This document shows positions 1 to 64,000 of a stretch of DNA of 64,000 nt, one piece after another. The position numbers and the translations under genes are program-made. Positions within the stretch are counted from its first letter, which is position 1. Every line of letters starts with the position of its first letter. Origin of the DNA: Terriglobales bacterium. Its GTDB lineage: Bacteria > Acidobacteriota > Terriglobia > Terriglobales > Acidobacteriaceae. The notes under the pieces are model-generated. The model worked only from the letters and a program-made list of their open reading frames with translations, was not told the origin of the DNA and did not search any database. The DNA is taken from NCBI GenBank assembly GCA_035691485.1, contig DASSIZ010000069.1:1-64000 (forward strand), in the 5' to 3' direction.

Positions 1-1
1 G

Positions 2-208
2 CGCAGATCGGATGCGGAGTTCGCGCGCTTTCTGTTGATCGCCACGGGCTCGGCGAGCGAACTCAGTTATCACCTGCTCCTGGCCAAGGACTTGGGTTTG
101 TTGGAAGAAACAGATTTCCTGCGTTTGGACACCCAACTCGAGGAGGTCCGCCGAATGCTGACTTCCTTGACGCGAAAGGTGAAATCGGCTGTTCCAAGCG
201 AGCGGTAA
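2..208 (+). CDS. four-helix bundle protein (S23/IVP family), C-terminal part
   Basis: An open frame enters the window from the left and stops at a TAA at 206-208. The 68 visible residues are helical and contain the segments ATGSASEL, LLLAKDLGLLEE and LEEVRRMLTSL, typical of the C-terminal helices of the small four-helix-bundle proteins first seen inside 23S rRNA intervening sequences and common as free-standing genes. Their biochemical role is not established. The start codon lies outside the window. It is followed by a heptamer array, not an obvious terminator. The family call is fairly secure from the motif pattern. Confidence 0.72.
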   Translation, partial: RRSDAEFARFLLIATGSASELSYHLLLAKDLGLLEETDFLRLDTQLEEVRRMLTSLTRKVKSAVPSER

Positions 209-214
209 GCACTA

Positions 215-256
215 ACAGCTCAGAGCTCAAAGCTCACAGCTCAGAGCTCAAAGCTG
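215..256. repeat. heptamer array (6 units)
   Basis: Six consecutive 7-base units (acagctc, agagctc, aaagctc, then the same three again ending aaagctg) fill 215-256. There is a 21-base higher-order period, so a 19-base stretch is repeated exactly at 216-234 and 237-255. The array begins 6 bases after the upstream stop codon and ends about 22 bases before the ribosome binding site of the next gene. Confidence 0.9.
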
Positions 257-290
257 GTCGAGTTAGACAGAGATCTTTAGGAGAACACCA

Positions 291-1949
291 ATGACCTACA
301 CGCGCCTGAACGCTTCCGCGGCGACGCTGACCAAGAACCGTACCGAGGACTCGGTCAGCCCGTTCAGCGGAATGTGCACCACCTGCATTGACGGGTGCAT
401 CGGAATGTGCGAGATCGGCAAGTCGGCCTATCGCGGCCCGGAGATGATCTACCCGCAACCGTTCGGCATCATCACCACCGCCTCGCAGAAGGACTACCCG
501 GTCGACCTGTCGCATTTCACCATCCTCGGGCGCTGCGCCGGAGCGTGGGGCTGCGAACCGGACAGCAACAAAGCCCTGTTCCCCAACGTCAACCTCGAAG
601 TCACCATCGGCGCGAACAAAAAGAACGGGATCAAGTGCAAGATGCCGCTCATCGGCGCCGCCATGGGCTCCACCAACGTCGCCAAGAACAACTGGCCGGA
701 GTACGCCGCCGGCCTGGCCATCAGCGGCGTGCCCATGGCGATCGGTGAAAACGTCACCGGCATGGACATGAACTCGCAGTTTGCCGGCGGCAAAGTCATC
801 TCCGCCCCCGAACTGAAGTGGCGCGTCGATTCCTACCGCGACTGGCAGCTGGACGGCTACGGCGAGGTCATTCTCCAGGCCAACGTCGAGGACACCATGC
901 TCGGCGTGCAGGAATATGCCATCAAGAACCTCGGCGTCGAGTCGGTCGAATTGAAGTGGGGCCAGGGCGCCAAGGATATCGGCGGCGAAGTGAAAATCCG
1001 CGATCTCAACAAGGCGCAGGAGTTGCAGAAGCGCGGCTACGTCGTTCTTCCTAACCCGTCCGATCCCGGCGTTATCGAGGCTTTCAAGCGCGGCGCCTTC
1101 CACGAGTTCGAGCGCCACTCCCGCGTCGGCATGGTCACGCTCGACGGCTTCATGAAGCGGGTCGAAGAGCTGCGCAAGTGCGGCGCCAAGCGCATCACGC
1201 TGAAGACCGGCGCATACAGGCCCGAGGACACAGCACGCGCCGTCAAGTACGCCTCGCTTTGCGAACTCGACCTGCTCACCGTCGACGGCGCCGGTGGCGG
1301 CACCGGCATGAGCCCGTGGCGGATGATGAACGAGTGGGGCATCCCCTCGGTCGAACTGCACTCGCTGGTCTACCAGTACTACTGCAAGCTGGCCAGCAAG
1401 AAGATGTTCCTGCCCGACCTGGCTTTCGCCGGCGGCTTCACCTTCGAAGACCAGATGTTCAAAGGACTCGCGCTCGGCGCCCCGTTTGCCAAGCTGATCG
1501 CCTACGCCCGCGCACCGCTGGCGGCGGCGATGGTGGCCAAGAACATCGGCAAGGCCATCGAGTCGCAAAACCTGCCCATCTACATCCAGCGCTTCGGCAT
1601 GGGCGTGGATGAGATCTTCGTCACCGCGCACGAGTTGCGTCACATCCTGGGCGACCGCTTCAAGAAGCTGCCCATCGGCGCCATCGGCGTCTACACCTAC
1701 AACCAGCGGCTGGCGCAGGGACTGCGGCAGTTCATGACCGGCGCGCGCAAGTTCGCCCTGCATTACATCACCCGCGACGACATCGCCTCCCTGACGACCG
1801 AGGCTGCCCGCATCAGCGGCATCGAGTACATCATGGACGTCGATGAGAAGCAGGCGGATGACATCCTGTTCGCCAACGGCACTTCCAAGGCGGCCAAGGC
1901 TGCCAAGCCGCGGGTCCTGGCCGGCAAGAATGGGAAGGGGAGGAAGTAG
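291..1949 (+). CDS. FMN-binding glutamate-synthase-like protein (GltB central/FMN domain type)
   Basis: The 552-residue protein corresponds to the FMN/iron-sulfur part of glutamate synthase without the N-terminal glutaminase domain. A compact cysteine cluster (C29, C32, C36, C40) near the N-terminus looks like an iron-sulfur site, and the TIM-barrel segment with DGAGGGTGMSP around residues 330-340 is the flavin and substrate region. Proteins of this kind are usually called glutamate synthase-related; the electron donor and ammonia source are unknown here. The ATG at 291 has an AGGAG at 279-283. The gene leads a co-directional run of tricarboxylate enzymes, so it could aminate a 2-oxoacid made by the dehydrogenase downstream; that is inference. 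A lysine-rich tail ends the protein. Confidence 0.8.
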   Translation: MTYTRLNASAATLTKNRTEDSVSPFSGMCTTCIDGCIGMCEIGKSAYRGPEMIYPQPFGIITTASQKDYPVDLSHFTILGRCAGAWGCEPDSNKALFPNVNLEVTIGANKKNGIKCKMPLIGAAMGSTNVAKNNWPEYAAGLAISGVPMAIGENVTGMDMNSQFAGGKVISAPELKWRVDSYRDWQLDGYGEVILQANVEDTMLGVQEYAIKNLGVESVELKWGQGAKDIGGEVKIRDLNKAQELQKRGYVVLPNPSDPGVIEAFKRGAFHEFERHSRVGMVTLDGFMKRVEELRKCGAKRITLKTGAYRPEDTARAVKYASLCELDLLTVDGAGGGTGMSPWRMMNEWGIPSVELHSLVYQYYCKLASKKMFLPDLAFAGGFTFEDQMFKGLALGAPFAKLIAYARAPLAAAMVAKNIGKAIESQNLPIYIQRFGMGVDEIFVTAHELRHILGDRFKKLPIGAIGVYTYNQRLAQGLRQFMTGARKFALHYITRDDIASLTTEAARISGIEYIMDVDEKQADDILFANGTSKAAKAAKPRVLAGKNGKGRK

Positions 1950-1955
1950 CTTGTG

Positions 1956-1979
1956 TCGGCACGACTTCTGTCGTGCCGA
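1956..1979. repeat. GC-rich perfect palindrome (REP-like)
   Basis: The inverted repeat tcggcacgac / gtcgtgccga with a 4-base loop lies 6 bases after the stop codon. A second small palindrome, gcggct / agccgc, follows at 1996-2009. Neither is followed by a T-run, so they look more like members of a dispersed palindrome family than terminators. Confidence 0.6.
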
Positions 1980-2065
1980 AGGGAACTTCACAGCGGCGGC
2001 TTGAGCCGCTGAGGCCACAGGAATCACTCGCAGCGCGCTCAAACCAGGGACGCGCGAGTAAAAGG

Positions 2066-2100
2066 AACCCGGGGCGGCGCAGCCCCGGGTTTCTCTTTTG
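2066..2100 (+). terminator. Rho-independent terminator
   Basis: A perfect 10-bp stem (aacccggggc at 2066-2075 with gccccgggtt at 2082-2091), a 6-base loop and a T-rich tail (ttctctttt) form a classic intrinsic terminator after the glutamate-synthase-like gene. This suggests that gene is its own transcription unit and the HD-PrpD-aconitase genes start a new one. Confidence 0.8.
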
Positions 2101-2201
2101 GCCGGCTATCAGTCTGTCAGTTTTTCCGTACCTTTCGAAAGGAAGTCCGCGAGCTGATGGACATGCGCTATGCTTAATGGTTTTCCTGGGAGGCGCTGAC
2201 C

Positions 2202-2765
2202 ATGCCTGACGCAGCTGCCGGCACGCTGCACGACGCCGTCCGCCGGCTCTGGCCGGAGCTGGAGTGGATACAAAATAAGGACTTGCTCGAGAAGGTGGCG
2301 CGCACCTGGTCGCGGGCATTCGAGCTCTCTCCGTTGACGCCCGACGACCTGGAACGCATTCCCTTCACGCTGCTGGTGCCGAACTGCACGGCGACATTCA
2401 TGGAGCACAAACGTTGTGTGGTCCACATCGCGCGCCGTTCCGCCGAGGCCATGCGCGAGCACATGGGCCGCACTCTGGCCATCGACATGGACGTCGTGAT
2501 CGCGGGCGCGATCCTCGCGGACGTTGGAAAGCTTTTGGAATACGAGAATGTGGGCGGCAAGACGCGGCAATCGAAACGCGGTGAGCTGCTGCGGCACCCT
2601 TTCACCGGCGTAGCGCTGGCCATGGAGTGCGGGGTGCCTGACGCGGTCTGCCACATCATCGCCGCCCACGCCGCCGAAGGGGATCATGTGCGGCGCTCCA
2701 CGGAAGCAATCATCGTGCACCACGCCGACTTTATGGCCTACGAACCGTTCAGAAATCTGAAATGA
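2202..2765 (+). CDS. HD-domain protein with degenerate HD dyad
   Basis: The 187-residue protein has the layout of a small HD-superfamily phosphohydrolase: H69 in a HKRCV segment, an ADVGK segment at 106-110 where HDxGK is expected, HPFTG at 132-136 and a later H156 with HHADF near residue 178. The histidine of the HD dyad is alanine (A106-D107), so one metal ligand is missing and activity may be altered or lost. The gene overlaps the next one by ATGA (2762-2765), implying translational coupling with the PrpD-like enzyme. No substrate can be named. Confidence 0.72.
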   Translation: MPDAAAGTLHDAVRRLWPELEWIQNKDLLEKVARTWSRAFELSPLTPDDLERIPFTLLVPNCTATFMEHKRCVVHIARRSAEAMREHMGRTLAIDMDVVIAGAILADVGKLLEYENVGGKTRQSKRGELLRHPFTGVALAMECGVPDAVCHIIAAHAAEGDHVRRSTEAIIVHHADFMAYEPFRNLK

Positions 2766-4180
2766 CGATCACCGGACCGATCTCGCAATTCGCATCGTCG
2801 CTCAAGTTTGAAGACCTCTCCCCCGACGCCGTTTACCAGGCGAAGCGATTCCTGCTGGACTCAATCGGCTGTGCCCTCGGCGGCTACCGCCAGCACGACG
2901 TCGTCATGGCGCTGCAAGTGCTGGACGAAATCGCCGGCCGCGGCCCGTGCACGGTGATCGGCAGCGGCAAGCGCGTGGACGCCGTGTCGGCATCGCTGGC
3001 GAACGCGTTAATGATCCGCTGCATGGACTACAACGACATCTACTGGAAGCAGGACCCCTCGCATCCCTCCGACATTTTTCCCGCGGCACTGGCCTGCTGC
3101 GAGCGCTCCGGCAGCGATGGCCGTGAATTGATCGTGGGGTTGGTGCTCGGCCATGAGTTCGAGTGCCGCTTCTGCGAGGCAGCCTTTCCCGGCATTCGCG
3201 AGCGCGGTTGGCATCACGCAACATTGACAGCGTTCATTTCGCCAATCGTGGCCGGACGTGCGCTGCATCTTTCAGCGGAGCAGATTCAGCACGCCATCGG
3301 CATCTCGGCGTCCCGCCATGCAACCTTCGGGGCGGTGACCGCCGGCAAGCTAACCATGATGAAGAACACCGTGGACCCGATGGCGACGCAGTCCGGCGTG
3401 CTGGCCGCCCTCATGGCCGAAAAGGGCTACACCGGCCCCGAGCACGTGGTGGATGGCAAAGAGGGGCTGACGCATTGCTTCGGGCCCGAGTGGAAACTGG
3501 ACGTGCTGACAGAAGGGCTGGGGCAGTCATGGCGCATCACCCAATGCGGGATGAAGTTCTTCCCTACCGAGGCGCTTACGCACGCGCCCATCTCGGCCGT
3601 ACTTGACCTGGTGCATGCGCACGACCTCAAGCCCGACCAGGTGGCAAAAGTCCACATTCGTTCGCTGGCGCGCGCCGCCGACATCCTCTCCGACCCCAGC
3701 AAGTACGATCCTCACACCAAGGAAACCGCCGACCATTCGCTGCCTTACGTGATCGCCGCCGCCCTGGTGGACCGCCAGGTCACGCCGGCGCAGTTCACGC
3801 CGGAGAAGATCATGGACGCGAAGATTCGCGCGCAACTGCGCAAGGTTGAAGTGATCGGCGATCCCGAAATCGAAAAAGTATTCCCCGCCTTGCAGCGCGT
3901 CATCGTGACCGTTCGCACTACGTCAGGGCAGGAGTTCACCCGGCAGCTCGACTATCCTAAGGGCGATCCGCGCAACCGTTTGTCGGATGCCGAAATTGAA
4001 GAGAAGTTCGCGGCGCTGGCGGGGCCGGTGATGTCGCGCGCCGCGCAAGAAAAGATCCGCGAGGCAGTGTGGAACCTGGAAAAGCTGGAATCCGTTAGCG
4101 GGTTGATGAAGCTGCTGAAGGAGAAACGCATGGTTGCTAACCAAACTAAAGGGATGGCCCATGGGTCAGACGATCACTGA
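2762..4180 (+). CDS. MmgE/PrpD family protein (2-methylcitrate dehydratase-like)
   Basis: The full-length 472-residue protein belongs to the MmgE/PrpD family. Recognisable blocks are LDSIGCALGGY near the N-terminus, DPSHPSDIFPAAL around residue 100, ADHSLPYVIAAAL around 325 and YPKGDPRNRLSD around 400. Characterised members dehydrate 2-methylcitrate or decarboxylate cis-aconitate. The start overlaps the HD gene by four bases and the end overlaps the aconitase-like gene by 20 bases, so the three are one translationally coupled unit. Pairing a PrpD with an aconitase-family hydratase is consistent with dehydration then rehydration of a tricarboxylic acid. prpB and prpC are not in the window, so a complete methylcitrate cycle is not shown. 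Confidence 0.85.
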   Translation: MTITGPISQFASSLKFEDLSPDAVYQAKRFLLDSIGCALGGYRQHDVVMALQVLDEIAGRGPCTVIGSGKRVDAVSASLANALMIRCMDYNDIYWKQDPSHPSDIFPAALACCERSGSDGRELIVGLVLGHEFECRFCEAAFPGIRERGWHHATLTAFISPIVAGRALHLSAEQIQHAIGISASRHATFGAVTAGKLTMMKNTVDPMATQSGVLAALMAEKGYTGPEHVVDGKEGLTHCFGPEWKLDVLTEGLGQSWRITQCGMKFFPTEALTHAPISAVLDLVHAHDLKPDQVAKVHIRSLARAADILSDPSKYDPHTKETADHSLPYVIAAALVDRQVTPAQFTPEKIMDAKIRAQLRKVEVIGDPEIEKVFPALQRVIVTVRTTSGQEFTRQLDYPKGDPRNRLSDAEIEEKFAALAGPVMSRAAQEKIREAVWNLEKLESVSGLMKLLKEKRMVANQTKGMAHGSDDH

Positions 4181-6146
4181 AAAAATCGCGCAGGCGCACC
4201 TTGCCCAGGGCCCGAAACGTGCCGTGCGGGCGGGCGACTTCGTCTCCATCCGTCCGAAGCATGTCATGACCCACGACAACACTTCGGCGGTAATAAAGAA
4301 GTTCAAGTCCATCGGTGCGACAACAATCCATGACCCGCGCCAGCCTGTGTTCGCGCTCGACCATGACATCCAGAATCAATGCGAGGAGAACCGTAAGAAG
4401 TACAGCGCCATCGAGGCCTTTGCGCGCGAGCACGGCATTGATTTTTATCCGGCAGGCACCGGCATCGGTCACCAGATCATGTGCGAGCGTGGCTACGTCA
4501 CGCCCGGATCGTTCGTCGTCGCCAGCGATTCTCATTCCAACATGTACGGCGCGCTCGCCGCGATCGGCACGCCTGTGGTCCGCACCGATGCCGCTGCCAT
4601 CTGGGCAACCGGCGAATTCTGGTGGCAGATTCCGCGAACCGTGCAGGTGGTGCTCGATGGGTCGCTGACGCCTGGCGTTTCCGGCAAAGACGTGATCATT
4701 GCCCTTTGTGGCGCGTTCAATGTGCATGTTCTGAATGCGGCGGTGGAATTCAGCGGACCGGGTGTTGCGTCGCTCTCCCTGGATGCCCGCATGACGATCG
4801 CCAACATGACGACCGAGTGGGGCGCCCTGGTCGGCTGGTTCCCGTGCGATGAGATCACGATCCAGTGGCTGCGCGAACGGAGACAGGAGCGCCTACAACG
4901 CGGCGAGCCCGCGCGCTATAGCGAAGCGGACTTAAGATCGTGGGTCACCGATCCGCCGCACCCGGACGCGGATGCCGATTACGCTGCGCGCATTACGCTC
5001 GATCTCTCGCACCTCACGCCACACGTGTCCGGCCCCGACACGGTGCAGGAGATGACTTCCCTGGTCGAACTCGAAAAAAAGAAGGTCGCCATCCAGAAGG
5101 CGTACCTGTTGTCGTGCGTGAACTCGCGCGTCGAGGACCTGGAGGAAGCGGCGCTGGTGCTGCTGAACAAGAAAGTAGCGCCCTCGGTCAAGTTCTACCT
5201 CGGAGCCGCCAGCAAGCGGGTACAGGAGGAAGCGGAGAGGCGCGGCATCTGGCGCACCCTGGAGGAAGCTGGCGCAACCACTCTGCCGGCCGGGTGCGGA
5301 CCATGCATCGGCCTCGGTGTCGGATTGCTGGAACCAGGGGAGGTCGGGATTTCCGCCACCAACCGCAATTTCAAGGGACGTATGGGTTCCCGCGAGGCGC
5401 AGTGTTACCTCGCATCGCCCGCGGTGGTGGCGGCAAGTGCGGTGGCCGGCTATATCTGCGGGCCGGAAACGCTGGGGCGTCCGTCAGGAGAGCGTGACGA
5501 TCGCAAGAAAACCGGCGGCATGCTGGCGCGTTACAAGAACCTGCAAGTGGGGCGCCGGTCGGAGAGTGCGGGCGAGACGGTGGAGATCATTCCCGGATTT
5601 CCCGAGCGCCTGCGCGGTCGTCTGGTATTTGTGCCCAAAGACAACCTCAACACCGACGCGATTTATCCCGGCAGCTACACTTATCGCGATGACGTCACGC
5701 CGCAGATGATGGCCGATGTTGCCTTCTCCAATTACGATCCCGAATTTCCGAAGCTTACTCGTCCGGGCGACGTGATAGTAAGCGGCGCCAACTTTGGCAC
5801 AGGCTCCAGCCGCGAGCAGGCGGCAACGTCGCTCAAGGCGAAAGGCTTTCCGCTGCTCATCGCCGCCTCGTTCTCGCAAACGTATTTACGCAATGCCTTC
5901 AACAACGGCTTCCTGTGCATCGAGATTCCGGAACTGGTGAAACGATTGAAGGCGGACTTTGCACAGCAGATCGCGGCAGGGGGGAAGACGATCATTCCGG
6001 GTGACGAGGTCGCCATCGACTTCACCAGCGGCGTGGTCACATGGCGTAGTGACCAGTTCCGTTTCCCCCCGCTGGGCGCCGTGCCACAATCGCTGGTGGT
6101 CGCGGGCGGAGTCGAGAACCTGGTTGCGCGGCGACTGCGATCTTAG
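4161..6146 (+). CDS. aconitase-family hydratase, homoaconitase (Lys4/LysF)-like
   Basis: A single chain of 661 residues carries the iron-sulfur large domain and the swivel domain that are separate subunits in LeuC/LeuD. Cluster ligands are C319 (SCVNSR), C379 and C382 (CGPC). The swivel part has NTDAIYPGSYTYRDDV and GTGSSREQAA. The IYPG-YTY-DDV pattern recalls fungal homoaconitases more than bacterial LeuD or AcnA, as far as I can judge from memory. ATG 4161 is chosen because AAAGGG sits 7 bases upstream at 4148-4153; a longer in-frame start exists at 4134. It should interconvert a tricarboxylate through its cis-aconitate form; isocitrate, homoisocitrate and isopropylmalate all remain possible. 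Confidence 0.8.
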   Translation: MGQTITEKIAQAHLAQGPKRAVRAGDFVSIRPKHVMTHDNTSAVIKKFKSIGATTIHDPRQPVFALDHDIQNQCEENRKKYSAIEAFAREHGIDFYPAGTGIGHQIMCERGYVTPGSFVVASDSHSNMYGALAAIGTPVVRTDAAAIWATGEFWWQIPRTVQVVLDGSLTPGVSGKDVIIALCGAFNVHVLNAAVEFSGPGVASLSLDARMTIANMTTEWGALVGWFPCDEITIQWLRERRQERLQRGEPARYSEADLRSWVTDPPHPDADADYAARITLDLSHLTPHVSGPDTVQEMTSLVELEKKKVAIQKAYLLSCVNSRVEDLEEAALVLLNKKVAPSVKFYLGAASKRVQEEAERRGIWRTLEEAGATTLPAGCGPCIGLGVGLLEPGEVGISATNRNFKGRMGSREAQCYLASPAVVAASAVAGYICGPETLGRPSGERDDRKKTGGMLARYKNLQVGRRSESAGETVEIIPGFPERLRGRLVFVPKDNLNTDAIYPGSYTYRDDVTPQMMADVAFSNYDPEFPKLTRPGDVIVSGANFGTGSSREQAATSLKAKGFPLLIAASFSQTYLRNAFNNGFLCIEIPELVKRLKADFAQQIAAGGKTIIPGDEVAIDFTSGVVTWRSDQFRFPPLGAVPQSLVVAGGVENLVARRLRS

Positions 6147-6154
6147 TACCCGTG

Positions 6155-6240
6155 ATTGCTGAACTGCAGACGTGCGGAATTGCCGGATCGAAGCACGGCG
6201 TGAACAATTCGGCAATTTGACAATTCGGCAGTTCAGCAAT
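6155..6240. repeat. octamer array folded as an inverted repeat
   Basis: The 3' half is a period-8 array (caattcgg, caatttga, caattcgg, cagttcag, caat) at 6205-6240. Its last 13 bases (6228-6240) are the exact reverse complement of 6155-6167, and the inner parts pair imperfectly, giving a hairpin of about 85 bases between the aconitase-like and dehydrogenase genes. The element ends 10 bases before the downstream start codon. Confidence 0.85.
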
Positions 6241-6250
6241 GGAGGGATTC

Positions 6251-7471
6251 ATGGCGAAACACACACTCGTGTCAATGCCTGGCGATGGCATTGGCAACCA
6301 GGTTCTACCGGAGGCGATTCGCGTGCTCGACGCGGTCGGCTTCGACGCGACCTACGTGCACGGCGATATCGGCTGGGAATTCTGGAAGAGCGAGGGCAAT
6401 GCCCTGCCCGACCGCACCATCGCCCTGCTGGAGAAACACAAGCTCGGCCTGTTCGGCGCCATCACCTCGAAGCCAAAGAAGGAAGCTGACGCCGAACTCT
6501 CGCCCGCCCTCCGCGGCAAGGGGTACACGTATTACTCGCCCATTGTCACCATGCGGCAGCGCTTCAACCTCGATATCTGTCAGCGGCCGTGCATCGGCTT
6601 TCCCGGCAATCCTCTCAATTTCATTCGCAAGAAAGTCGGTGGCGGATTTGAAGAGCCTCAGGTCAACGTGGTCGTCTTCCGCCAGAACACCGAGGGCCTG
6701 TACGCGGGCGTCGAATGGACGAATCCGCCGGCACCGGTGCGCAGCGCGCTGGAGTCGCACCCAAAATTCAAGCCGTTTGCCACAACGCGCGGCGAGGACC
6801 TGGCGATTTCCGTTCGCATAATTACGCGTCGCGGCGCTGAGCGCATCTCCCGCGCGGCCTTCGAGCACGCCAAAAAATATGACTACAAGAACGTGACCAT
6901 CTGCGAGAAGCCCAACGTGCTCCGCGAAACCAGCGGCATGATGGAAGAAGTTGCGAAGCAGGTGGCCAGGGACTACTCGATTCCGCTCTGGTCCACCAAC
7001 ATCGACGCGCAGACCATGTGGCTGACCAAGAACCCGGAGGATTACGGGGTGATCATCGCGTCGAACCTCTTTGGCGACGTGATCAGCGACGCTTTTGCCG
7101 GTCTGGTCGGTGGCCTGGGTTTTGCCGCCAGCGGCAACATTGGCGACGAAGTCGCAGTCTTTGAGCCGACGCACGGCTCGGCACCCAAGTATGCGGAACT
7201 CAATCCACCTATCGTCAATCCCATCGCGATGATATTGTCGGCGGCGATGATGCTCGACCACGTCGGCGAGCACGACAAGGCGGAGCGCGTGCGCAGCGCA
7301 ATTGCGGCGGTGGTGGCGGAGGGAAAAGTCCGCACCTATGACATGATGCGGATTCCCGGCGGCGCTAAGTCGGTTGCGCAGGGCGCCGCTACAACAATGC
7401 AGATGACCGATGCCATCTTGCAGAAGTTGGAAACGGCGAAGGTGCGGCAGCTGACTAGCGTTGGCTCTTAG
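6251..7471 (+). CDS. isocitrate/isopropylmalate-family dehydrogenase
   Basis: The 406-residue beta-decarboxylating dehydrogenase has NTEGLYAGVEW, the metal-site segment SNLFGDVISD and the dinucleotide-site segment THGSAPKYA; the KY pair matches NADP-type isocitrate dehydrogenases. The substrate loop is unusual: where E. coli enzyme has SLNVALR, this has SPIVTMR (S96 and R102 kept, the Asn replaced by I98), so the substrate may not be plain isocitrate. ATG 6251 has GGAGGG at 6241-6246; the ATG at 6239 lies inside a repeat and is rejected. The last codons and the stop lie in a heptamer array. It should oxidise and decarboxylate the 2-hydroxy acid made by the hydratase upstream. Confidence 0.83.
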   Translation: MAKHTLVSMPGDGIGNQVLPEAIRVLDAVGFDATYVHGDIGWEFWKSEGNALPDRTIALLEKHKLGLFGAITSKPKKEADAELSPALRGKGYTYYSPIVTMRQRFNLDICQRPCIGFPGNPLNFIRKKVGGGFEEPQVNVVVFRQNTEGLYAGVEWTNPPAPVRSALESHPKFKPFATTRGEDLAISVRIITRRGAERISRAAFEHAKKYDYKNVTICEKPNVLRETSGMMEEVAKQVARDYSIPLWSTNIDAQTMWLTKNPEDYGVIIASNLFGDVISDAFAGLVGGLGFAASGNIGDEVAVFEPTHGSAPKYAELNPPIVNPIAMILSAAMMLDHVGEHDKAERVRSAIAAVVAEGKVRTYDMMRIPGGAKSVAQGAATTMQMTDAILQKLETAKVRQLTSVGS

Positions 7472-7495
7472 CTCTTACTTTTTAGCTTTTATGGC
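7461..7495. repeat. heptamer array bridging a stop and a start codon
   Basis: The units ttggctc, ttagctc, ttacttt and ttagctt occupy 7461-7488 and run into ttatggc. The array encodes the last residues and TAG stop of the dehydrogenase (stop at 7469-7471) and touches the ATG at 7491. There is no recognisable ribosome binding site within it. Confidence 0.85.
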
Positions 7496-8729
7496 GACAA
7501 CGGCAAACGTGAATACGACAACGTTCGAAGCGGGGCGAAGCGGAGCCGATATTCGCTCCGACTGCCGCGTCGTGTTTTCTGGCCACAGCTCTGGCGGTAT
7601 CGACATTGAGCTGCAATCGAAAGTTGCGGCGTACTACGGCGATTCGATTCTAACCCAGGCACGCCAGGTATTAGCCGATCTCGGCGTGGAGCACGGGCGA
7701 CTGTTGATCGAAGACGCCGGGGCATTGCCGTTCGTTATTTCAGCGCGGATTGAAGCCGCGGTGCGGCGTGCAGGCTTGGGCGAAGGCAGGCGATCGCTGC
7801 CGGAACAGGTGCCACTGCCCGCGCCTTCGCCACGGGATCGCTTGCGCCGCTCGCGCCTGTACCTGCCGGGCAGTGAGCCAAAGTATTTCGTCAACGCCGC
7901 GCTGCATGCGCCCGACACGATTATTCTCGACCTGGAAGACGCGGTTCACTCGAATGAAAAAGATGCGGCGCGCGTGCTGGTGCGGAACGCGTTGCGCGCG
8001 GTAGATTTTGGGACGTGTGAGCGCATGGTGCGCATCAATCAGCTTCCGCTCGGGCTGGCGGATTTGGACGAGGTGGTTCCGGAATCTCCCGACCTGGTCC
8101 TCATCCCCAAGACGGAGCATCCCGAGCAGGTCGCCGAGGTGGAGCAGCGGATCGCGCGCGTACAGTCGCGCTGCGGGTTGCATCGCGACATCTGGCTGCT
8201 GCCGATCCTGGAAACGGCGATGGGAATTGAGAACGCAATGCCGATCGCAACCGCCTCGCCACGCAATGTCGCGCTCACCATTGGCCTGGAGGATTACACC
8301 GCCGACATCGGCGTAGCGAAGACGGCGCTGGGGGCTGAGTCGCTGTACGCGCGCACGCGAATCATCAACGCCGCCAAGGCCGCCGGCTTGCAGGCGAATG
8401 ACTCCGTGTACGGTGATGTCGGTGACCTCGAGGGCCTGGCCGCCTGGGCTCGCAACGCCCGCGCCCTCGGCTTTGAGGGCATGGGCTGCGTCCATCCGCT
8501 GCAGGTTGCGGTCATTCACCAGGCGTTTGCCCCGGCGCAACAGGAAATTGATCGGGCGCTGCGAATTGTTGCCGCTTATGAAGACGCGCAGGCGCGCGGC
8601 CTCGGCGTGGTAAGCCTGGGCTCGAAGATGATCGACGCGCCGGTGGTACAGCGCGCGCTCAAACTCGTCGAGCGCGCCAGGCTCATGGGGCTGATACATT
8701 CGCCGCGAGGGAACACTGATGAACGCTGA
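7491..8729 (+). CDS. citrate lyase gamma-beta fusion (CitD-CitE)
   Basis: The 412-residue chain has two parts. Residues about 13-95 match the citrate lyase acyl carrier protein CitD (EAGR, a GGIDIELQSKV segment, YGDSI, a GALPFVISARIEA segment). Residues about 115-400 match CitE, citryl-CoA lyase (RSRLYLPGSEPKYF, DLEDAV, GLEDYTADIG, GCVHPLQ). In enterobacterial operons these are separate subunits. S23 in IRSD is a candidate site for the phosphoribosyl-dephospho-CoA arm, by loose alignment with Ser14 of CitD. ATG 7491 is chosen; an upstream in-frame ATG at 7461 lies in the repeat. The partner alpha subunit follows. No citC, citX or citG is present in the window, so how the prosthetic group is made and attached is unclear. 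Confidence 0.85.
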   Translation: MATTANVNTTTFEAGRSGADIRSDCRVVFSGHSSGGIDIELQSKVAAYYGDSILTQARQVLADLGVEHGRLLIEDAGALPFVISARIEAAVRRAGLGEGRRSLPEQVPLPAPSPRDRLRRSRLYLPGSEPKYFVNAALHAPDTIILDLEDAVHSNEKDAARVLVRNALRAVDFGTCERMVRINQLPLGLADLDEVVPESPDLVLIPKTEHPEQVAEVEQRIARVQSRCGLHRDIWLLPILETAMGIENAMPIATASPRNVALTIGLEDYTADIGVAKTALGAESLYARTRIINAAKAAGLQANDSVYGDVGDLEGLAAWARNARALGFEGMGCVHPLQVAVIHQAFAPAQQEIDRALRIVAAYEDAQARGLGVVSLGSKMIDAPVVQRALKLVERARLMGLIHSPRGNTDER

Positions 8730-8774
8730 TTTTTCTGATCCGTTCCGATCCGCGTTAATCAGCGCCGATTCTAG
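8709..8774. repeat. dispersed ACTGATRAAC/GCTGAT element
   Basis: The segment actgatgaac followed by gctgat, with inverted arms cgctgatt (8724-8731) and aatcagcg (8757-8764), fills the gap between the two citrate lyase genes and supplies the last codons of the CitD-CitE fusion. A related element with actgataaac and gctgat lies at 34359-34452. Confidence 0.6.
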
Positions 8775-10349
8775 ATGAGCACAACCGCCAATTCGATTGA
8801 ACTCGCCACCAACGCCGCCGGACGCGTGGTTCCTGCCAGCGTCAACGGAGCGCCGCAACGCGTGTACGCGGGCGTGAACAACAATCGTCCGCAGGGACGC
8901 AAAGCCGCGCCCCCGGTCCGCACCGCCTCCGACTATCCGATGAATGGAGACAAGCGCGTGCCCGACCTCGAGACCGCCCTGCGCAATTGCGGGCTGAGCG
9001 ATGGCATGACGATCTCGACGCACCATCACCTGCGCGACGGCGACAGGGTGGCGCTGTGGGCGCTGCAAACCGCGGCAAAGCTGGGTGCGCGCGACCTGAT
9101 GTGGTTCCCTTCGGCGTCGTTCCCGGCACACGCCCCGGTGATCGAGTTGATGGAATCCGGGAACGTGCACCACATCGAGGGCTCGATGAACGGACCGCTC
9201 GGCGATTACTGCACCCAGGGCCGGATGCGCGGCCTAGGCGTGCTGCGCTCGCATGGCGGGCGCTGGCAGGCAATCCAGGATGGCGAGGTACACATTGACA
9301 TCGCGGTGATCGCCGCCCCGACCGCGGACGCGTTCGGCAATGCCAACGGTTCGCACGGGCCCTCGGCCTGCGGCTCGCTGGGATTTGCGCTCGCGGATTC
9401 GATGTACGCCGACCACGTGATCGTCGTCACCGATAACCTGGTCGAGTTCCCCTGCGTTCCGTGGCAAATTCAGGGCAACAATGTGGACTATGTGGTGCAG
9501 GTTGATTCCATCGGCGATGCGTCCAAAATCGTATCCGGCACCACGCAGATCACGCGCTCGCCTGACCGCCTGCTGATCGCGCAGCAGGTGGCGCAGTTCG
9601 TGCGCGACGCCGGCATCATGCGGCCGGGATTTTCGTTCCAGGCCGGAGCGGGCGGAATCGCGCTTGCATTTGTGGACTACCTGCGACGCCACATGAAGCA
9701 GAGCGGCGTGCGCGCGCGCTTTGTGCGCGGCGGCTCCACGCGATACCTTGTCGACTTGCTCCAGGAAGGCTTGACCGACTACATCCTCGACGGCCAGACC
9801 TTCGATCTTGAGGCCGTGCGGTCAATGGCCAACGACCCGCGGCACGTTGCGACCTCGCCGTTCACCTCCTACAACTACCACGGCAAGGGTTTTTTCAACT
9901 CCCTGGTTGACGTAGTAGTGCTGGGGGCAACGGAAGTAGACGTCCACTTCAACGCCAACGTCGTCACCCACTCCGACGGGCGCTTGCTGCACGGCATCGG
10001 CGGATGGCAGAACTGCCTGTTCGCCGGCTGCACCATTCTCGCCGTTCCGTCCTTCCGCGACCGCATTCCCGTGATCGTAGATCAGGTAACCACGCTTACC
10101 GGGCCGGGCGAGTTGGTGGACGTGGTGGTAACGGAGCGAGGCATCGCCATCAATCCGCGACGGCAAGATCTGCTCGACGCGGTGAAAGGCTCGTCACTTC
10201 CCATCCGTCCGATCCAAGACATCCAGCGCGACGTGGAAAGAATCTGCGGCGGCAAACCGCAGAAACCCCGACTCACCGAAAAGCCTGTCGCCGTGGTCAA
10301 GTGGGTGGACGGAACGGTGCTGGACACGGTTTGGCAAATCAGCACTTAG
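8775..10349 (+). CDS. citF: citrate lyase alpha subunit (citrate:acyl-ACP transferase)
   Basis: The 524 residues match the full length of CitF. Supporting segments are ISTHHHLRDGD near residue 80, IEGSMNGPLGDYC around 135, a glycine-rich FQAGAGGIALAF, and GKGFFNSLVDVVVLGATEVD followed by VNVVTHSDG-like sequence around 380. CitF swaps acetyl for citryl on the acyl carrier arm; CitE then releases oxaloacetate. It follows the CitD-CitE fusion with only a repeat element between, so the complete gamma, beta and alpha catalytic set is encoded by two genes. The TAG stop (10347-10349) lies in the first unit of a heptamer array. The reaction direction and exact substrate are inferred from the family. 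Confidence 0.88.
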   Translation: MSTTANSIELATNAAGRVVPASVNGAPQRVYAGVNNNRPQGRKAAPPVRTASDYPMNGDKRVPDLETALRNCGLSDGMTISTHHHLRDGDRVALWALQTAAKLGARDLMWFPSASFPAHAPVIELMESGNVHHIEGSMNGPLGDYCTQGRMRGLGVLRSHGGRWQAIQDGEVHIDIAVIAAPTADAFGNANGSHGPSACGSLGFALADSMYADHVIVVTDNLVEFPCVPWQIQGNNVDYVVQVDSIGDASKIVSGTTQITRSPDRLLIAQQVAQFVRDAGIMRPGFSFQAGAGGIALAFVDYLRRHMKQSGVRARFVRGGSTRYLVDLLQEGLTDYILDGQTFDLEAVRSMANDPRHVATSPFTSYNYHGKGFFNSLVDVVVLGATEVDVHFNANVVTHSDGRLLHGIGGWQNCLFAGCTILAVPSFRDRIPVIVDQVTTLTGPGELVDVVVTERGIAINPRRQDLLDAVKGSSLPIRPIQDIQRDVERICGGKPQKPRLTEKPVAVVKWVDGTVLDTVWQIST

Positions 10350-10373
10350 CTATTAGCTATTAGCCGTTAGCCG
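10346..10373. repeat. heptamer array (4 units)
   Basis: Two ttagcta units followed by two ttagccg units, with exact 7-base period, begin inside the citF stop codon. Because the period is 7, the TAG in each unit appears in every reading frame within 21 bases. Confidence 0.9.
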
Positions 10374-10412
10374 CATCCTTCGGAACAGGTTCCTCAACTG
10401 CTTCGAGCACAT

Positions 10413-10440
10413 GGAAAAGGGCCGGCTCGAAAGCCGGCCC
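10413..10440 (-). terminator. Rho-independent terminator of the Oar-like receptor gene
   Basis: A perfect 9-bp stem (gggccggct at 10419-10427, agccggccc at 10432-10440) with a 4-base loop is followed on the minus strand by TTTTCC. It sits 24 bases beyond the stop of the receptor gene. On the plus strand it has no T-run but may still slow transcription from citF. Confidence 0.75.
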
Positions 10441-10463
10441 AAAGTGTTTCAGGTTAGAAAATA

Positions 10464-13400
10464 CTAGAAAATAAACTTCACCAGGAATCGGCCCTGGAAA
10501 CCAGGGTTGAACATGGCCGCCTTGCCGTAGCGGGGGTCGAGATTGCTGCCTCCCGCCAAGGCTGCCGCAGCCGCCATGGGTTTCCAATCGAAGCCCTTCC
10601 GCAGGTCCATGTTCAGGAGGCTGACACCTGTGGAATCGTAGGTTTCTTCGAAGTTGTAACGGTCCATGGTGAACACACTGGTCTTCTGGTTAAAGAGGTT
10701 GAGGGCGTTGAACTCAAAGCGCAATCTCCGACTCTCGCTCTTACCCAGCTTGAGTTCATGCGCCACCATCAGGTCGGTCTGGCTGAAGACCGGAGTCCGG
10801 CCCATGTCGCCTCGGCCTTCGACGTACATGCCGATGCCGTTAATGGTCTGCATCTGGGTTGAGACCGGAGTGCCGCTGGAAACGCGGAAGAAGCCGCCAA
10901 TCTCGGTGCCCCACTTAAACTGCTTGGCGCCGTAAAACTTGAACACGTGCGGACGATCGGTCGGCAGCGGTCCATAGTTTCCGATGACGCCATGCGCGTT
11001 AATCATGGTCTGGTCGAGATCGTAGTAGCGGTTGGCGTTCCCACCGGGCCGGAAAATCTGGCCGTAGAAGCTCTGGTTACCCGCCGAGGAATAGCCGAGG
11101 GTTGGAGGAGTAATTTCGTCCGTGCTCTGCAGTCCGGAGTAATTGCCCCAAAGGCGGCTATAGACGTAGCTGGCATTGAACAGCAGTCCGTTACCGAAAC
11201 GTCGCGACAAAGACAGCTCCATCGCGTCATAAACACGTTTCGGCTTGGGCATGGGTATGCCGCAAGTCGCCACAGCATCGCTTAGGCTGGTGCCAACGTA
11301 GCAAGACGGCGACTCGGTGTTTGCCCCTTCCCCGGGGTTGCCGTATTTGTAAGCTTCGCTGCCATCGACCAGCACGCCCATGTCTTCAATGGTCCGGTTC
11401 AAGTTGGTGCGCACGTACCGGCCGGTGAAGACCATGTTCTTCCGGATTTCCCATTCCACGCCGGCATTCAGCGAGTCCTGGCTCATGGGCTTGATTTGCG
11501 GGTCCACGTAATTGAAACCCGGCAGACGCATGTCTCGGAAAGCGCTTCCCCACAGATTGGTGCCGGGCATGTTGTTCAAGCCGAGGCTGAACACGTCGGT
11601 GGTATCCAGCGAGCGGTAGTAAATATGCCAGAGGTCGGCGCCGAAGGTTCCGCGGGCCAAGTCAAGCTTGGTCCAATCGAAGTACCGGCCCCAGCCACCG
11701 GAGATCTTTACCTTACCGTTGCCGAACAGGTCGAAACTGGCGCCCAGCCGCGGAGCCAGCTTGTCGCCATAACCGAACTGGAACGCGTACTGCTTGATGT
11801 CGGTACGGAAGGAGGGAATGGTTTCTTTTTCAAAACGGACACCAGCATTGATCGTCAACCGGCTCATCGCCTTCCAGGAATCCTGGACGTAGATGTGGTT
11901 GATGTTGGCGCCGGCGGAGCCGCGGCGGGCGTAGTCATCGACCCGGTAATAGCCGTAGGTCCCAGTTGCGTTCGGCGGGGTGCATCCGGCGCAGGTCTGG
12001 CCCCAGTAGAGGTAGACGCGGCCGTTCGGGCCATCGTCGGTGCTGAAGACATTGTTGATGTTCTTCTGCGTGCCGACGCCGAACTTGAAGTTATGCTGCT
12101 GGCCGGCGAGGCGGACAAACTGGCTGAAGTCGGCCTGCACGTAGGTGCGAGTGGTCAGGTCGTGCACGATCTGACCGGCGGCCGGAGTGGTATAGCCGTT
12201 CGCCTGCTGTGCCGCCAGAGGGACACCGGGCATATCAATGGACGAAGCGCGCCACCAATACTCGGTGGTTGCCGTCACGCCGGTATCTTTGTAATTCAGG
12301 CGATAGCGGCCGCCTTTGACGCTCAGCACCGAGCTATTCGTCGGCGTGTAGTCAATCTGGCCGGTGTAGCTTTGCTCCGGCTGGTTGAATCCGAGCATGG
12401 CGTTGTCGCGCTGAGCCGTCATGTTGCTGGTGCTGACGTTCGGCGCCTGGCCGTTCGGTCCTGGAGTGACGCCCTGGGAATACTGAGGCGTATACAGCCA
12501 AGTGAAGTTCATGCGTACGCGACTGGTCGGTTCAAAGGACAGCTTGTTGAACCAGTTCATCGCCAGCGCCTTGGTGCCGAAGGTACCCGCGCCGTCAGAG
12601 AAGGTGAGTTTGCGGCTCTGCCGTAACCATGACGGAGAGAAGTTGGTATAGAAGAACAGCTTGTTCTTGATGATGGGGCCGCCCAAAGAACCACCGACTT
12701 CGTAGTTATCCTGCTTCCGCTTGCCATCCTGGAAGTAGTGGAAGGTGGTCATGTCGTCGCTGAGTTGCATGCGCTCGGCGGGACCAGCGGAAATCTTGTT
12801 CCCCGAATAGTAGACGTGGATGTCACCATGGAAGGTGTTGCCACCCGACTTGCTGATGCCGCTGACCACACCACCGAGGGCGCCGCCGTATTCGGCTTCC
12901 AGTCCCGTGGTCTTCACCTGGACTTCCTGGATGTAGTCGAAGGTAGCAGTCTGGCGCGAGGAGCCGTCAATCAGGCTGTTGGTGGAAACGCCGTCAACGT
13001 AATAGGCGTTTTCAGCGCCGCTGGCGCCATTGATCTGGTAGCCGCCCTCGATCGTGCCGGTATTCACCGACGGCGAGAACACTGCGACGCCGGCGAAATT
13101 GCGGCCCTTGGGAAGGGTGTTAATTTCCTCGGCGGTTACGTTATGCGAGATCATGGTAGCGGTGGTGTCAATGATGGGCGCAGCGCCGCTCACTTCGACC
13201 ATCTCTTGCACGGTCCCGACTTGCAGTTCGATGCTGACGGAAGTGTTTCTGCCGACCAGGACCACGATGTCGGCCACTTCCCGGCTGGTAAAGCCGGTCT
13301 TCACAAAGGTTACCGAATAATGACCCGGTTCAACGTCGGCGAGGGTGTAGCTGCCGTCGCCGCGACTGTGAACGGTGACGCTGCGGTTGGTGTCTTTGTT

Positions 13401-13565
13401 GGTTATGGTAACTGCCACTCCGGGCAGCACGGCGCCGGTTTGGTCTTTGACCACGCCGGTGACGTTACCGAAGCGCTCCTGGCCGTATGCGGGCAGGACT
13501 AGAGCAACTAGAAGTGCGACGAGAAAAAGCGAGACGAATATTCGCTTTGAATCAATGGAATGCAT
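10464..13565 (-). CDS. Oar-like TonB-dependent outer-membrane receptor
   Basis: The 1033-residue protein starts with a signal peptide (about residues 1-29, cleavage after PAYG), then a carboxypeptidase-regulatory-like beta domain (about 33-115; GVVKDQTGAVLPGV, GSYTLADVEPG), a plug domain (about 125-245; NGASGAENAYYVDGV) and a long beta-barrel ending in the aromatic motif FLVKFIF. This architecture is that of the Oar-like receptors that are highly expanded in Acidobacteria and thought to import large organic ligands. No substrate-specific neighbour is seen; the ligand is unknown. A tonB gene lies far away at 59.4-60.3 kb. Monocistronic, with its own terminator. Confidence 0.93.
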   Translation of the reverse strand: MHSIDSKRIFVSLFLVALLVALVLPAYGQERFGNVTGVVKDQTGAVLPGVAVTITNKDTNRSVTVHSRGDGSYTLADVEPGHYSVTFVKTGFTSREVADIVVLVGRNTSVSIELQVGTVQEMVEVSGAAPIIDTTATMISHNVTAEEINTLPKGRNFAGVAVFSPSVNTGTIEGGYQINGASGAENAYYVDGVSTNSLIDGSSRQTATFDYIQEVQVKTTGLEAEYGGALGGVVSGISKSGGNTFHGDIHVYYSGNKISAGPAERMQLSDDMTTFHYFQDGKRKQDNYEVGGSLGGPIIKNKLFFYTNFSPSWLRQSRKLTFSDGAGTFGTKALAMNWFNKLSFEPTSRVRMNFTWLYTPQYSQGVTPGPNGQAPNVSTSNMTAQRDNAMLGFNQPEQSYTGQIDYTPTNSSVLSVKGGRYRLNYKDTGVTATTEYWWRASSIDMPGVPLAAQQANGYTTPAAGQIVHDLTTRTYVQADFSQFVRLAGQQHNFKFGVGTQKNINNVFSTDDGPNGRVYLYWGQTCAGCTPPNATGTYGYYRVDDYARRGSAGANINHIYVQDSWKAMSRLTINAGVRFEKETIPSFRTDIKQYAFQFGYGDKLAPRLGASFDLFGNGKVKISGGWGRYFDWTKLDLARGTFGADLWHIYYRSLDTTDVFSLGLNNMPGTNLWGSAFRDMRLPGFNYVDPQIKPMSQDSLNAGVEWEIRKNMVFTGRYVRTNLNRTIEDMGVLVDGSEAYKYGNPGEGANTESPSCYVGTSLSDAVATCGIPMPKPKRVYDAMELSLSRRFGNGLLFNASYVYSRLWGNYSGLQSTDEITPPTLGYSSAGNQSFYGQIFRPGGNANRYYDLDQTMINAHGVIGNYGPLPTDRPHVFKFYGAKQFKWGTEIGGFFRVSSGTPVSTQMQTINGIGMYVEGRGDMGRTPVFSQTDLMVAHELKLGKSESRRLRFEFNALNLFNQKTSVFTMDRYNFEETYDSTGVSLLNMDLRKGFDWKPMAAAAALAGGSNLDPRYGKAAMFNPGFQGRFLVKFIF

Positions 13566-13944
13566 TACGCCTCCTTATTGGCGTCGAGCGCGATCGGGCT
13601 GCGCTCAAATGAGAGTAAGCAACGGCTACGAACCGCCTCACCCACATCCGGCCGCGCAGTTCAGACGCGACCACCCCATGGAGGCGTACTGCTGAAAATC
13701 TTTACAGCATGAAAAATGCTTCACGAAAATAGGGGCATTTCTGCGTCCACAACTTTAGTGGGGGGTCGAGTTGGCTCAATCCCCCGAAGTGGCTGCTAAC
13801 TCAAGAGTTAAAAAAGTGCAGCGGGAACGACCCTACGTTTTTGCGGAGATTCCCGTTTCGGGCTTTTATATTCTGTAGGTTACGGGCAGTCACTGTTCCA
13901 TTTTGGGAGTCAATTCGGCGGTGCGCACGCCGCCGCTGCGCACC
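13566..13944. promoter_or_regulatory. 379-base upstream region with two inverted repeats
   Basis: This gap precedes the receptor gene on the minus strand and follows the permease gene. It holds a hairpin with arms ggggg/ccccc and gag/ctc (13760-13785) and a taactc-aa-gagtta inverted repeat (13797-13810), both possible operator or leader structures. I cannot identify a convincing -35/-10 pair and see no coding potential with a ribosome binding site. Confidence 0.4.
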
Positions 13945-14784
13945 TCACCGGGCGGCAATGAGGGCGACGGCGACGAACGCAATCGCCATGCCGGCAAATT
14001 GCAGTCGCGAGAGACGTTCCTTCAACACCAGGCGGGCAAGCACCACCGTCGTCGCCGGGTAGAGGGATGAAAGCACGGCCGCGACGTCGAGGCGGCCGCG
14101 ATGCGCGGCGGCAACGAACAGCGCGTTGGCGCCGGAGTCGAGGACACCGGCAATCACCATGTAGGCGAGCGAACCGCGGCTGGTTTTCCATCCCGTGCCT
14201 GACACAACCATGATAGCCAGCATGAAGAGCGTGGAAGCCGAGCGCGCAGCAACCAGCGGCCAGAACACCGATCCGGTTCCGGCCAACTTGATGAAGAGCA
14301 GAAACCCGCCAAACCCGAACCCGGCAACAACTGCCAGCGCTATTCCTCGCGAGCGTACGGCACCCGCGGGGGGCGCGGCGATCAGCCAGATACTGAGCAG
14401 CGCAAAGACGAAGCCGGCGATCTGGATCGCGCGCGGAAGGCCCTCGGTGAGGAAGCTGAAGACGAGCGGAACGATGGCGGTGATCACCGCCGAAAGCGGC
14501 GCGTTGATGCCCATGGTGCCGATGGCCAATGCTTTGTAAAACGCGGCTAATCCTATGCCGCCGACCAGTCCCGCGATAGCACCCCATAGCAAGGCATTCC
14601 GGCCCGGAATCGACTCCTGCGTCGCGAGCGCCAGCGTGAGCATGAATACCATGCCGGTGGCATGAGCGACGACGACCACGTGAAAGGGATTCGCCCTCTT
14701 GGTGGCCACACCGCCGCTGAAGTCGGCTGCACCCCAGGTGGCGGCGGCAGCGAGGCTGAGAGCGGGAGAGGCGAAATCGGACAC
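13945..14784 (-). CDS. EamA/DMT-superfamily permease
   Basis: The 279-residue protein is a chain of about ten hydrophobic helices with the internal duplication of the drug/metabolite transporter superfamily. Recognisable pieces are TWGAADFSGG in helix 1, the loop AAFYKALAIG, and in the second half SSLYPATTVVLARLVLKERLSRLQ, the usual EamA signature before the last helix. A GTG start at 14784 is preferred: it is preceded by AGGAAAG and gives a membrane helix almost at once. The longer ATG at 14832 would translate a perfect palindrome. Substrate unknown; such proteins usually move amino acids, sugars or small metabolites across the inner membrane. Confidence 0.82.
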   Translation of the reverse strand: MSDFASPALSLAAAATWGAADFSGGVATKRANPFHVVVVAHATGMVFMLTLALATQESIPGRNALLWGAIAGLVGGIGLAAFYKALAIGTMGINAPLSAVITAIVPLVFSFLTEGLPRAIQIAGFVFALLSIWLIAAPPAGAVRSRGIALAVVAGFGFGGFLLFIKLAGTGSVFWPLVAARSASTLFMLAIMVVSGTGWKTSRGSLAYMVIAGVLDSGANALFVAAAHRGRLDVAAVLSSLYPATTVVLARLVLKERLSRLQFAGMAIAFVAVALIAAR

Positions 14785-14818
14785 AGGTCTTTCCTGAATG
14801 CAGGAACGGCAGTATAGC

Positions 14819-14840
14819 GCTTCGGCTTGCAAGCCGAAGC
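14819..14840. repeat. 22-bp perfect palindrome
   Basis: The sequence gcttcggcttg is followed directly by its exact reverse complement caagccgaagc. It lies between two divergent genes and belongs with other cggct-t-agccg palindromes in this window. It could be a protein-binding site or a REP-type element. Confidence 0.7.
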
Positions 14841-14877
14841 TGCCAAGGGCATAATTGCCCGCTCAAGGGGTGAGACC

Positions 14878-15597
14878 ATGCGCAAACTGGCATTGGTAAC
14901 TGTGCTTTCCCTGCTGGCCATCAGCGTCGGCCATACATCACCTGCGAACAACTGGGCGATCAACGCGACGGCGATCGAAGCCTGCAGCTGCCCAGAGTTC
15001 TGCATCTGTTATTTCAATTCCCATCCGGCCATGCACCACGACGCCAGCGGAAAGATGGAGCATTACTGCAAGTTCAATAACGCGTACAAGGTCAACCACG
15101 GACATTACGGCGCGACCAAACTGGATGGCGCGAAATTCTGGATTACCGGCGATCTCGGCAGTGACTTCTCGAAGGGCCAAATGGACTGGGCGCTGGTGAC
15201 TTTTGACAAGGCGACCAGCGTCGAACAACGCCAGGCCATCGGCGAAATCCTCAATCACGTCTTCCCGGTGAAGTGGAATTCTTTGACCACCGCGGAGGGC
15301 GACATTGCCTGGAGCTATGACAAGGACCAGGCGCACGCGACTTTGAATGGCGGCAAGACGGCAGAGGTCAAGCTGAAGCGCTTCCAGGGCATGACCAACG
15401 AACCAGCGGTGCTGAAGAATGTCCGCTATTGGGGGACACCACGCAACGACGGATTCGTGATGATGCCGAACGAAATTGAAACCTACCGCGAAGGCCTCAA
15501 GGCGTTCGAGTTCAAGGGCACGAACGGGTTCATGCTCACCTTTGACATGACCTCGAAGGATGTCGCTGCGAACAAAGATTCCTCCATGGGCAAGTGA
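14878..15597 (+). CDS. secreted DUF1326 protein
   Basis: The 239-residue protein starts with a signal peptide (MRKLALVTVLSLLAISVGHTS) and then shows the DUF1326 hallmark EACSCPEFCICYF, a dense cysteine cluster, with HHDASGK and HYCKFNNAYKV following. The family is widespread in soil bacteria and has no assigned function. The cysteine-rich head and periplasmic location would suit metal or heme binding, but this is speculation. ATG 14878 is chosen because AAGGGG lies 7 bases upstream and because it opens the signal peptide; the ATG at 14827 is inside the palindrome. A hairpin terminator follows. Confidence 0.8.
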   Translation: MRKLALVTVLSLLAISVGHTSPANNWAINATAIEACSCPEFCICYFNSHPAMHHDASGKMEHYCKFNNAYKVNHGHYGATKLDGAKFWITGDLGSDFSKGQMDWALVTFDKATSVEQRQAIGEILNHVFPVKWNSLTTAEGDIAWSYDKDQAHATLNGGKTAEVKLKRFQGMTNEPAVLKNVRYWGTPRNDGFVMMPNEIETYREGLKAFEFKGTNGFMLTFDMTSKDVAANKDSSMGK

Positions 15598-15630
15598 ACC
15601 GCATCAGGCTGCGATAAGCGGGCATAGAAG

Positions 15631-15660
15631 AGCCGGGGCAGGCCTCCCGGCTTTTATTTT
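15631..15660 (+). terminator. Rho-independent terminator
   Basis: The stem agccggg (15631-15637) / cccggct (15646-15652) with an 8-base loop is followed by ttttatttttt. It ends the DUF1326 gene; the T-run also encodes the C-terminal lysines of the convergent PhoU-like gene. Confidence 0.8.
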
Positions 15661-16376
15661 TTGATGGTTTGGCGGCGCATCCAATCCAGGAACATCTCTT
15701 CAAAAGGCTTGTCGGCGGCGCGGACAAGGTGGCGGACGCTGCGCCCGGTCACAAGATGGCACACCTCTTCGGCCAGGTTCTTAACGTGATCGCCGGCGCG
15801 CTCCAGCGTCTGGGTCATGAAGACGAGGTGAAAACTCTCCTGGCGCTGTAGACGCTCGGGATTGTCGATATGGCGCACGAACAGAAGGTTGCGGATGCGG
15901 TCCATTTCGGCGTCCGCTCGCAGGATGGCGAGCGCGCGCTGCAGATCGCGATCGCGGAATGCGACCTGCGCGTCAGCCATCATCTGGTGCAGCAGCTGCG
16001 CCATCCGCTTCAGGTCGGTTGCGTCCTGCGGATCGAGGTGCGCGGAAACGGTACGCGCCCGGTTGGCAACGTTGAGCAGCAGGTCGCCAATGCGCTCGAG
16101 TTCAATCAAAAGCTTGAGATAGAAAAGAAGCTCACGGGCATCGGCGTCAGAGGCGCCGGCGATGGCCGCGGTTACGCCCTCGTTGATCTGGCGGTCCAGC
16201 ACATCCAGCTCTTCTTCGCAGGTCCGAATGAAATCCAGCGGCAGGGTGGCGCCGGTGCCAATCCCTTCTTCGGTCGCGGCGGCGGACATGCGTGCCACCT
16301 CGCAGGCGCGCGCGGTCAGTCCGCGCAGGTCGAGCACAGTCGGTCTTGGCGTATTAGGAGGGCTGGCCGGGTTCAT
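15654..16376 (-). CDS. PhoU-like helical protein
   Basis: The 240-residue, almost wholly helical protein contains two copies of the PhoU-domain pattern: LELERIGDLLLNVANRA around residue 100 and a second ERAGDHVKNLAEEVCHL around 205, each with the E/DxxxD metal-binding spacing. PhoU proteins tie phosphate uptake (Pst) to the PhoR/PhoB sensor pair. No pst or pho genes are adjacent, so it could be a stand-alone PhoU-type regulator. ATG 16376 is preferred over 16403 as the family start. It converges on the DUF1326 gene. Confidence 0.8.
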   Translation of the reverse strand: MNPASPPNTPRPTVLDLRGLTARACEVARMSAAATEEGIGTGATLPLDFIRTCEEELDVLDRQINEGVTAAIAGASDADARELLFYLKLLIELERIGDLLLNVANRARTVSAHLDPQDATDLKRMAQLLHQMMADAQVAFRDRDLQRALAILRADAEMDRIRNLLFVRHIDNPERLQRQESFHLVFMTQTLERAGDHVKNLAEEVCHLVTGRSVRHLVRAADKPFEEMFLDWMRRQTIKK

Positions 16377-16449
16377 CTGGCACTCCGCTTCGAGGGACAA
16401 CAATTTTAAGCGAAACTCGGCAAGCAGTGACGGTCAGGTCGATATTCCA

Positions 16450-16467
16450 GAAATGGGACCCCATTTC
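16450..16467 (-). terminator. hairpin at the end of the respiratory operon
   Basis: The inverted repeat gaaatgg / ccatttc with a 4-base loop lies 6 bases past the stop codon of the last oxidase gene. It lacks a clear T-run, so it may be a weak or Rho-assisted terminator or an mRNA 3'-end stabiliser. Confidence 0.4.
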
Positions 16468-16472
16468 AGAAT

Positions 16473-16775
16473 TCAATGCCCGGCTATGCCCAGGTAGCCC
16501 CGGCTCATGTAGTCGGTCATGGTGAGCGTCAACAGGATGGCCAGCCAGAAGAATCCCGCCAGCACAAAGACCCAGGCCATCTTCTGGTCTTCGTAGCGGA
16601 CGTGCATGAAGAACAGGACGACGAGCAGGGCCTTGATGGCGGCAATCACCAGTGCGACCACCGTGCTCCACTCGCCCAAGTTGATCCGCGACAGCCCGGC
16701 GGTCAGCATCATCAGCGCCATCAACGCGACCCAGACCCAGATGTACGTTTTGCGGGGTATGACGTGCTCAGACAT
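16473..16775 (-). CDS. cytochrome c oxidase subunit IV (caa3 type)
   Basis: This 100-residue protein has three transmembrane helices and the motif FFMHVRYEDQKMAWVFVL typical of the small CyoD/CtaF-like subunit IV of heme-copper oxidases. It is the last gene of the operon, 4 bases after the subunit III gene, and contributes to assembly of the inner-membrane oxidase. Length and context agree with the family. Confidence 0.85.
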   Translation of the reverse strand: MSEHVIPRKTYIWVWVALMALMMLTAGLSRINLGEWSTVVALVIAAIKALLVVLFFMHVRYEDQKMAWVFVLAGFFWLAILLTLTMTDYMSRGYLGIAGH

Positions 16776-16779
16776 TTTT

Positions 16780-17442
16780 CTAAGCCTTCTTGTGGCCGAT
16801 CAGGTAAAGCAGCGGGTACAGAAAGATCCACACTACGTCCACAAAGTGCCAGTACAAGCCGCTGACGTGTACCGGGTTGTGATAAGCCGGTGAGTATCGC
16901 CCCTTGAACGCGAACCACCCAATCACCGCCAGCAGAACCACGCCGATGGTGACGTGAATCGCATGCAAGCCCGTCATCACGAAGTAAATGTAAAAGAACA
17001 TCTGGACGGACCGCGGATCCGGCACTGCCAGCTTCCAAAACGCCCCGGGAACGGCACCCTCGACAAAGTGGGCGTGGTATTCAAATCCTTTCAGCACCAG
17101 GAACGCCACGCCCATGACGGACGCGATCCACAAATAGACGGCGCAGGTCCGGCCGCGGCCCACCTGCGACGCATGCACCGCCAACGCAACCAGCAAGCTG
17201 CTGCAAAGCAGGATCACCGTATTGATGGTGCCGATCCAGAATTCCATGTGCTCGCTGCCGATCAGCCACGCGTCGTAGTGCGTGGTGCGGTACACAACGT
17301 AGCCGGCGAACAGCCCGCCGAAAAACATGATTTCCGTAACCAGGAAGACCCACATGCCCAGGGTGGCGCTGGCGCGCTGCTGTTCCAGGTCGGCGAAGTG
17401 GTGCCGCAGATCGTGCTGCGCGGGGATGGCGCTATCGTGCAA
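16780..17442 (-). CDS. ctaE: cytochrome c oxidase subunit III
   Basis: The 220-residue protein has the short five-helix form of subunit III found in caa3 and bo3 oxidases. Signature pieces are [17 protein letters not shown] near the N-terminus and [11 protein letters not shown] and [19 protein letters not shown] near the C-terminus. Subunit III stabilises the catalytic core and the proton path. Its start overlaps the subunit I gene end by 11 bases, a sign of translational coupling. Confidence 0.93.
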
Positions 17443-19060
17443 CGGGAACCTCCGGCAGACTGGAGTAGTCGTATGCTTCCCAGGTCACGACCGGTGTTTC
17501 GGGAAAATTTTCGGTGGGCGGAGGCGACGGCGTTCGCCATTCCAAGCCGGTGGCTGCCCACGGGTTATCGGGCGCAACGGCGCCATAACGCAGCGACCAC
17601 AACAGGTACACCAGCGGCAGCACGTAACCGACGGCAAGGATCGAAGCGCCTGCTGTCGACAACACATTCAACACCTGATACTCGGCAGGATACGAGTGAT
17701 ACCGCCGCGGCATGCCCAGGTACCCGAGCACGAATTGCGGGAAGAACGTCAGGTTGAAGCCAAAGAAAATCGTGGCCGCGGCGATTTTTCCCCAGGTTTC
17801 CGGGTACATGCGCCCGCTGATTTTCGGCCACCAGAAATGGATCCCGGCCAAGTATCCCATGACCGCGCCGCCCACCATGATGTAGTGGAAGTGCGCGATG
17901 ATGAAATAGGTGTCGTGGACGTGCACATCCAGGCCCAGCGCCGACAGGTACAGTCCGGTCATTCCGCCCATGGTGAACAGGCCGATAAAGCCCATGGCGT
18001 AAAGCATGGGAGTCTGCAGCGACACCGAACCCTTGTACATCGTCGCCGTCCAATTGAAGACCTTGATCGCGGACGGCACGGCCACGAAGTAACTCAACAG
18101 GGAAAACACCAGCGCGGCGTAGGCGGAAATGCCGGCTACAAACATATGGTGGGCCCAAACCAGGAAGCCCAGCACCGCGATCGCAATCGAGGCCAGCGCC
18201 ACGAAGGCGTATCCGAAAATCCGCTTGCGCGAGAAGGTGGACACCACTTCTGAAATCACCGCCATGGAAGGCAGGATCATGATGTACACGGCGGGATGCG
18301 AGTAAAACCAGAACAGGTGCTGGAACAGCACCGGGTCGCCGCCAAGCTGCGGATCGAACAGGCCCAGGTGGAAGGCGCGCTCCAGCGCCACCAGCGACAG
18401 GGCAATCGCCACCACCGGAGTTCCCAAAACCATAATGACCGAGGTCGCGTAGTGACTCCAGATGAACAGCGGCAACCTGCCCCACGTCATACCGGGCGCG
18501 CGCATGCGGTGAACGGTGACGATGAAATTGAAGCCGGTGAAAATGGAGGAAAAACCGGCGATAAAGATTGCCACCGCGGCGGCAATTACGTGCGTGTTGG
18601 AGTAGGTGCTGCTGAACGGCACGTAAAACGTCCAGCCGGTATCCACACCGCCCGTGAGGATGACGTACATCATCAGCCCGGCGCCGGCAATGTACAGGTA
18701 CCAGCTCAGCAAGTTGATCCTGGGGAAGGCCAGGTCCTTGGCCCCGATCATCATCGGCACCAGGAAATTACCCAGCGTCGCCGGAATCGACGGTACCAGG
18801 AAGAAGAACACCATGACGATGCCGTGGATGGAAAACATCTTGTTGTAAGTGTCGGACGACATCAGGTCGCCGGCGGGCGTCAGCAGCTCCAGCCGGATCA
18901 TCGTCGCCGCAAAACCGCCGATGAAGAACATGGCGGTAATGGAGATCAAGTAAAGGATGGCGATGCGCTTGTGGTCGGTGGTCAGCAACCACGATTTCAC
19001 GCCGTAGTCGGTGTTCAGGTAGTTTTCGCGTTCGACCGCTGGTGCGGTAATGGTGGCCAT
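17432..19060 (-). CDS. ctaD: cytochrome c oxidase subunit I, A2-type
   Basis: The 542-residue, 12-helix catalytic subunit holds heme a, heme a3 and CuB. Visible ligands are H in MFSIHGIVM, the CuB histidine and cross-linked tyrosine in YSHPAVY, the WAHHMFV histidine pair, and [10 protein letters not shown] for the two hemes. The usual HPEV glutamate of the D-channel is replaced by the YSHP motif (YSHPAVYIM), which defines the A2 group of proton-pumping oxidases exemplified by Rhodothermus caa3. It reduces oxygen to water using electrons from subunit II. It lies between subunits II and III in the operon. Confidence 0.96.
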
Positions 19061-19067
19061 ATTCGCC

Positions 19068-20069
19068 TCAGCGACTCCTTGCCGGAGACGGTGCAGGATG
19101 AGCGGGCACAGCTGGACGGTTGCTCACCGGCTCGCGCTGCTCCGGTTGCGATAACGATCGGATGTATGCCAACAGGGAAAGTAATTGCTCTTCGTTGACG
19201 ATCCCCTGGAACGTCGGCATGATCGGCTTGAATCCGGCAACCACTTTTGCCCCGGGGTTCAGAATCGATTCGCGAATGTAGCTGTCGTCCACGGTGACGG
19301 TGCTTCCGTCATCCAGCAAGACCGGCTTTCCGTAGACGCCGACTAAATTCGGCCCACGCCCCTGCGTGTCAAAGCGATGGCAGGTGGTGCAACCGAGTTG
19401 CTGAAACAGCTTCTGGCCGGTGGACGCAAGCGATCCTTCCGCATTTCCTCCCGACAGCCACGCCTGGTAACTCGCCGGTTCCATGACCACCACTTCCCCG
19501 ATCATGCCGGCGTGCATGGTGCCGCAGTACTGCGTGCAGAACAGATGATAGTGGCCCGGCTTCGTGGTCTGGAACCAAGCCGTGGTGTAGCGCCCGGGCA
19601 GCACGTCCTGCTTGACCCGGAATTCGGGCAAGAACATGCTGTGAATGACGTCCTGGGAAATCATCGTCAGCCGGATGGCGCGTCCCAGCGGCACGTGCAG
19701 TTGGTCGATTTCGCGCTGTCCCTCCGGGTGCTCGAACTTCCACATCCACTGCTTGCCGACCACAAAAATATCTTCCGCGCCGGGCGGCGGCTGCGCCCAC
19801 GTCATGTAAATCGAGGCACCCCAGACAAACATGATCAGAAAAATACCGAACGGAATCAGCGTCCAGGTTGCTTCCAGCGTGTTGGAACCCTCGATCTGCG
19901 TGGCCACGGGGTTGCGCGCCCGCCGGAACTTCACTGCGAATATAAAAATCAGGGTAAAGATCATCAGCGTGAAGAAGCCGGTGACGACCAGCATAAAAAT
20001 CATAAGCGCGTCGGTGCGGTCCGCCAGGGTGGAGGCTCGCGCCGGCCAGAGCGGCAGTGTCTGCCACAT
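19068..20069 (-). CDS. ctaC: cytochrome c oxidase subunit II with fused cytochrome c domain
   Basis: The 333-residue protein has two N-terminal membrane helices, a cupredoxin domain with the full CuA ligand set (H in [10 protein letters not shown] and C, C, H, M in [14 protein letters not shown], around residues 160-195), and a C-terminal cytochrome c domain with CTTCH (around residue 230) and a methionine ligand in IMPTFQG. The fusion defines a caa3 oxidase, which accepts electrons at the cytochrome domain. A proline-rich tail follows. The gene is 3 bases from SCO and 7 bases from subunit I. Confidence 0.95.
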
Positions 20070-20072
20070 GTG

Positions 20073-20948
20073 CTAGCGTCCTCCCGTCCGTGCGGCGCCG
20101 CCCGCGCCGCGGCTGTGCTTAGGCTCCAGTTTGATCATCAGGAACAGAAATCCTCCCAGCATCACCACCGTAATGCCGCCGGCGATCTGCAATATGCGCG
20201 AGATGATTGCCCCATATTTCCCGGTGCGTGGATCGTAGTGATAGCAGTAGAGCAGCAACTGGTCGACCACCGTTCCGGTGCGTCCCTTGGACGCTTCCAC
20301 CATCCCCAGGCGCAGGTCCTTGGGCGAGTACTCAACTCCGTAGTAGTACTGGGCGATCTTGCCCTGCGGTGTCAGCAGCATCAGCGCGGTGGCGTGCGCG
20401 AATTGCTGGGTTCGATCGTCCCATTGGTAATGAAATCCCACCGCTTGCGTGAGCGCTGAAATCGCGGGCTGTTCGCCGGTCAGAAAATGCCAGCCTTGCT
20501 CCGCGCCTGGACGCCCGTAGCGCCGCAAGTAGGTCGTCTTTTTCGCCCGCGCCAGGTCCGGCTTTTCGCGCGGATCGAAGCTCACCGTGACCACTTCGTA
20601 TTCCTTGCCGATGTCGAACGTCAGCACCGAGAACGCGCTCACCATTCCGTTCATCACTTCCGTGCACAGCATGGGGCAGTCGTAATAGACCAGCGCCAGC
20701 ACCACCGGCCTTCTGCCGAAATAGTCGCCCAGCTTCACCGCACGGCCGCTTTCATCCTTGAACGGCAAGTCCAGGGGCACGGCCGAATTCAGTTTCTGCT
20801 CGATTTCGATGTTGCTCAGGATTTGCGGCGGCGGCGTCGCCGGCTTCACGATTGGGCCTGCCATTCCCTGGGCCAGGGCGACCGACGCCGCCAGCAGGCA
20901 GCCAAGAGCCGCCCCTGCTTTCGCAACCGCTTTGACCGCGCGATTCAC
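20073..20948 (-). CDS. SCO1/SenC family copper chaperone
   Basis: The 291-residue protein has an N-terminal signal segment, a thioredoxin-like fold with the copper-binding CPMLC pair and the later histidine in FAHATALMLL, and an added C-terminal membrane helix (ITVVMLGGFLFLMI). SCO proteins deliver copper to the CuA site of oxidase subunit II, the gene for which follows immediately. The C-terminal anchor is typical of the SCO proteins found in Act-caa3 clusters, as I recall them. The function assignment is strong from motif and context. Confidence 0.9.
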   Translation of the reverse strand: MNRAVKAVAKAGAALGCLLAASVALAQGMAGPIVKPATPPPQILSNIEIEQKLNSAVPLDLPFKDESGRAVKLGDYFGRRPVVLALVYYDCPMLCTEVMNGMVSAFSVLTFDIGKEYEVVTVSFDPREKPDLARAKKTTYLRRYGRPGAEQGWHFLTGEQPAISALTQAVGFHYQWDDRTQQFAHATALMLLTPQGKIAQYYYGVEYSPKDLRLGMVEASKGRTGTVVDQLLLYCYHYDPRTGKYGAIISRILQIAGGITVVMLGGFLFLMIKLEPKHSRGAGGAARTGGR

Positions 20949-20958
20949 AGTCGCTCCT

Positions 20959-20990
20959 CAATTAATTTGTCAATTCGCCAATTCTGCATC
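20959..20990. repeat. weak octamer array
   Basis: The units ttgtcaat, tcgccaat and tctgcatc keep an 8-base period at 20967-20990 in the 40-base gap between the SCO gene and the small membrane protein gene of the respiratory operon. Confidence 0.55.
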
Positions 20991-21510
20991 ACTGGTTGCC
21001 TTTGGGTTCGGTGCCGCCTCCGGCGCCGGCTACACTTCCGTCACCGCTGCCGAACTGCGCTCGCGGTGGCAGTACTGGTTGCGGCCGCACCTGCAAAGTG
21101 CCATTGGCGACCGCGTCAATCGCCTGCTCGATGGCGATCCGTCCTCCTTCGGAGGTGTTCAGTTGCTGCTCGACTGTGGCGCGGAACTTGTTCAGGTCCG
21201 CCACCGGATCGGGTTGCAACTGCGGCGCCGGAAAATGTTGCACCGGATCGCCCTTCGCACCCGCCTGCCACGACGGCGTGACAATCGCCGCGTTGCGCGG
21301 CACCGGCGTCAACTGGTTATGCGCAAAAAACCGCAATGCTCCCCACAGCACCAGGTGAATGCCGATGATCGTAATCGCCAGCGTGATGAGGAAGTAGACG
21401 ACGGCACGCGCGCTCAGGTCGCTCCGGTCGTACATTGTCTCCGGATGGCTTGCCTGTTCGAGCGGCATCCCGTGTTCCGGCTCCCTCGATTTGTCATTTG
21501 CCTCATTCAT
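20989..21510 (-). CDS. small single-helix membrane protein in the Act-caa3 operon
   Basis: A 173-residue protein of unknown function. It has a hydrophilic N-terminus, one strong transmembrane helix (about residues 35-62, VVYFLITLAITIIGIHLVLW) and a periplasmic tail rich in proline, glutamine and glycine. The tail carries a segment like HFPAPQLQPDP-DLNKFR that recalls small proteins encoded in other Act-type loci. Its start overlaps the ActF gene by 8 bases, and the position between actF and SCO corresponds to where small accessory subunits such as ActG/ActH are encoded in some species. A structural or assembly role in the supercomplex is an inference. Confidence 0.7.
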   Translation of the reverse strand: MNEANDKSREPEHGMPLEQASHPETMYDRSDLSARAVVYFLITLAITIIGIHLVLWGALRFFAHNQLTPVPRNAAIVTPSWQAGAKGDPVQHFPAPQLQPDPVADLNKFRATVEQQLNTSEGGRIAIEQAIDAVANGTLQVRPQPVLPPRAQFGSGDGSVAGAGGGTEPKGNQ

Positions 21511-22717
21511 GTTGCTTTGCCAACGCGGCGCGGACGTGCGGATCGTGCAGCACGAGCAACGGCCGCCGCCTCAAGTTCCGGAAGAAATATGCCAGCCAGA
21601 GCGCCAGCATTGCGATCGGAATCACCGCGTCCAGCCAGCTGTAGTGGAAACTGGCGCGATGAAAATTCGGCTCAATGTTCCAGTGCAGATCCAGGTAGCG
21701 CATCAGGACCAGCCATCCTGCAAGCCATGCCAGCTTTCGCGAATTCTGCTTGAACGGCCGCGACAGCAACAATGCGAACGGCACCGCGAAATGACCCACG
21801 ATCAGCAGCAACCCGACCGCGCCCCAGTCGCCCTTGATTCGGTCCGCGAACCAGTGAATTTCCTCCGGCAAATTGCCCGACCACACGATCAGCCACTGCG
21901 AAAAACTGAAGTAGGCCCACAGCATGACGAAAGTCAGTATCAGGTTGCCGTAATCGAGAAAATTCTTCGTTTGCAGCACTTCGTTCATGGGCTCGCGGGA
22001 CCCCAGCACATTGGCGATGATCACCGCCAGGCACATCGCGATCAGCCCCTGGCCAACCACGAAGATCAAGCCATAGATTGTGGACGTGAATGCCGGCTCC
22101 AGTGACATTACCCAGTCGATGCTCGCAAACGTGAGCATCCACGCGTAAATCACCAGGCCAGCCCCGCTCAGCGCCCGGAACCGGACATCAAATGCGCGTT
22201 CCGGCGGACGGTCCTGGAGGTCAGACCACGCCAGCAGGTGATAAGCAAGGATTCCCCATGCGACGAAGTACACAATGCCGCGCAGCAAAAACATGTTCGG
22301 GTTCAGATACTGTGCCGCCTGGTGGGCAATGTGCACGCTGTGCTTGATCTCCTCGGGGTCTGCCCATGGATAATTCAGGTGCAGGTACGCGCTGAGCGCA
22401 ACCGGGATAAATGCTGCCGCCGTCATCGGCAGAGTGGCGATGGCCGCCTCCCAGATTCGCCGGACGGGGATGCCCCAATCGCCGCCCGTCAGGTGCCAAA
22501 CCATCAGCAGCGACATCGGCCCCAGCGTCAACCCCAGACACAGCATGTAGGCCAACAGGTACGAATGGAACGCCTGCCGGGGCTCGATCACGAACCCAAT
22601 TACCGAAACGGCGGAGAACACCAGGCCCGCCAGCAGCGCGCGCCGCTGCAATCCCGCCACCATAGGCGGCGCGGCGAAGTTCGAATTGTCATTTCTCATG
22701 CGCGGGTCGATGGTCAC
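21503..22717 (-). CDS. actF: alternative complex III subunit ActF (quinone-binding membrane subunit)
   Basis: The 404-residue, ten-helix protein matches the ActF-type relative of NrfD/ActC. Supporting segments are SLEPAFTSTIYG, FFVGQG-like IFVVGQGLIAM, FLDYGNLILTFVMLWAYFSFSQWLIVWSGNLPEE split across residues about 260-300, and HWNIEPNF. With ActC it forms the membrane core that oxidises quinol. It overlaps actE by 4 bases and the downstream small gene by 8 bases. Confidence 0.9.
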   Translation of the reverse strand: MTIDPRMRNDNSNFAAPPMVAGLQRRALLAGLVFSAVSVIGFVIEPRQAFHSYLLAYMLCLGLTLGPMSLLMVWHLTGGDWGIPVRRIWEAAIATLPMTAAAFIPVALSAYLHLNYPWADPEEIKHSVHIAHQAAQYLNPNMFLLRGIVYFVAWGILAYHLLAWSDLQDRPPERAFDVRFRALSGAGLVIYAWMLTFASIDWVMSLEPAFTSTIYGLIFVVGQGLIAMCLAVIIANVLGSREPMNEVLQTKNFLDYGNLILTFVMLWAYFSFSQWLIVWSGNLPEEIHWFADRIKGDWGAVGLLLIVGHFAVPFALLLSRPFKQNSRKLAWLAGWLVLMRYLDLHWNIEPNFHRASFHYSWLDAVIPIAMLALWLAYFFRNLRRRPLLVLHDPHVRAALAKQHE

Positions 22718-23334
22718 TTCTTCCTCTCCGGCACGCCCGGGCCTGCGCCCGGCGGCAAAGTTGCCCCGCTCGGCGCCGTACTGGGTATCTGCACCGGCGA
22801 ACCCGGCTGGGATGCCGGCGCTGCTATCGCTGTCTGGCTCGCCTGCAGCGCTCGTATGTACGCCGCAATCGCCCAGCGGTCCCGCGAGTTCACCTGCGCC
22901 GCGTAATCCGGCATGGCCCCGAATCCATTGGTCATGACGTCATAAAAATGTCCGAGCGGGGCCTGCCGCAACCGCTGCTCGTAAAACGACGGCGGGCGCC
23001 GGAATCCGCGCTGCACGATCATTCCGTTGCCGTCTCCCAGCTGCGAATGACATGGGGAGCAATAAATATTGAAGCGCTCACGCCCGCGCTCCAGCACTTC
23101 GCGCGTTGCCGGAAACGGCATCATGTTTCCCGGCTGGCCGTTCACCATCCCACTGAAGAAATAGGTGTCGTCGCGCAATTGCCCGCGCGCGATCGTGTTC
23201 GGCGGCGGGTTTCGCGATGCGCGTCCATCCTCGAAAAAATCGCTGTGCGCCAGCGGCAGATACTTCGGCTGCACGTGCATGTCATTGCGGCATGCGGACA
23301 GCATTGCGCAGCTCAGAGCCGCAAGAATCAACAA
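22714..23334 (-). CDS. actE: alternative complex III subunit ActE (monoheme cytochrome c lipoprotein)
   Basis: The mature part has one heme motif CSPCH with GDGNGM following and a later methionine in GFGAMPDYAAQV, a class I cytochrome c. A lipobox LSAC precedes it, so it is probably a lipoprotein. I chose a TTG start at 23334 because GGAGG (23341-23345) sits 6 bases upstream; this leaves a signal peptide without the usual basic residues, so a GTG at 23403 or ATG at 23568 cannot be excluded, though they would translate the octamer arrays. The tail is proline-rich. It probably carries electrons from the Act core to the oxidase. Confidence 0.82.
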   Translation of the reverse strand: MLILAALSCAMLSACRNDMHVQPKYLPLAHSDFFEDGRASRNPPPNTIARGQLRDDTYFFSGMVNGQPGNMMPFPATREVLERGRERFNIYCSPCHSQLGDGNGMIVQRGFRRPPSFYEQRLRQAPLGHFYDVMTNGFGAMPDYAAQVNSRDRWAIAAYIRALQASQTAIAAPASQPGSPVQIPSTAPSGATLPPGAGPGVPERKK

Positions 23335-23353
23335 GGCGATCCTCCGGCCGAGA

Positions 23354-23444
23354 GCATTGCCGAACTGCCGAATTGCAGAATTGCCGAACTGGCACGCCGG
23401 CACGAGTGCGTTTCCGCAATTCCGCAATTCTGCAGTTCCGCGAT
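23354..23444. repeat. paired inverted octamer arrays inside the act operon
   Basis: Five octamers (gcattgcc, gaactgcc, gaattgca, gaattgcc, gaactggc; 23354-23393) face four octamers of the opposite sense (tccgcaat twice, tctgcagt, tccgcgat; 23413-23444) across a 19-base loop. They can pair into a long imperfect hairpin in the actD-actE gap. Confidence 0.9.
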
Positions 23445-23476
23445 TCTTAAGACGCGCGCGAATTTGAACGTGTGCC

Positions 23477-24010
23477 CTAATGCGGCACCTCCGTGATCGT
23501 TCGCGGACCCAGGCCGGCCAGAAACCTGTATGTCGCCTCGCGATCGAATTTCGGATCGGCTGCTTCAATGCACAGGAAAAACTTGTCTCGCGACGCGAAG
23601 CCGAAGCTGGGCACGTTGAATAGCGGGTGATACGGCAAGGGCAGGCCGTTCAGCGCCAGCATCCCGAACGCTGCCGCCAGGCCGCCGAACAGCACCGTCA
23701 TCTCGAAGCACACCACGATGAATGCCGGCCACGAATGCAGCGGCCGCCCGGCCACGTTGACCGGGTAGCTGATCACGCTGACCCAGTACTGCAGCGCGTA
23801 CGCCGTTACCAGCCCCAAAATTCCTCCCACCAGGCAGATCAGCGCCACGTTGTCCTTATGAAACCCAATTGCCTCGCTCAGCCCCTCGACTGGAAACGGG
23901 CTGTAGGCGTCCATCTTGCGGTAGCCTTGCTCGTGCGCCTGGCGCGCCGCGACCACGATCTCGGTCGGCGTGTCGAATTCCGCCACCAGCCCATAGATCG
24001 GCGCTCTCAT
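23477..24010 (-). CDS. actD: alternative complex III subunit ActD (DUF3341)
   Basis: The 177-residue protein begins with a soluble part (IYGLVAEFDTPTEIVVAARQAHEQGYRKMDAYSP, read here in overlapping pieces) and has two membrane helices around residues 60-80 and 95-120, ending in a soluble DREATYRFL segment. This is the standard ActD layout. It overlaps actC by 4 bases. Its role in the complex is structural as far as known. Confidence 0.9.
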   Translation of the reverse strand: MRAPIYGLVAEFDTPTEIVVAARQAHEQGYRKMDAYSPFPVEGLSEAIGFHKDNVALICLVGGILGLVTAYALQYWVSVISYPVNVAGRPLHSWPAFIVVCFEMTVLFGGLAAAFGMLALNGLPLPYHPLFNVPSFGFASRDKFFLCIEAADPKFDREATYRFLAGLGPRTITEVPH

Positions 24011-25407
24011 GACTCAGACTCCAGCGGCACCTTCACCTCCGATGAGGGCAGCAGGTGCTTCATCTCGGCGATGGATATCATCGGCATGACGCGGATAAAC
24101 AGCAGGAACATGAAGGCGAAGAAGCCGATCGTGCCAATGAATACCGCCCAGTCCCAGCGCGTGGCGGTGTAAATGCCCCACGAGGACGGCAGGAAATCTT
24201 GCGCCAGGCTGGCCACTACGATCACGAACCTCTCCAGCCACATCGCCACCAGCACGACCAGGGAAACCAGCCACAGCAGCTTCGGCGTGAACCGCACCTT
24301 GCGCGTCCACAGCACGTTGACGAATCCGACGTTGATCGCGATCAGCACCCAGTACGCCACCCGATACGGACCGTGCATGCGGTTCCAGATCATGTGCTTG
24401 TCATAAAAATTGCCGCCGTACCACGCCATGAAGGTTTCCATGATGTAGCCATAGGCCACGATCAAGCCCGTCGCCAGCATGACCTTGGCGCAGTTGTCCA
24501 GGTGCCGGTCGGTGATCATGTCTTCCAGGTTGTAGACCGCGCGGATGGGGATGGCGAGGATCAGTACCATGGCGAATCCGGAGTAAATCGCGCCCGCCAC
24601 GAAGTACGGCGGGAAGATGGTGCTGTGCCAGCCGGGCAGGATGGCGATGGTGAAATCAAAACTGACCACGGTGTGCACCGAGAGCACCAGCGGCGTGGCT
24701 AATCCTGCCAGCAGCAGATACGCCGTTTCGTAGCGATGCCAGTGCCGCGCCGAACCGCGCCAGCCCAGCGCCAGCACCGCATAAATCGTACGCGCCGCCC
24801 GGTTCTGCGCGCGGTCACGCAGCGTCGCCAGGTCGGGCACCAGCCCGATGTACCAGAACACCAGCGAGATCGTGAAATAGGTCGAGACCGCGAAGACGTC
24901 CCACACCAGCGGGCTGCGGAACTGCGGCCACACCGTCATCGTGTTCGGATACGGAAACAGCCAATAAAACAGCCATGGGCGGCCCAGGTGCAGCAGCGGG
25001 AACAACCCCGCCTGCATGACCGCAAAGATCGTCATGGCCTCGGCGAAGCGGTTAATGGAATTGCGCCAAGATTGCCGCAGCAGCAGGAGGATGGCCGATA
25101 TCAGCGTGCCCGCATGTCCGATTCCGATCCACCACACGAAATTCACGATCGCGAATCCCCACGAGACGGGATGATTCACGCCCCAGATGCCCACACCGCG
25201 GTAGAGCAGGAACCCGATGGCGTAGAACAGTATCCCGGTCATCAAACCCGCCAGCCCGACGCCCATCAACCATCCCACCGGCGTCTGCTTGGTCAGTACG
25301 ATGGAACTGATCTTGTCCGTGATCGTGGCGAAGGTGTGGCCCGGTTCCAGCACCGGCGGCCGTCCATGCCGAACTTCCATCGCCTCGACTGGATCTCTTG
25401 GTTCCAT
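24007..25407 (-). CDS. actC: alternative complex III subunit ActC (NrfD-like, quinone-binding)
   Basis: The 466-residue NrfD/PsrC-family membrane protein has about ten helices. Typical segments are WWIGIGHAGTLISAILLL around residue 95 and GWHSTIFPPYFVAGAIYSG around 235, which line the quinol site in this family. It passes electrons from quinol to the iron-sulfur subunit ActB. Its start abuts actB (1-base overlap at 25407). Confidence 0.93.
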   Translation of the reverse strand: MEPRDPVEAMEVRHGRPPVLEPGHTFATITDKISSIVLTKQTPVGWLMGVGLAGLMTGILFYAIGFLLYRGVGIWGVNHPVSWGFAIVNFVWWIGIGHAGTLISAILLLLRQSWRNSINRFAEAMTIFAVMQAGLFPLLHLGRPWLFYWLFPYPNTMTVWPQFRSPLVWDVFAVSTYFTISLVFWYIGLVPDLATLRDRAQNRAARTIYAVLALGWRGSARHWHRYETAYLLLAGLATPLVLSVHTVVSFDFTIAILPGWHSTIFPPYFVAGAIYSGFAMVLILAIPIRAVYNLEDMITDRHLDNCAKVMLATGLIVAYGYIMETFMAWYGGNFYDKHMIWNRMHGPYRVAYWVLIAINVGFVNVLWTRKVRFTPKLLWLVSLVVLVAMWLERFVIVVASLAQDFLPSSWGIYTATRWDWAVFIGTIGFFAFMFLLFIRVMPMISIAEMKHLLPSSEVKVPLESES

Positions 25408-28400
25408 TAGAAGTGTTGCTCCGGCTGCTCTCGCCTGATGGCTTCCGGAATTTCAGGGTTCGGGTTGAGCACCGCCGCCATGTACGTCGTACGTGGGCGC
25501 GTGTTCAGTTCCTCGAGCACGCCGAAGTTCCGTGGATGTTCCTTGAAACGGCGCACCGAGCTGTTCGGGTCGTTGATGTCGCCGAAAATGATGGCGTTGG
25601 CCGGACAGACCTGCTGGCACGCCGTCAGGATCTCCTGATCGCGCACGCGCCGGTCCTCCTCCTCGGCGGCAATCCGCGCTTTGGTGATGCGCTGCACGCA
25701 GTACGTGCATTTTTCCATCACGCCGCGGCTGCGCACCGTGACTTCCGGGTTGCGCACCATCTTGAGCTGCGGCGTGTTCCAGTCGTTGAAGAGCAGGAAA
25801 TTGAACCGCCGCACCTTCCATGGGCAGTTGTTCTGACAGTACCGCGTGCCGACGCAGCGGTTGTAAACCATGTCGTTCAGGCCCTCGCTGCTGTGCACCG
25901 TGGCGCCCACCGGGCATACCACCTCGCAGGGCGCGTCCTCGCACTGCATGCACGGCAGCGGCTCGTAGTACATCCTCGGATTGGCGGGATCGCCTTCGAA
26001 ATATCCATCCACCCGCAGCCAGTGCATCTTGCGACCGCGCATCGTCTGTTCTTTTCCGACCACGGGAATGTTGTTCTCCGCCTGGCATGCCACGATGCAC
26101 GCGTTGCAACCAACGCAGGAGTTGAGATCGATTTCCATCCCCCAGGCGTATTCGTTGTACTGGTAGTTCGGATACAAGGTATCCGTGCGCGGCGGCGCAA
26201 AGTTATTTTGGTGCGCGAAACCGGGATTCTGCTTGTAGGTGGCAACTGTCGCCGAGCGCACGACGTTGCGCCCTTCCAGCATCTGGTATCCCTGCAAGGA
26301 CGCCAGCCGGTAGGTCGCGCCGGTCTTGGTGATCTTTGCCCCGCTGCCGAAGCTGGATGCGTCGGAGAACCGCACTTTGTAGGCGTTGAAGCCTTTGTCG
26401 CTGGCGGTGCGTCCTCCGCGAGTACGTCCGTAGCCGAAGAACACGGTCAGCAGGCCATCAGGTTGGCCGGGCTGCGGCCACAGCGGCGCTTCCACCTCCC
26501 GGCCACGGTAGTTCAATTTGACCACCGTTGCGTCCTGTCCTTCTTTCACGCCCAGCTTCTTCGCGTCCGCCGGGCTGATGTTCACCACGTTGTCCCAGGT
26601 CAATTTGCTGACCGGCTTTTCCAACTCCTGCAGCCACCCGTTGTTGGCATAGCGCCCGTCGAAGATGCAAGGATCATGACGGAACGCGATTTCGAACTCG
26701 CCATTCGGTGAAGTGGGGGGCGCCGATATAGCCTGGAACGAGAACGTTGTCACCTTCACCGGCTTGGGCGTCGATTCGGTGCCAGCCATGAACCCATCGT
26801 GCACCGCTTGCTGCCAGAAGCCTTCGAAGTCGTTGCCGGAATACTGTGACTTCCAGTACGCGCGCACCAGCTCGTACGACGATGTATCCGGCTGGCCATT
26901 GAATACGGCCAGCACTTCGTGCGCGCTGCGCCCGCCGTAGAGCGGCGCGATCAGCGGCTGCACGACGCTCACCATGCCATTCAACGCGCGCGTGTCGCTC
27001 CACTCCTCTAAGAAGTGGTTTGCATTCACGTGCCAGTGCGTGTACACCGAGGTCTCGTTCTGGTAGAGCCCGTGGTGGATGCGCAGCGGCACTTTGCCCA
27101 TGGCGGCTTCAAAATTCAGGTCGGCGGGCGCGTCAAACACCGGATTGCCGCCAAGGATCAGCAGCAACTGCACCTTCCCGGCGTTCATGTCCGCCACCAA
27201 CTCCTTGATCGACTCTGCCTGGCTCACTGCGCCTTCCACAATCGGATCGGTGTAAAGCACGGTGGCGCCCGCCGCGCCCAGCGCCTCGTTCATCGCATGC
27301 GCCAGCGCATGCACCACCGGCGGCTGGTATTCGCCTGGAATGACCACCGCCCTGCCGCGGTGCTGCTGCAGATCTTTCCCTACCGCATCCAGCCACTTGT
27401 TGACCTCTGGCGGAATCAGGTTTTCGGGGTTGACGCGGTCGGTTGCAGCGCCACCGACTCCCACCTTCGCAGCCAGCACGCGCGCATACCACGCCACCTC
27501 CGACGCGCGCACCGGCAACCGGTGGTCGGCCTTGAAACCTGACGTGGTCGGCGTGCTCTCGATGGCGTAAGTGCGATTCATGCCGGCAGGGTGATCCGGG
27601 TTGCGCCGCTTCGCCCAATCGCGCGTGTGCATGGTGAAGCCGGGAAATCCGCTGCTCAGGAAGTCGGCATCGAGCGCCACCACGACATCAGCGTTCTCCA
27701 GCAGGTATCGCGTTTCCACCTGCTGCCCGAAGGCCATCTGCGCTCCGCCGCGCGCGCCGTCGCGATTCACCGCCTCCCATTGGTGCCACTTCATTTCCGG
27801 AAAATTCTTTTGCAACGAGCGAATCTGCGCCAGCAGGGTCGGCGACGACACCGATTGCGTCAGCAGCCGGAAACCGCTCCCGCCGGTTGCCTTCTGCGCC
27901 GCGATCGGTCCCTGCATCGCGCCGATGAACGAGGACCACGGCTCGACCTCGCCACCATACGTGCTCGTCTGCGAGCGGTCCGGATCGTACAGGTCGAGCA
28001 GCACCGCTTGCGCATAGACATCGGTTGCGCCCTGGCTCACCGGGTGCTCCGGATTGCCTTCCAGCTTGGTCGGCCGTCCTTCGTTGCTGCGTGCCAGCAG
28101 CGGTTGCGCGTACCCGCCCAACTCCATTGCCGTCGCGAAAAACAGCGGCCTTCCGGGGATGATTTCCTCCGGCTGCCGCACGTACGGAACTATCGTTTCC
28201 ACCGGCAGCTTGGTGCACCCGGCCATCCCGGCCAGCGCCAGCGAGGCGCTCATCAGCTTCAGGAAATTCCGCCGCGACACGTCGCCGCCCACCCACTCGC
28301 TGGCCTGCCGCGGAAATTCGCGGTGCAGCATCTCCTCAAAAGCCTTGCTGCCCGCCAGTTCTTCCAGGCACCGCCAGTATTGCGGCCCCTTCGCTCCTTC

Positions 28401-28541
28401 CAGCTTCGCCCGCACCTCTTCCAGTTCGAGCCGCTGGTGCGAAGCGCCATGACACACGGCATCCCGCGCGTCGTGTTTGAGGTTGTGGCGGCCCGCCGGC
28501 TGAATCTGTATCAGCCCCTCTTGTTTTTCTTCTTCTCGCAT
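25407..28541 (-). CDS. actB: alternative complex III subunit ActB (molybdopterin-oxidoreductase-like fused to iron-sulfur protein)
   Basis: The 1044-residue chain joins an inactive molybdopterin-oxidoreductase-like domain (about 1-700) to a four-cluster ferredoxin-like domain (about 770-1000; CVGCNACIVAC, CMQCEDAPCEVVC, CVGTRYCQNNC, CTYC). A twin-arginine-type signal (SRRNFLKLMSASLALAG) lies unusually far in, near residue 90, as is normal for ActB. ATG 28541 is taken because GGGAAG is 4 bases upstream; the ORF could start at 28577. It relays electrons between membrane subunits and cytochromes. Confidence 0.93.
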   Translation of the reverse strand: MREEEKQEGLIQIQPAGRHNLKHDARDAVCHGASHQRLELEEVRAKLEGAKGPQYWRCLEELAGSKAFEEMLHREFPRQASEWVGGDVSRRNFLKLMSASLALAGMAGCTKLPVETIVPYVRQPEEIIPGRPLFFATAMELGGYAQPLLARSNEGRPTKLEGNPEHPVSQGATDVYAQAVLLDLYDPDRSQTSTYGGEVEPWSSFIGAMQGPIAAQKATGGSGFRLLTQSVSSPTLLAQIRSLQKNFPEMKWHQWEAVNRDGARGGAQMAFGQQVETRYLLENADVVVALDADFLSSGFPGFTMHTRDWAKRRNPDHPAGMNRTYAIESTPTTSGFKADHRLPVRASEVAWYARVLAAKVGVGGAATDRVNPENLIPPEVNKWLDAVGKDLQQHRGRAVVIPGEYQPPVVHALAHAMNEALGAAGATVLYTDPIVEGAVSQAESIKELVADMNAGKVQLLLILGGNPVFDAPADLNFEAAMGKVPLRIHHGLYQNETSVYTHWHVNANHFLEEWSDTRALNGMVSVVQPLIAPLYGGRSAHEVLAVFNGQPDTSSYELVRAYWKSQYSGNDFEGFWQQAVHDGFMAGTESTPKPVKVTTFSFQAISAPPTSPNGEFEIAFRHDPCIFDGRYANNGWLQELEKPVSKLTWDNVVNISPADAKKLGVKEGQDATVVKLNYRGREVEAPLWPQPGQPDGLLTVFFGYGRTRGGRTASDKGFNAYKVRFSDASSFGSGAKITKTGATYRLASLQGYQMLEGRNVVRSATVATYKQNPGFAHQNNFAPPRTDTLYPNYQYNEYAWGMEIDLNSCVGCNACIVACQAENNIPVVGKEQTMRGRKMHWLRVDGYFEGDPANPRMYYEPLPCMQCEDAPCEVVCPVGATVHSSEGLNDMVYNRCVGTRYCQNNCPWKVRRFNFLLFNDWNTPQLKMVRNPEVTVRSRGVMEKCTYCVQRITKARIAAEEEDRRVRDQEILTACQQVCPANAIIFGDINDPNSSVRRFKEHPRNFGVLEELNTRPRTTYMAAVLNPNPEIPEAIRREQPEQHF

Positions 28542-28589
28542 CATTCTTCCCATCGACTGTTGACTGCCGACAATCAATCGACTGTCTTT

Positions 28590-29288
28590 TCAGCGATGAC
28601 ACGTATTGCAGCTCGTACTGTCGTTCACGCTGCGCAACCGGTACTTCGTCTTCAAGTACGTTCCCAGCGCCATCTGGTCGGTGAACTTCTTGCCGTCCAT
28701 TTCCAGCGGCTTCTCCCCACTTGGCGGCTGGTATCGCATGTTGAAAATTTCAGCCCTCGGCCGCAGAAACTTTTCCGGGGCCCGATGGCAGTTCAGGCAC
28801 CACTCCATCTGCAGCGAGTTTTCCGCATACATCAACGGCATCCGGTCCACCGGCCCGTGGCACGAGGCGCAGCCCACGCCCTTGTTGATGTGAATGCTGT
28901 GATCGAAATAGACGAAGTCCGGAACCTGGTTGGCGCGCTGCCAAACCAGCGAATTGCCCGAGCGGAAACTCTCGCGGACCGGCGCCAGCATCTCGGCGTT
29001 GGTCCAGATTTGCGCGTGGCAGTTCATGCATGTCTTGGTGGGAGGGATGCCGGCAAAACCGGAAACCTCCACCGAGGTATGGCAATAGCGGCAATCAATG
29101 CCCAGTCCACCGACATGGTGCTGGTGGCTGAACGGCACCACCTGCTCCCGGGCCACCCCCCGCCAGCTCACGTAGGGCGAGCGTTGCATCTGGGCGGCCA
29201 CAAAAAAAAACGCCGCCACCGCGATCACGGATAGCACGATCGACAGCCGCGAAATCGTGTTCGTGCTGCGATGGAATACCTGGGCCAT
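28590..29288 (-). CDS. actA: alternative complex III subunit ActA (pentaheme cytochrome c)
   Basis: The 232-residue protein has an N-terminal membrane anchor (residues about 15-33) and five CxxCH motifs: CRYCH, CMNCH, CASCH, CLNCH and CNTCH. The number and spacing match the pentaheme ActA. It is the first gene of the respiratory operon, so transcription of the whole actA-F and oxidase set on the minus strand probably starts in the gap upstream of it. Confidence 0.94.
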   Translation of the reverse strand: MAQVFHRSTNTISRLSIVLSVIAVAAFFFVAAQMQRSPYVSWRGVAREQVVPFSHQHHVGGLGIDCRYCHTSVEVSGFAGIPPTKTCMNCHAQIWTNAEMLAPVRESFRSGNSLVWQRANQVPDFVYFDHSIHINKGVGCASCHGPVDRMPLMYAENSLQMEWCLNCHRAPEKFLRPRAEIFNMRYQPPSGEKPLEMDGKKFTDQMALGTYLKTKYRLRSVNDSTSCNTCHR

Positions 29289-29709
29289 CTAAACGCCCGA
29301 TCCTCGCCCTGAGTTGCTGGTTGACGTCACTGTTTGTCGCGACTCACGTCAAGAAAACTTGAAGTGTAACATATCGTTCCACGACCAATTTCTGCCGCGA
29401 ACCGCCCGAGACCCCAAATCGCCAAATGACCGGAGTTGACGCCGCCCTTGCCCGTGCCGGGCTAGTCGGCGCCCTGGTGCACCTTAGGAGAGCCGTGGCC
29501 CCTCTTGCCCTTACCCCTGTTGTATCAACCGTAGCGAAATAAAAATGACCGGGTACTTTCAATACCAGTTAACAGCCGATGCGCGCTGCGCATCCTACGG
29601 TTGTATTGACGCAGATGAACAAACCCGCCCGCGCGCACCAAGAAAATTTCATTCACTGTGCCGCAGCCAAATCACTCGGCGGGCGGCTGCGCAAGGAAAG
29701 AGGCTCTGC
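29289..29709. promoter_or_regulatory. divergent control region of the act operon and the TPP enzyme gene
   Basis: This 421-base gap separates divergent genes. It contains the inverted repeat ttgacgt (29321-29327) / acgtcaa (29346-29352), 33 to 64 bases upstream of the actA start, a plausible operator for the respiratory operon. The rest has open frames without ribosome binding sites. I cannot assign -35/-10 elements with confidence. Confidence 0.4.
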
Positions 29710-31458
29710 ATGACCGCATCCGATGTTCTCGTGGAAAAACTTATCGATTGGGGCGTCGAATTCGTGTTCGGCCTTCCCGGCGACGGCATTAACGGCATCA
29801 TGGAAGCTTTGCGCCAGAAGCAGGACAAGATCCGCTTCATCCAGGTGCGCCACGAAGAGTCTGCCGCCTTCATGGCCTGCGGCTATGCCAAAATGACCGG
29901 GAAAATCGGCGTCTGCTTGGCCACCTCTGGTCCCGGCGGAATTCACCTGCTCAATGGCCTCTACGATGCCAAGCTCGATTACCAGCCTGTCCTGGCCATC
30001 ACCGGCCTGCAGTTCAGCGACCTGATCGGCACGCGCACCCAGCAGGACGTTGAACTCGACAAGCTCTTCATGGACGTCTGCGTCTACAACCAGCGCATCA
30101 TGAAACCGACGCACGTGGAAAATGTGGTCGAGTTGGCCATGCGCACCGCTCTGGCGTATCGCGGCGTCGCACACGTCACCATCCCGGTGGACGTGCAGGA
30201 AGAGTCGTATCACCCGAAGCAGGCTTCGAAGCGCAATATCCAGCATCACGTCTCCGACGTTTTTGCGCGCTCGGCGCGAGTGCCCGATGCCGCCGACCTG
30301 CGCCGCGCCGCGGAGATCCTGAATGCCGGGAAGAAAATCGCGATTCTGGCCGGCCAGGGCGCGCTGCACGCCACCGACGAGCTCGAACAAACCGCCGAAA
30401 CGCTCGGAGCGCCCATTGTCAAAGCCCTGCTTGGCAAGGCGTGCGTGCCCGACGACAGCCCATATACCACCGGGCCCATCGGCCTGCTCGGAACGAGTCC
30501 GTCGCAGGAAGTCCTGGAGGACTGCGACACGCTGCTCATCGTGGGCAGCAGCTTCCCTTATATCGAGTACATGCCGAAGCCGGGACAGGCGCGCGCGGTG
30601 CAGATTGAAATCAATGCGGCCAACGTCGGGTTGCGCTATCCCATTGAGGTGGGGCTCGTTGGCGACAGCCAGAGATCGTTGCGTGAACTTCTGCCCATGC
30701 TCAAGCGCAACGAAAACCGCGATTTCCTCAAGCAGGCACAGGACGGAATGAAGCAATGGTGGGAGTTCATGGACCGCCTGGCGGCTGTCGATACCAAGCC
30801 GATGAAGCCGCAAGTAGTCGCGGCCGAACTTGGCAAGCGCCTCCGCAACGACGCCATCACCACCTGCGACAGCGGCACCATCGCCACCTGGTGGGCGCGC
30901 CACATTCCATCCAAGCGCGGCCAGAAGCATACGCTGTCGGGGAACCTGGCAACCATGGCGCCGGGGCTTCCTTACGCACTTGCGGCGCAACTCGCGTATC
31001 CGGAGCGGCAGGTGGTCGCCTTCGTCGGCGATGGCGGTTTCAGCATGCTCATGGCCGATTTCGTTACCGCCGTGAAGTACCAGCTGCCGATCAAGGTCGT
31101 TATTATCAAGAACAACTATCTTGGCCAGATCAAGTGGGAGCAGATGGTGTTCCTGGGAAACCCTGAATTCGGCGTCGATCTTGCTCCGATTGACTTCGCG
31201 ATGTTTGCCCAAGCCTGCGGCGGAGCCGGATTTAGAGTGGACGATCCCAGGCTCTGCGGCGACACGATGGAGAAATTCCTGAACGCCCCGGGGCCCGCGG
31301 TGCTGGAAGCTGTCGTAGATCCGCTCACCGCGCCCATGCCTGGAAAAATCAATGCCAAACAGGCGCTGCACTTCGTCGAGTCGCTGGCCCGCGGAGAACC
31401 GAAGGCAACCGAAATCTTCGCCACCGCGATGAAAGACAAGGCGCGCGAAATCATTTAG
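29710..31458 (+). CDS. thiamine-pyrophosphate enzyme, pyruvate oxidase/acetolactate synthase-like
   Basis: The 582-residue protein has the three-domain layout of the POX/AHAS family: an N-terminal pyrimidine domain with the catalytic glutamate in HEESAAFMACGYAK, a central domain and a C-terminal TPP domain with VGDGGFSML leading to KNNYLGQIKWEQ. It resembles pyruvate oxidases/quinone-linked pyruvate dehydrogenases more than biosynthetic AHAS, and no small regulatory subunit gene is nearby. ATG 29710 is used because the upstream in-frame extension has no family similarity and GGAAAGAGG precedes it. Product could be acetate or acetyl phosphate; not proven. Confidence 0.82.
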   Translation: MTASDVLVEKLIDWGVEFVFGLPGDGINGIMEALRQKQDKIRFIQVRHEESAAFMACGYAKMTGKIGVCLATSGPGGIHLLNGLYDAKLDYQPVLAITGLQFSDLIGTRTQQDVELDKLFMDVCVYNQRIMKPTHVENVVELAMRTALAYRGVAHVTIPVDVQEESYHPKQASKRNIQHHVSDVFARSARVPDAADLRRAAEILNAGKKIAILAGQGALHATDELEQTAETLGAPIVKALLGKACVPDDSPYTTGPIGLLGTSPSQEVLEDCDTLLIVGSSFPYIEYMPKPGQARAVQIEINAANVGLRYPIEVGLVGDSQRSLRELLPMLKRNENRDFLKQAQDGMKQWWEFMDRLAAVDTKPMKPQVVAAELGKRLRNDAITTCDSGTIATWWARHIPSKRGQKHTLSGNLATMAPGLPYALAAQLAYPERQVVAFVGDGGFSMLMADFVTAVKYQLPIKVVIIKNNYLGQIKWEQMVFLGNPEFGVDLAPIDFAMFAQACGGAGFRVDDPRLCGDTMEKFLNAPGPAVLEAVVDPLTAPMPGKINAKQALHFVESLARGEPKATEIFATAMKDKAREII

Positions 31459-31472
31459 CGTGATCAAGGATC

Positions 31473-31527
31473 AGCGGTGATCGGTTGCGTGTACTCGCGT
31501 GCCGGTCACCGTCGGCCGACCACCGCT
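31473..31527. terminator. inverted repeat between convergent genes
   Basis: The arms agcggtgatcgg (31473-31484) and ccgaccaccgct (31516-31527) pair with one mismatch, and sit between the converging TPP enzyme and aldehyde dehydrogenase genes. No T-run is present. The left arm resembles the tgatcagcgg dispersed elements. Confidence 0.4.
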
Positions 31528-31537
31528 GGCCATGCCC

Positions 31538-32980
31538 TCACTGCACGTTCATCACCAGCAGCTTGCGCTCGGTCATTTCCTCGATCGCGTATTTCAATCC
31601 CTCGCGGCCCATGCCGGAATCCTTGACGCCGCCGTAGGGCATCTGGTCCATGCGCCAGGTGGGGATGTCGCCGGCGATCACGGCGCCGACCTGTAACTCC
31701 TCAAACGCACGGAAGATCAGCCGCGCGTCCCGTGTGAACAGGCCCGCTTGCAATCCCCAAGGCGAGTCGTTGAGGCGGCGGAGAGCGTCGGCAAAATCAT
31801 CGTACGGTTCCACCGTCACCACCGGCGCAAAAACTTCCATGCAGTTCACACGCATGTTCGGGCGGGTTTCGGTCAGCACCGTCGGTTCCACGAACGAGCC
31901 CTGGCGATGGCCTCCGCAGAGCACCTTCGCGCCCGCTGCCACGGCTTCCTCGATCCATTCCGTGGCGCGAACCGCGTCGGCTTCGCGGATCATCGGTCCG
32001 ACATCGGTCGTGGCGTCCAAGGGATCGCCGACCTTCAGCTTTTTCGCGCCGGCGACCAGGTGTTCGGTGAACTCGCGGGCCGCCTTGCGTTCGACGAAAA
32101 TTCGTTGCACCGAGATGCAGGTCTGGCCGGCATAGCCGAAGCCGCCGGCAACACAGCGTTCCGCGGCAAGCTTCAGGTCGGCGTCGCCGTGCACGATGCA
32201 GCCGGCATTGCCGCCCAGTTCCAGCACGACGCGCTTCTTGCCGGCTTTTTTCTTCATTTCCCAGCCGGCGGCGGTGCTGCCGGTAAAGGTAAGCAGCTTG
32301 ATGCGCTCGTCAGTGATCAGCGGCGCGGCATCGTCGTTGCGGAGCGTCAGGACATTGAGCGCTCCGTCGGGCCATCCTGCCTGCTGCACCAGTTCCGCCA
32401 GCATGAGCGCGCTGAGCGGGTCCTGCGGCGGCGGCTTCAGCACCATAGTGCAGCCGCAGGCAATGGCCGGCGCTACCTTGTGCGCGACCAGGTTCAGCGG
32501 AAAATTGAATGGCGTGATCGCCGAAATCGCGCCAAGCGGAAAGCGTTTTACGATTCCCCAACGTCCGGTCGCGGCCGGCGCGGTGTCCAGCGGCAGTACT
32601 TCGCCCTGGATGCGCGTGCTCTCTTCGGCCGCGATGTGGAAGGTGGAAATGGCGCGCTCCACCTCGGCGCGCGCCTGCTTCAGCGGCTTCCCCGCCTCCC
32701 GCGCCAGCACCTGGGCGAACTCTTCGCGGCGTGTAGTCAAGCCACCGGCCACGGTACGCAGCACTCGCTGGCGCTCATAGGCTGGCAGTCGGCGCGTGGT
32801 CTCGAAAGCCTTTACCGCAGCCGCAATGGCAGCTTCAGCGTGCTTGCGCGTGCCGTATACGACGGTCCCGACTACTTCGCCATCGAAGGGCGCGCGGATT
32901 TCGTGCAGCTCACCGTCGCTAATCCAGTGTCCGTCGAGGAAGAATCCGAAGGTTTTGACAGAAGTCAGTGTGGTACTCAT
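31538..32980 (-). CDS. NAD(P)-dependent aldehyde dehydrogenase
   Basis: The 480-residue enzyme has the complete aldehyde dehydrogenase set: N159 in PFNFP, E254 in LELGGNAG, and the catalytic C288 in GYAGQTC. The C-terminal segment YGGVKDSGMGREG is also typical. It oxidises an aldehyde to the acid; the sequence is nearer to the GapN/lactaldehyde/succinate-semialdehyde branch than to acylating enzymes, but the substrate is unknown. It converges on the TPP enzyme gene and ends near an inverted repeat. Confidence 0.9.
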   Translation of the reverse strand: MSTTLTSVKTFGFFLDGHWISDGELHEIRAPFDGEVVGTVVYGTRKHAEAAIAAAVKAFETTRRLPAYERQRVLRTVAGGLTTRREEFAQVLAREAGKPLKQARAEVERAISTFHIAAEESTRIQGEVLPLDTAPAATGRWGIVKRFPLGAISAITPFNFPLNLVAHKVAPAIACGCTMVLKPPPQDPLSALMLAELVQQAGWPDGALNVLTLRNDDAAPLITDERIKLLTFTGSTAAGWEMKKKAGKKRVVLELGGNAGCIVHGDADLKLAAERCVAGGFGYAGQTCISVQRIFVERKAAREFTEHLVAGAKKLKVGDPLDATTDVGPMIREADAVRATEWIEEAVAAGAKVLCGGHRQGSFVEPTVLTETRPNMRVNCMEVFAPVVTVEPYDDFADALRRLNDSPWGLQAGLFTRDARLIFRAFEELQVGAVIAGDIPTWRMDQMPYGGVKDSGMGREGLKYAIEEMTERKLLVMNVQ

Positions 32981-33025
32981 GGGGAAGATTCTAGTCCTGT
33001 TGGCAGGTTGTCGGGGCGCCGAGGA

Positions 33026-34315
33026 TTACCTTTGGTCGATGACTACACGCCGCATCTTTTTTCCCACGCGCACGATCAATGGTCCGGGGAAAGTCACAAA
33101 GATCATCCGTGGTTGCAAGACTACCTTGTCTGCGACGCGAACCGCACCTTCCTTGATCTTCCTGGTCGCATCCGTACCTGACGGGGCCAGCCCGGATTGG
33201 ACGAGCAGACGGTCGAGTTTCACGCCAAATTGTTTTCGACCCATCCCGGGCCCTGCTAGGTCAGCGTCTTCCCCTATTCTGTATTCCACAGCGGAATATG
33301 GAACCGTCACCGTTTCCACGTCCTCCGGCACTTCGTCGCGCTGGAACTGGCGGGCCCAGTCCTCCTCGGCCTGCTGCGCGGCCGGTGGAGAATGGAAGTC
33401 GCTGACAATGCGGCGCGCCAGATCTTTTTTCAGCTGCATGGGATGGGCGCGGCCGGCAGCCGCATCGGCCTTCATGCGGTCAATCTCTTCGGCGCTGACG
33501 TCGGTGAGCAGTTCGTAGTAGCACCACATGAGCGCATCGGAGATGGACATCACCTTGCCATACATCTCCAGCGGCGCTTCCGTGATGCCGATGTAGTTGC
33601 CGTAGGACTTCGACATCTTCTGCACGCCGTCGAGACCTTCGAGTAGCGGCGTAGTCAGCACCACCTGGGAAGGCTGGCCGTGCGCGCGCTGCAGTTCGCG
33701 CCCGACCAGCAGGTTGAACTTCTGGTCGGTGCCGCCGAGTTCGACATCCGCTTCGAGAGCGACAGAGTCATATCCCTGCGCCAGCGGATAGAGCAATTCG
33801 TGCAGCGCAATCGGCTTCTCATCGTGGAAGCGCTTGTGAAAGTCCTCGCGCTCCAGCATCTGAGAGACGGTGTACTTGGCGGCCAGGCGAATCCAGCCTT
33901 CCGAGCCGAGCTTGTCGAGCCATTCACTGTTGTAGCGGATCTCGATCCGGCTGGGATCGAGGATTTTGTGCGCCTGCGCAAGGTAGGTGGTCGCATTCTG
34001 GTTGATCTGCTCGCGCGAGAGCGGCGGGCGGGTGACCGAGCGCCCGGTCGGATCGCCGATCATGCCGGTGAAATCCCCGATCAGGAAGATGACGGTGTGG
34101 CCCATGTCCTGGAAATGTTTCAGCTTGCGCAGAACGACGGTGTGGCCAAGATGGAGGTCGGGCGCGGTGGGATCAAGACCGATCTTGACGCGCAACGGCT
34201 TGCCGCTATCCAGGGACCGCTTCAGTTTGTCGCGCAGTTCGTCAACGCGGATGATCTCCGCCGCGCCTTTCTTGATGTACGCGAGTTGTTCGTCAACGGG
34301 ACGGAATTGCGGCAT
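33026..34315 (-). CDS. tyrS: tyrosyl-tRNA synthetase
   Basis: The 429-residue class I synthetase has the HIGH signature as HLGHT (around residue 57) and KMSKS (KMSKSYGN, around 236), plus a C-terminal S4-type RNA-binding domain ending near residue 420. It charges tRNA-Tyr. Its length is usual for the bacterial form without long insertions. The frame is intact. It lies upstream of aldehyde dehydrogenase on the same strand, with 45 bases between. Confidence 0.96.
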
Positions 34316-34358
34316 CGAGAAACTACTTTACCGCAGAGGACGCAACGGAAGAAATCGG

Positions 34359-34452
34359 CCACTGATAAACAGGATGAACACAGCTGATCCTGACTTGATT
34401 TTGTAATCGATTTCGGGTTCGCGATCGGTGTTTATCGGCGTGTATACAGCGG
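34359..34452. repeat. dispersed ACTGATRAAC/GCTGAT element
   Basis: The gap between tyrS and dut contains actgataaac and gctgatcc, and a facing gtttatcgg, giving an imperfect inverted repeat (gataaac/gtttatc). It matches the element in the citrate lyase gap at 8709-8774 in its core words. Confidence 0.55.
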
Positions 34453-34887
34453 CTAGTTCTTTCCCGTCGATCCAAACCCGCCCGCCATGCGCTTGGATTG
34501 TGCCAGGTCGTCAACCACCACGACTTCGCCGGTCAGCACCGGATAAGGAATCAGGTTGGCAATCTTGTCGCCGGCATGGATGGTGACCGGCCAGTCGCCC
34601 ATGTTTTCCATCAGCACCCGTATTTCACCGCGGTAACCGGCATCAATCACGCCGCCGGTCAGCACCAGGCGTTTGGCCGCCATGGAAGATTTGTCGCGCA
34701 GCAACGCTCCCATGGCACGGCCCTTCTCGTCGCTGACCTCAATGGCAATGCCGGTGGAGACGATGGCGTGATCGCGGGCGGGGATGGTGATGTCAGCGGC
34801 GGCGAAGAGGTCGTAACCGAGGTCTTCGCCGGGGTGAGCGACGGCGGGGGCTTTCGCGGTCGGGACGAGGAGTTTGACTTTGAGCAT
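34453..34887 (-). CDS. dut: dUTP pyrophosphatase
   Basis: The 144-residue trimeric dUTPase has its conserved motifs in order: DLFAA, DKSSMA, GVIDAGYRGEI (the uracil pocket) and the C-terminal GGFGSTGKN arm. It hydrolyses dUTP to dUMP, protecting DNA and supplying thymidylate synthesis. ATG 34887 is chosen as the family start; an ATG at 34953 would translate a heptamer array. Confidence 0.95.
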   Translation of the reverse strand: MLKVKLLVPTAKAPAVAHPGEDLGYDLFAAADITIPARDHAIVSTGIAIEVSDEKGRAMGALLRDKSSMAAKRLVLTGGVIDAGYRGEIRVLMENMGDWPVTIHAGDKIANLIPYPVLTGEVVVVDDLAQSKRMAGGFGSTGKN

Positions 34888-34909
34888 GGATGATTGCCGG
34901 TGGTCGCGG

Positions 34910-35009
34910 CCATTAGCCATTGGTAATTGGTCGTCGATCGGTGGTCGTGCCAAAAATGCCCGTCGTTTAAGGCGGATAGCTAATCAGCAATGGCTAATGG
35001 CTAAGAGCT
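34910..35009. repeat. two heptamer arrays between dut and purN
   Basis: The first array (ccattag, ccattgg, taattgg, tcgtcga, tcggtgg, tcgtgcc) covers 34910-34951. The second (gatagct, aatcagc, aatggct twice, aagagct) covers 34975-35009 and ends inside the purN stop codon (35008-35010 on the minus strand). Confidence 0.85.
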
Positions 35010-35649
35010 ATCGCGGAATCGGTACGGCTGCGGCGAAGGCCCTCTGCTGCACCACGCGGCGTCCGACGATATCGTAGTTGCCGCCCAGAATGATGGTGAT
35101 CGCTTCCGTGTAGGCGATGTGCTCCTGCTCGAGGATGCGGGCAGCCAGAGTATGGTCGTCGTCGGTATCGAGCACCGGCACGGCACGCTGCACGATGATG
35201 GCGCCATGGTCGAGGTGCTCATCGACAAAATGCACGGTGCAGCCGGAGACCTTTACGCCGTACTCCAGCGCCTGCTTTTGCGCCTCCAGGCCGGGAAATG
35301 CCGGCAGCAGGGAGGGGTGAATATTCAGAATGCGGTTGGGGAAGGCGCGGATAAACACCGGCGACAGCAGGCGCATGTAGCCGGCCATGCACACCAGGTC
35401 AACCTGTTTTTCATTGAGCGCGGCCACGACCTCGGCGTCGTGCTCCTCGCGCTGGCGTCCTTTGCTGGGAATGACGCGCGCGTCGAGGCCGAGTTTGCGA
35501 GCGTGCTCGATGCCGGCTGCCTCCGTGCGGTTCGAAATGACAATCGTGATTTCCGCGTTGATGCGGCCTTGCTTCACCGATTCGGCGATGGCGGCGAAAT
35601 TGCTCCCTCGCCCGGATAAAAGGATGCCGAGTTTCTTCTGCTGGGGCAT
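35008..35649 (-). CDS. purN: phosphoribosylglycinamide formyltransferase
   Basis: The 213-residue GAR transformylase has the N-terminal phosphate-binding LLSGRGSN and the catalytic/folate-site segment NIHPSLLPAFPG followed by GCTVHFVDEHLDHG with the catalytic histidine and aspartate region. It performs the third step of purine synthesis with 10-formyl-THF. ATG 35649 is the usual family start. purM lies 1.8 kb further on the same strand, separated by a gene on the opposite strand. Confidence 0.95.
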   Translation of the reverse strand: MPQQKKLGILLSGRGSNFAAIAESVKQGRINAEITIVISNRTEAAGIEHARKLGLDARVIPSKGRQREEHDAEVVAALNEKQVDLVCMAGYMRLLSPVFIRAFPNRILNIHPSLLPAFPGLEAQKQALEYGVKVSGCTVHFVDEHLDHGAIIVQRAVPVLDTDDDHTLAARILEQEHIAYTEAITIILGGNYDIVGRRVVQQRAFAAAVPIPR

Positions 35650-35713
35650 GACGTATATTCTTTCATCCTCCAGGGTAATTCGAAGCAAGAAATTTCAGGG
35701 GTGAGGTCATCGC

Positions 35714-37396
35714 ATGACGCGCTGGTTAGCCGTTTTGGCAATCGTCTTCCTGGTTATCGCTGTGGCCGCGCAGCAGACGCCGGCGTACGACATCATTATT
35801 CGCAACGGGCATATCGTGGACGGCACCGGTTCTCCGTGGTACGCCGGCGACCTCGGGATCCGCGACGGACATGTCGCCGCCATCGGAAATCTTTCCGCGG
35901 CGCCTGCCAGGCATGTAATTGACGCCCGCGGACGCGTGGTCGCGCCCGGATTCATCGACATGCTTGGCCAGTCCGAGTTGACCATCCTGGTGAATCCGCA
36001 CGTGCCTTCGAAAATTTACCAGGGCATTACCACCGAAATAACCGGCGAAGGCGGATCGGTGGCCCCGCTGAACGACCGCATCATTGAAGCCGATCGTATC
36101 GGGTACGAGCGCTACCAGATTCTTCCCGACTGGCGGAATTTCGAGCAGTATTTCGCGCGCCTGGAAAAACAGGGCATCGGCATCAATTTCGCAACTTACG
36201 TCGGAGCAACCCAGGTTCGTCGCATGGTTCTGGGCGACGACAACCGGACGCCCTCGCCGGCTGAACTGGAGCGCATGAGTGCCCTGGTTCGCGAAGCGAT
36301 GCAGCAAGGCGCGGTGGGAGTCTCCACCTCGCTGCAGTACGCCCCGGCCCCCTACGCCGCCACCGAGGAACTGATTGCGCTCGCGCGCGAGGCCTCGCCC
36401 TACGGCGGCATCTACGCTACCCATATGCGGAGCGAAGGCGATCGCATCATGCTGGCGCTGGACGAGGCAATTCGCATCGGCCGCGAGGCCAATGTTCCGG
36501 TGGAGATTTGGCACCTCAAGACGGCGGGCAAAAAGAACTGGGGACGGATGCCCGACGTCATTACCAAGATCAATGCGGCCCGCGCCGCGGGCGTGGATAT
36601 CTCGGCCGACACCTATGCCTACACCGCCGGGTCGAATTCGTTCTCCGCGCTGATTCCGCCGTGGGCGCACGATGGCGGCGATGCCAAGCTGATCCAGCGA
36701 CTGAAGGATCCCGCCACCCGGGCGCGAATCCGAAAAGAATTGGAGACGGATTCCGGCGATTGGGAAAACGAATGGCAGGAGGTCGCAGGTCCGGAAGGAT
36801 TCCTGGTCACTGCGGTGCACAATCCGAAACTGGTGTCGTTGCAAGGCAAGCGGCTGCCGGAGATCGCGAAGATGTGGGGCAAGGATCCCATCGACGCGGC
36901 CTTCGACCTGCTGATCCAGGATAATGCGATCACGGAGGTCGCGCTGTTCATCATGTCGGAAAACGATGTCGCGCTCGCGCTGCAGCAACCCTGGGTATCA
37001 ATTGACAACGACAACGGCGGCACCGCGCCCGACGGCCTGCTCGGACGCGAGCATCCGCACCCGAGGGCCTACGGCACATTTCCGCGGATCTTGCGGAAAT
37101 ATGTCCGCGAGGAAAAGAAGCTCAGGTTGGAGGACGCGATTCGAAAATTTTCCGCGCTGCCGGCCCAGCGCATGCGGCTGGCCGATCGTGGCGTGCTGAA
37201 GCAGGGCATGTGGGCGGACGTGGTGATCTTTGATCCCGACAAGGTTCACGAGCTGGCAACGTACGAGGATCCGAACCAGCTTTCGGTGGGCATGGATTAT
37301 GTGCTGGTCAACGGCGTGCCGGTGATCGAAGATGGCAAAATGACGAACGCTCTGCCGGGGAAAGTATTGCGAGGAGCTGGATGGAAGAAGAAATAG
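35714..37396 (+). CDS. secreted amidohydrolase of the N-acyl-D-amino-acid deacylase family, altered metal site
   Basis: The 560-residue protein has a signal peptide (about 1-20) and the amidohydrolase architecture of D-aminoacylases (YDIIIRNGHIVDGTG at the start; GIYATHMRSEG and EIWHLK with the two later histidines; DNDNGG near the catalytic aspartate). The normal GFIDxHxH metal motif reads GFIDMLGQ at residues 79-86, so both histidines of the first site are lost, and the usual GxCG cysteine is GEGG. It may use a single metal or have a changed reaction. It is divergent from purN. Substrate unknown. Confidence 0.82.
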   Translation: MTRWLAVLAIVFLVIAVAAQQTPAYDIIIRNGHIVDGTGSPWYAGDLGIRDGHVAAIGNLSAAPARHVIDARGRVVAPGFIDMLGQSELTILVNPHVPSKIYQGITTEITGEGGSVAPLNDRIIEADRIGYERYQILPDWRNFEQYFARLEKQGIGINFATYVGATQVRRMVLGDDNRTPSPAELERMSALVREAMQQGAVGVSTSLQYAPAPYAATEELIALAREASPYGGIYATHMRSEGDRIMLALDEAIRIGREANVPVEIWHLKTAGKKNWGRMPDVITKINAARAAGVDISADTYAYTAGSNSFSALIPPWAHDGGDAKLIQRLKDPATRARIRKELETDSGDWENEWQEVAGPEGFLVTAVHNPKLVSLQGKRLPEIAKMWGKDPIDAAFDLLIQDNAITEVALFIMSENDVALALQQPWVSIDNDNGGTAPDGLLGREHPHPRAYGTFPRILRKYVREEKKLRLEDAIRKFSALPAQRMRLADRGVLKQGMWADVVIFDPDKVHELATYEDPNQLSVGMDYVLVNGVPVIEDGKMTNALPGKVLRGAGWKKK

Positions 37397-37423
37397 GCGG
37401 CCTCTCTACGATCCGCTATCACC

Positions 37424-37470
37424 GCAATTCAATTCAGCAATTCAGCAATTCCGCAGTTCCGCAATGCGGC
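37424..37470. repeat. octamer array (5 units)
   Basis: The units aattcagc twice, aattccgc, agttccgc and aatgcggc keep an exact 8-base period at 37431-37470, with a partial unit before. The array lies between converging genes, 10 bases from the purM stop codon. Confidence 0.9.
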
Positions 37471-37480
37471 AAACTTTCTG

Positions 37481-38533
37481 CTAGCTGTACAGAACTTTGC
37501 GCTCGCCTTTCACGATCCTGCCCATGGTGAAGGCTTTCTCGCCCACGCGCTCCAGCACGGTCTGCACTTTCTTGAATTTCTTCGGCGGGACTACCAGGAT
37601 CATGCCGATGCCCATGTTGAAGGTGCGCATCATTTCGTCCTGCGGGATGGAACCGAGCTGTTGCAGGTGCTGGAAGATGGGCTGCACCGGCCAGGTGCCC
37701 ATCTCCACGACGGCAGCGGTGCCCTTGGGGAGCGCGCGCGGCAGGTTCCCGGTGATGCCGCCGCCGGTGATGTGGGCCATGGCGGAGACGGCGTCGCCAT
37801 CCACAAGTTTTTTCAGCACCGGCCAGTAACTCTTGTGGACGCGCATGAGTTCGTTGCCGACCTTGTTTTTCAGCTCATTGACGTACGTTTCCGGCGAATA
37901 GCGCGCGGTCTCAAATAGCAGCCTGCGGGCGAGAGAGTATCCGTTGGTGTGCAAGCCGTTGGATGGCAGGCCGACCAGCACGTCGCCCACCTCGACACGC
38001 TTGCCGGTCAGAACTCTCTCCTTGTCCACGATGCCCACGATGAAGCCGGCCAGGTCGTACTCGCCTTGCTCGTAGAAGCCGGGCATTTCCGCGGTCTCAC
38101 CCCCGATCAGGGCGCAGCCATTATGCTTGCAGGCATCGGCAATGCCGGAGACCACGCGCTCGGCAATCTCCGGGTCGAGTTTGCCGGTGGCGAAATAATC
38201 CATGAAGAACAGCGGCGCCGCGCCCTGGACGGCAATGTCGTTGACGCAGTGGTTCACCAGGTCGCCGCCAATGGTGTGGTGCAGGCTCATCTCGAAGGCG
38301 ACCTTCAGCTTGGTCCCGACGCCGTCGACGCTGGAGACCAGCACCGGGTCCTTGTACTTCTTCATGTCGAGGGCAAACATTCCGCCAAAGCTGCCGATTT
38401 CGCTCAGCACACCCTTGGTGAATGTCTTGTGGGCAAGATACTTGATGCGCTGCTTGGCGCGGCCCGCGCGCTCCAGGTCAACCCCGGCATCGGCGTAGGT
38501 GATGGCGCTGCTCTTGGGACCGTTGTCGGGCAA
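37481..38533 (-). CDS. purM: phosphoribosylformylglycinamidine cyclo-ligase (AIR synthetase)
   Basis: The 350-residue enzyme has the PurM signatures SSVDGVGTKLKVA (around residue 67), NHCVNDIAVQGA (around 95) and GGGITGNLPRALP (around 265). It makes aminoimidazole ribotide in the fifth step of purine synthesis. Length and motif order match the family. A small membrane-protein gene lies directly upstream. Confidence 0.96.
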   Translation of the reverse strand: MPDNGPKSSAITYADAGVDLERAGRAKQRIKYLAHKTFTKGVLSEIGSFGGMFALDMKKYKDPVLVSSVDGVGTKLKVAFEMSLHHTIGGDLVNHCVNDIAVQGAAPLFFMDYFATGKLDPEIAERVVSGIADACKHNGCALIGGETAEMPGFYEQGEYDLAGFIVGIVDKERVLTGKRVEVGDVLVGLPSNGLHTNGYSLARRLLFETARYSPETYVNELKNKVGNELMRVHKSYWPVLKKLVDGDAVSAMAHITGGGITGNLPRALPKGTAAVVEMGTWPVQPIFQHLQQLGSIPQDEMMRTFNMGIGMILVVPPKKFKKVQTVLERVGEKAFTMGRIVKGERKVLYS

Positions 38534-38681
38534 GCGTGTTGTATCCGTAAAGAAAGGATCAGAGCCGGGCAGAACACCTCATTCTAGCATTGGAAGCCGC
38601 TTCCAACGGGGCTGCAAACCGCGCGAGTGGCAGCGCCGCAGGCAAAAAGGAATAACGGCGGGTCGGCCTGCGGATCCGCCC

Positions 38682-38819
38682 CTATTTCAGAAGATACCCG
38701 GAAAAGTGATAGGCCAGCACTCCCAGCAGGCCCAGAGCTGCTGCTGCGTACCCAGTGTAAATCCAGAAATTCCGATTGCTCTCCGCTTTCGGTGGTTGTG
38801 GCGATGTTGCCTGCTGCAT
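38682..38819 (-). CDS. 45-residue single-helix membrane protein
   Basis: This small gene was accepted because ATG 38819 has GGAGG 4 bases upstream and the product is sensible: a short polar N-terminus (SPQPPKAESNRNF) and one strong helix (WIYTGYAAAALGLLGVLAYHF). A longer frame begins at 38930 but lacks that ribosome site. It lies 148 bases upstream of purM on the same strand. The function is unknown. Similar tiny helical proteins are known in related genomes, which is from memory. Confidence 0.6.
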   Translation of the reverse strand: MQQATSPQPPKAESNRNFWIYTGYAAAALGLLGVLAYHFSGYLLK

Positions 38820-39140
38820 TCGGCCTCCCATAAACTTCCCCGGATGTGCTGGGGACCTCGGTATGAGGCCATTTTCGCTGGTTATGAAAGAGGACCCGCT
38901 GGCGTTCTCAAGGAGCGGGCGCACCCACATGAATACAGTGATTCTACACTAACGTTGCCGGGCCCCGAGTGCGAAAAAGCTCTTCTTACGATGCTTTTCC
39001 CGCCCTTGGGATGCTCTGTTCTCGGATGCTACCGGCAACCTTGTGAAATTCGGTCACATAGAGGTGTGACAAGCCTGCTCCCCAGCCGCCCCCGAAACGT
39101 TTAGACTCTAGTGTTCCCCGACTCGGAGTTTCCTTTTCCC
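38820..39140. promoter_or_regulatory. divergent control region with TGTGA/TCACA half-sites
   Basis: This 321-base gap precedes the acyl-CoA synthetase/GNAT gene. It holds three CRP/FNR-like half-sites: tgtga (39042-39046), tcaca (39054-39058) and tgtga (39065-39069). The last two form a gtcaca-tagagg-tgtgac inverted repeat (39053-39070). The first pair has a 7-base spacer instead of the CRP 6, so identity is uncertain. Confidence 0.35.
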
Positions 39141-41900
39141 ATGGATCCCGCCACCCAACCCGCTCTGAAGACTTCTACTACGACCGACAAAGCGCACGAC
39201 GTCCTGCGCACCGAGGGCCATCCGCTGGACGCGCTGTTCCACCCCAGAGCAGTGGCGGTGATCGGAGCGACGGAGCGGCCGGGCTCGATCGGCCGCCGGG
39301 TACTGTGGGCGCTGCTCAGCAGCCCCTTCGGCGGCACCGTTTTTCCGGTGAGCAAGGACCGCGCCAGCGTGCTTGGCATCAAGGCTTACGCCAACGTTGC
39401 CTCGGTGCCGGAGACGGTGGACCTGGCGGTAATCGCGACCCCGGCCGCGACCGTGCCCGGCATCGTCGGCGAATGCGTGCAAGCGGGTGTGAAGACAGCA
39501 GTCATCATCTCGGCCGGGTTCAAGGAGCACGGCGAAGCGGGGCTGGAACTGGAGCGCCAGATTGCGGACCGGATCAAGGGCAAGCGGCTGCGCGTAGTCG
39601 GGCCGAATTGTCTGGGCGTCATGAATCCGCTCACCGGGCTGAACGCGACGTTTTCTCAGCAGATTGCCCGTCCGGGCAACGTGGCGTTTATCAGTCAGAG
39701 CGGCGCCTTGTGCACCGCCATCCTTGACTGGAGCCTGCGCGAGATGGTGGGGTTCAGCGCCTTCGTCTCGGTCGGGTCGATGCTTGACATAGGGTGGGGC
39801 GACCTGATTGATTACCTCGGCAATGACACTCGCACGCAGTCGATTCTCATTTACATGGAGTCGATCGGCGACGCGCGCAAGTTTCTGTCCGCGGCCCGCG
39901 AAGTTTCTCTTAATAAGCCAATCATCGTGATTAAGGCCGGGCGCACCAAGGCTGCCGCTAAGGCCGCCGCCTCTCATACCGGGACCATGGTCGGCAGCGA
40001 TGAAGTGCTGGACGCCGCCTTTCGACGCAGCGGTGTGCTGCGGGTGGCCACCATTTCCGACATCTTTTATATGTCGGAAGTGCTGGCCAAGCAGCCGCGG
40101 CCCCGCGGTCCCCGCCTGGCGATCTTGACCAATGCGGGCGGACCGGGTGTGCTGGCGGCCGACGGACTGGCCTCGCAGGGTGGTGATCTGGCCGACCTGT
40201 CGCCGGAAACGGAGACCGAACTGAACAGCTTTCTGCCGCCGCACTGGAGCCACGGCAACCCCATCGACATTCTTGGCGATGCTGGTCCGGACCGCTATGC
40301 GCGCGCCCTCGACGTCGTGCTCAAGGATCGCAACGCCGACGGCGTCCTGGTCTTGACCGCCCCGCAGGGTCTGGCCGAGCCGACCAAAATTGCCGAGTTG
40401 CTGAAGCCTTACGCCACCTCGACCGGAAAGCCGATCCTGGCCTGCTTCATGGGAGGTGCGGAAATCGTGGCTGCGAATGAGATCCTGAACCGCGCCGGCA
40501 TTCCCACCTTCCAGTTCCCAGACACTGCTACCCGTGCCTTCACCTACATGTGGCGCTATAGCTATAACCTGCGCGGGCTATATGAAACTCCGGTGCTGCG
40601 CAGCCAGACCGAGCAGGAGCCGGATCGCGCGATTGCCGACAGCTTACTGCAAAAGGCGCGCCAGGAAGGCCGCTCTCTGCTTTCCGAAGCCGAGTCGAAA
40701 CAACTGCTCGCTGCCTATCTCATACCGACGGTCGACACTCGCGTCGCCGCGACGGCCGACGAGGCGGTGGCGCACGCGGACGCAATCACCTACCCGGTGG
40801 TGGTCAAGCTGCACTCGCACACCTTGACCCACAAAACCGATGTGGGGGGCGTGGAGCTCGACTTGAAAGATGCTGCCGCGGTGCGCCGCGCGTTTGCGGC
40901 GATCGAAAAAAACGTGCAAGCCAACGCGGGAAGCCGGCATTTCCTCGGTGTGACCGTGCAGCCGATGATTCCCCGCCAGGGATTCGAATTGATCCTTGGC
41001 AGCAGCATTGATCCGCAGTTCGGGCCGGTGCTGCTATTTGGTCGTGGTGGGCAGATGGTGGAGGTCGAGGACGATCGCGCCCTGTCGCTGCCGCCGCTGA
41101 ATACCACGCTCGCCCGCCGCATGATGGAGCAGACCAAGATCTACAAGGCACTCAAGGCCGTCCGCGGCCTGCCGCCGGTTGACCTGGCGGCGCTGGAAAC
41201 GCTGCTGGTGAATTTCAGCCGGCTCGTAATCGACCAGCGCTGGATCAAGGAAATCGACATCAACCCGTTGCTGGCTTCCGGCGAACGCCTGCTCGCGTTG
41301 GACGCCCGCATCGTGCTTCATCCGGCGGACCTGCGCGAAGAAGAGTTGCCGTGTCTTGTGGTTCGCCCCTATCCGCAGCAGTACGTCGGCGACTGGACGA
41401 TGAAGGATGACACCCGGGTCATTATCCGCCCCATCCGTCCCGAAGACGAGCCGCTGATGATTAACTTTCACAGCCGGCTCTCGGACCGCAGCGTGTACTT
41501 GCGCTATTTCCAGCCACTGAAGCTGACACAGCGTACCGCCCACGAGCGCCTGACGCGAATCTGCTTCATCGATTACGACCGCGAGATGGCGCTGGTGACA
41601 GAACTCCGCCGTCCGGACGGGACCTGCGAGATATTGGCTGTCGGACGTTTGAGCAAGCTGCACGGCAGCGAGGAGGCCGAGATCGCGGTGCTGGTTCGCG
41701 ACGAGTACCAGCACAAAGGCCTCGGCACAGAACTGGTGAGCCGGCTGATGCAGATCGCGCAGGACGAAAAACTGAAGTACGTGACCTCCACCATGCTGGG
41801 AGTAAATCGCGAGATGCGCGCCATCTGCAAGCGGCTCAATTTCCAGCTCAGCTTCGACATGGAAGACGACCTGGTCAACGCCCGCGCTACGCTGACCTAA
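39141..41900 (+). CDS. ADP-forming acyl-CoA synthetase fused to GNAT acetyltransferase (PatZ-like)
   Basis: The 919-residue protein has the alpha (CoA-binding, ligase) and beta (ATP-grasp) parts of an ADP-forming acetyl-CoA synthetase (about 30-690), then a GNAT domain (about 745-915; [10 protein letters not shown]-like start, HKGLGTELV acetyl-CoA loop). This is the layout of the lysine acetyltransferase PatZ. In PatZ the catalytic histidine is missing; here [11 protein letters not shown] keeps it (H279). So it may both make acyl-CoA and acetylate proteins. ATG 39141 is used; a GTG at 39111 is the alternative. The upstream region has CRP-like half-sites. Confidence 0.85.
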
Positions 41901-42022
41901 ACCAAAGTGCACCGGCCCTGGCACCGGCAAACTGGACTGGTTGAAGTCCTCCGCTGCGAGTGAACTCAGGTACATCGCCATTGGCTACTGGCCGCTATTT
42001 GCGATACAACTGAGATACTCCC

Positions 42023-45000
42023 ATGAAGCTTCTTGCCGTTGTCTTCCTCCTCGTTTCCGCCGTTTTCGGGCAAACTCCTCCCCCGGTTCCCATCCCCGCG
42101 AGCGCCGATAACGCCCCCGCGAAAAACGCGGAAAAGCCAGCCGATTATCCGCAGGAAGCCTATGTGGTTGAGTCGCAGCGCACCGTCTATCGTTTCGAAA
42201 ACGACGGCACCGGGCGGAAAGAGGTCACGGCGCGCATTCGCGTGCAGACCGAGGCTGGGGTGGAGTTTTTCGGCCAATTGATCTTCGGCTACAGCGCGGC
42301 GAACGAGAAGATGGACATAGCGTACGTGCGCGTGCTCAAGGCGGGAGGAGTTGTGGTCACCGCACCTGCCGGCGCCATCCAGGACCTCACGGCTCCCGTC
42401 GCTCGCGAGGCGCCGGTGTACACCGACTTTCATCAGAAGCATGTCACGGTGCCTGGCCTGCGTCCCGGGGAGACCCTGGAATACGAGGTCGTGACCACGA
42501 CAACCACACCATTGGCGGAAAACGAATTTTGGATGGAGCACCGGTTCGCTGACACCGGCATCGTTCTTGATGACCGGCTTGAAGTCAACATTCCGCGCAA
42601 GCGGACCGTGAAGCTCAAAACCAGCCGCGGCCACGAAGCGACGGTCTCCGACGAAGGCGATCGCCGCATTTATCGCTGGTCGGCCTCACGCCGGGCGCGG
42701 GACGAGGAAGAATCGGAAACGAAAAAATCCCGGCGCGTCCAGCCCGAGCCCGACGTGCAAATGACGACCTTTGCCTCCTGGGAAGCGGTCGGCCGCTGGT
42801 ACGCCTCCCTGGAACGCGATCGCCGCGCACCCACGCCCGAAGTGCGCGCCCGCGCCGAAGAAATCGTGAAGGGCCGCAACACCGACATGGACAAGCTGCA
42901 GGCCATCTACGATTACGTCGCGAAAAATTTTCGCTACGTGAGCCTGTCGTTTGGTGTCGGCCGATACCAGCCGCACTCCGCCGCCGACGTTCTGGCGAAC
43001 CAATACGGCGATTGCAAAGACAAGCACACACTGCTGGAGGGCCTGCTCGATTCCATCGGCATCCACGCCTCTTCGGCGCTCATCAATTCCTCGCGCAAGC
43101 TCGATCCCGACGTTCCCTCGCCCTCGCAGTTTGATCACGTCATCAGCGTCGTTCCGATCGGCAAGGAATTAGTCTGGCTGGATACGACCACAGAGATCGC
43201 GCCCTTCCGGCTGCTCACTTTCAATATCCGCAACAAGAAGGCGCTGGTCATTCCGCCCAGCGGCGCGGCGCAATTGATGCAGACTCCGTCTGACGCGCCC
43301 GTTCCCAACACGCAATTGATCGAAACGGAAGGGAAAGTCTCCGACTTGGGCAAGCTCACCGCGCATGTGAAGCTGGCTTTCAGCGGCGACAGTGAATTGC
43401 CGTTGCGAATCGGCTTCCGCCAGGTCCCCAGCGCGCGCTGGAAGGAACTGACCAAGGCGGTGGAGCAGATGGTGGGGCTGCACGGCGATGTCAGCAACTT
43501 GAAGGCTGACGATCCCTCCGACAACCGTGGTCCTTTCCACTTGGAGTTTGATCTGACACAGCCGAACTTCCTGGACTGGTCGAAACGCTCCTCGGTGCTC
43601 GATCTGCCGCTCGCCCGCGTGCGGCTGCCGGACTTGGCGGAAGCGGACGCCAAATCATCGGACCCGATCGAGCTTGGCGCTCCCGGCACCATCACCATGC
43701 GCTTGAAGATTGAGTTGCCGTCCACCTTCACCGCCCGCGCGCCGCTGCCTTTCGAAATGAAGCGCGACTACGCCGACTACCACGCCGCCTACGAAATGAA
43801 GGGCAATACTTTCGCCGCCGAGCGCTCGGTGCGGCTGCTCTGGCGGGATCTGCCGGCCGCGCGCCTGGGCGACTATGCCGCCTTCCGCCGCGCCCTCGCC
43901 GCCGATGAAGCTCAGCAACTCGCCCTGGAAAACACGCAGCGCGGCACACCCAAGCCGCCCGAGAATGTGAAGCCGGAGGAACTGTACGAGGCCGGTATCG
44001 GGGCGCTGCAGGCGGGCAATTATCGGGGCGCGGTCGAACTGTTGAAACGCGTCGTTGACCTGCAGCCGAAACATAAGTCGGCATGGAACGACCTTGGCAA
44101 TGCCTACCTCGCGCAGCGCCGCACCGAGGAGGCGATCCAGGCGTTCAAGAAGCAGGTGGAACTCAATGCCTTCGACGAGTTCGCCTACAACAACCTGGGC
44201 CGCGCCTGGTGGGAGCGGCGCGATTATCCGAAGGCAGCCGAGGCCTTCCAGAAGCAAATCGAGGTGAACCCGCTCGACAAGTTTGCGCACCGCAACTTGG
44301 GAATGATGTACCTGGAGGAGCACAAGCAACGGGAGGCCCTCCCCGAACTGGAAAAGGCCGTTTCCATCAATGCCCAGGACCCGCAGGCCTTGATCAGCCT
44401 TGGGCAGGCGCAGCTCGAACTTGGCGACGACGCCCATGCGCTTGCCTCCTTCGATCGCGCGGTGACTATTTCACCCTCGCCGGGGGCTTGGAACAACATC
44501 GCCTACCAGCTCAGCTTGGCCAACGTGCACCTCGACATGGCGCAGCAGTACGCCGAATCGGCCGTGGCGTCCACCGCCGCCACGTTGCGCAATCTCAGCT
44601 CCGACAGCCTGCAGCTGGAGCAGCAGGCGCTGGTCATCTCGCTGGCCGCGGAGTGGGATACGCTGGGCTGGGTCCATTTCCAGCGCGGCAATTTTGACCA
44701 GGCGGAGAAATTCGTTCGCGCCGCGTGGCAACTCGGACAGCACGGCGAGGTCGGCGATCACTTGGCGCGAATCTACGAGAAACGCGGCGAAAAAGACAAA
44801 GCCATTCAGATGTACGCCGAGGCTCTTGCCGGCTACAAGCCGGATCCGGAGACACGGGCCCGTCTGGCGGCGTTGCTGGGTGCCTCTGCCCAGGCGGAAA
44901 GCACGTCGGCAGCGGCTGACGCGAGCGCGAAACAAGCGGTGAAGAAGGCGGCGAGCAAGAGCACCGGCGCCTCTCCGGCCAACGCCGTAGACGTCAGAAT

Positions 45001-45319
45001 CGATGCGCTGGTGGCAAAAGCGCGCGCCGACCTTGATGCGCAGCGAACTATCGGCGTGGGCGCGCTCCTGCGCGAAACGGCGCAGGCGGATTTCTACGTC
45101 GTCCTCGGGCCCGGCCCCAAGGTGGAAGATGCGCGCTTCATCAGCGGCAGCGACAAACTGAAGCCGTTTGCCGAGGCCCTGCGCGCAGCCAAAGTAAGTT
45201 TCGCTTTTCCGGACGCCACACCCACGCGTCTGCTGCGTCGCGGTACTCTCTCCTGTGCTGCTGCCGGAGATTGCAAATTGGTCCTCATACCTGCCGATGA
45301 AGCGCCGGGAGCGCAATAG
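42023..45319 (+). CDS. DUF3857 transglutaminase-like protein with TPR repeats
   Basis: The 1098-residue secreted protein has a signal peptide (1-16), a DUF3857 domain (about 45-240), a transglutaminase-like domain with an intact triad (C about 331 in GDCKD, H about 370 in FDHV, D about 386 in WLDTT), a beta-rich region and a stretch of TPR repeats (about 653-830). A low-complexity Ala/Lys segment precedes a last small domain. These proteins are common in Acidobacteria and Bacteroidetes; the substrate is unknown. The triad suggests it is an active cysteine hydrolase or transferase. Confidence 0.85.
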   Translation: MKLLAVVFLLVSAVFGQTPPPVPIPASADNAPAKNAEKPADYPQEAYVVESQRTVYRFENDGTGRKEVTARIRVQTEAGVEFFGQLIFGYSAANEKMDIAYVRVLKAGGVVVTAPAGAIQDLTAPVAREAPVYTDFHQKHVTVPGLRPGETLEYEVVTTTTTPLAENEFWMEHRFADTGIVLDDRLEVNIPRKRTVKLKTSRGHEATVSDEGDRRIYRWSASRRARDEEESETKKSRRVQPEPDVQMTTFASWEAVGRWYASLERDRRAPTPEVRARAEEIVKGRNTDMDKLQAIYDYVAKNFRYVSLSFGVGRYQPHSAADVLANQYGDCKDKHTLLEGLLDSIGIHASSALINSSRKLDPDVPSPSQFDHVISVVPIGKELVWLDTTTEIAPFRLLTFNIRNKKALVIPPSGAAQLMQTPSDAPVPNTQLIETEGKVSDLGKLTAHVKLAFSGDSELPLRIGFRQVPSARWKELTKAVEQMVGLHGDVSNLKADDPSDNRGPFHLEFDLTQPNFLDWSKRSSVLDLPLARVRLPDLAEADAKSSDPIELGAPGTITMRLKIELPSTFTARAPLPFEMKRDYADYHAAYEMKGNTFAAERSVRLLWRDLPAARLGDYAAFRRALAADEAQQLALENTQRGTPKPPENVKPEELYEAGIGALQAGNYRGAVELLKRVVDLQPKHKSAWNDLGNAYLAQRRTEEAIQAFKKQVELNAFDEFAYNNLGRAWWERRDYPKAAEAFQKQIEVNPLDKFAHRNLGMMYLEEHKQREALPELEKAVSINAQDPQALISLGQAQLELGDDAHALASFDRAVTISPSPGAWNNIAYQLSLANVHLDMAQQYAESAVASTAATLRNLSSDSLQLEQQALVISLAAEWDTLGWVHFQRGNFDQAEKFVRAAWQLGQHGEVGDHLARIYEKRGEKDKAIQMYAEALAGYKPDPETRARLAALLGASAQAESTSAAADASAKQAVKKAASKSTGASPANAVDVRIDALVAKARADLDAQRTIGVGALLRETAQADFYVVLGPGPKVEDARFISGSDKLKPFAEALRAAKVSFAFPDATPTRLLRRGTLSCAAAGDCKLVLIPADEAPGAQ

Positions 45320-45454
45320 CCAGAAAAACCTCGCCTGGGATCGAAGCAGAACGCTCCCGTCGCCTAGCATCCAACTTCGCAAAGCCGAATTGGAGCTCGG
45401 GGCGCGCGCCACTCTGGATTCCGCCATGCTTCGAATTCGGAATGGAGGAGACTC

Positions 45455-46168
45455 ATGAACTCACCTGCAAAATTGATCCTTGCCGCGCTCGCGTTTGCGG
45501 CACTGCTGCTTCCGCCCCTGGCAACAGCCCAGGCACAACCCCTCACCATCACGGATGGACCCAGAATCGAGTACGTCGGCCCCAACAATGCCGAGATCGC
45601 CTGGACTACCAGCACCGGCGGTAGCACGGTCCTGCGCTACGGCACCGATCCCAACAACCTGAACCAGACGGCGCAGGAGCCGTACGCCAGCGGGCAAGGC
45701 AGCCAGCACGTAACCCATCGGGTGAAGATCCAAAACCTGCAGCCGAATACCAAGTACTACTTCATGGTCGATTCCGCCCAGGGACAAGGCACCGGTACCG
45801 AAGCCAAGAGCTCGGTGCAGTCCTTCGCCACCAAGGGCGGGACCTCAGGCCAGGGTGGCTCGGCAGCGCTGCAGATCACCGATGGCCCGCGGGTGGAGTA
45901 CGTCGGGACGGATAAGGCGGAAATCGCCTGGACCACCAGCACCGGCGGCAGTTCGCTGGTGCGCTACGGCACCGACCCGAACAACCTGAGCCAGACGGCG
46001 CAGGCGCCGTACGATCGTTCCGCGGGTAATGGCCGGCACGTGACCCATCGTGTGACCATCAACAACCTGCAGCCGAACACGACCTACTATTTCGTGGTCG
46101 ATTCCGGCCAGGGCGAAGGCACGGGCACGGAAGTCAAGAGCCAGGTCGCGCAGTTCAAGACCAAGTAA
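45455..46168 (+). CDS. secreted protein with two near-identical fibronectin type III domains
   Basis: The 237-residue protein has a signal peptide (1-27) and two FN3 domains (about 29-126 and 140-237) joined by a Gly/Ser linker. Each has the order ITDGPR-EYVG, EIAWTTSTGGS, RYGTDPNNL, HVTHRV, NLQPNT-YYF. The domains are far more alike than is normal for FN3 pairs, so a recent internal duplication is likely. Such domains resemble the N-terminal part of purple acid phosphatases, but no catalytic domain follows. ATG 45455 has GGAGGAG upstream. It may be an adhesion or matrix protein. Confidence 0.78.
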   Translation: MNSPAKLILAALAFAALLLPPLATAQAQPLTITDGPRIEYVGPNNAEIAWTTSTGGSTVLRYGTDPNNLNQTAQEPYASGQGSQHVTHRVKIQNLQPNTKYYFMVDSAQGQGTGTEAKSSVQSFATKGGTSGQGGSAALQITDGPRVEYVGTDKAEIAWTTSTGGSSLVRYGTDPNNLSQTAQAPYDRSAGNGRHVTHRVTINNLQPNTTYYFVVDSGQGEGTGTEVKSQVAQFKTK

Positions 46169-46190
46169 CGCGGAGATAGAGGTAAACAAA

Positions 46191-46226
46191 AACCCCATCC
46201 GGCGTGGTCTTGCTCCGGACGGGGTT
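46191..46226. terminator. hairpin after the FN3 gene
   Basis: The arms aaccccatccgg (46191-46202) and ccggacggggtt (46215-46226) form a 12-bp stem with one mismatch. The stem is preceded by an A-run and followed by ttt, so it could stop transcription in either direction. Confidence 0.55.
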
Positions 46227-46280
46227 TGCCGTCCTCCCCGTTGATGCTGTTGGTGAATACCGTGGTAAGCTGCGCGCGTT

Positions 46281-47186
46281 TTGCGAGCCGCCGCCATTCT
46301 CGGGCCAACTGCTACCGCGAACGACCTTCGCCGGTTTCGTATTTCGGGTGTGGAGATTGCGGTTGTATCCGAGTTAGCTGCCGGCGCGGCCTATGACGCG
46401 CTGGTGGTGCTCGGCGGCGACGGCAGCGTTCACCGTCAATTGTTTACAGCGGTAGCGGCACAAATACCCGTGCTCTGTGTTCCCACCGGAAGCGGCAACG
46501 ACTTTGCGCGTGCCCTGGGACTGGCGCGCGTGGCTGACTCCCTCCTGGCTTGGCGCAAATTTTGCTCGAGCGGCGACAACGTGCGAATGATTGATCTCGG
46601 CGAGATCACCTGTGCGCCCGCCGCCGGTTCACCGCAACCTTCCACCACCACGAAAACTCTCTACTGCTGCGTGGCGGGCGTAGGCCTGGATTCGGAAGTG
46701 AACCGCCGCGCCAATCGGCTGCCATCTTGGCTGCGCGGCCACGGCGGCTACGTCTTGTCGCTGCCCGGGGCGCTGCTCGGCTTCCAGGCGCCGGAGATCA
46801 CGCTCGAGTTGATCGATGGCAACGGACCACGACGAATCGAAGAGCGCGCCATGCTCGTTGCCTTCGCCAACGCCCAGTCCTACGGACACGGAATGCGCAT
46901 TGCCCCGCGCGCGCGTCTTGACGATGGCAAGCTCGACATGTGCTTCGTTCGCCGTACCTCCAGGCTCCGACTGTTACGCCTGTTTCCCACCGTATTTTCG
47001 GGCGGGCACCTGTCCTTGCCGGAGATTGAATACGCGCACTGCTCGGCGGTGACCCTCCGCAGCGACCGCCCGCTCGACATCTTTGGCGACGGCGAGTACA
47101 TCGGACGAACCCCGGCGGAAATTCGCGTCCGGCCGCGCGCGATGCCCGTGATTGCGCCAGAGCAAAATGGCTTTAGTTCCAAATAG
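46281..47186 (+). CDS. diacylglycerol kinase-family lipid kinase
   Basis: The 301-residue protein has the DAGK catalytic signature VLGGDGSVH (around 45-53) and PTGSGNDFARALG (around 68-80), with the C-terminal domain of the YegS/BmrU/DgkB group. It probably phosphorylates diacylglycerol or another membrane lipid. The start is TTG at 46281; the upstream sequence has no good ribosome site, so the start is tentative, but the N-terminal strand AAAILGPTA fits the fold. It follows the FN3 gene and its terminator. Confidence 0.85.
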   Translation: MRAAAILGPTATANDLRRFRISGVEIAVVSELAAGAAYDALVVLGGDGSVHRQLFTAVAAQIPVLCVPTGSGNDFARALGLARVADSLLAWRKFCSSGDNVRMIDLGEITCAPAAGSPQPSTTTKTLYCCVAGVGLDSEVNRRANRLPSWLRGHGGYVLSLPGALLGFQAPEITLELIDGNGPRRIEERAMLVAFANAQSYGHGMRIAPRARLDDGKLDMCFVRRTSRLRLLRLFPTVFSGGHLSLPEIEYAHCSAVTLRSDRPLDIFGDGEYIGRTPAEIRVRPRAMPVIAPEQNGFSSK

Positions 47187-47554
47187 GTCCGTGTTCCCAA
47201 AGGCACCAGCCAATACTTGCGGTTGCACAACGACCCCCACCTTAGCCCTGACTAGAGTGCACGTCGAGGTACACGGGTTGAATCATTTCCATTTGCAATA
47301 TTTCCAGCGCGCCAAAATCACACGGACAATTTACGGCGCTTCATTCTTCTCCGAAGTTGAAGCCCTGCATGCTGCCGCAGTGGCGAACGCTACTCGCGGC
47401 CAAGTCACAGGATATTACGCCGTTATTCCATGCCATCGCCCAACTTGCCGCCCGGAGGATCCTGACAGCGAGATTGCACCCGCGCGGCCGCCTCGTGTCC
47501 TGTCTTCCCGCAACGGTCCGCGCCGCGTTCCCAGGATGCTAAACTAGCGGCTTG
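47187..47554. other. 368-base gap, no gene supported
   Basis: A plus-strand open frame covers part of this gap (47152-47547) but overlaps the end of the lipid kinase, has no ribosome binding site and gives a composition unlike a real protein. No hairpin, repeat array or tRNA is seen. Upstream control of sppA is likely to lie here. Confidence 0.4.
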
Positions 47555-48472
47555 ATGGCGAACGGCGGCCGTTCTCGCGCGGGACTATGGGTGCTGATCG
47601 GAGGCGCGGCCTTCTTCATCTTCGTACTCGCCGTGTACACGCTCGTGTACCTCAGCCTGCGCGGCGAGCAGGGCACCCAGTACGTCACCACCGGCAGCGG
47701 GGACAAGATTGCGGTGGTGGAAATCGAAGGCGTCATCCTCGACTCGCAACCTACGGTGCGGGACCTGAAGAAATTTGCCGACGATGGCTCCATCAAGGCC
47801 ATCATCATTCACCTCAATACGCCCGGCGGAAGCGCCGCGGCTTCCGAGGAGATCTACAAGGAAGTTCGCCGCATCCGCGACGAAAAGAAGAAACGGGTTG
47901 TCGCCGATATCGCAGTGGTCGGCGCCAGTGGCGGTTACTACGTCGCTTCCGGCGCCAACAAGATTTTCGCCAATGACGCCAGCGTTGTCGGCTCCATCGG
48001 CGCCATCATGGATTGGTACAACTACGGCGACCTGGTGCGCTGGGCCAAGCTCAAGGAAGAGGTCATCAAGTCAGGCGAGTTCAAGGACACCGGCGACCCG
48101 GCCCGCGACCTGACTCCCGCCGAGCGCGCCTACCTGCAGGGCATGGTGATGAATATGAAAGACCAGTTCGTGGCCGCCATCGCCAGCGGGCGCGGCCTCA
48201 AGGTCGAAGACATTGCACCGATCGCTGACGGTCGCGTCTGGACCGGCCAGCAGGCGCTCCCCTTGCAGCTGGTGGACCAGATCGGCGACTTCGAGGCCGC
48301 GGTCAAGGACACCGCGAAGTCCGTCGGCATCAAGGGCGAGCCTTCACTGGTCCGGCCGGCGAAGGAGCGCCACAGCCTTTTCGACCTGATTTTCGGTGAC
48401 GCCTCCCAGTGGCTGCCCGACCGGGCCAAGCTGCTGCAGCGTAATCCCGGCTTTTATTTTCTGTGGAAGTGA
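47555..48472 (+). CDS. sppA: signal peptide peptidase SppA (short form)
   Basis: The 305-residue membrane protease has one N-terminal helix (about 12-34) and the SppA core with the nucleophile S125 in GASGGYYVAS and the general base K177 in GEFKDTGDP. It degrades signal peptides left in the membrane. The length is that of the short single-domain form. ATG 47555 is chosen; the open frame also contains a TTG one codon before it. Confidence 0.9.
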   Translation: MANGGRSRAGLWVLIGGAAFFIFVLAVYTLVYLSLRGEQGTQYVTTGSGDKIAVVEIEGVILDSQPTVRDLKKFADDGSIKAIIIHLNTPGGSAAASEEIYKEVRRIRDEKKKRVVADIAVVGASGGYYVASGANKIFANDASVVGSIGAIMDWYNYGDLVRWAKLKEEVIKSGEFKDTGDPARDLTPAERAYLQGMVMNMKDQFVAAIASGRGLKVEDIAPIADGRVWTGQQALPLQLVDQIGDFEAAVKDTAKSVGIKGEPSLVRPAKERHSLFDLIFGDASQWLPDRAKLLQRNPGFYFLWK

Positions 48473-48586
48473 GTTCCAGGATTCCGGTAAATTCAGGTTT
48501 GTTCAGGCATTTCCGGCATCACCCGGCTTGCGCAAACCCCTACAAATCTGAGATGTTATGCCTTCCAGCTCAGGAGTGATATCAAC

Positions 48587-48910
48587 ATGACTAAAGCCGA
48601 TCTCATCGAAGAAGTGTCGCGGCTGGCGGAACTGACGCGGAAAGACAGCGAAATCATCGTCGAGACCATCTTCGACAGCATCGTTCGCTCACTCCGTACC
48701 GGCGACAAGATCGAGATCCGCGGCTTCGGCAGCTTCCGCACCCGCCAGCGCAAGCCCCGCGTCGGCCGCAATCCCAAAACCGGCGACCGCGTCGAAGTCC
48801 CGGCCAAGAAGATTCCCTTCTTCAAGCCCAGCAAGGAACTCAAAGACCTGGTCAACACCGGATCCAACGGCGCCGGCTCTCACGCGCCAACGCCCCCGAG
48901 CCAAAGCTAG
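48587..48910 (+). CDS. HU/IHF-family DNA-binding protein
   Basis: The 107-residue histone-like protein has the HU/IHF fold: TKADLIEEVS helix, then DKIEIRGFGSF and RNPKTGDRVEVPAKK in the DNA-binding arm (with the arm-tip proline), and FFKPSKELKD. It bends and compacts DNA. The C-terminal tail (about 18 residues, Gly/Ser/Pro-rich) is an extension beyond the core. CAGGAG lies upstream of ATG 48587. Confidence 0.92.
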   Translation: MTKADLIEEVSRLAELTRKDSEIIVETIFDSIVRSLRTGDKIEIRGFGSFRTRQRKPRVGRNPKTGDRVEVPAKKIPFFKPSKELKDLVNTGSNGAGSHAPTPPSQS

Positions 48911-48911
48911 G

Positions 48912-48970
48912 GAAGTCAGAATGAAGATGAAGAATGCAGAATTGAGAATACCCGACGCCTCTTCATTCTG
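48912..48970. repeat. degenerate heptamer array with inverted arm
   Basis: Weak 7-base units (gaagtca, gaatgaa, gatgaag, aatgcag, aattgag) fill 48912-48946. The bases cagaatgaag (48917-48926) are mirrored by cttcattctg (48961-48970), followed by aattttt. It could act as a terminator for the HU gene, and it encodes the end of the converging pgeF gene. Confidence 0.6.
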
Positions 48971-49865
48971 AATTTTTCCTGATTGCGATCGCCGCCATCA
49001 TCCTCCCCGTAACTCCCTTTTCTTTGCGGTGCGAGAACAGCAGGTCGGTGCGGCAGGACGTGCACAAGTCCGAGCACCAGATGTTCTCCTCGCGCAGCCC
49101 GGCATCGAGCAATTGCCGCCGGTTCGCTTCCACCAGGTCGAGGTGGACCGTCCGCGGCGGCTCGCCGTGTCCCGGCGCGCGCATGTTCATGAATAGCAGC
49201 GGATATTTCCGCCGTACCGGATCCGAGGAGAAGACATCCTGGAACAACCCTTCCGCATAGGAAAACTGCGCCACGAATTTATCGCGAAAATCCTCGCTGA
49301 CCTCGTAACAGCAGCCATGGATGCCCGGCCCGATGGCGGCTTTCAGTTCCGCCGGGCCGCTCCCGAACTGCCGCCGGAATTCGCCCACGCCTTTTTCGAC
49401 AATCCGCGACAGGGTGCCGCGCCATCCGGCATGAAACGCGCCCACTGCTCGGTGCTCCGGATCCGCAATTAATACCGGCATGCAATCGGCGGCGCGCACC
49501 GAAAGAATTATCTCGGGCCGATTGGTAATCAGGCCATCGCCTTGCAGCGGTTTTGCCGGTATGTCATCCACGCGGTGGATCACGCTCGAGTGCACTTGCC
49601 GCATTCCAACCTGGGGCCACACTGCACTGCCCCGGCCCTGCGCCCCGATGGTTTGGAAAAATAGCTTGCGGTTGCTCTCCACGGCTTCGCGCGTGTCCTC
49701 CGGCGTGATCCCCAGGTTCAGCGCTCCGCCCCCGTACGCCTCCGAAACCCCGCCCTTGCGCGTGCTGAAGCCGTGCACCAGCCACCGTATTCCGCTGAGC
49801 GATTCGGCCCTGATGACTTCCACGCCGACTCCCGATGTCGGTTTCTTCGTCAGTCGCGTCGCCAT
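48963..49865 (-). CDS. pgeF: peptidoglycan editing factor PgeF (YfiH/YlmD, multicopper-type laccase domain)
   Basis: The 300-residue protein belongs to the DUF152/YfiH family. Signature pieces are HGFSTRKGGVS near the N-terminus, RAADCMPVLI, AFHAGWRGT and IGPGIHGCCYEV in the centre, and CTSCRTDLLFSHRKEKG at the end. The conserved C and two H residues form the zinc/catalytic site. Family members have been reported as purine nucleoside phosphorylases or as cytoplasmic enzymes that keep peptidoglycan precursors correct. The start codon lies 4 bases from an octamer array. Confidence 0.92.
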   Translation of the reverse strand: MATRLTKKPTSGVGVEVIRAESLSGIRWLVHGFSTRKGGVSEAYGGGALNLGITPEDTREAVESNRKLFFQTIGAQGRGSAVWPQVGMRQVHSSVIHRVDDIPAKPLQGDGLITNRPEIILSVRAADCMPVLIADPEHRAVGAFHAGWRGTLSRIVEKGVGEFRRQFGSGPAELKAAIGPGIHGCCYEVSEDFRDKFVAQFSYAEGLFQDVFSSDPVRRKYPLLFMNMRAPGHGEPPRTVHLDLVEANRRQLLDAGLREENIWCSDLCTSCRTDLLFSHRKEKGVTGRMMAAIAIRKNSE

Positions 49866-49869
49866 TCCA

Positions 49870-49901
49870 TTACCAAATTACCAAATTGCTAAATTGCTAA
49901 A
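49870..49901. repeat. octamer array (4 units)
   Basis: Two ttaccaaa and two ttgctaaa units, with exact 8-base period, lie immediately upstream of the pgeF start codon (pgeF is on the minus strand). Confidence 0.92.
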
Positions 49902-49946
49902 TGCTTCCCGACCCCGCGCATGCTCGTTTATAGTCATCAGTTCGCC

Positions 49947-50312
49947 ATGTATGCCGACTTTCGCTGTGTCGATCGATGGTCCGGGGAACAAGTCCATTGC
50001 ATATACCAGGCGCTGATCGTGGCCATCGCCACCCGCCACGCCGATGCCGTGGACATCAAGTTCCTTGTCAACGGCCAACCGGTCTGGATTGTGCTTCCCC
50101 ACCCCGCCTGGGGGGAATACAACAAGCGGACTGGCAGAGTGCTTACCGACCCGCTTGCCGTCGAGGCCGCGGGCCGCTACCTGAAATGGGCCATTGAGTC
50201 GGGCGAAAACGGTGGCCGCGAAATGCATACCTTGAGCGTCGATCAAACCTTGTTCCACATTGACGCCATCCTCGAGTCCGAGCGCGCTTCGGTGCAGTCA
50301 AGTATGAAGTAG
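49947..50312 (+). CDS. conserved-looking hypothetical protein
   Basis: A 121-residue protein with a mixed alpha/beta composition and no membrane helix. It has segments such as VNGQPVWIVLPHPAWGEY and LDAVEAAGRYLKWAIESGE-like sequence that look like a real globular protein, but I recognise no family. ATG 49947 is taken; an ATG at 49920 is also in frame. Neither has a strong ribosome site. It sits between pgeF (divergent) and pckG. The stop is followed directly by a heptamer array. Confidence 0.55.
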   Translation: MYADFRCVDRWSGEQVHCIYQALIVAIATRHADAVDIKFLVNGQPVWIVLPHPAWGEYNKRTGRVLTDPLAVEAAGRYLKWAIESGENGGREMHTLSVDQTLFHIDAILESERASVQSSMK

Positions 50313-50361
50313 GAGTTCTTTACTTCTGACTTCTGACTTCTTACTTCTGACTTCTAATTTC
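50313..50361. repeat. heptamer array (7 units)
   Basis: The units gagttct, ttacttc, tgacttc twice, ttacttc, tgacttc and taatttc fill 50313-50361 with exact 7-base period. The array begins on the base after the preceding stop codon. Confidence 0.92.
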
Positions 50362-50575
50362 CAAAACCGGGCGCTGCCCATCCGCCGGGCACGGCCGCGC
50401 ATCACAAGCGAAAGTGACCGTCGGCACATCCCCGCAGCCGCCCTTCCCCAACAATCAAGCTTGCGCCGTTTCTGCGTGCACGTTGTTGGTGTCACTGGGC
50501 GACGCAAATGTCTTGGAACTCGAGCTGCCGTGGTGCACAATATTGAATTCGCAGGTTGAAGGGAGACGCCATCAT

Positions 50576-52411
<1,836 letters not shown>

Positions 52412-52419
52412 ACGGAAAC

Positions 52420-52491
52420 GGCACGGCTTCAGCCGTGCCACGGCCGTTTGAGAAGATCCTTAACGTCGGCCCCGGCGCCTTCGCCGGGGCC
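52420..52491. terminator. two GC-rich hairpins after pckG
   Basis: The palindrome ggcacggct / agccgtgcc (52420-52439, 2-base loop) is followed by ggccccggcg / cgccggggcc (52468-52491, 4-base loop), the latter trailed by taactttcc. They probably end pckG transcription; the first belongs to the dispersed palindrome family. Confidence 0.6.
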
Positions 52492-52557
52492 TAACTTTCC
52501 TCGCGCCAAGCGGATGTGGCGCACGCGCCCTCGCGTGCTCTGTCGGGTGGCCCACGG

Positions 52558-52634
52558 CGTTACTAGAGTAACGACAACCCGCTTGCAAGCTCCGCCTGCT
52601 CACGCGTTCTCTCCTCGCAAGCCGAGGAGAGAAC
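52558..52634 (+). promoter_or_regulatory. leader hairpin sequestering the ribosome binding site
   Basis: Immediately before ATG 52635, gttctctcctcg (52606-52617) is the perfect complement of cgaggagagaac (52623-52634) with a 5-base loop. The 3' arm holds the Shine-Dalgarno sequence GAGGAG and touches the start codon. Two more palindromes lie just upstream (cgttact/agtaacg at 52558-52573; gcttgcaagc at 52581-52590). Translation would require this stem to be opened. Confidence 0.7.
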
Positions 52635-54152
52635 ATGAGCCGCAAATTTGCGATCCCTGCCGCCATCTGTTTGACCCTGTCTTTAGCCGCGGCAGCGATC
52701 GTCGCCGCCAGGAGCGCCCAATCCGTCGACGAAGGTGCCTCCGGCCCTTCGCTCACCATTTACAACCAGAACTTTGCCGTCGTACGCCAGCCGCTCTCGC
52801 TCGACCTCAACCCCGGCGTCAACGACGTTCGCTTCACAGAGACCACCAACTTCCTTGAGCCGGACTCGGTGATGCTGCGCGACCCGCTCGGGCGGCGCCA
52901 ACTGCAGGTGCTGGAACAGAATTTCCGCAACGATCCTGTATCGCAGGAGCTGCTGCTCTCCATGTACGAAGGCAAGACGATCAGCTTCCGCCTCAGCAAC
53001 GACAAGATCGTTCCCGGCAGGGTCGTCCGCAGCGGATACACGCCGCGCGTCTACGACTACCGCAACGGCTACAATCCGCAGGGCGGTACCCAGCCCATCA
53101 TCGAGACGGACGGTCACCTCCAGTTCGGGCTCCCTGGCCTGCCCCTGTTTCCCGCGCTCGGCAACGACTCGGTGCTGAAGCCCACGCTCAATTGGCAGCT
53201 GGTCACCGACAAGCCGGGCAAGTTCGAGGCCGAGCTGTCTTACGTCTCCGGCGGCATGCGCTGGCAGGCTGACTACAACGTGGTCGCGCCCGAATCAGGA
53301 GATGTTCTCGATGTCACCGGCTGGGTCACGATCGACAACACCAGCGGCAAGACCTTCGACCACGCGCGCGTGCGACTCATGGCCGGCGACATCAACAAGA
53401 TCCTTCCCGGCGCCGTGGGTGGAATGGTGCGCAGCGAGGCCATGGCAATGAAAGCCGTGGACGCCATGCAGCCCGCCGTCACCGAGCGCTCCTTCGACGA
53501 ATACCACCTGTACACGCTGCAGCGACCGGTCACCATGCGTGACCACGAAACCAAGCAGGTGGAGTTCGTGCGCGCCACCGGCGTCCATTCGCAGCGGCTG
53601 TATGTCTACGATGGCGCCAACATTAACTGGAACCAGTATCGCGGTTGGTCCTTCGAAAATATTCGCAACGACCCCGGTTATGGCACCCAGTCCAATCCCA
53701 AAGTCTGGGTCATGCAGGAGCTGAAAAACTCCAGCGCCAACCACCTCGGAATCGCGCTGCCCCGCGGCCGCATGCGCTTCTATCGCCGCGACGAAGACGG
53801 CCGCCTGCAGTTCACCGGCGAAAACATGATTGACCACACCCCGCCCGACGAGACCATCCGCCTCTACACCGGCAACGCCTTCGACCTGGTGGGCGAGCGT
53901 CGCCGCGTCGACTACCACGTCGACAATGCGAAGAAAACGATCGACGAGTCTTTCGAAATCAAGATCCGCAACCACAAGAAGGAAGCCGCCGTGGTGCGCG
54001 CAGTCGAGCACCTCTACCGCTGCAACAGTTGGCAGATCACCAGCCGTAACCACGACTACCGCAAGCTCGATTCCCACCAGGTCGAGTTCCCGGTGGCCAT
54101 TCCGGCCAATGGCGAAGTCACTATCATGTATGCAGTTCACTACACGTGGTAG
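52635..54152 (+). CDS. secreted DUF4139-domain protein
   Basis: The 505-residue protein has a signal peptide (1-28) and a DUF4139 domain; typical pieces are LTIYNQNFAVVRQPL near residue 42, ELSYVSGGMRWQADYNVV around 205, GWVTIDNTSGKTFDHARVRLMAGD around 230 and a C-terminal beta-sandwich. DUF4139 proteins are linked to surface or mucoidy phenotypes in some bacteria, with no known activity. It is controlled, I infer, by the hairpin that covers its ribosome site. Confidence 0.85.
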   Translation: MSRKFAIPAAICLTLSLAAAAIVAARSAQSVDEGASGPSLTIYNQNFAVVRQPLSLDLNPGVNDVRFTETTNFLEPDSVMLRDPLGRRQLQVLEQNFRNDPVSQELLLSMYEGKTISFRLSNDKIVPGRVVRSGYTPRVYDYRNGYNPQGGTQPIIETDGHLQFGLPGLPLFPALGNDSVLKPTLNWQLVTDKPGKFEAELSYVSGGMRWQADYNVVAPESGDVLDVTGWVTIDNTSGKTFDHARVRLMAGDINKILPGAVGGMVRSEAMAMKAVDAMQPAVTERSFDEYHLYTLQRPVTMRDHETKQVEFVRATGVHSQRLYVYDGANINWNQYRGWSFENIRNDPGYGTQSNPKVWVMQELKNSSANHLGIALPRGRMRFYRRDEDGRLQFTGENMIDHTPPDETIRLYTGNAFDLVGERRRVDYHVDNAKKTIDESFEIKIRNHKKEAAVVRAVEHLYRCNSWQITSRNHDYRKLDSHQVEFPVAIPANGEVTIMYAVHYTW

Positions 54153-54225
54153 TTCGCGCAGCAGGACCGCGAGCGGCAATCGGAACCCGCCACAATCAAA
54201 GTTAAGAATCTTCGTCCTGCGCGAA
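54153..54225. terminator. long-range inverted repeat after the DUF4139 gene
   Basis: The bases ttcgcgcagcaggac (54153-54167) pair with gtcctgcgcgaa (54214-54225) with a 3-base bulge, starting at the base after the stop codon. No T-run follows. It could be a 3'-end structure. Confidence 0.4.
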
Positions 54226-54279
54226 ACATCCGTAATGGGGTTGGACGGGTTTATACATTTATCAATAGGGAAGGATGCC

Positions 54280-55395
54280 ATGGACGAACGCACTTCAACC
54301 ATAACTCTGAACGACGAGGTCCCTTCGCGCGCTGATAACTCCTATTCCACGCGGGCGTATGCGGCGCAATCGGCAAAATCGCCGCTGGCGCCCGCCTCCC
54401 TCCGTCGTCGCGCGCCGCGGCCGCAGGACGTGCAGATCGACATTCTGTATTGCGGGGTTTGCCATTCGGATCTGCACCAGGTCCGCGATGAGTGGCATGC
54501 GACCATGCCGACGGTTTACCCCTGCGTGCCCGGTCATGAAATCGTCGGCCGCGTGGTGAAGGCCGGCAGTGCGGTGACAAAATTCAAGGAAGGCGATCTC
54601 GCCGCCGTCGGCTGCATGGTCGACTCATGCCGCGTTTGCCGGAATTGCCGCGACGGCCTGGAACAGTACTGCGAAAAGATTGCCACCTTCACTTACAACT
54701 CGGAAGACAAGGTGCTCGGAGGAGTCACGTACGGCGGCTACTCGGAGCGCATCGTGGTGGATGAGGCGTTCGTGCTGAAGGTATCCGACAAGGTAAACCT
54801 TGCCGCGACAGCGCCGCTGCTCTGCGCCGGCATTACCACGTACTCGCCGCTGCGCCACTGGAATGTTCGCAAGGGGCAAAGAGTTGGCGTGGTGGGACTG
54901 GGCGGACTTGGCCACATGGGCGTGAAGTTCGCCAGCGCCCTTGGCGCCCATGTCACGTTATTTACGACCTCCCCAAACAAGGCGGCGGACGCGTTGCGGT
55001 TCGGCGCCGAGGAAGTAGTGGTTTCCACCAATGCCGATGAAATGCTGAAACGTGCGGCCAGCTTCGACTTCATTCTCGATACCGTCTCTGCCGCGCACGA
55101 CGTGAACTCCTACATTGCCCTGCTGAGGCGGGATGGAACTCTCACCCTGGTGGGCGCGCCGCCCATGCCGCTGCCGGTTTCTTCCTTCGGGTTGATTTTT
55201 GGACGCCACCAGTTGGCCGGGTCCGGAATCGGCGGTATCCGTGAAACCCAGGAGATGCTCGATTTCTGCGCTGAGCACGGCATCACCTGCGACATCGAAC
55301 TGATCCGGATTCAGCAGATCAATGAAGCCTACGAACGACTGCTGAAGAGTGACGTAAAGTACCGCTTCGTCATCGACATGGCGTCGTTGCAATAA
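54280..55395 (+). CDS. zinc-dependent NAD(P)-alcohol dehydrogenase
   Basis: The 371-residue medium-chain dehydrogenase has the catalytic zinc segment CGVCHSDLH, the structural zinc set (C residues in CMVDSCRVCRNCRDGLEQYC), and the cofactor loop GLGGLGHMGVKFA. It belongs to the YahK/cinnamyl-alcohol-dehydrogenase group, which reduces aldehydes with NADPH. ATG 54280 has AGGGAAGG upstream. The N-terminal 25 residues are longer than usual. The substrate is not evident from context; the DUF4139 gene upstream is unrelated. A hairpin terminator lies 11 bases after the stop. Confidence 0.92.
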   Translation: MDERTSTITLNDEVPSRADNSYSTRAYAAQSAKSPLAPASLRRRAPRPQDVQIDILYCGVCHSDLHQVRDEWHATMPTVYPCVPGHEIVGRVVKAGSAVTKFKEGDLAAVGCMVDSCRVCRNCRDGLEQYCEKIATFTYNSEDKVLGGVTYGGYSERIVVDEAFVLKVSDKVNLAATAPLLCAGITTYSPLRHWNVRKGQRVGVVGLGGLGHMGVKFASALGAHVTLFTTSPNKAADALRFGAEEVVVSTNADEMLKRAASFDFILDTVSAAHDVNSYIALLRRDGTLTLVGAPPMPLPVSSFGLIFGRHQLAGSGIGGIRETQEMLDFCAEHGITCDIELIRIQQINEAYERLLKSDVKYRFVIDMASLQ

Positions 55396-55405
55396 ACCCG
55401 TGGAG

Positions 55406-55449
55406 TGCCCCGCCCGGTCATGCCACAACCTGGGCGGGGCATTCTCCTT
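55406..55449 (+). terminator. Rho-independent terminator
   Basis: The perfect 10-bp stem tgccccgccc (55406-55415) / gggcggggca (55432-55441), followed by ttctcctt, ends the alcohol dehydrogenase gene. Confidence 0.75.
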
Positions 55450-55465
55450 ACTGTTCCGGGTGGGA

Positions 55466-55732
55466 ATGTTCTCCCGCAAGATTCGCGTCGAATACGAAGC
55501 TGAGGGCAAGCGTCTGCCCGCGCCCGTGAAGTGGCTGGACAGTTTTGCCATGCGCAACTTCACTAACGACCAGGTCTTCGACGACACCCTTCCAGCCGGG
55601 GATGGCGTTATCGAGATCGGAGCGCGCGTCCCCCTGGACCGCTTGAAAGCCGCAATGGAAGACTGGTTTCACCGGAAGGGCTATATGGGGAAAGACGCCG
55701 GGTTGGTTGTCACCGAAGAAGCACGAACCTGA
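55466..55732 (+). CDS. small hypothetical cytoplasmic protein
   Basis: An 88-residue protein starting at MFSRKIRVEYEAEGKRLP with no membrane segment; it includes WFHRKGYMGKDAGLVV near the end. I do not recognise a family. The open frame continues upstream to 55400 but that part covers the terminator stem, so ATG 55466 is preferred. The ribosome site is weak (GGTGGGA). It ends 17 bases before the converging phosphatase gene. Confidence 0.5.
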   Translation: MFSRKIRVEYEAEGKRLPAPVKWLDSFAMRNFTNDQVFDDTLPAGDGVIEIGARVPLDRLKAAMEDWFHRKGYMGKDAGLVVTEEART

Positions 55733-55749
55733 AAACCGGAACCGGCTGT

Positions 55750-57069
55750 TTAACGCCGCGCTGCTTTGTCCACGCCGCCGGCTTCCGTGACCTTCAACAC
55801 CATCAGCACCTTGTCGTCGGTATGGGTGCCTCCCAGCGAGAAAGCGTTGACCTCTTTGTGCACCGCATCGACGATTTGCTCGGCACTGCCACGGCGATTA
55901 CGGGAAACGGATTCCGCCAGCCGTTCGCTGCCGAACTCCTCTTCCTCGACGTTGCAGGGTTCGGTGATGCCGTCGGTGCAGAGTACAAGCAGGTCGCCCG
56001 CATTCAGCTTGGCGGAGCCGCGCGAGTACTCGGAGTCGGGGAACAGTCCCACCACCGTGCCGCCGGCTTGCAGCAGTTCGTACTCTCCGCTCTCGCCGTT
56101 CACGATGATCGGGGGCACATGTCCGGCATTGATGTAGTGCAGCCGGTTGCGGCGCGTGTCCAGCAGTCCCAGAAAAATGCTAAGAAACTTGCGTGACTTG
56201 GTGTCGTTGCAGATCATTTCGTTCAACGACAAGGCCAGCACTTCCAGCGAGTGCAGGTGGGTGACCAGTGCGTGCAGCGTGGCCTGCAGGTTCGACATCA
56301 CCAGCGCCGACGAGACGCCTTTCCCTTCCACGTCGGCGATCACCAGCAGCAGCGTATCCTGGCCCAGGCTGATGAAATCGTAATAATCGCCCCCGCATTC
56401 AAAGCATGGCATGTTGGAAACCGCCAGCTCGTAACCTTCGAGCACCGGCGGCGCATCCGGCAGCAAGCTGCGCTGGATGCCGCGCGCCATTTCCAGCTCG
56501 CGCTCCATGCGCTGCTTTTCCAGCGCGGCGCGATGCAGGCGGGCGTTTTCCAGCGCCATCGCCATGTGGCCGGAAAGCTTTTCCAGGAAGTCTTGGTCCT
56601 CCGCGGTGAAGCGGCCGTCGATCAACTGGTTCAGCAGCTGGATGACGCCCACGATCTCTCCGCTGCCCTTGTGCCGTATCGGCATGCAGAGCAGCGACTT
56701 CGTGTGATACCCCGTCTTCTGGTCGGTAGTGGGGTCAAAGCACGCCAGCTGGTAAGCGTCTTGGACGTTGATCGGCTGGCCAGTCTGAGCGACGGTGCCG
56801 GCCACTCCCACGCCGAAGGGCATGCGGATTTCCTGCTTCTCCAGGCCCATGGCGACGATCGACCAGATTTGCCGCGCGTCTTTGTCCACCAGGAACACCG
56901 TGCCGCGATCGGCATTGACCTCGGCGCGCGCGATTTTCAGGATCAACTCCAGCAGTTCCGCCAAGTCGAGGGTGGAATTCAGCAGGCGGGTGGCCTCGAA
57001 CAGCGCCGAGAGCTGCTGGATTGTCTTCTGGTACTGGCCGGCGGTGGCAACAGGGGAATCCAAGGTCAC
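55750..57069 (-). CDS. GAF-PP2C (RsbU-type) serine phosphatase
   Basis: The 439-residue protein has a GAF sensor domain (about 35-180; GVGVAGTVAQTGQPINV), a linker helix typical of PP2C-SIG enzymes (MARGIQRSLLP) and a SpoIIE/RsbU phosphatase domain (about 220-430; GGDYYDF, DVEGKGVSSAL and CTDGITE with the metal aspartates). It presumably dephosphorylates an anti-sigma-antagonist in a partner-switching module, triggered by a small ligand or redox signal at the GAF domain. No rsbV/rsbW gene is adjacent. Confidence 0.9.
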   Translation of the reverse strand: MTLDSPVATAGQYQKTIQQLSALFEATRLLNSTLDLAELLELILKIARAEVNADRGTVFLVDKDARQIWSIVAMGLEKQEIRMPFGVGVAGTVAQTGQPINVQDAYQLACFDPTTDQKTGYHTKSLLCMPIRHKGSGEIVGVIQLLNQLIDGRFTAEDQDFLEKLSGHMAMALENARLHRAALEKQRMERELEMARGIQRSLLPDAPPVLEGYELAVSNMPCFECGGDYYDFISLGQDTLLLVIADVEGKGVSSALVMSNLQATLHALVTHLHSLEVLALSLNEMICNDTKSRKFLSIFLGLLDTRRNRLHYINAGHVPPIIVNGESGEYELLQAGGTVVGLFPDSEYSRGSAKLNAGDLLVLCTDGITEPCNVEEEEFGSERLAESVSRNRRGSAEQIVDAVHKEVNAFSLGGTHTDDKVLMVLKVTEAGGVDKAARR

Positions 57070-57132
57070 CTTTCCCCGGATGCGCCTGGGGTGCCGCTAC
57101 TATATGCAGGGGCCATGGCGTTGTAAATATCG

Positions 57133-57684
57133 CTATTTGTCGTAATGCAGCAGCGACACCACTTCATGGCCCGACAGCTTCTCGCGCCCCCGCAAGAAAT
57201 CCAGCTCCACAATGAATGCCAGGCTCGCAACCTTGCCCCCGAGGGATTCCACCAGTTGGGTAGTCGCTTTTGCGGTGCCGCCGGTGGCCAGCAGGTCATC
57301 CACGATGATCACGCTCTGCCCCGGCTGGATCGCGTCCTTGTGCACCTCCAGCGTGTCGCTGCCGTACTCCAGTTCGTACGTCCAACGCGCCGTCTCGGCG
57401 GGAAGTTTTTTCGGCTTGCGCACGGGAACGAAGCCGGCGTTCAACCGATAAGCAAGTGCCGGCCCGAAGATAAACCCGCGGGCCTCGATGCCGAGCACCA
57501 GGTCCACTCGCCGCCCGATGTAGCACTGACCCAGGCAGTCCACCAGAGTGGCAAAGCCGAGCTTGTCTTTGAGCAGCGTGGTGATGTCGTAGAACAGGAT
57601 CCCCGGCTTGGGAAAATCGGGGACCTCGCGGATTAACTGCTTCAGGAAATCAGAATCGGTGGGCGCCTTCGTGAGCTGCGGCAT
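57133..57684 (-). CDS. apt: adenine phosphoribosyltransferase
   Basis: The 183-residue enzyme has the PRPP loop [14 protein letters not shown] (around residue 122) and the APRT-typical [14 protein letters not shown] near the N-terminus and EARGF around 65. It salvages adenine to AMP. ATG 57684 is preferred over GTG 57690: GGGAG lies 7 bases upstream, and its first base is the last base of the acyP stop (TGATG), so translation is coupled. Confidence 0.95.
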
Positions 57685-57986
57685 CACCACGCTCCCTCGA
57701 TGCGAAATGTCTTCAGGCCTTCGACCGGCTGGGCCTCGGATTCCTCGACCTCGTCCACCCGCGCCGCGCGTGGCCCCTGCTGCAGCTTCCGCCGCAGATT
57801 CGACAACTGCTCGCGCGTGCCGGTGGCAAGCACTTCCACGTTCCCGTCAAAGGTATTGCGCACCCAGCCATACACGCCCAGCACGTGCGCCTCGCGCTCC
57901 ACGAACCAGCGGAAACCCACCCCCTGCACGCGGCCTCGAACCATGTAACGGCGGGTCTGAAGCGACGACTTGGTTTCGGATGACAT
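57684..57986 (-). CDS. acyP: acylphosphatase
   Basis: The 100-residue protein has the acylphosphatase signature [13 protein letters not shown] with the catalytic arginine, and [13 protein letters not shown] with the catalytic asparagine. It hydrolyses carboxyl-phosphate bonds such as in acetyl phosphate. ATG 57986 is the family start; the open frame extends to 58133 over a heptamer array, which is not coding. Its stop overlaps the apt start. Confidence 0.92.
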
Positions 57987-58003
57987 GCGGAACACAAACA
58001 ATT

Positions 58004-58079
58004 TCCGATTGTCGATTGCCGATGTCGATTTCACCATCCGTCGCGAACATCGACAATCATCAATCGGCAATGTATCAAG
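58004..58079. repeat. paired inverted heptamer arrays
   Basis: Left units tccgatt, gtcgatt, gccgatg, tcgattt (58004-58031) face right units gaacatc, gacaatc, atcaatc, ggcaatg, tatcaag (58045-58079) of opposite sense, able to fold as an imperfect hairpin. The right array covers the efp stop codon (58075-58077 on the minus strand). Confidence 0.85.
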
Positions 58080-58635
58080 CTCTCGAGAGATACGCTCCCT
58101 CGCTGGTATCGACGCGAATTTTTTCGCCTTCATTGATGAATGGCGGGACCTGCACGATCAGCCCGGTTTCCGTCTTGGCCGCCTTGGTGACGTTGGTGGC
58201 GGTGGCGCTCTTCAGCCCGGGTTCGGTCTCGACCACGGTCAATTCCACCGTCTGCGGCAGTTCCACGCCCACCGCCTTGCCGTCAAAGAACTCGACCTGG
58301 ATTTGCAGGTTGGGAATCAGGTAGTCCACCGCGTCGCCGAGGATGTCCCGGGTGAGGTGCGTTTGCTCGTAATTTTCCGTGTTCATGAAGTAGTAGGCGT
58401 CGCCGTCGTTATAGAGGTATTCCATCTGCACCTCGTCCACGGTGACCTTGTCGATAGCATCGCCGGAACGGAAGCGGTATTCGAACATCGCTCCCGTACG
58501 CAGGTTGCGCAGCTTGGCCTGGATAAACGCCCGCAGGTTTCCGGGCGTGCGGTGCTCGACGCTGAATACGCCATGCAGGTCGTTGTTGTGCTTGATCACC
58601 ATCCCCGGGCGCAGTTGGGTGGCTGGAATCGCCAT
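58075..58635 (-). CDS. efp: elongation factor P, Asn-tip variant
   Basis: The 186-residue protein is a full-length EF-P with three beta-barrels (KOW-like domain 1, middle OB, C-terminal OB ending in VDTSEGAYLSRA). EF-P frees ribosomes stalled on polyproline. The tip loop, which carries the modified lysine K34 or arginine R34 in model species, reads TPGNLRAF, with asparagine N33 at the equivalent place; the lysine/EpmA and arginine/EarP routes cannot apply directly. ATG 58635 has AAGGAGA upstream; the frame to 58917 is not coding. Confidence 0.92.
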   Translation of the reverse strand: MAIPATQLRPGMVIKHNNDLHGVFSVEHRTPGNLRAFIQAKLRNLRTGAMFEYRFRSGDAIDKVTVDEVQMEYLYNDGDAYYFMNTENYEQTHLTRDILGDAVDYLIPNLQIQVEFFDGKAVGVELPQTVELTVVETEPGLKSATATNVTKAAKTETGLIVQVPPFINEGEKIRVDTSEGAYLSRA

Positions 58636-58961
58636 GCTGATACGTCTCCTTAGAATTCTTCTGATGGAAGGCGGAAACCGGCGGCGGGAGCGCCGGTTGG
58701 TCAGCATCGACCTCAGCCCTCGCAAGGCAAACAGTTGATTGTACCTTAGCGCCCGGGAGCTTGGAAATTCCGGCGGCTTCTCCACAGCACTATTTCGTTT
58801 CCGGACAACCCCATCGGCGCGTCCCTTTCTAAGATTATTAGGCTCAAAACAGACGTATAAGGGTGCGCCAGTGACCGAGCCGCGTGCCCAAACCAGGCGC
58901 AAGCGCCGGGCGTACAATCACAGGTTGCTATGACGCTGGGTATTCGACAAGTGAGGTGCGA
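58636..58961. promoter_or_regulatory. 326-base divergent region between efp and the YtxH gene
   Basis: Promoters for both divergent genes should lie here. A tacaat (58913-58918) upstream of the YtxH gene could be a -10 element, but no matching -35 is clear. No repeat array or long hairpin is seen, apart from the efp ribosome site near 58646-58652. Confidence 0.35.
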
Positions 58962-59285
58962 ATGACGGACTACGAGCATTTTGGTGACTATCAGCCTTCG
59001 GACCGCAGTTCGGTGGGGCTCGCCATTACCTTCCTGTTTATCGGGTTGGGTGCGGGTGCCCTGGCCGCGCTGTTGTTCGCCCCCAAGACCGGCAAGCAGA
59101 TGCGGCGTGAACTCCGGCGCAGGTACAAGGACGCGCGCGACGTGATTGACGACCTGCAGGAGCAGGCCGGCGACGTGATCGAGAAGGGCTCGGAATGGGC
59201 CAGCAATGCCAAGGAGTGGGCCAATACCGCCAAGGACACGGCCAAGGAGAAGGTCGCTCCCTTCGCCAAGGCAGTGCGAAAGTAG
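58962..59285 (+). CDS. YtxH-domain membrane protein
   Basis: The 107-residue protein has one transmembrane helix (GLAITFLFIGLGAGALAAL, about 19-37) followed by LLFAPKTGKQMRREL, the YtxH/general-stress signature, and a long amphipathic helix (about 50-105) rich in Asp, Glu, Lys and Ala repeats. Such proteins are stress-induced in other bacteria and may act at the membrane. ATG 58962 has GAGG upstream. Confidence 0.82.
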   Translation: MTDYEHFGDYQPSDRSSVGLAITFLFIGLGAGALAALLFAPKTGKQMRRELRRRYKDARDVIDDLQEQAGDVIEKGSEWASNAKEWANTAKDTAKEKVAPFAKAVRK

Positions 59286-59316
59286 GTTCCAGTTCCGCTC
59301 GTTCGGCGAAAACGAA

Positions 59317-59350
59317 AAGCGCGGGCTCATACCCGCGCTTCGTTCTTCTT
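59317..59350. terminator. bidirectional Rho-independent terminator
   Basis: The 9-bp stem aagcgcggg (59317-59325) / cccgcgctt (59332-59340) has a T-rich flank on both strands (cgttcttctt on plus; ttttcgtttt on minus). It lies between converging genes and can serve both. Confidence 0.8.
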
Positions 59351-59361
59351 GTCGATTCGCT

Positions 59362-60252
59362 TCAGTAGAGCCGGAAATTTACTTCGATGTTGATCTGCAC
59401 CGCGACTGGCTGCCCGTCTTTGCGCGCGGGCTCGAATTTCCAGGTCCGCACCGCCTCAATCGCTTTTTCGTCCAATCCCATGCCCAGCGTGCGCTGCACT
59501 TTGATGTCGCGCGGCCGGCCGTCAGGTCCCACTACCACCCACAGCACCACCGTGCCCTGGTATTTCGCCTTCCGCGCCTCTTCTGAATATTCGGGATCCG
59601 GTTGATAGAGCACGCGCGGAGCGCTCACTCCGCCGCCCACTCGATACGGCCCGCCGCCGATGCCGCCGCCCCAACCTGGTCCCACGCCTGGGCCGCGGCC
59701 CGAGCCAACTCCGCCACCGCTACCGCTGCCGATTCCTCCGCCGCTTCCCGGACCATTCGACGGCGGCCCCAATACGTTGGAAAGCGGATCGCCCAACTGC
59801 CCTGTTTGCGGCAGCTTGATCTCCGGCGGCACGACAACCGTGGGTTCCACCGGAAGCTTGGGATCGGGATTGCGGATCACCACTGCGGGAGGCGTGAACT
59901 GTTCGCGCGCCAGCTTGGGCAACGCGCCCTTGGATGCTGCCAGCTTGTCGCCGTCGCCTCCGCCGCCGCCACCGCCCGCCTTGGTCGATGAAGGCGGCAG
60001 GATGTAGGGGCTGATGTCGGTCACTACGCCCGTTACCGTTGCCTTGATTTCCTGGCGATGGCTGACCACGAACGAGGTCGAGATCAGCAGCACTGCCGCC
60101 ATCAACGTGTGCAGGAGAAAAGAGACAAGAAAGTTCGTCGGCTTGGTGCCGTAGGTCGAATACTCCAGCCCAAACAGTGCGGGCATGAAGTCATGCGACT
60201 CGGCCCCCGCAGGATGCTTCACCGGTGCTTTACCGACAGCAGGAACGGGCAT
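59362..60252 (-). CDS. tonB: TonB-family energy transducer with glycine-rich linker
   Basis: The 296-residue protein has an N-terminal cytoplasmic part, one membrane helix (about 42-65; FLVSFLLHTLMAAVLLIST), a periplasmic linker and the TonB C-terminal domain (about 208-296; PDPEYSEEARKAKYQG, VVGPDGRPRDI, VRTWKFEPA). The linker is glycine/serine-rich (two tracts around 93-100 and 165-200) instead of the usual proline-rich rod. With ExbB/ExbD, not found here, it would power outer-membrane receptors such as the Oar-like protein. Confidence 0.88.
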   Translation of the reverse strand: MPVPAVGKAPVKHPAGAESHDFMPALFGLEYSTYGTKPTNFLVSFLLHTLMAAVLLISTSFVVSHRQEIKATVTGVVTDISPYILPPSSTKAGGGGGGGDGDKLAASKGALPKLAREQFTPPAVVIRNPDPKLPVEPTVVVPPEIKLPQTGQLGDPLSNVLGPPSNGPGSGGGIGSGSGGGVGSGRGPGVGPGWGGGIGGGPYRVGGGVSAPRVLYQPDPEYSEEARKAKYQGTVVLWVVVGPDGRPRDIKVQRTLGMGLDEKAIEAVRTWKFEPARKDGQPVAVQINIEVNFRLY

Positions 60253-60340
60253 GCTTCCTCAATAAGTATAGACCTGATTCTGCCACAAAGGTTTCAGAAA
60301 ACTTGCTCCCCCACCACCTGGGTGGCATATCCCACGGTCC

Positions 60341-61336
60341 TTAATGGAATACCGAGGCGAAGAAGGAACGCACTTTGCCGAAAAATCCCGTCCTCTTCCT
60401 GGGCGCTTCCTGGGCAATCTCACCCGCCTTGGATAGTTTCTGTGATTGCTTCCGGCCCGACCGTTGTGGCGGGGCGGGGGTCAGCGCAAATGGCGCCGCC
60501 GAGGTAAACTTCAACTCGGCCATCTGTTCCAGAGGAGCGGGTAGCGGCTCCTCCGCGCTGAATACAAACGGAGCGTCCACCTCCACGTGGACCTCTTGCG
60601 GCGTGGCAGCGGGAAGCGGGGCCGTTGGTGAAGCCGGCTGCGTCAGGGGAATCGACAGCGACGGAGGCGGCGGGGCCGACCGCAAGTCCGCGATCTTCGG
60701 AATCTCCAAGGGTGGCGCCGCCGCACGCATCACCGGCGCCGGTGCTGGACATCCGCAATCAGAGATGACGTGATACATGTTGGCGAGCTTGCCGCGCTCA
60801 AACACCACCTGCTCGTCCGCGCCCACCTGGTAGGTGCCGTCGCCCATCAGCTCGGAAACCATAATCGGTGCGGAGTTGTTGGCCAGCGGACGAATGCAGG
60901 TGTTGCCGCGCGCGTCCGAGCCGATGGCTATGTGAATGTTCCCGGGCCCGGCAAGCATGATGCGAAAGTCCGGCGTGATGATTGCGTCCCCGGCGGCGCC
61001 GGCGGCCAGCGAATAATCTGTTTCCACCGCGCCGCTGTTCATCCCCACCATCAGTCCATCGCGTGCGCTGCTGAGGGAAAGGCTGGTGCGCGGGCAGATG
61101 CGCACGTTGCCGCCTCGCGTCAAACGCAATAGCGCAACCGCCTGGCCTGCGCCGACCGAAGCCCCGCTCATCACCTGCATGCCGCTGCTGGCCAGTTGTA
61201 CGGCGCCAGTGACGCTGGCGTCCGAGGCGTATATCTCCCCGATGGGTTTCTGCGCCTGCTCCTGCGCCGCAGCCGGGTTCAGCATGGCTGCGGCAACCAA
61301 GGCAAGGCTGCTCGCCAGCAATCGAAGGAGAGGCAT
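60341..61336 (-). CDS. secreted FecR-like protein with proline-rich tail
   Basis: The 331-residue protein has a signal peptide (1-24), a beta-rich FecR-like part (about 35-190; GQAVALLRLTRGGNVRICPRTSL-like region and DAIITPDFRIML) with DCGCPAP after it, then a low-complexity proline/alanine stretch (about 200-275) and a basic C-terminus. The FecR-like fold usually transmits signals or binds surface polymers, but no sigma-factor gene is near. I regard the family call as tentative. It shares orientation with tonB, 88 bases downstream. Confidence 0.6.
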   Translation of the reverse strand: MPLLRLLASSLALVAAAMLNPAAAQEQAQKPIGEIYASDASVTGAVQLASSGMQVMSGASVGAGQAVALLRLTRGGNVRICPRTSLSLSSARDGLMVGMNSGAVETDYSLAAGAAGDAIITPDFRIMLAGPGNIHIAIGSDARGNTCIRPLANNSAPIMVSELMGDGTYQVGADEQVVFERGKLANMYHVISDCGCPAPAPVMRAAAPPLEIPKIADLRSAPPPPSLSIPLTQPASPTAPLPAATPQEVHVEVDAPFVFSAEEPLPAPLEQMAELKFTSAAPFALTPAPPQRSGRKQSQKLSKAGEIAQEAPRKRTGFFGKVRSFFASVFH

Positions 61337-61424
61337 TGCCGCTATGGTAAACGGGTTTGGGGTGGAAACGGAAGTGAGCCGACTCGTTGCCTGGACTCTA
61401 GCTCGTCAACCACCCGGCCGGAGC

Positions 61425-61748
61425 CTAGGGCTCGGCAAGAAACTCGTAACGTTCAATGACGGCGGCGATTCCGACTCGCCCGCCCGGGTCCTGCGGCTCT
61501 ACTCGCACCACTTTGCCCTTGCAATGAACGCGGATGCTCTCCGTCAGCGTGATCTCCGGAGGCAGCGTGAGGGTAAACTCGATGTCCGATCCTTCCGTGA
61601 CACTGGAATCCAGGTAAAAGCAAATGCCGCGCGCGCTGACGTCCCGGGTGTGTGCCGTTTTTTCACCCGCGTCGCTGAACTTGACCGTTACCGGAAGCCG
61701 CAGGGAGAAACGCCGGGTTGAACGCTGTTCCCTTTGGGGTTGAGCCAT
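61425..61748 (-). CDS. PilZ-domain protein
   Basis: The 107-residue protein is a stand-alone PilZ domain. The c-di-GMP-binding arginines are in RSTRRFSLRLPV near the N-terminus, and the D/NxSxxG element reads DVSARGICF around residue 37-45. It probably binds cyclic-di-GMP and acts on another protein. ATG 61748 is the family start. The function of the partner is not visible from the neighbours. Confidence 0.87.
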   Translation of the reverse strand: MAQPQREQRSTRRFSLRLPVTVKFSDAGEKTAHTRDVSARGICFYLDSSVTEGSDIEFTLTLPPEITLTESIRVHCKGKVVRVEPQDPGGRVGIAAVIERYEFLAEP

Positions 61749-61902
61749 GGGTACCCTCCGCAGGCGTAAGCATCTCTTCGGGCGGTCAAACTGTCAAGCA
61801 TTTCGACAGATTACCGAAGCTGTACCAGGGCCCAATCTGCGGCATGTACCAAAACCGGCAGGCTCGGCGTTTTGCGGCTTTCCGGCCCGCCAATCCGCCG
61901 TT

Positions 61903-62478
61903 TTAGAGTTGCAGGAAGTTACGAAGAATCTCTCGCCCGTGTGCGGTCAGCACGCTTTCCGGGTGGAACTGCACGCCTTCGACGGGATACTGCTTGTGGC
62001 GCAGCCCCATGATGACGCGCTTGCCATCCTGGTCCATGGTGTGCGCGCTGACCTCCAATTCCTCCGGCAGACTGTCTTCCGAAACGATCAACGAGTGATA
62101 GCGCGTCGCCTGCATAGGCGAAGGAATTTTTGCGAACACGGTGCGGCCGTCGTGCTCGATCTGGCTGGTCTTGCCGTGCATCAGGTGTGCCGCCCGCACC
62201 ACTTTGCCGCCGAAGGCCGCGCCAATCGCCTGATGTCCCAGGCAGACGCCCAGCACCGGAACCTTGCCGGCGAAGTGCCGGATCAATTCGATGCTGATTC
62301 CCGCCTCTTGCGGCGTGCATGGCCCCGGCGATACCACGATGTGGGAAGGATGCAACGATTCGATTTCCGCGGGCGTAATCTGGTCGTTGCGGCGCACCTC
62401 AACCTCCTGCTCCATCTCGCCGAGATACTGGACCAGGTTGTAAGTGAACGAGTCGTAGTTATCGAGTACAAAAATCAT
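61903..62478 (-). CDS. glutamine amidotransferase, anthranilate/aminodeoxychorismate synthase component II
   Basis: The 191-residue class I amidotransferase has the N-terminal [14 protein letters not shown], the nucleophile cysteine in GVCLGHQ and the His-Glu pair in FHPES. It supplies ammonia to TrpE or PabB; the two cannot be separated by sequence, and neither partner gene lies in the window. trpG or pabA would be the gene names. ATG 62478 is preferred over 62505. Confidence 0.93.
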
Positions 62479-62691
62479 TTTCGAAACGAGCCCGGTTGCT
62501 GCCATTCAACCCTGCGTTCTTTCATTCCGAGCAGCAAACGTATTTCCAATTTAATCATACGACCTGGCTGCACTGCGCCGTGGTCCTTTGTCGTGTATAG
62601 GCGTTCTGTTCCAGCGCCATGGGTTTACAAGCGTAGTACCCCGCTCTGGATCCCGCTCCGATCCGTGGTACGCTGCCCTGCAATACGCCTG

Positions 62692-64000
62692 ATGAGCACC
62701 CGCACCGCATCGCTGGAATGCCCGCCGACGCAGGTACTCTCCCCTGTCAGTCGGCCGCGCCGGAGTCCCTGGCTGCGCTCGCCGGCTTTCTGGATGGTGG
62801 TGGTCGCCTTCGCGGTGCGTATCGGCTTCATGCTCGCCGCCCGCACCTACCTTTTCGATGCCTACCGCATCGATGAATACTCCTACCACAACGAGACCAC
62901 CAGCATCGCACGCTCGATTGCCGAGGGCCGCGGCTTCAGTTCCCCCTTCAGCGCTGATTACACCGGGCCGACCTCCTGGATCGCGCCAGTCTATCCGTAT
63001 CTTTGCGCGCTCTTCTTTCGCTGCTTTGGCGTCTTCAGCACCAAGGCCGCGATCGCGTTGATATTGCTGCAAAGCTTGATCTCGGCGCTCACTTGTGTGC
63101 CCATCCTCGGCATCGCGAAACGAACTGTCGGACCTCGCGCCGGGATCCCTGCCGCGCTCTTGTGGGCCATCTTCCCGTGGTTCAGCAAGTGGGCCGTGTG
63201 CTGGATCTGGGAAATCAGCCTCAGCACGCTGTTGTTTGCGTGTTTGTTCTGGTACGCGTTGCGCCTCGCCGAACCGGCATCATGGAAGCTGTGGCTTGGC
63301 TTCGGAGCGCTTTGGGGGTTCGCGCTGCTGGTAAACCCGGCCCTGCTGACGCTGCTGCCTCCGTCACTGGTGTGGTGCGCATATCAAATGCGTTCACCAG
63401 AGCGCGCGTTCGCTCTCGAACCTGCCCAGGTGTGGTGGCAACAATGGACGAAACACGCCTTGGTCGCCGCCGCAGCCTGCCTACTGGTGATCTCGCCATG
63501 GCTGGTGCGCAATCGCGTTGTCCTTGGCCAATGGGCTTTCGTGCGCGGTAATTTCGGCTTTGAATTCTGGCTGGGGAACGCGCGTTATGCCACTCCGCGT
63601 GGTTGGATCAAGCAGCATCCTATGGGCAACGCCGCGGAACTGCAGCGCTACCGTACCATGGGCGAACCCACCTACGTCCGGTCGAAGCTGCGGGAGGCGC
63701 TGTCCGCGGTTCGCGAGAATCCAAGCCGAGCCATCCATACCACCGCCCAGCGCGTGGCCTACTTCTGGGACGGCAGCGCCATGGGGTATCGGCCGCAGGT
63801 CGTCTGGTACTGGCTGCCGTGGAGTTTTGCCTGGTTCAGCTTCCTGCTCCTGCCCTCGATGCTGTTCGCGATCCTGCGGCGGGTCCGCGCCTGGCCTTTG
63901 TTCTTCGCCGTTTTGCTGCTCTATCCCATCCCCTATTACATCACCTACAGCCAGGTGCGCTATCGGCATGTGCTGGAACCGCTCATGCTGTTGCTGCTGG
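62692..64000 (+). CDS. GT39/ArnT-like membrane glycosyltransferase, C-terminal end missing
   Basis: From ATG 62692 the frame stays open to the window edge (436 residues). It has about nine hydrophobic helices and a first periplasmic loop with acidic residues (YRIDEYSYHNETTSIARS; D and E near residue 65) as in polyprenyl-phosphate-sugar-dependent glycosyltransferases of the PMT/ArnT superfamily. It probably moves a sugar from a lipid carrier to an extracellular acceptor. The ribosome site is weak; the first 25 residues are polar. The gene continues outside the window. Confidence 0.75.
   Translation, partial: MSTRTASLECPPTQVLSPVSRPRRSPWLRSPAFWMVVVAFAVRIGFMLAARTYLFDAYRIDEYSYHNETTSIARSIAEGRGFSSPFSADYTGPTSWIAPVYPYLCALFFRCFGVFSTKAAIALILLQSLISALTCVPILGIAKRTVGPRAGIPAALLWAIFPWFSKWAVCWIWEISLSTLLFACLFWYALRLAEPASWKLWLGFGALWGFALLVNPALLTLLPPSLVWCAYQMRSPERAFALEPAQVWWQQWTKHALVAAAACLLVISPWLVRNRVVLGQWAFVRGNFGFEFWLGNARYATPRGWIKQHPMGNAAELQRYRTMGEPTYVRSKLREALSAVRENPSRAIHTTAQRVAYFWDGSAMGYRPQVVWYWLPWSFAWFSFLLLPSMLFAILRRVRAWPLFFAVLLLYPIPYYITYSQVRYRHVLEPLMLLLL

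Follow-up and report, generated by a model that had tools for sequence, protein, structure and literature searches.

A conserved six-gene tricarboxylate operon with citrate lyase-type subunits, possibly encoding a homocitrate lyase pathway, in Acidobacteriota and other soil and sediment bacteria

Three described systems most closely resemble the locus reported here. The upper alpha-aminoadipate pathway, which leads from homocitrate to 2-oxoadipate (fungal Lys4/Lys12, Thermus, methanogen Aks), uses the same homoaconitase-type hydratase and beta-decarboxylating dehydrogenase, and its fungal and Thermus versions share a separate dehydratase step with the present operon. According to PMC3556520, fungal homoaconitases catalyse only the homoaconitate/homoisocitrate half of the isomerisation and a second dehydratase is required. 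The methylcitrate cycle likewise has a dehydratase of its own. The alpha-aminoadipate pathway differs in possessing a homocitrate synthase where the operon has lyase subunits and in using aconitase, rather than PrpD, as the partner enzyme; the operon also carries an NADP-type dehydrogenase motif, and its host makes lysine via DAP. The cit operon of citrate lyase (CitCDEFXG) shares homologues of CitD, CitE and CitF together with an invariant carrier serine. In the present operon, however, CitD is fused to CitE, the subunits fall under the curated cut-offs, CitG and CitX were not found in the genomes searched, CitC had no match in the genome under study and no transporter was noticed beside the operon. 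The 2-methylcitrate cycle pairs a PrpD-family enzyme with a member of the aconitase superfamily in the same way, but has PrpB and PrpC where the operon has a decarboxylating dehydrogenase and a CitDEF lyase instead.

The window, a 64,000-nucleotide stretch of a Terriglobales contig, had been described in a first-pass annotation as carrying seven genes of the families concerned on one strand, and all seven were confirmed in place on the + strand. The core cluster comprises six of them, in the order HD–PrpD–hydratase–dehydrogenase–CitD/CitE–CitF (2202–10349). The seventh, a glutamate-synthase-like gene (291..1949; Glu_synthase PF01645, 43 bits), had been counted as a member and is here removed from the set: it occurs at none of 80 named loci (the best 80 of 550 confirmed stretches), adjoins the cluster in just three same-genus loci among 10 relatives' loci, and was judged a genus-level neighbour outside the conserved unit. 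The coupling proposed for the first enzyme genes is real at the front of the cluster, where the HD and PrpD genes overlap by 4 bases and the PrpD and hydratase genes by 20, but does not extend to the dehydrogenase, which is preceded by 92 or 104 bases according to which of two candidate starts is used; gaps of 19 and 45 bases separate the dehydrogenase from CitD/CitE and CitD/CitE from CitF. A G+C-rich hairpin (2066..2091) separates the operon from the glutamate-synthase-like gene, and a second (10419..10440) lies 3' of CitF, before a convergent TonB-receptor-like gene. Both were listed on the - strand by a terminator-like scan, and a T-rich stretch also follows the first on the + strand; the scan returned 13 sites against 9.5 ± 3.3 in shuffles and by itself offers little proof. 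A promoter scan of the window found 0 sites where 2.2 were expected, and tRNA and Rfam searches yielded 0 and 0.

Within the best 80 of the 550 stretches, 47 named contigs offered enough flank on both sides, and 38 of these carried all six genes together, at least one being missing nearby in the other 9; the dehydrogenase, CitDE and CitF were present in 42 of 51 named contigs with at least 4.7 kb downstream. Loss of co-occurrence with the lyase had been set beforehand as a possible refutation; its conservation in these 42 contigs supports the earlier idea of a coherent tricarboxylate unit with recurrent hydratase, dehydrogenase and lyase. Matches were dropped from the neighbourhood tables below 45 bits (the 10 relatives' loci), 70 bits (named loci), 60 bits (lyase-side splits) or 55 bits (variant operons) and, for the six-gene counts on the 80 named loci, also below 38% identity, CitF being exempt. 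Four named loci duplicate contigs from relatives, so that 90 loci represent 86 distinct hydratases and 66 dehydrogenases represent 62. Record titles of the same best 80 place the cluster under four phylum titles; its carriers are soil and sediment bacteria only distantly related to one another. Full-length copies of all six genes occur at 39 loci, of which 37 were collinear on one strand, the exceptions (L035 and L049) being the same single contig, and pairwise divergences of the genes were correlated (r 0.68–0.90), values as high being reached in 0 of 500 permutations. Among 159 genomes of the window's phylum, CitF was present in 9 of 12 that carry the hydratase, and missing from 3, as against 16 of 147 without it (Fisher p 2.3e-6), where the count by TIGR00139 at E <= 1e-150 is a lower bound.

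Split operons were also observed, with the HD–PrpD–hydratase half standing apart at L087, L103 and L116 (at L074 together with the dehydrogenase), the DH–CitDE–CitF half at L188 and CitDE–CitF at L186 and L190. L189, where the dehydrogenase stands at the contig start, was left out of this count as a contig break, since the hydratase contig of the same genome ends just after the hydratase. CitDE and CitF are broken at L109 and L110, possibly through assembly rearrangements. A recurrent seventh gene was sought and rejected: after shadow frames of the six genes had been set aside by eye, the widest other ORF clusters among the 60 commonest listed reached at most 14 of the 90 loci. An ABC-transporter ATPase ORF cluster occurs at 7 of the 90. 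None of 36 stretches from viral contigs was confirmed, and all 588 plasmid records lay below 60% identity.

The operon is proposed to be a module for lengthening or shortening 2-oxoacids, of homocitrate type, in which an ACP-type lyase formed by CitD/CitE and CitF replaces the usual synthase; we assign this reading a probability of roughly 0.4, and it is for a seven-carbon substrate that we infer the individual steps set out below. It had been held that no substrate fits all members, which proved too strong, as homocitrate would fit all of them, provided that it is dehydrated by PrpD and rehydrated by the Lys4-type enzyme, that the dehydrogenase acts on homoisocitrate and that CitDEF is the corresponding lyase.

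The hydratase (4161..6146; residues numbered from codon 4158), in which the large and small domains are fused (aconitase family, 362 + 67 bits), is the sole cluster member to exceed an equivalog NCBIfam cut-off, passing the TIGR00139 homoaconitase model of fungal Lys4 type at 739.1 against 529.9 bits; its assignment as a fungal-type homoaconitase is thereby borne out, and homologues at L203, L205 and L121 score 699–736 bits. The Fe-S cysteines C320, C380 and C383 and the catalytic motif GSSRE are present in 90 of 90 sequences. Position 510 of the recognition loop is Arg in 83 of 90 and Lys in 5, and probably corresponds, we assume, to the substrate Arg of aconitase; it would be consistent with a third carboxylate on the substrate. 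No residue test applied here separates a six-carbon from a seven-carbon acid. The solved relatives include isopropylmalate/citramalate isomerase, and the superfamilies concerned contain citramalate-type enzymes, so a five-carbon module on citramalate and 3-methylmalate (pyruvate + acetate <-> 2-oxobutyrate + CO2), with CitDEF as a citramalate lyase, was considered; it is improbable, the recognition-loop Arg and the homoaconitase-type assignment both indicating a tricarboxylate. Under the homocitrate-type reading the enzyme would add water to homoaconitate to give homoisocitrate. Curated names can mislead, as PMC12016533 describes for Re-citrate synthases misannotated as homocitrate synthase.

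The MmgE/PrpD-family enzyme (2762..4180; N and C domains 235 and 158 bits against a cut-off of 32.1), in which D89, H101, K201 and H274 are present in 71 of 71 sequences, can fill the role of the separate dehydratase and would convert homocitrate to homoaconitate. It reaches none of the PrpD equivalogs (TIGR02330 52.5/458, NF006943 76.5/575, NF042438 82.9/950 bits). Its pairing with an aconitase-family partner follows the pattern of the methylcitrate cycle, but a variant of that cycle for propionate is highly improbable: the enzyme's 52–83 bits fall far short of the 458–950 required, inspection by eye of the neighbour families common to the loci turned up none like PrpB or PrpC, and 2-methylisocitrate is a tertiary alcohol that a dehydrogenase of this kind cannot oxidise, which excludes 2-methylcitrate as the common substrate. 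The top solved relatives are IRG1, a cis-aconitate decarboxylase, and the IDS epimerase, whose scores are about equal and thus do not choose between the two. Along with a weaker match of CitE to the RipC itaconate lyase (158 against 375 bits), they raise the reading that the enzyme is a decarboxylase of cis-aconitate or a homologous acid, or an epimerase, and that an itaconate-like acid is produced or processed by the operon. This is very unlikely, as a decarboxylation would lead around the hydratase and dehydrogenase that are conserved with the enzyme, and the PrpD match is absent from variant operons described below.

The beta-decarboxylating dehydrogenase (6251..7471, or from an alternative ATG at 6239; Iso_dh 242 bits) would interconvert homoisocitrate and 2-oxoadipate + CO2. 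All 66 sequences (62 distinct) contain HGSAPKY, matching the genome's own NADP-IDH-like paralogue; the Lys-Tyr after HGxAP is taken here as the NADP-specificity rule of the Iso_dh family, and D-I stands at this place in LeuB and the NAD-IDH-like paralogue. The same 66 of 66 (62 distinct) read SPIV where the isocitrate-type motif is S-x-N-V, so that the Asn presumed to bind isocitrate is replaced by Ile; the genome's two IDH-like paralogues read SINV or SLNV. The enzyme falls under all equivalog cut-offs (best AksF2 273.6/540, IDH 233.8/510 and leuB 145/353 bits), and its full-length matches are a mixture of IDH and homoisocitrate DH. The 101-residue substrate half is locally closest to NADP isocitrate dehydrogenases, and homoisocitrate dehydrogenase is absent from its 29 matches; a 49-residue query returned 0 matches among solved structures.

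Citrate is a serious rival substrate, and a module acting on it is a possibility of real weight. Citrate and isocitrate would then be interconverted by PrpD together with the Lys4-type hydratase, with the dehydrogenase serving as an NADP isocitrate dehydrogenase and CitDEF as a genuine citrate lyase; the module would run from 2-oxoglutarate + CO2 to oxaloacetate + acetate or serve a two-arm degradation, citrate being made or split. The similarity of the substrate half to NADP isocitrate dehydrogenases speaks for this reading, as does a match of PrpD to one bifunctional 2-methylcitrate dehydratase/aconitate hydratase model, far under cut-off, whereas the Ile in the isocitrate pocket speaks against it. 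Nor would citrate explain a separate conserved dehydratase, since one aconitase would do.

The lyase subunits bear on the same choice. For the CitD–CitE fusion of carrier and lyase domains (7491..8729; ACP 62.9 bits, HpcH_HpaI 173 bits) and the CitF-like transferase subunit (8775..10349; PF04223 438 bits), the nearest models are those of citrate lyase, yet all three remain under the citD, citE and citF equivalog cut-offs (56.3/63.5, 270.7/443.4 and 475.5/501.45 bits). Under the homocitrate-type reading CitF and CitDE would interconvert homocitrate and 2-oxoglutarate + acetate. Ser23 of CitD is invariant (53/53) and, by alignment to E. coli CitD, is taken to be the modified serine. CitG was found in 0 of 41 and 0 of 31 genomes (72 in all), where 5 of 14 control genomes match, and CitX in 0 of 41, where the E. 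coli control matches. CitC gave no match in the window's genome; CitC-family matches in 14 of the 41 genomes, including the cluster-bearing G007, G013 and G017, scored 21–36 bits against a cut-off of 20.9, and 12 of the 14 lay in frames of 169–208 aa, judged CoaD-like on size alone.

The HD-fold protein (2202..2765; HDIG 32.4 bits against a cut-off of 27.6, with no Pfam HD match) had been called degenerate, and indeed reads Ala-Asp at the HD pair: the Asp (D107) is shared by all 72 sequences and the Ala (A106) by 71 of them, and the His-Asp pair of HD phosphohydrolases is absent. The HD model was built from 32 of 33 non-redundant sequences, L082 being omitted because it lies at a contig edge. 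AlphaFold gave a pLDDT of 91, and the sole Foldseek match below E 0.001 was YhaM (4.9e-5). We infer that the protein is probably a conserved accessory acting with the dehydratase/hydratase pair. Variant operons at L197 (G103:C127) and L199 (G114:C24) retain HD, CitDE and CitF, and in L197 also the dehydrogenase; they have no PrpD match, two other enzymes of the aconitase/homoaconitase family replace PrpD and the Lys4-type hydratase, and their HD protein has a canonical His-Asp. This suggests that homocitrate isomerisation, divided between a dehydratase and a hydratase, is served by two different enzyme pairings in operons that are otherwise alike.

Among five genomes examined from the two families that have variant operons, citrate synthase (PF00285) was missing in three, namely G103 and G114 (which carry the variant operons) and G143, in keeping with citrate as the substrate there, and present in G077 and G135. 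Elsewhere in the window's genome are an AcnA-sized aconitase frame (987 aa), two IDH-like enzymes and three citrate-synthase-family genes; these housekeeping candidates count against citrate, and gap filling in the TCA cycle was rejected as a role. lysA exceeds its cut-off in 13 of 13 genomes, implying lysine synthesis via DAP, and a role in lysine biosynthesis was likewise rejected; on both counts the operon belongs neither to the core TCA cycle nor to lysine synthesis. No lysine-degradation genes and no tricarboxylate or citrate transporters were noticed by eye among the neighbour families common to the loci, the latter a further point against citrate. An HMGL-like synthase (G000:C109) was rejected as a missing homocitrate synthase, being under every cut-off and having no similar-scoring match in the cluster-bearing G018.

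In its full form, the proposal is that bacteria of several phyla (four by titles) possess a homocitrate lyase pathway. In it an ATP-independent ACP-type lyase would act with PrpD, a homoaconitase of Lys4 type and an NADP homoisocitrate dehydrogenase to turn 2-oxoadipate into 2-oxoglutarate + acetate, or run the opposite way, and the carrier serine would be loaded by a prosthetic-group route involving neither CitG nor CitX. This complete version is advanced tentatively and is somewhat doubtful. The direction from 2-oxoadipate + CO2 + NADPH to 2-oxoglutarate + acetate would be the likelier, since an ACP lyase favours cleavage; the reverse, toward 2-oxoadipate, is possible. We know of no homocitrate lyase activity. 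The suggestion of an undescribed route for C6 or C7 acids holds to the extent that no paper on this operon was recognised in the open-licence literature searched, while the substrate is still a predicted one.

If true, the proposal would give phyla that are widespread in soils and sediments, and for the most part uncultured, a further complete route of central carbon metabolism, and would correct the likely annotations as aconitase, isocitrate dehydrogenase and citrate lyase that mask it. Two questions become open to direct test, namely the identity of the tricarboxylate processed and the way in which a citrate lyase-type carrier whose serine is invariant functions in genomes where searches found no CitG and no CitX.

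The conserved unit comprises six genes, from HD to CitF. The window starts with the first base of contig C69, part of a 98.5% complete genome of 3.84 Mb; the seven genes listed by the first-pass annotation as a tricarboxylate cluster were all found on the forward strand in the order it gave: a glutamate-synthase-like gene (291–1949), an HD-like gene (2202–2765), a PrpD family gene (2762–4180), an aconitase family gene encoding the hydratase (ATG at 4161, to 6146), an Iso_dh family gene encoding a beta-decarboxylating dehydrogenase (DH; start at 6239 or 6251, to 7471), a CitD–CitE fusion gene (CitDE; 7491–8729) and the CitF gene (8775–10349). From HD to CitF, each adjacent gene pair overlaps or lies no more than 104 bases apart; a G+C-rich hairpin (2066–2091) separates the glutamate-synthase-like gene from HD. 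The glutamate-synthase-like protein has a Cys-rich N-terminus, and the 602-codon open frame antisense to its gene (234–2042, reverse strand) was taken as a shadow frame driven by G+C. Beyond the hairpin following CitF is a convergent TonB-receptor-like gene (10464–13565), its identity judged by eye from the sequence; one likewise lies past CitF at locus L036.

The hydratase was present at 69–100% identity in 10 of 41 genomes, the window's own and relatives. At all ten loci HD and PrpD were linked to the hydratase gene with DH next, and CitDE and CitF were present in all eight whose contigs continue; at L035 HD–PrpD is inverted and about 5 kb off, with linkage to the hydratase retained. The first-pass annotation had left open whether the set recurs in other Acidobacteria and whether the hydratase and DH accompany the lyase. 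Both were observed in a scan of named genomes. The scan confirmed 550 stretches, and among the best 80 of these all six genes occurred in 38 of 47 contigs with room on both sides; DH, CitDE and CitF occurred in 42 of the 51 whose downstream flank reached 4.7 kb or more, and HD with PrpD in 56 of the 65 whose upstream flank reached 2.7 kb or more. Record titles of six-gene contigs include Acidobacteria, Gemmatimonadota (L078), Latescibacterota (L085) and Deltaproteobacteria (L106). The glutamate-synthase-like gene, counted as a member in the first-pass annotation, is only a same-genus neighbour, adjoining the operon in 3 of the 10 loci, all of the window's genus, and in none of the best 80 of 550 named loci. 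A Krumholzibacteriia contig (L088:5694-7727) carries a thiolase-like gene, its NCBIfam match under cut-off, and a small unclassified gene upstream of HD.

Among the 39 loci where all six genes are full-length, 37 are collinear on one strand, the two exceptions (L035 and L049) being the same contig in two collections. Divergence was correlated over all 15 gene pairs (r 0.68–0.90; permutations as high, 0 of 500), which shows shared inheritance of the six genes, not function. Where true splits occurred, on contigs running on, HD–PrpD–hydratase stayed together (L087, L103, L116), joined by DH at L074; the separated parts were DH–CitDE–CitF (L188) and CitDE–CitF (L186, L190). CitF was sought in 21 genomes, 17 picked for having no whole CitF near the hydratase and 4 as positives, and was found somewhere in 11 of the 17 (including one match, L193, at only 32% identity) and in 4 of 4. 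Broken CitF (L109) and CitDE (L110/L191), with the pieces lying far apart within one chromosome record, may reflect rearrangement or assembly error. Across 159 genomes assigned to the same phylum as the window, Acidobacteriota as judged from the titles of contigs identical with relatives' contigs, the TIGR00139 hydratase occurred in 12, CitF in 25 and both in 9 (Fisher p 2.3e-6), 3 of the 9 coming from one genus, so that the genomes behind the test are not independent. Hydratase and CitF shared a contig, approximately 4.6–5.1 kb apart, in 7 of the 9; CitF was not found in 3 of the 12.

The surroundings of CitF were viewed in 8 of the 16 phylum genomes possessing CitF without the TIGR00139 hydratase. 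Two carried a variant operon (L197:1-9300 in genome G103; L199:2515-9461 in G114) of HD, CitDE, CitF and two aconitase/homoaconitase-family enzymes, one a fused homoaconitate-hydratase-family enzyme of 600–628 aa, the other a HacA-family large subunit of 419–420 aa with a small subunit. DH lies immediately upstream in L197, and no PrpD match was found in either variant; the variants so keep a pair of hydro-lyases while its members change. The remaining six neighbourhoods held CitF, with or without CitDE, and no other operon genes. The variant HD proteins match Pfam HD and retain the canonical His-Asp, whereas the window's protein has no Pfam HD match and its family has Ala-Asp. Its predicted fold is confident (pLDDT 91), the sole solved match under E 0.001 being YhaM (E 4.9e-5); weaker matches (E at least 0.03) include phosphodiesterases, dNTPases and cyanamide hydratase.

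PrpD keeps D89, H101, K201 and H274, presumably the catalytic residues, in 71 of 71 cases. Its nearest solved relatives, IRG1 and IDS epimerase, scored similarly and therefore do not single out its reaction. The hydratase alone passes an NCBIfam equivalog cut-off (homoaconitase TIGR00139, 739 versus 530 bits); CitD, CitE, CitF, PrpD and DH all fall below theirs. As described in PMC3556520, the homoaconitases of fungi act only between homoaconitate and homoisocitrate, the dehydration of homocitrate requiring an aconitase, a need likened there to the methylcitrate cycle's own special dehydratase. Given this separate dehydration, PrpD and the adjacent Lys4-type hydratase would make chemical sense as a two-enzyme isomerase. 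PMC7308503 describes a small-domain recognition loop that determines which substrate isopropylmalate isomerase and homoaconitase accept. In the hydratase this loop reads YTYR (Arg in 83 of 90, Lys in 5 of 90), its Arg aligning near Arg of the homoaconitase small subunit 2pkp and Val of the isopropylmalate/citramalate isomerase 3vba, which favours a third carboxylate on the substrate but does not specify its distance.

CitG was not found in 41 genomes and a further 31, nor CitX in the 41 (E. coli controls positive). CitC had no match in the window's genome; matches in 14 of the 41, three of them cluster-bearing, scored 21–36 bits against a family cut-off of 20.9, and 12 of the 14 fell in a frame that is CoaD-sized, judged on size alone. 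Despite the absence of CitG and CitX the CitD serine is invariant (53 of 53). Two explanations are offered: a different loading route for the carrier, or an enzyme that acts through CoA thioesters, its serine being conserved for some other reason.

The same enzymes might act on citrate and isocitrate, which we hold to be only somewhat less probable than the homocitrate reading. The DH has the motif SPIV in 66 of 66, in contrast to the SINV and SLNV of the genome's NAD- and NADP-IDH-like paralogues, and an NADP-type cofactor motif (66 of 66); a local search with 101 residues placed NADP isocitrate dehydrogenases nearest, a result against homocitrate. Also opposing the homocitrate chain length, no lysine-degradation gene was noticed near the operon, and no PF00285 citrate synthase was found in G103, G114 and G143 (the last another genome), though CitF is present. 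LysA occurred in 13 of 13 genomes tested. Elsewhere, the window's genome encodes a 987-aa frame taken for AcnA, a LeuC-like enzyme, LeuB, NAD-IDH-like and NADP-IDH-like enzymes (IDH labels assigned from motifs), a fourth Iso_dh paralogue over an isopropylmalate dehydrogenase cut-off, and three PF00285 proteins. With these genes and LysA present, the operon is read as belonging neither to the core TCA cycle nor to lysine synthesis. It also holds a 776 aa aconitase-family protein (L165:4043-6373) whose LeuD-like part (130–249) precedes the large-subunit part (335–764), and, at L162:2742-5080, an HMGL-like synthase, under every NCBIfam cut-off, directly 3' of an unclassified ORF (2742–3884).

The redundancy of citrate enzymes in the genome, the homoaconitase assignment of the hydratase and the presence of a separate dehydratase favour homocitrate, to which we assign a probability of roughly 0.43. 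No published description of this operon was recognised in the literature searched. On the homocitrate reading, 2-oxoadipate, CO2 and NADPH would yield homoisocitrate, which would pass through homoaconitate to homocitrate and be cleaved to 2-oxoglutarate and acetate; the operon would thus interconvert 2-oxoadipate and 2-oxoglutarate by a route that is, in principle, reversible.
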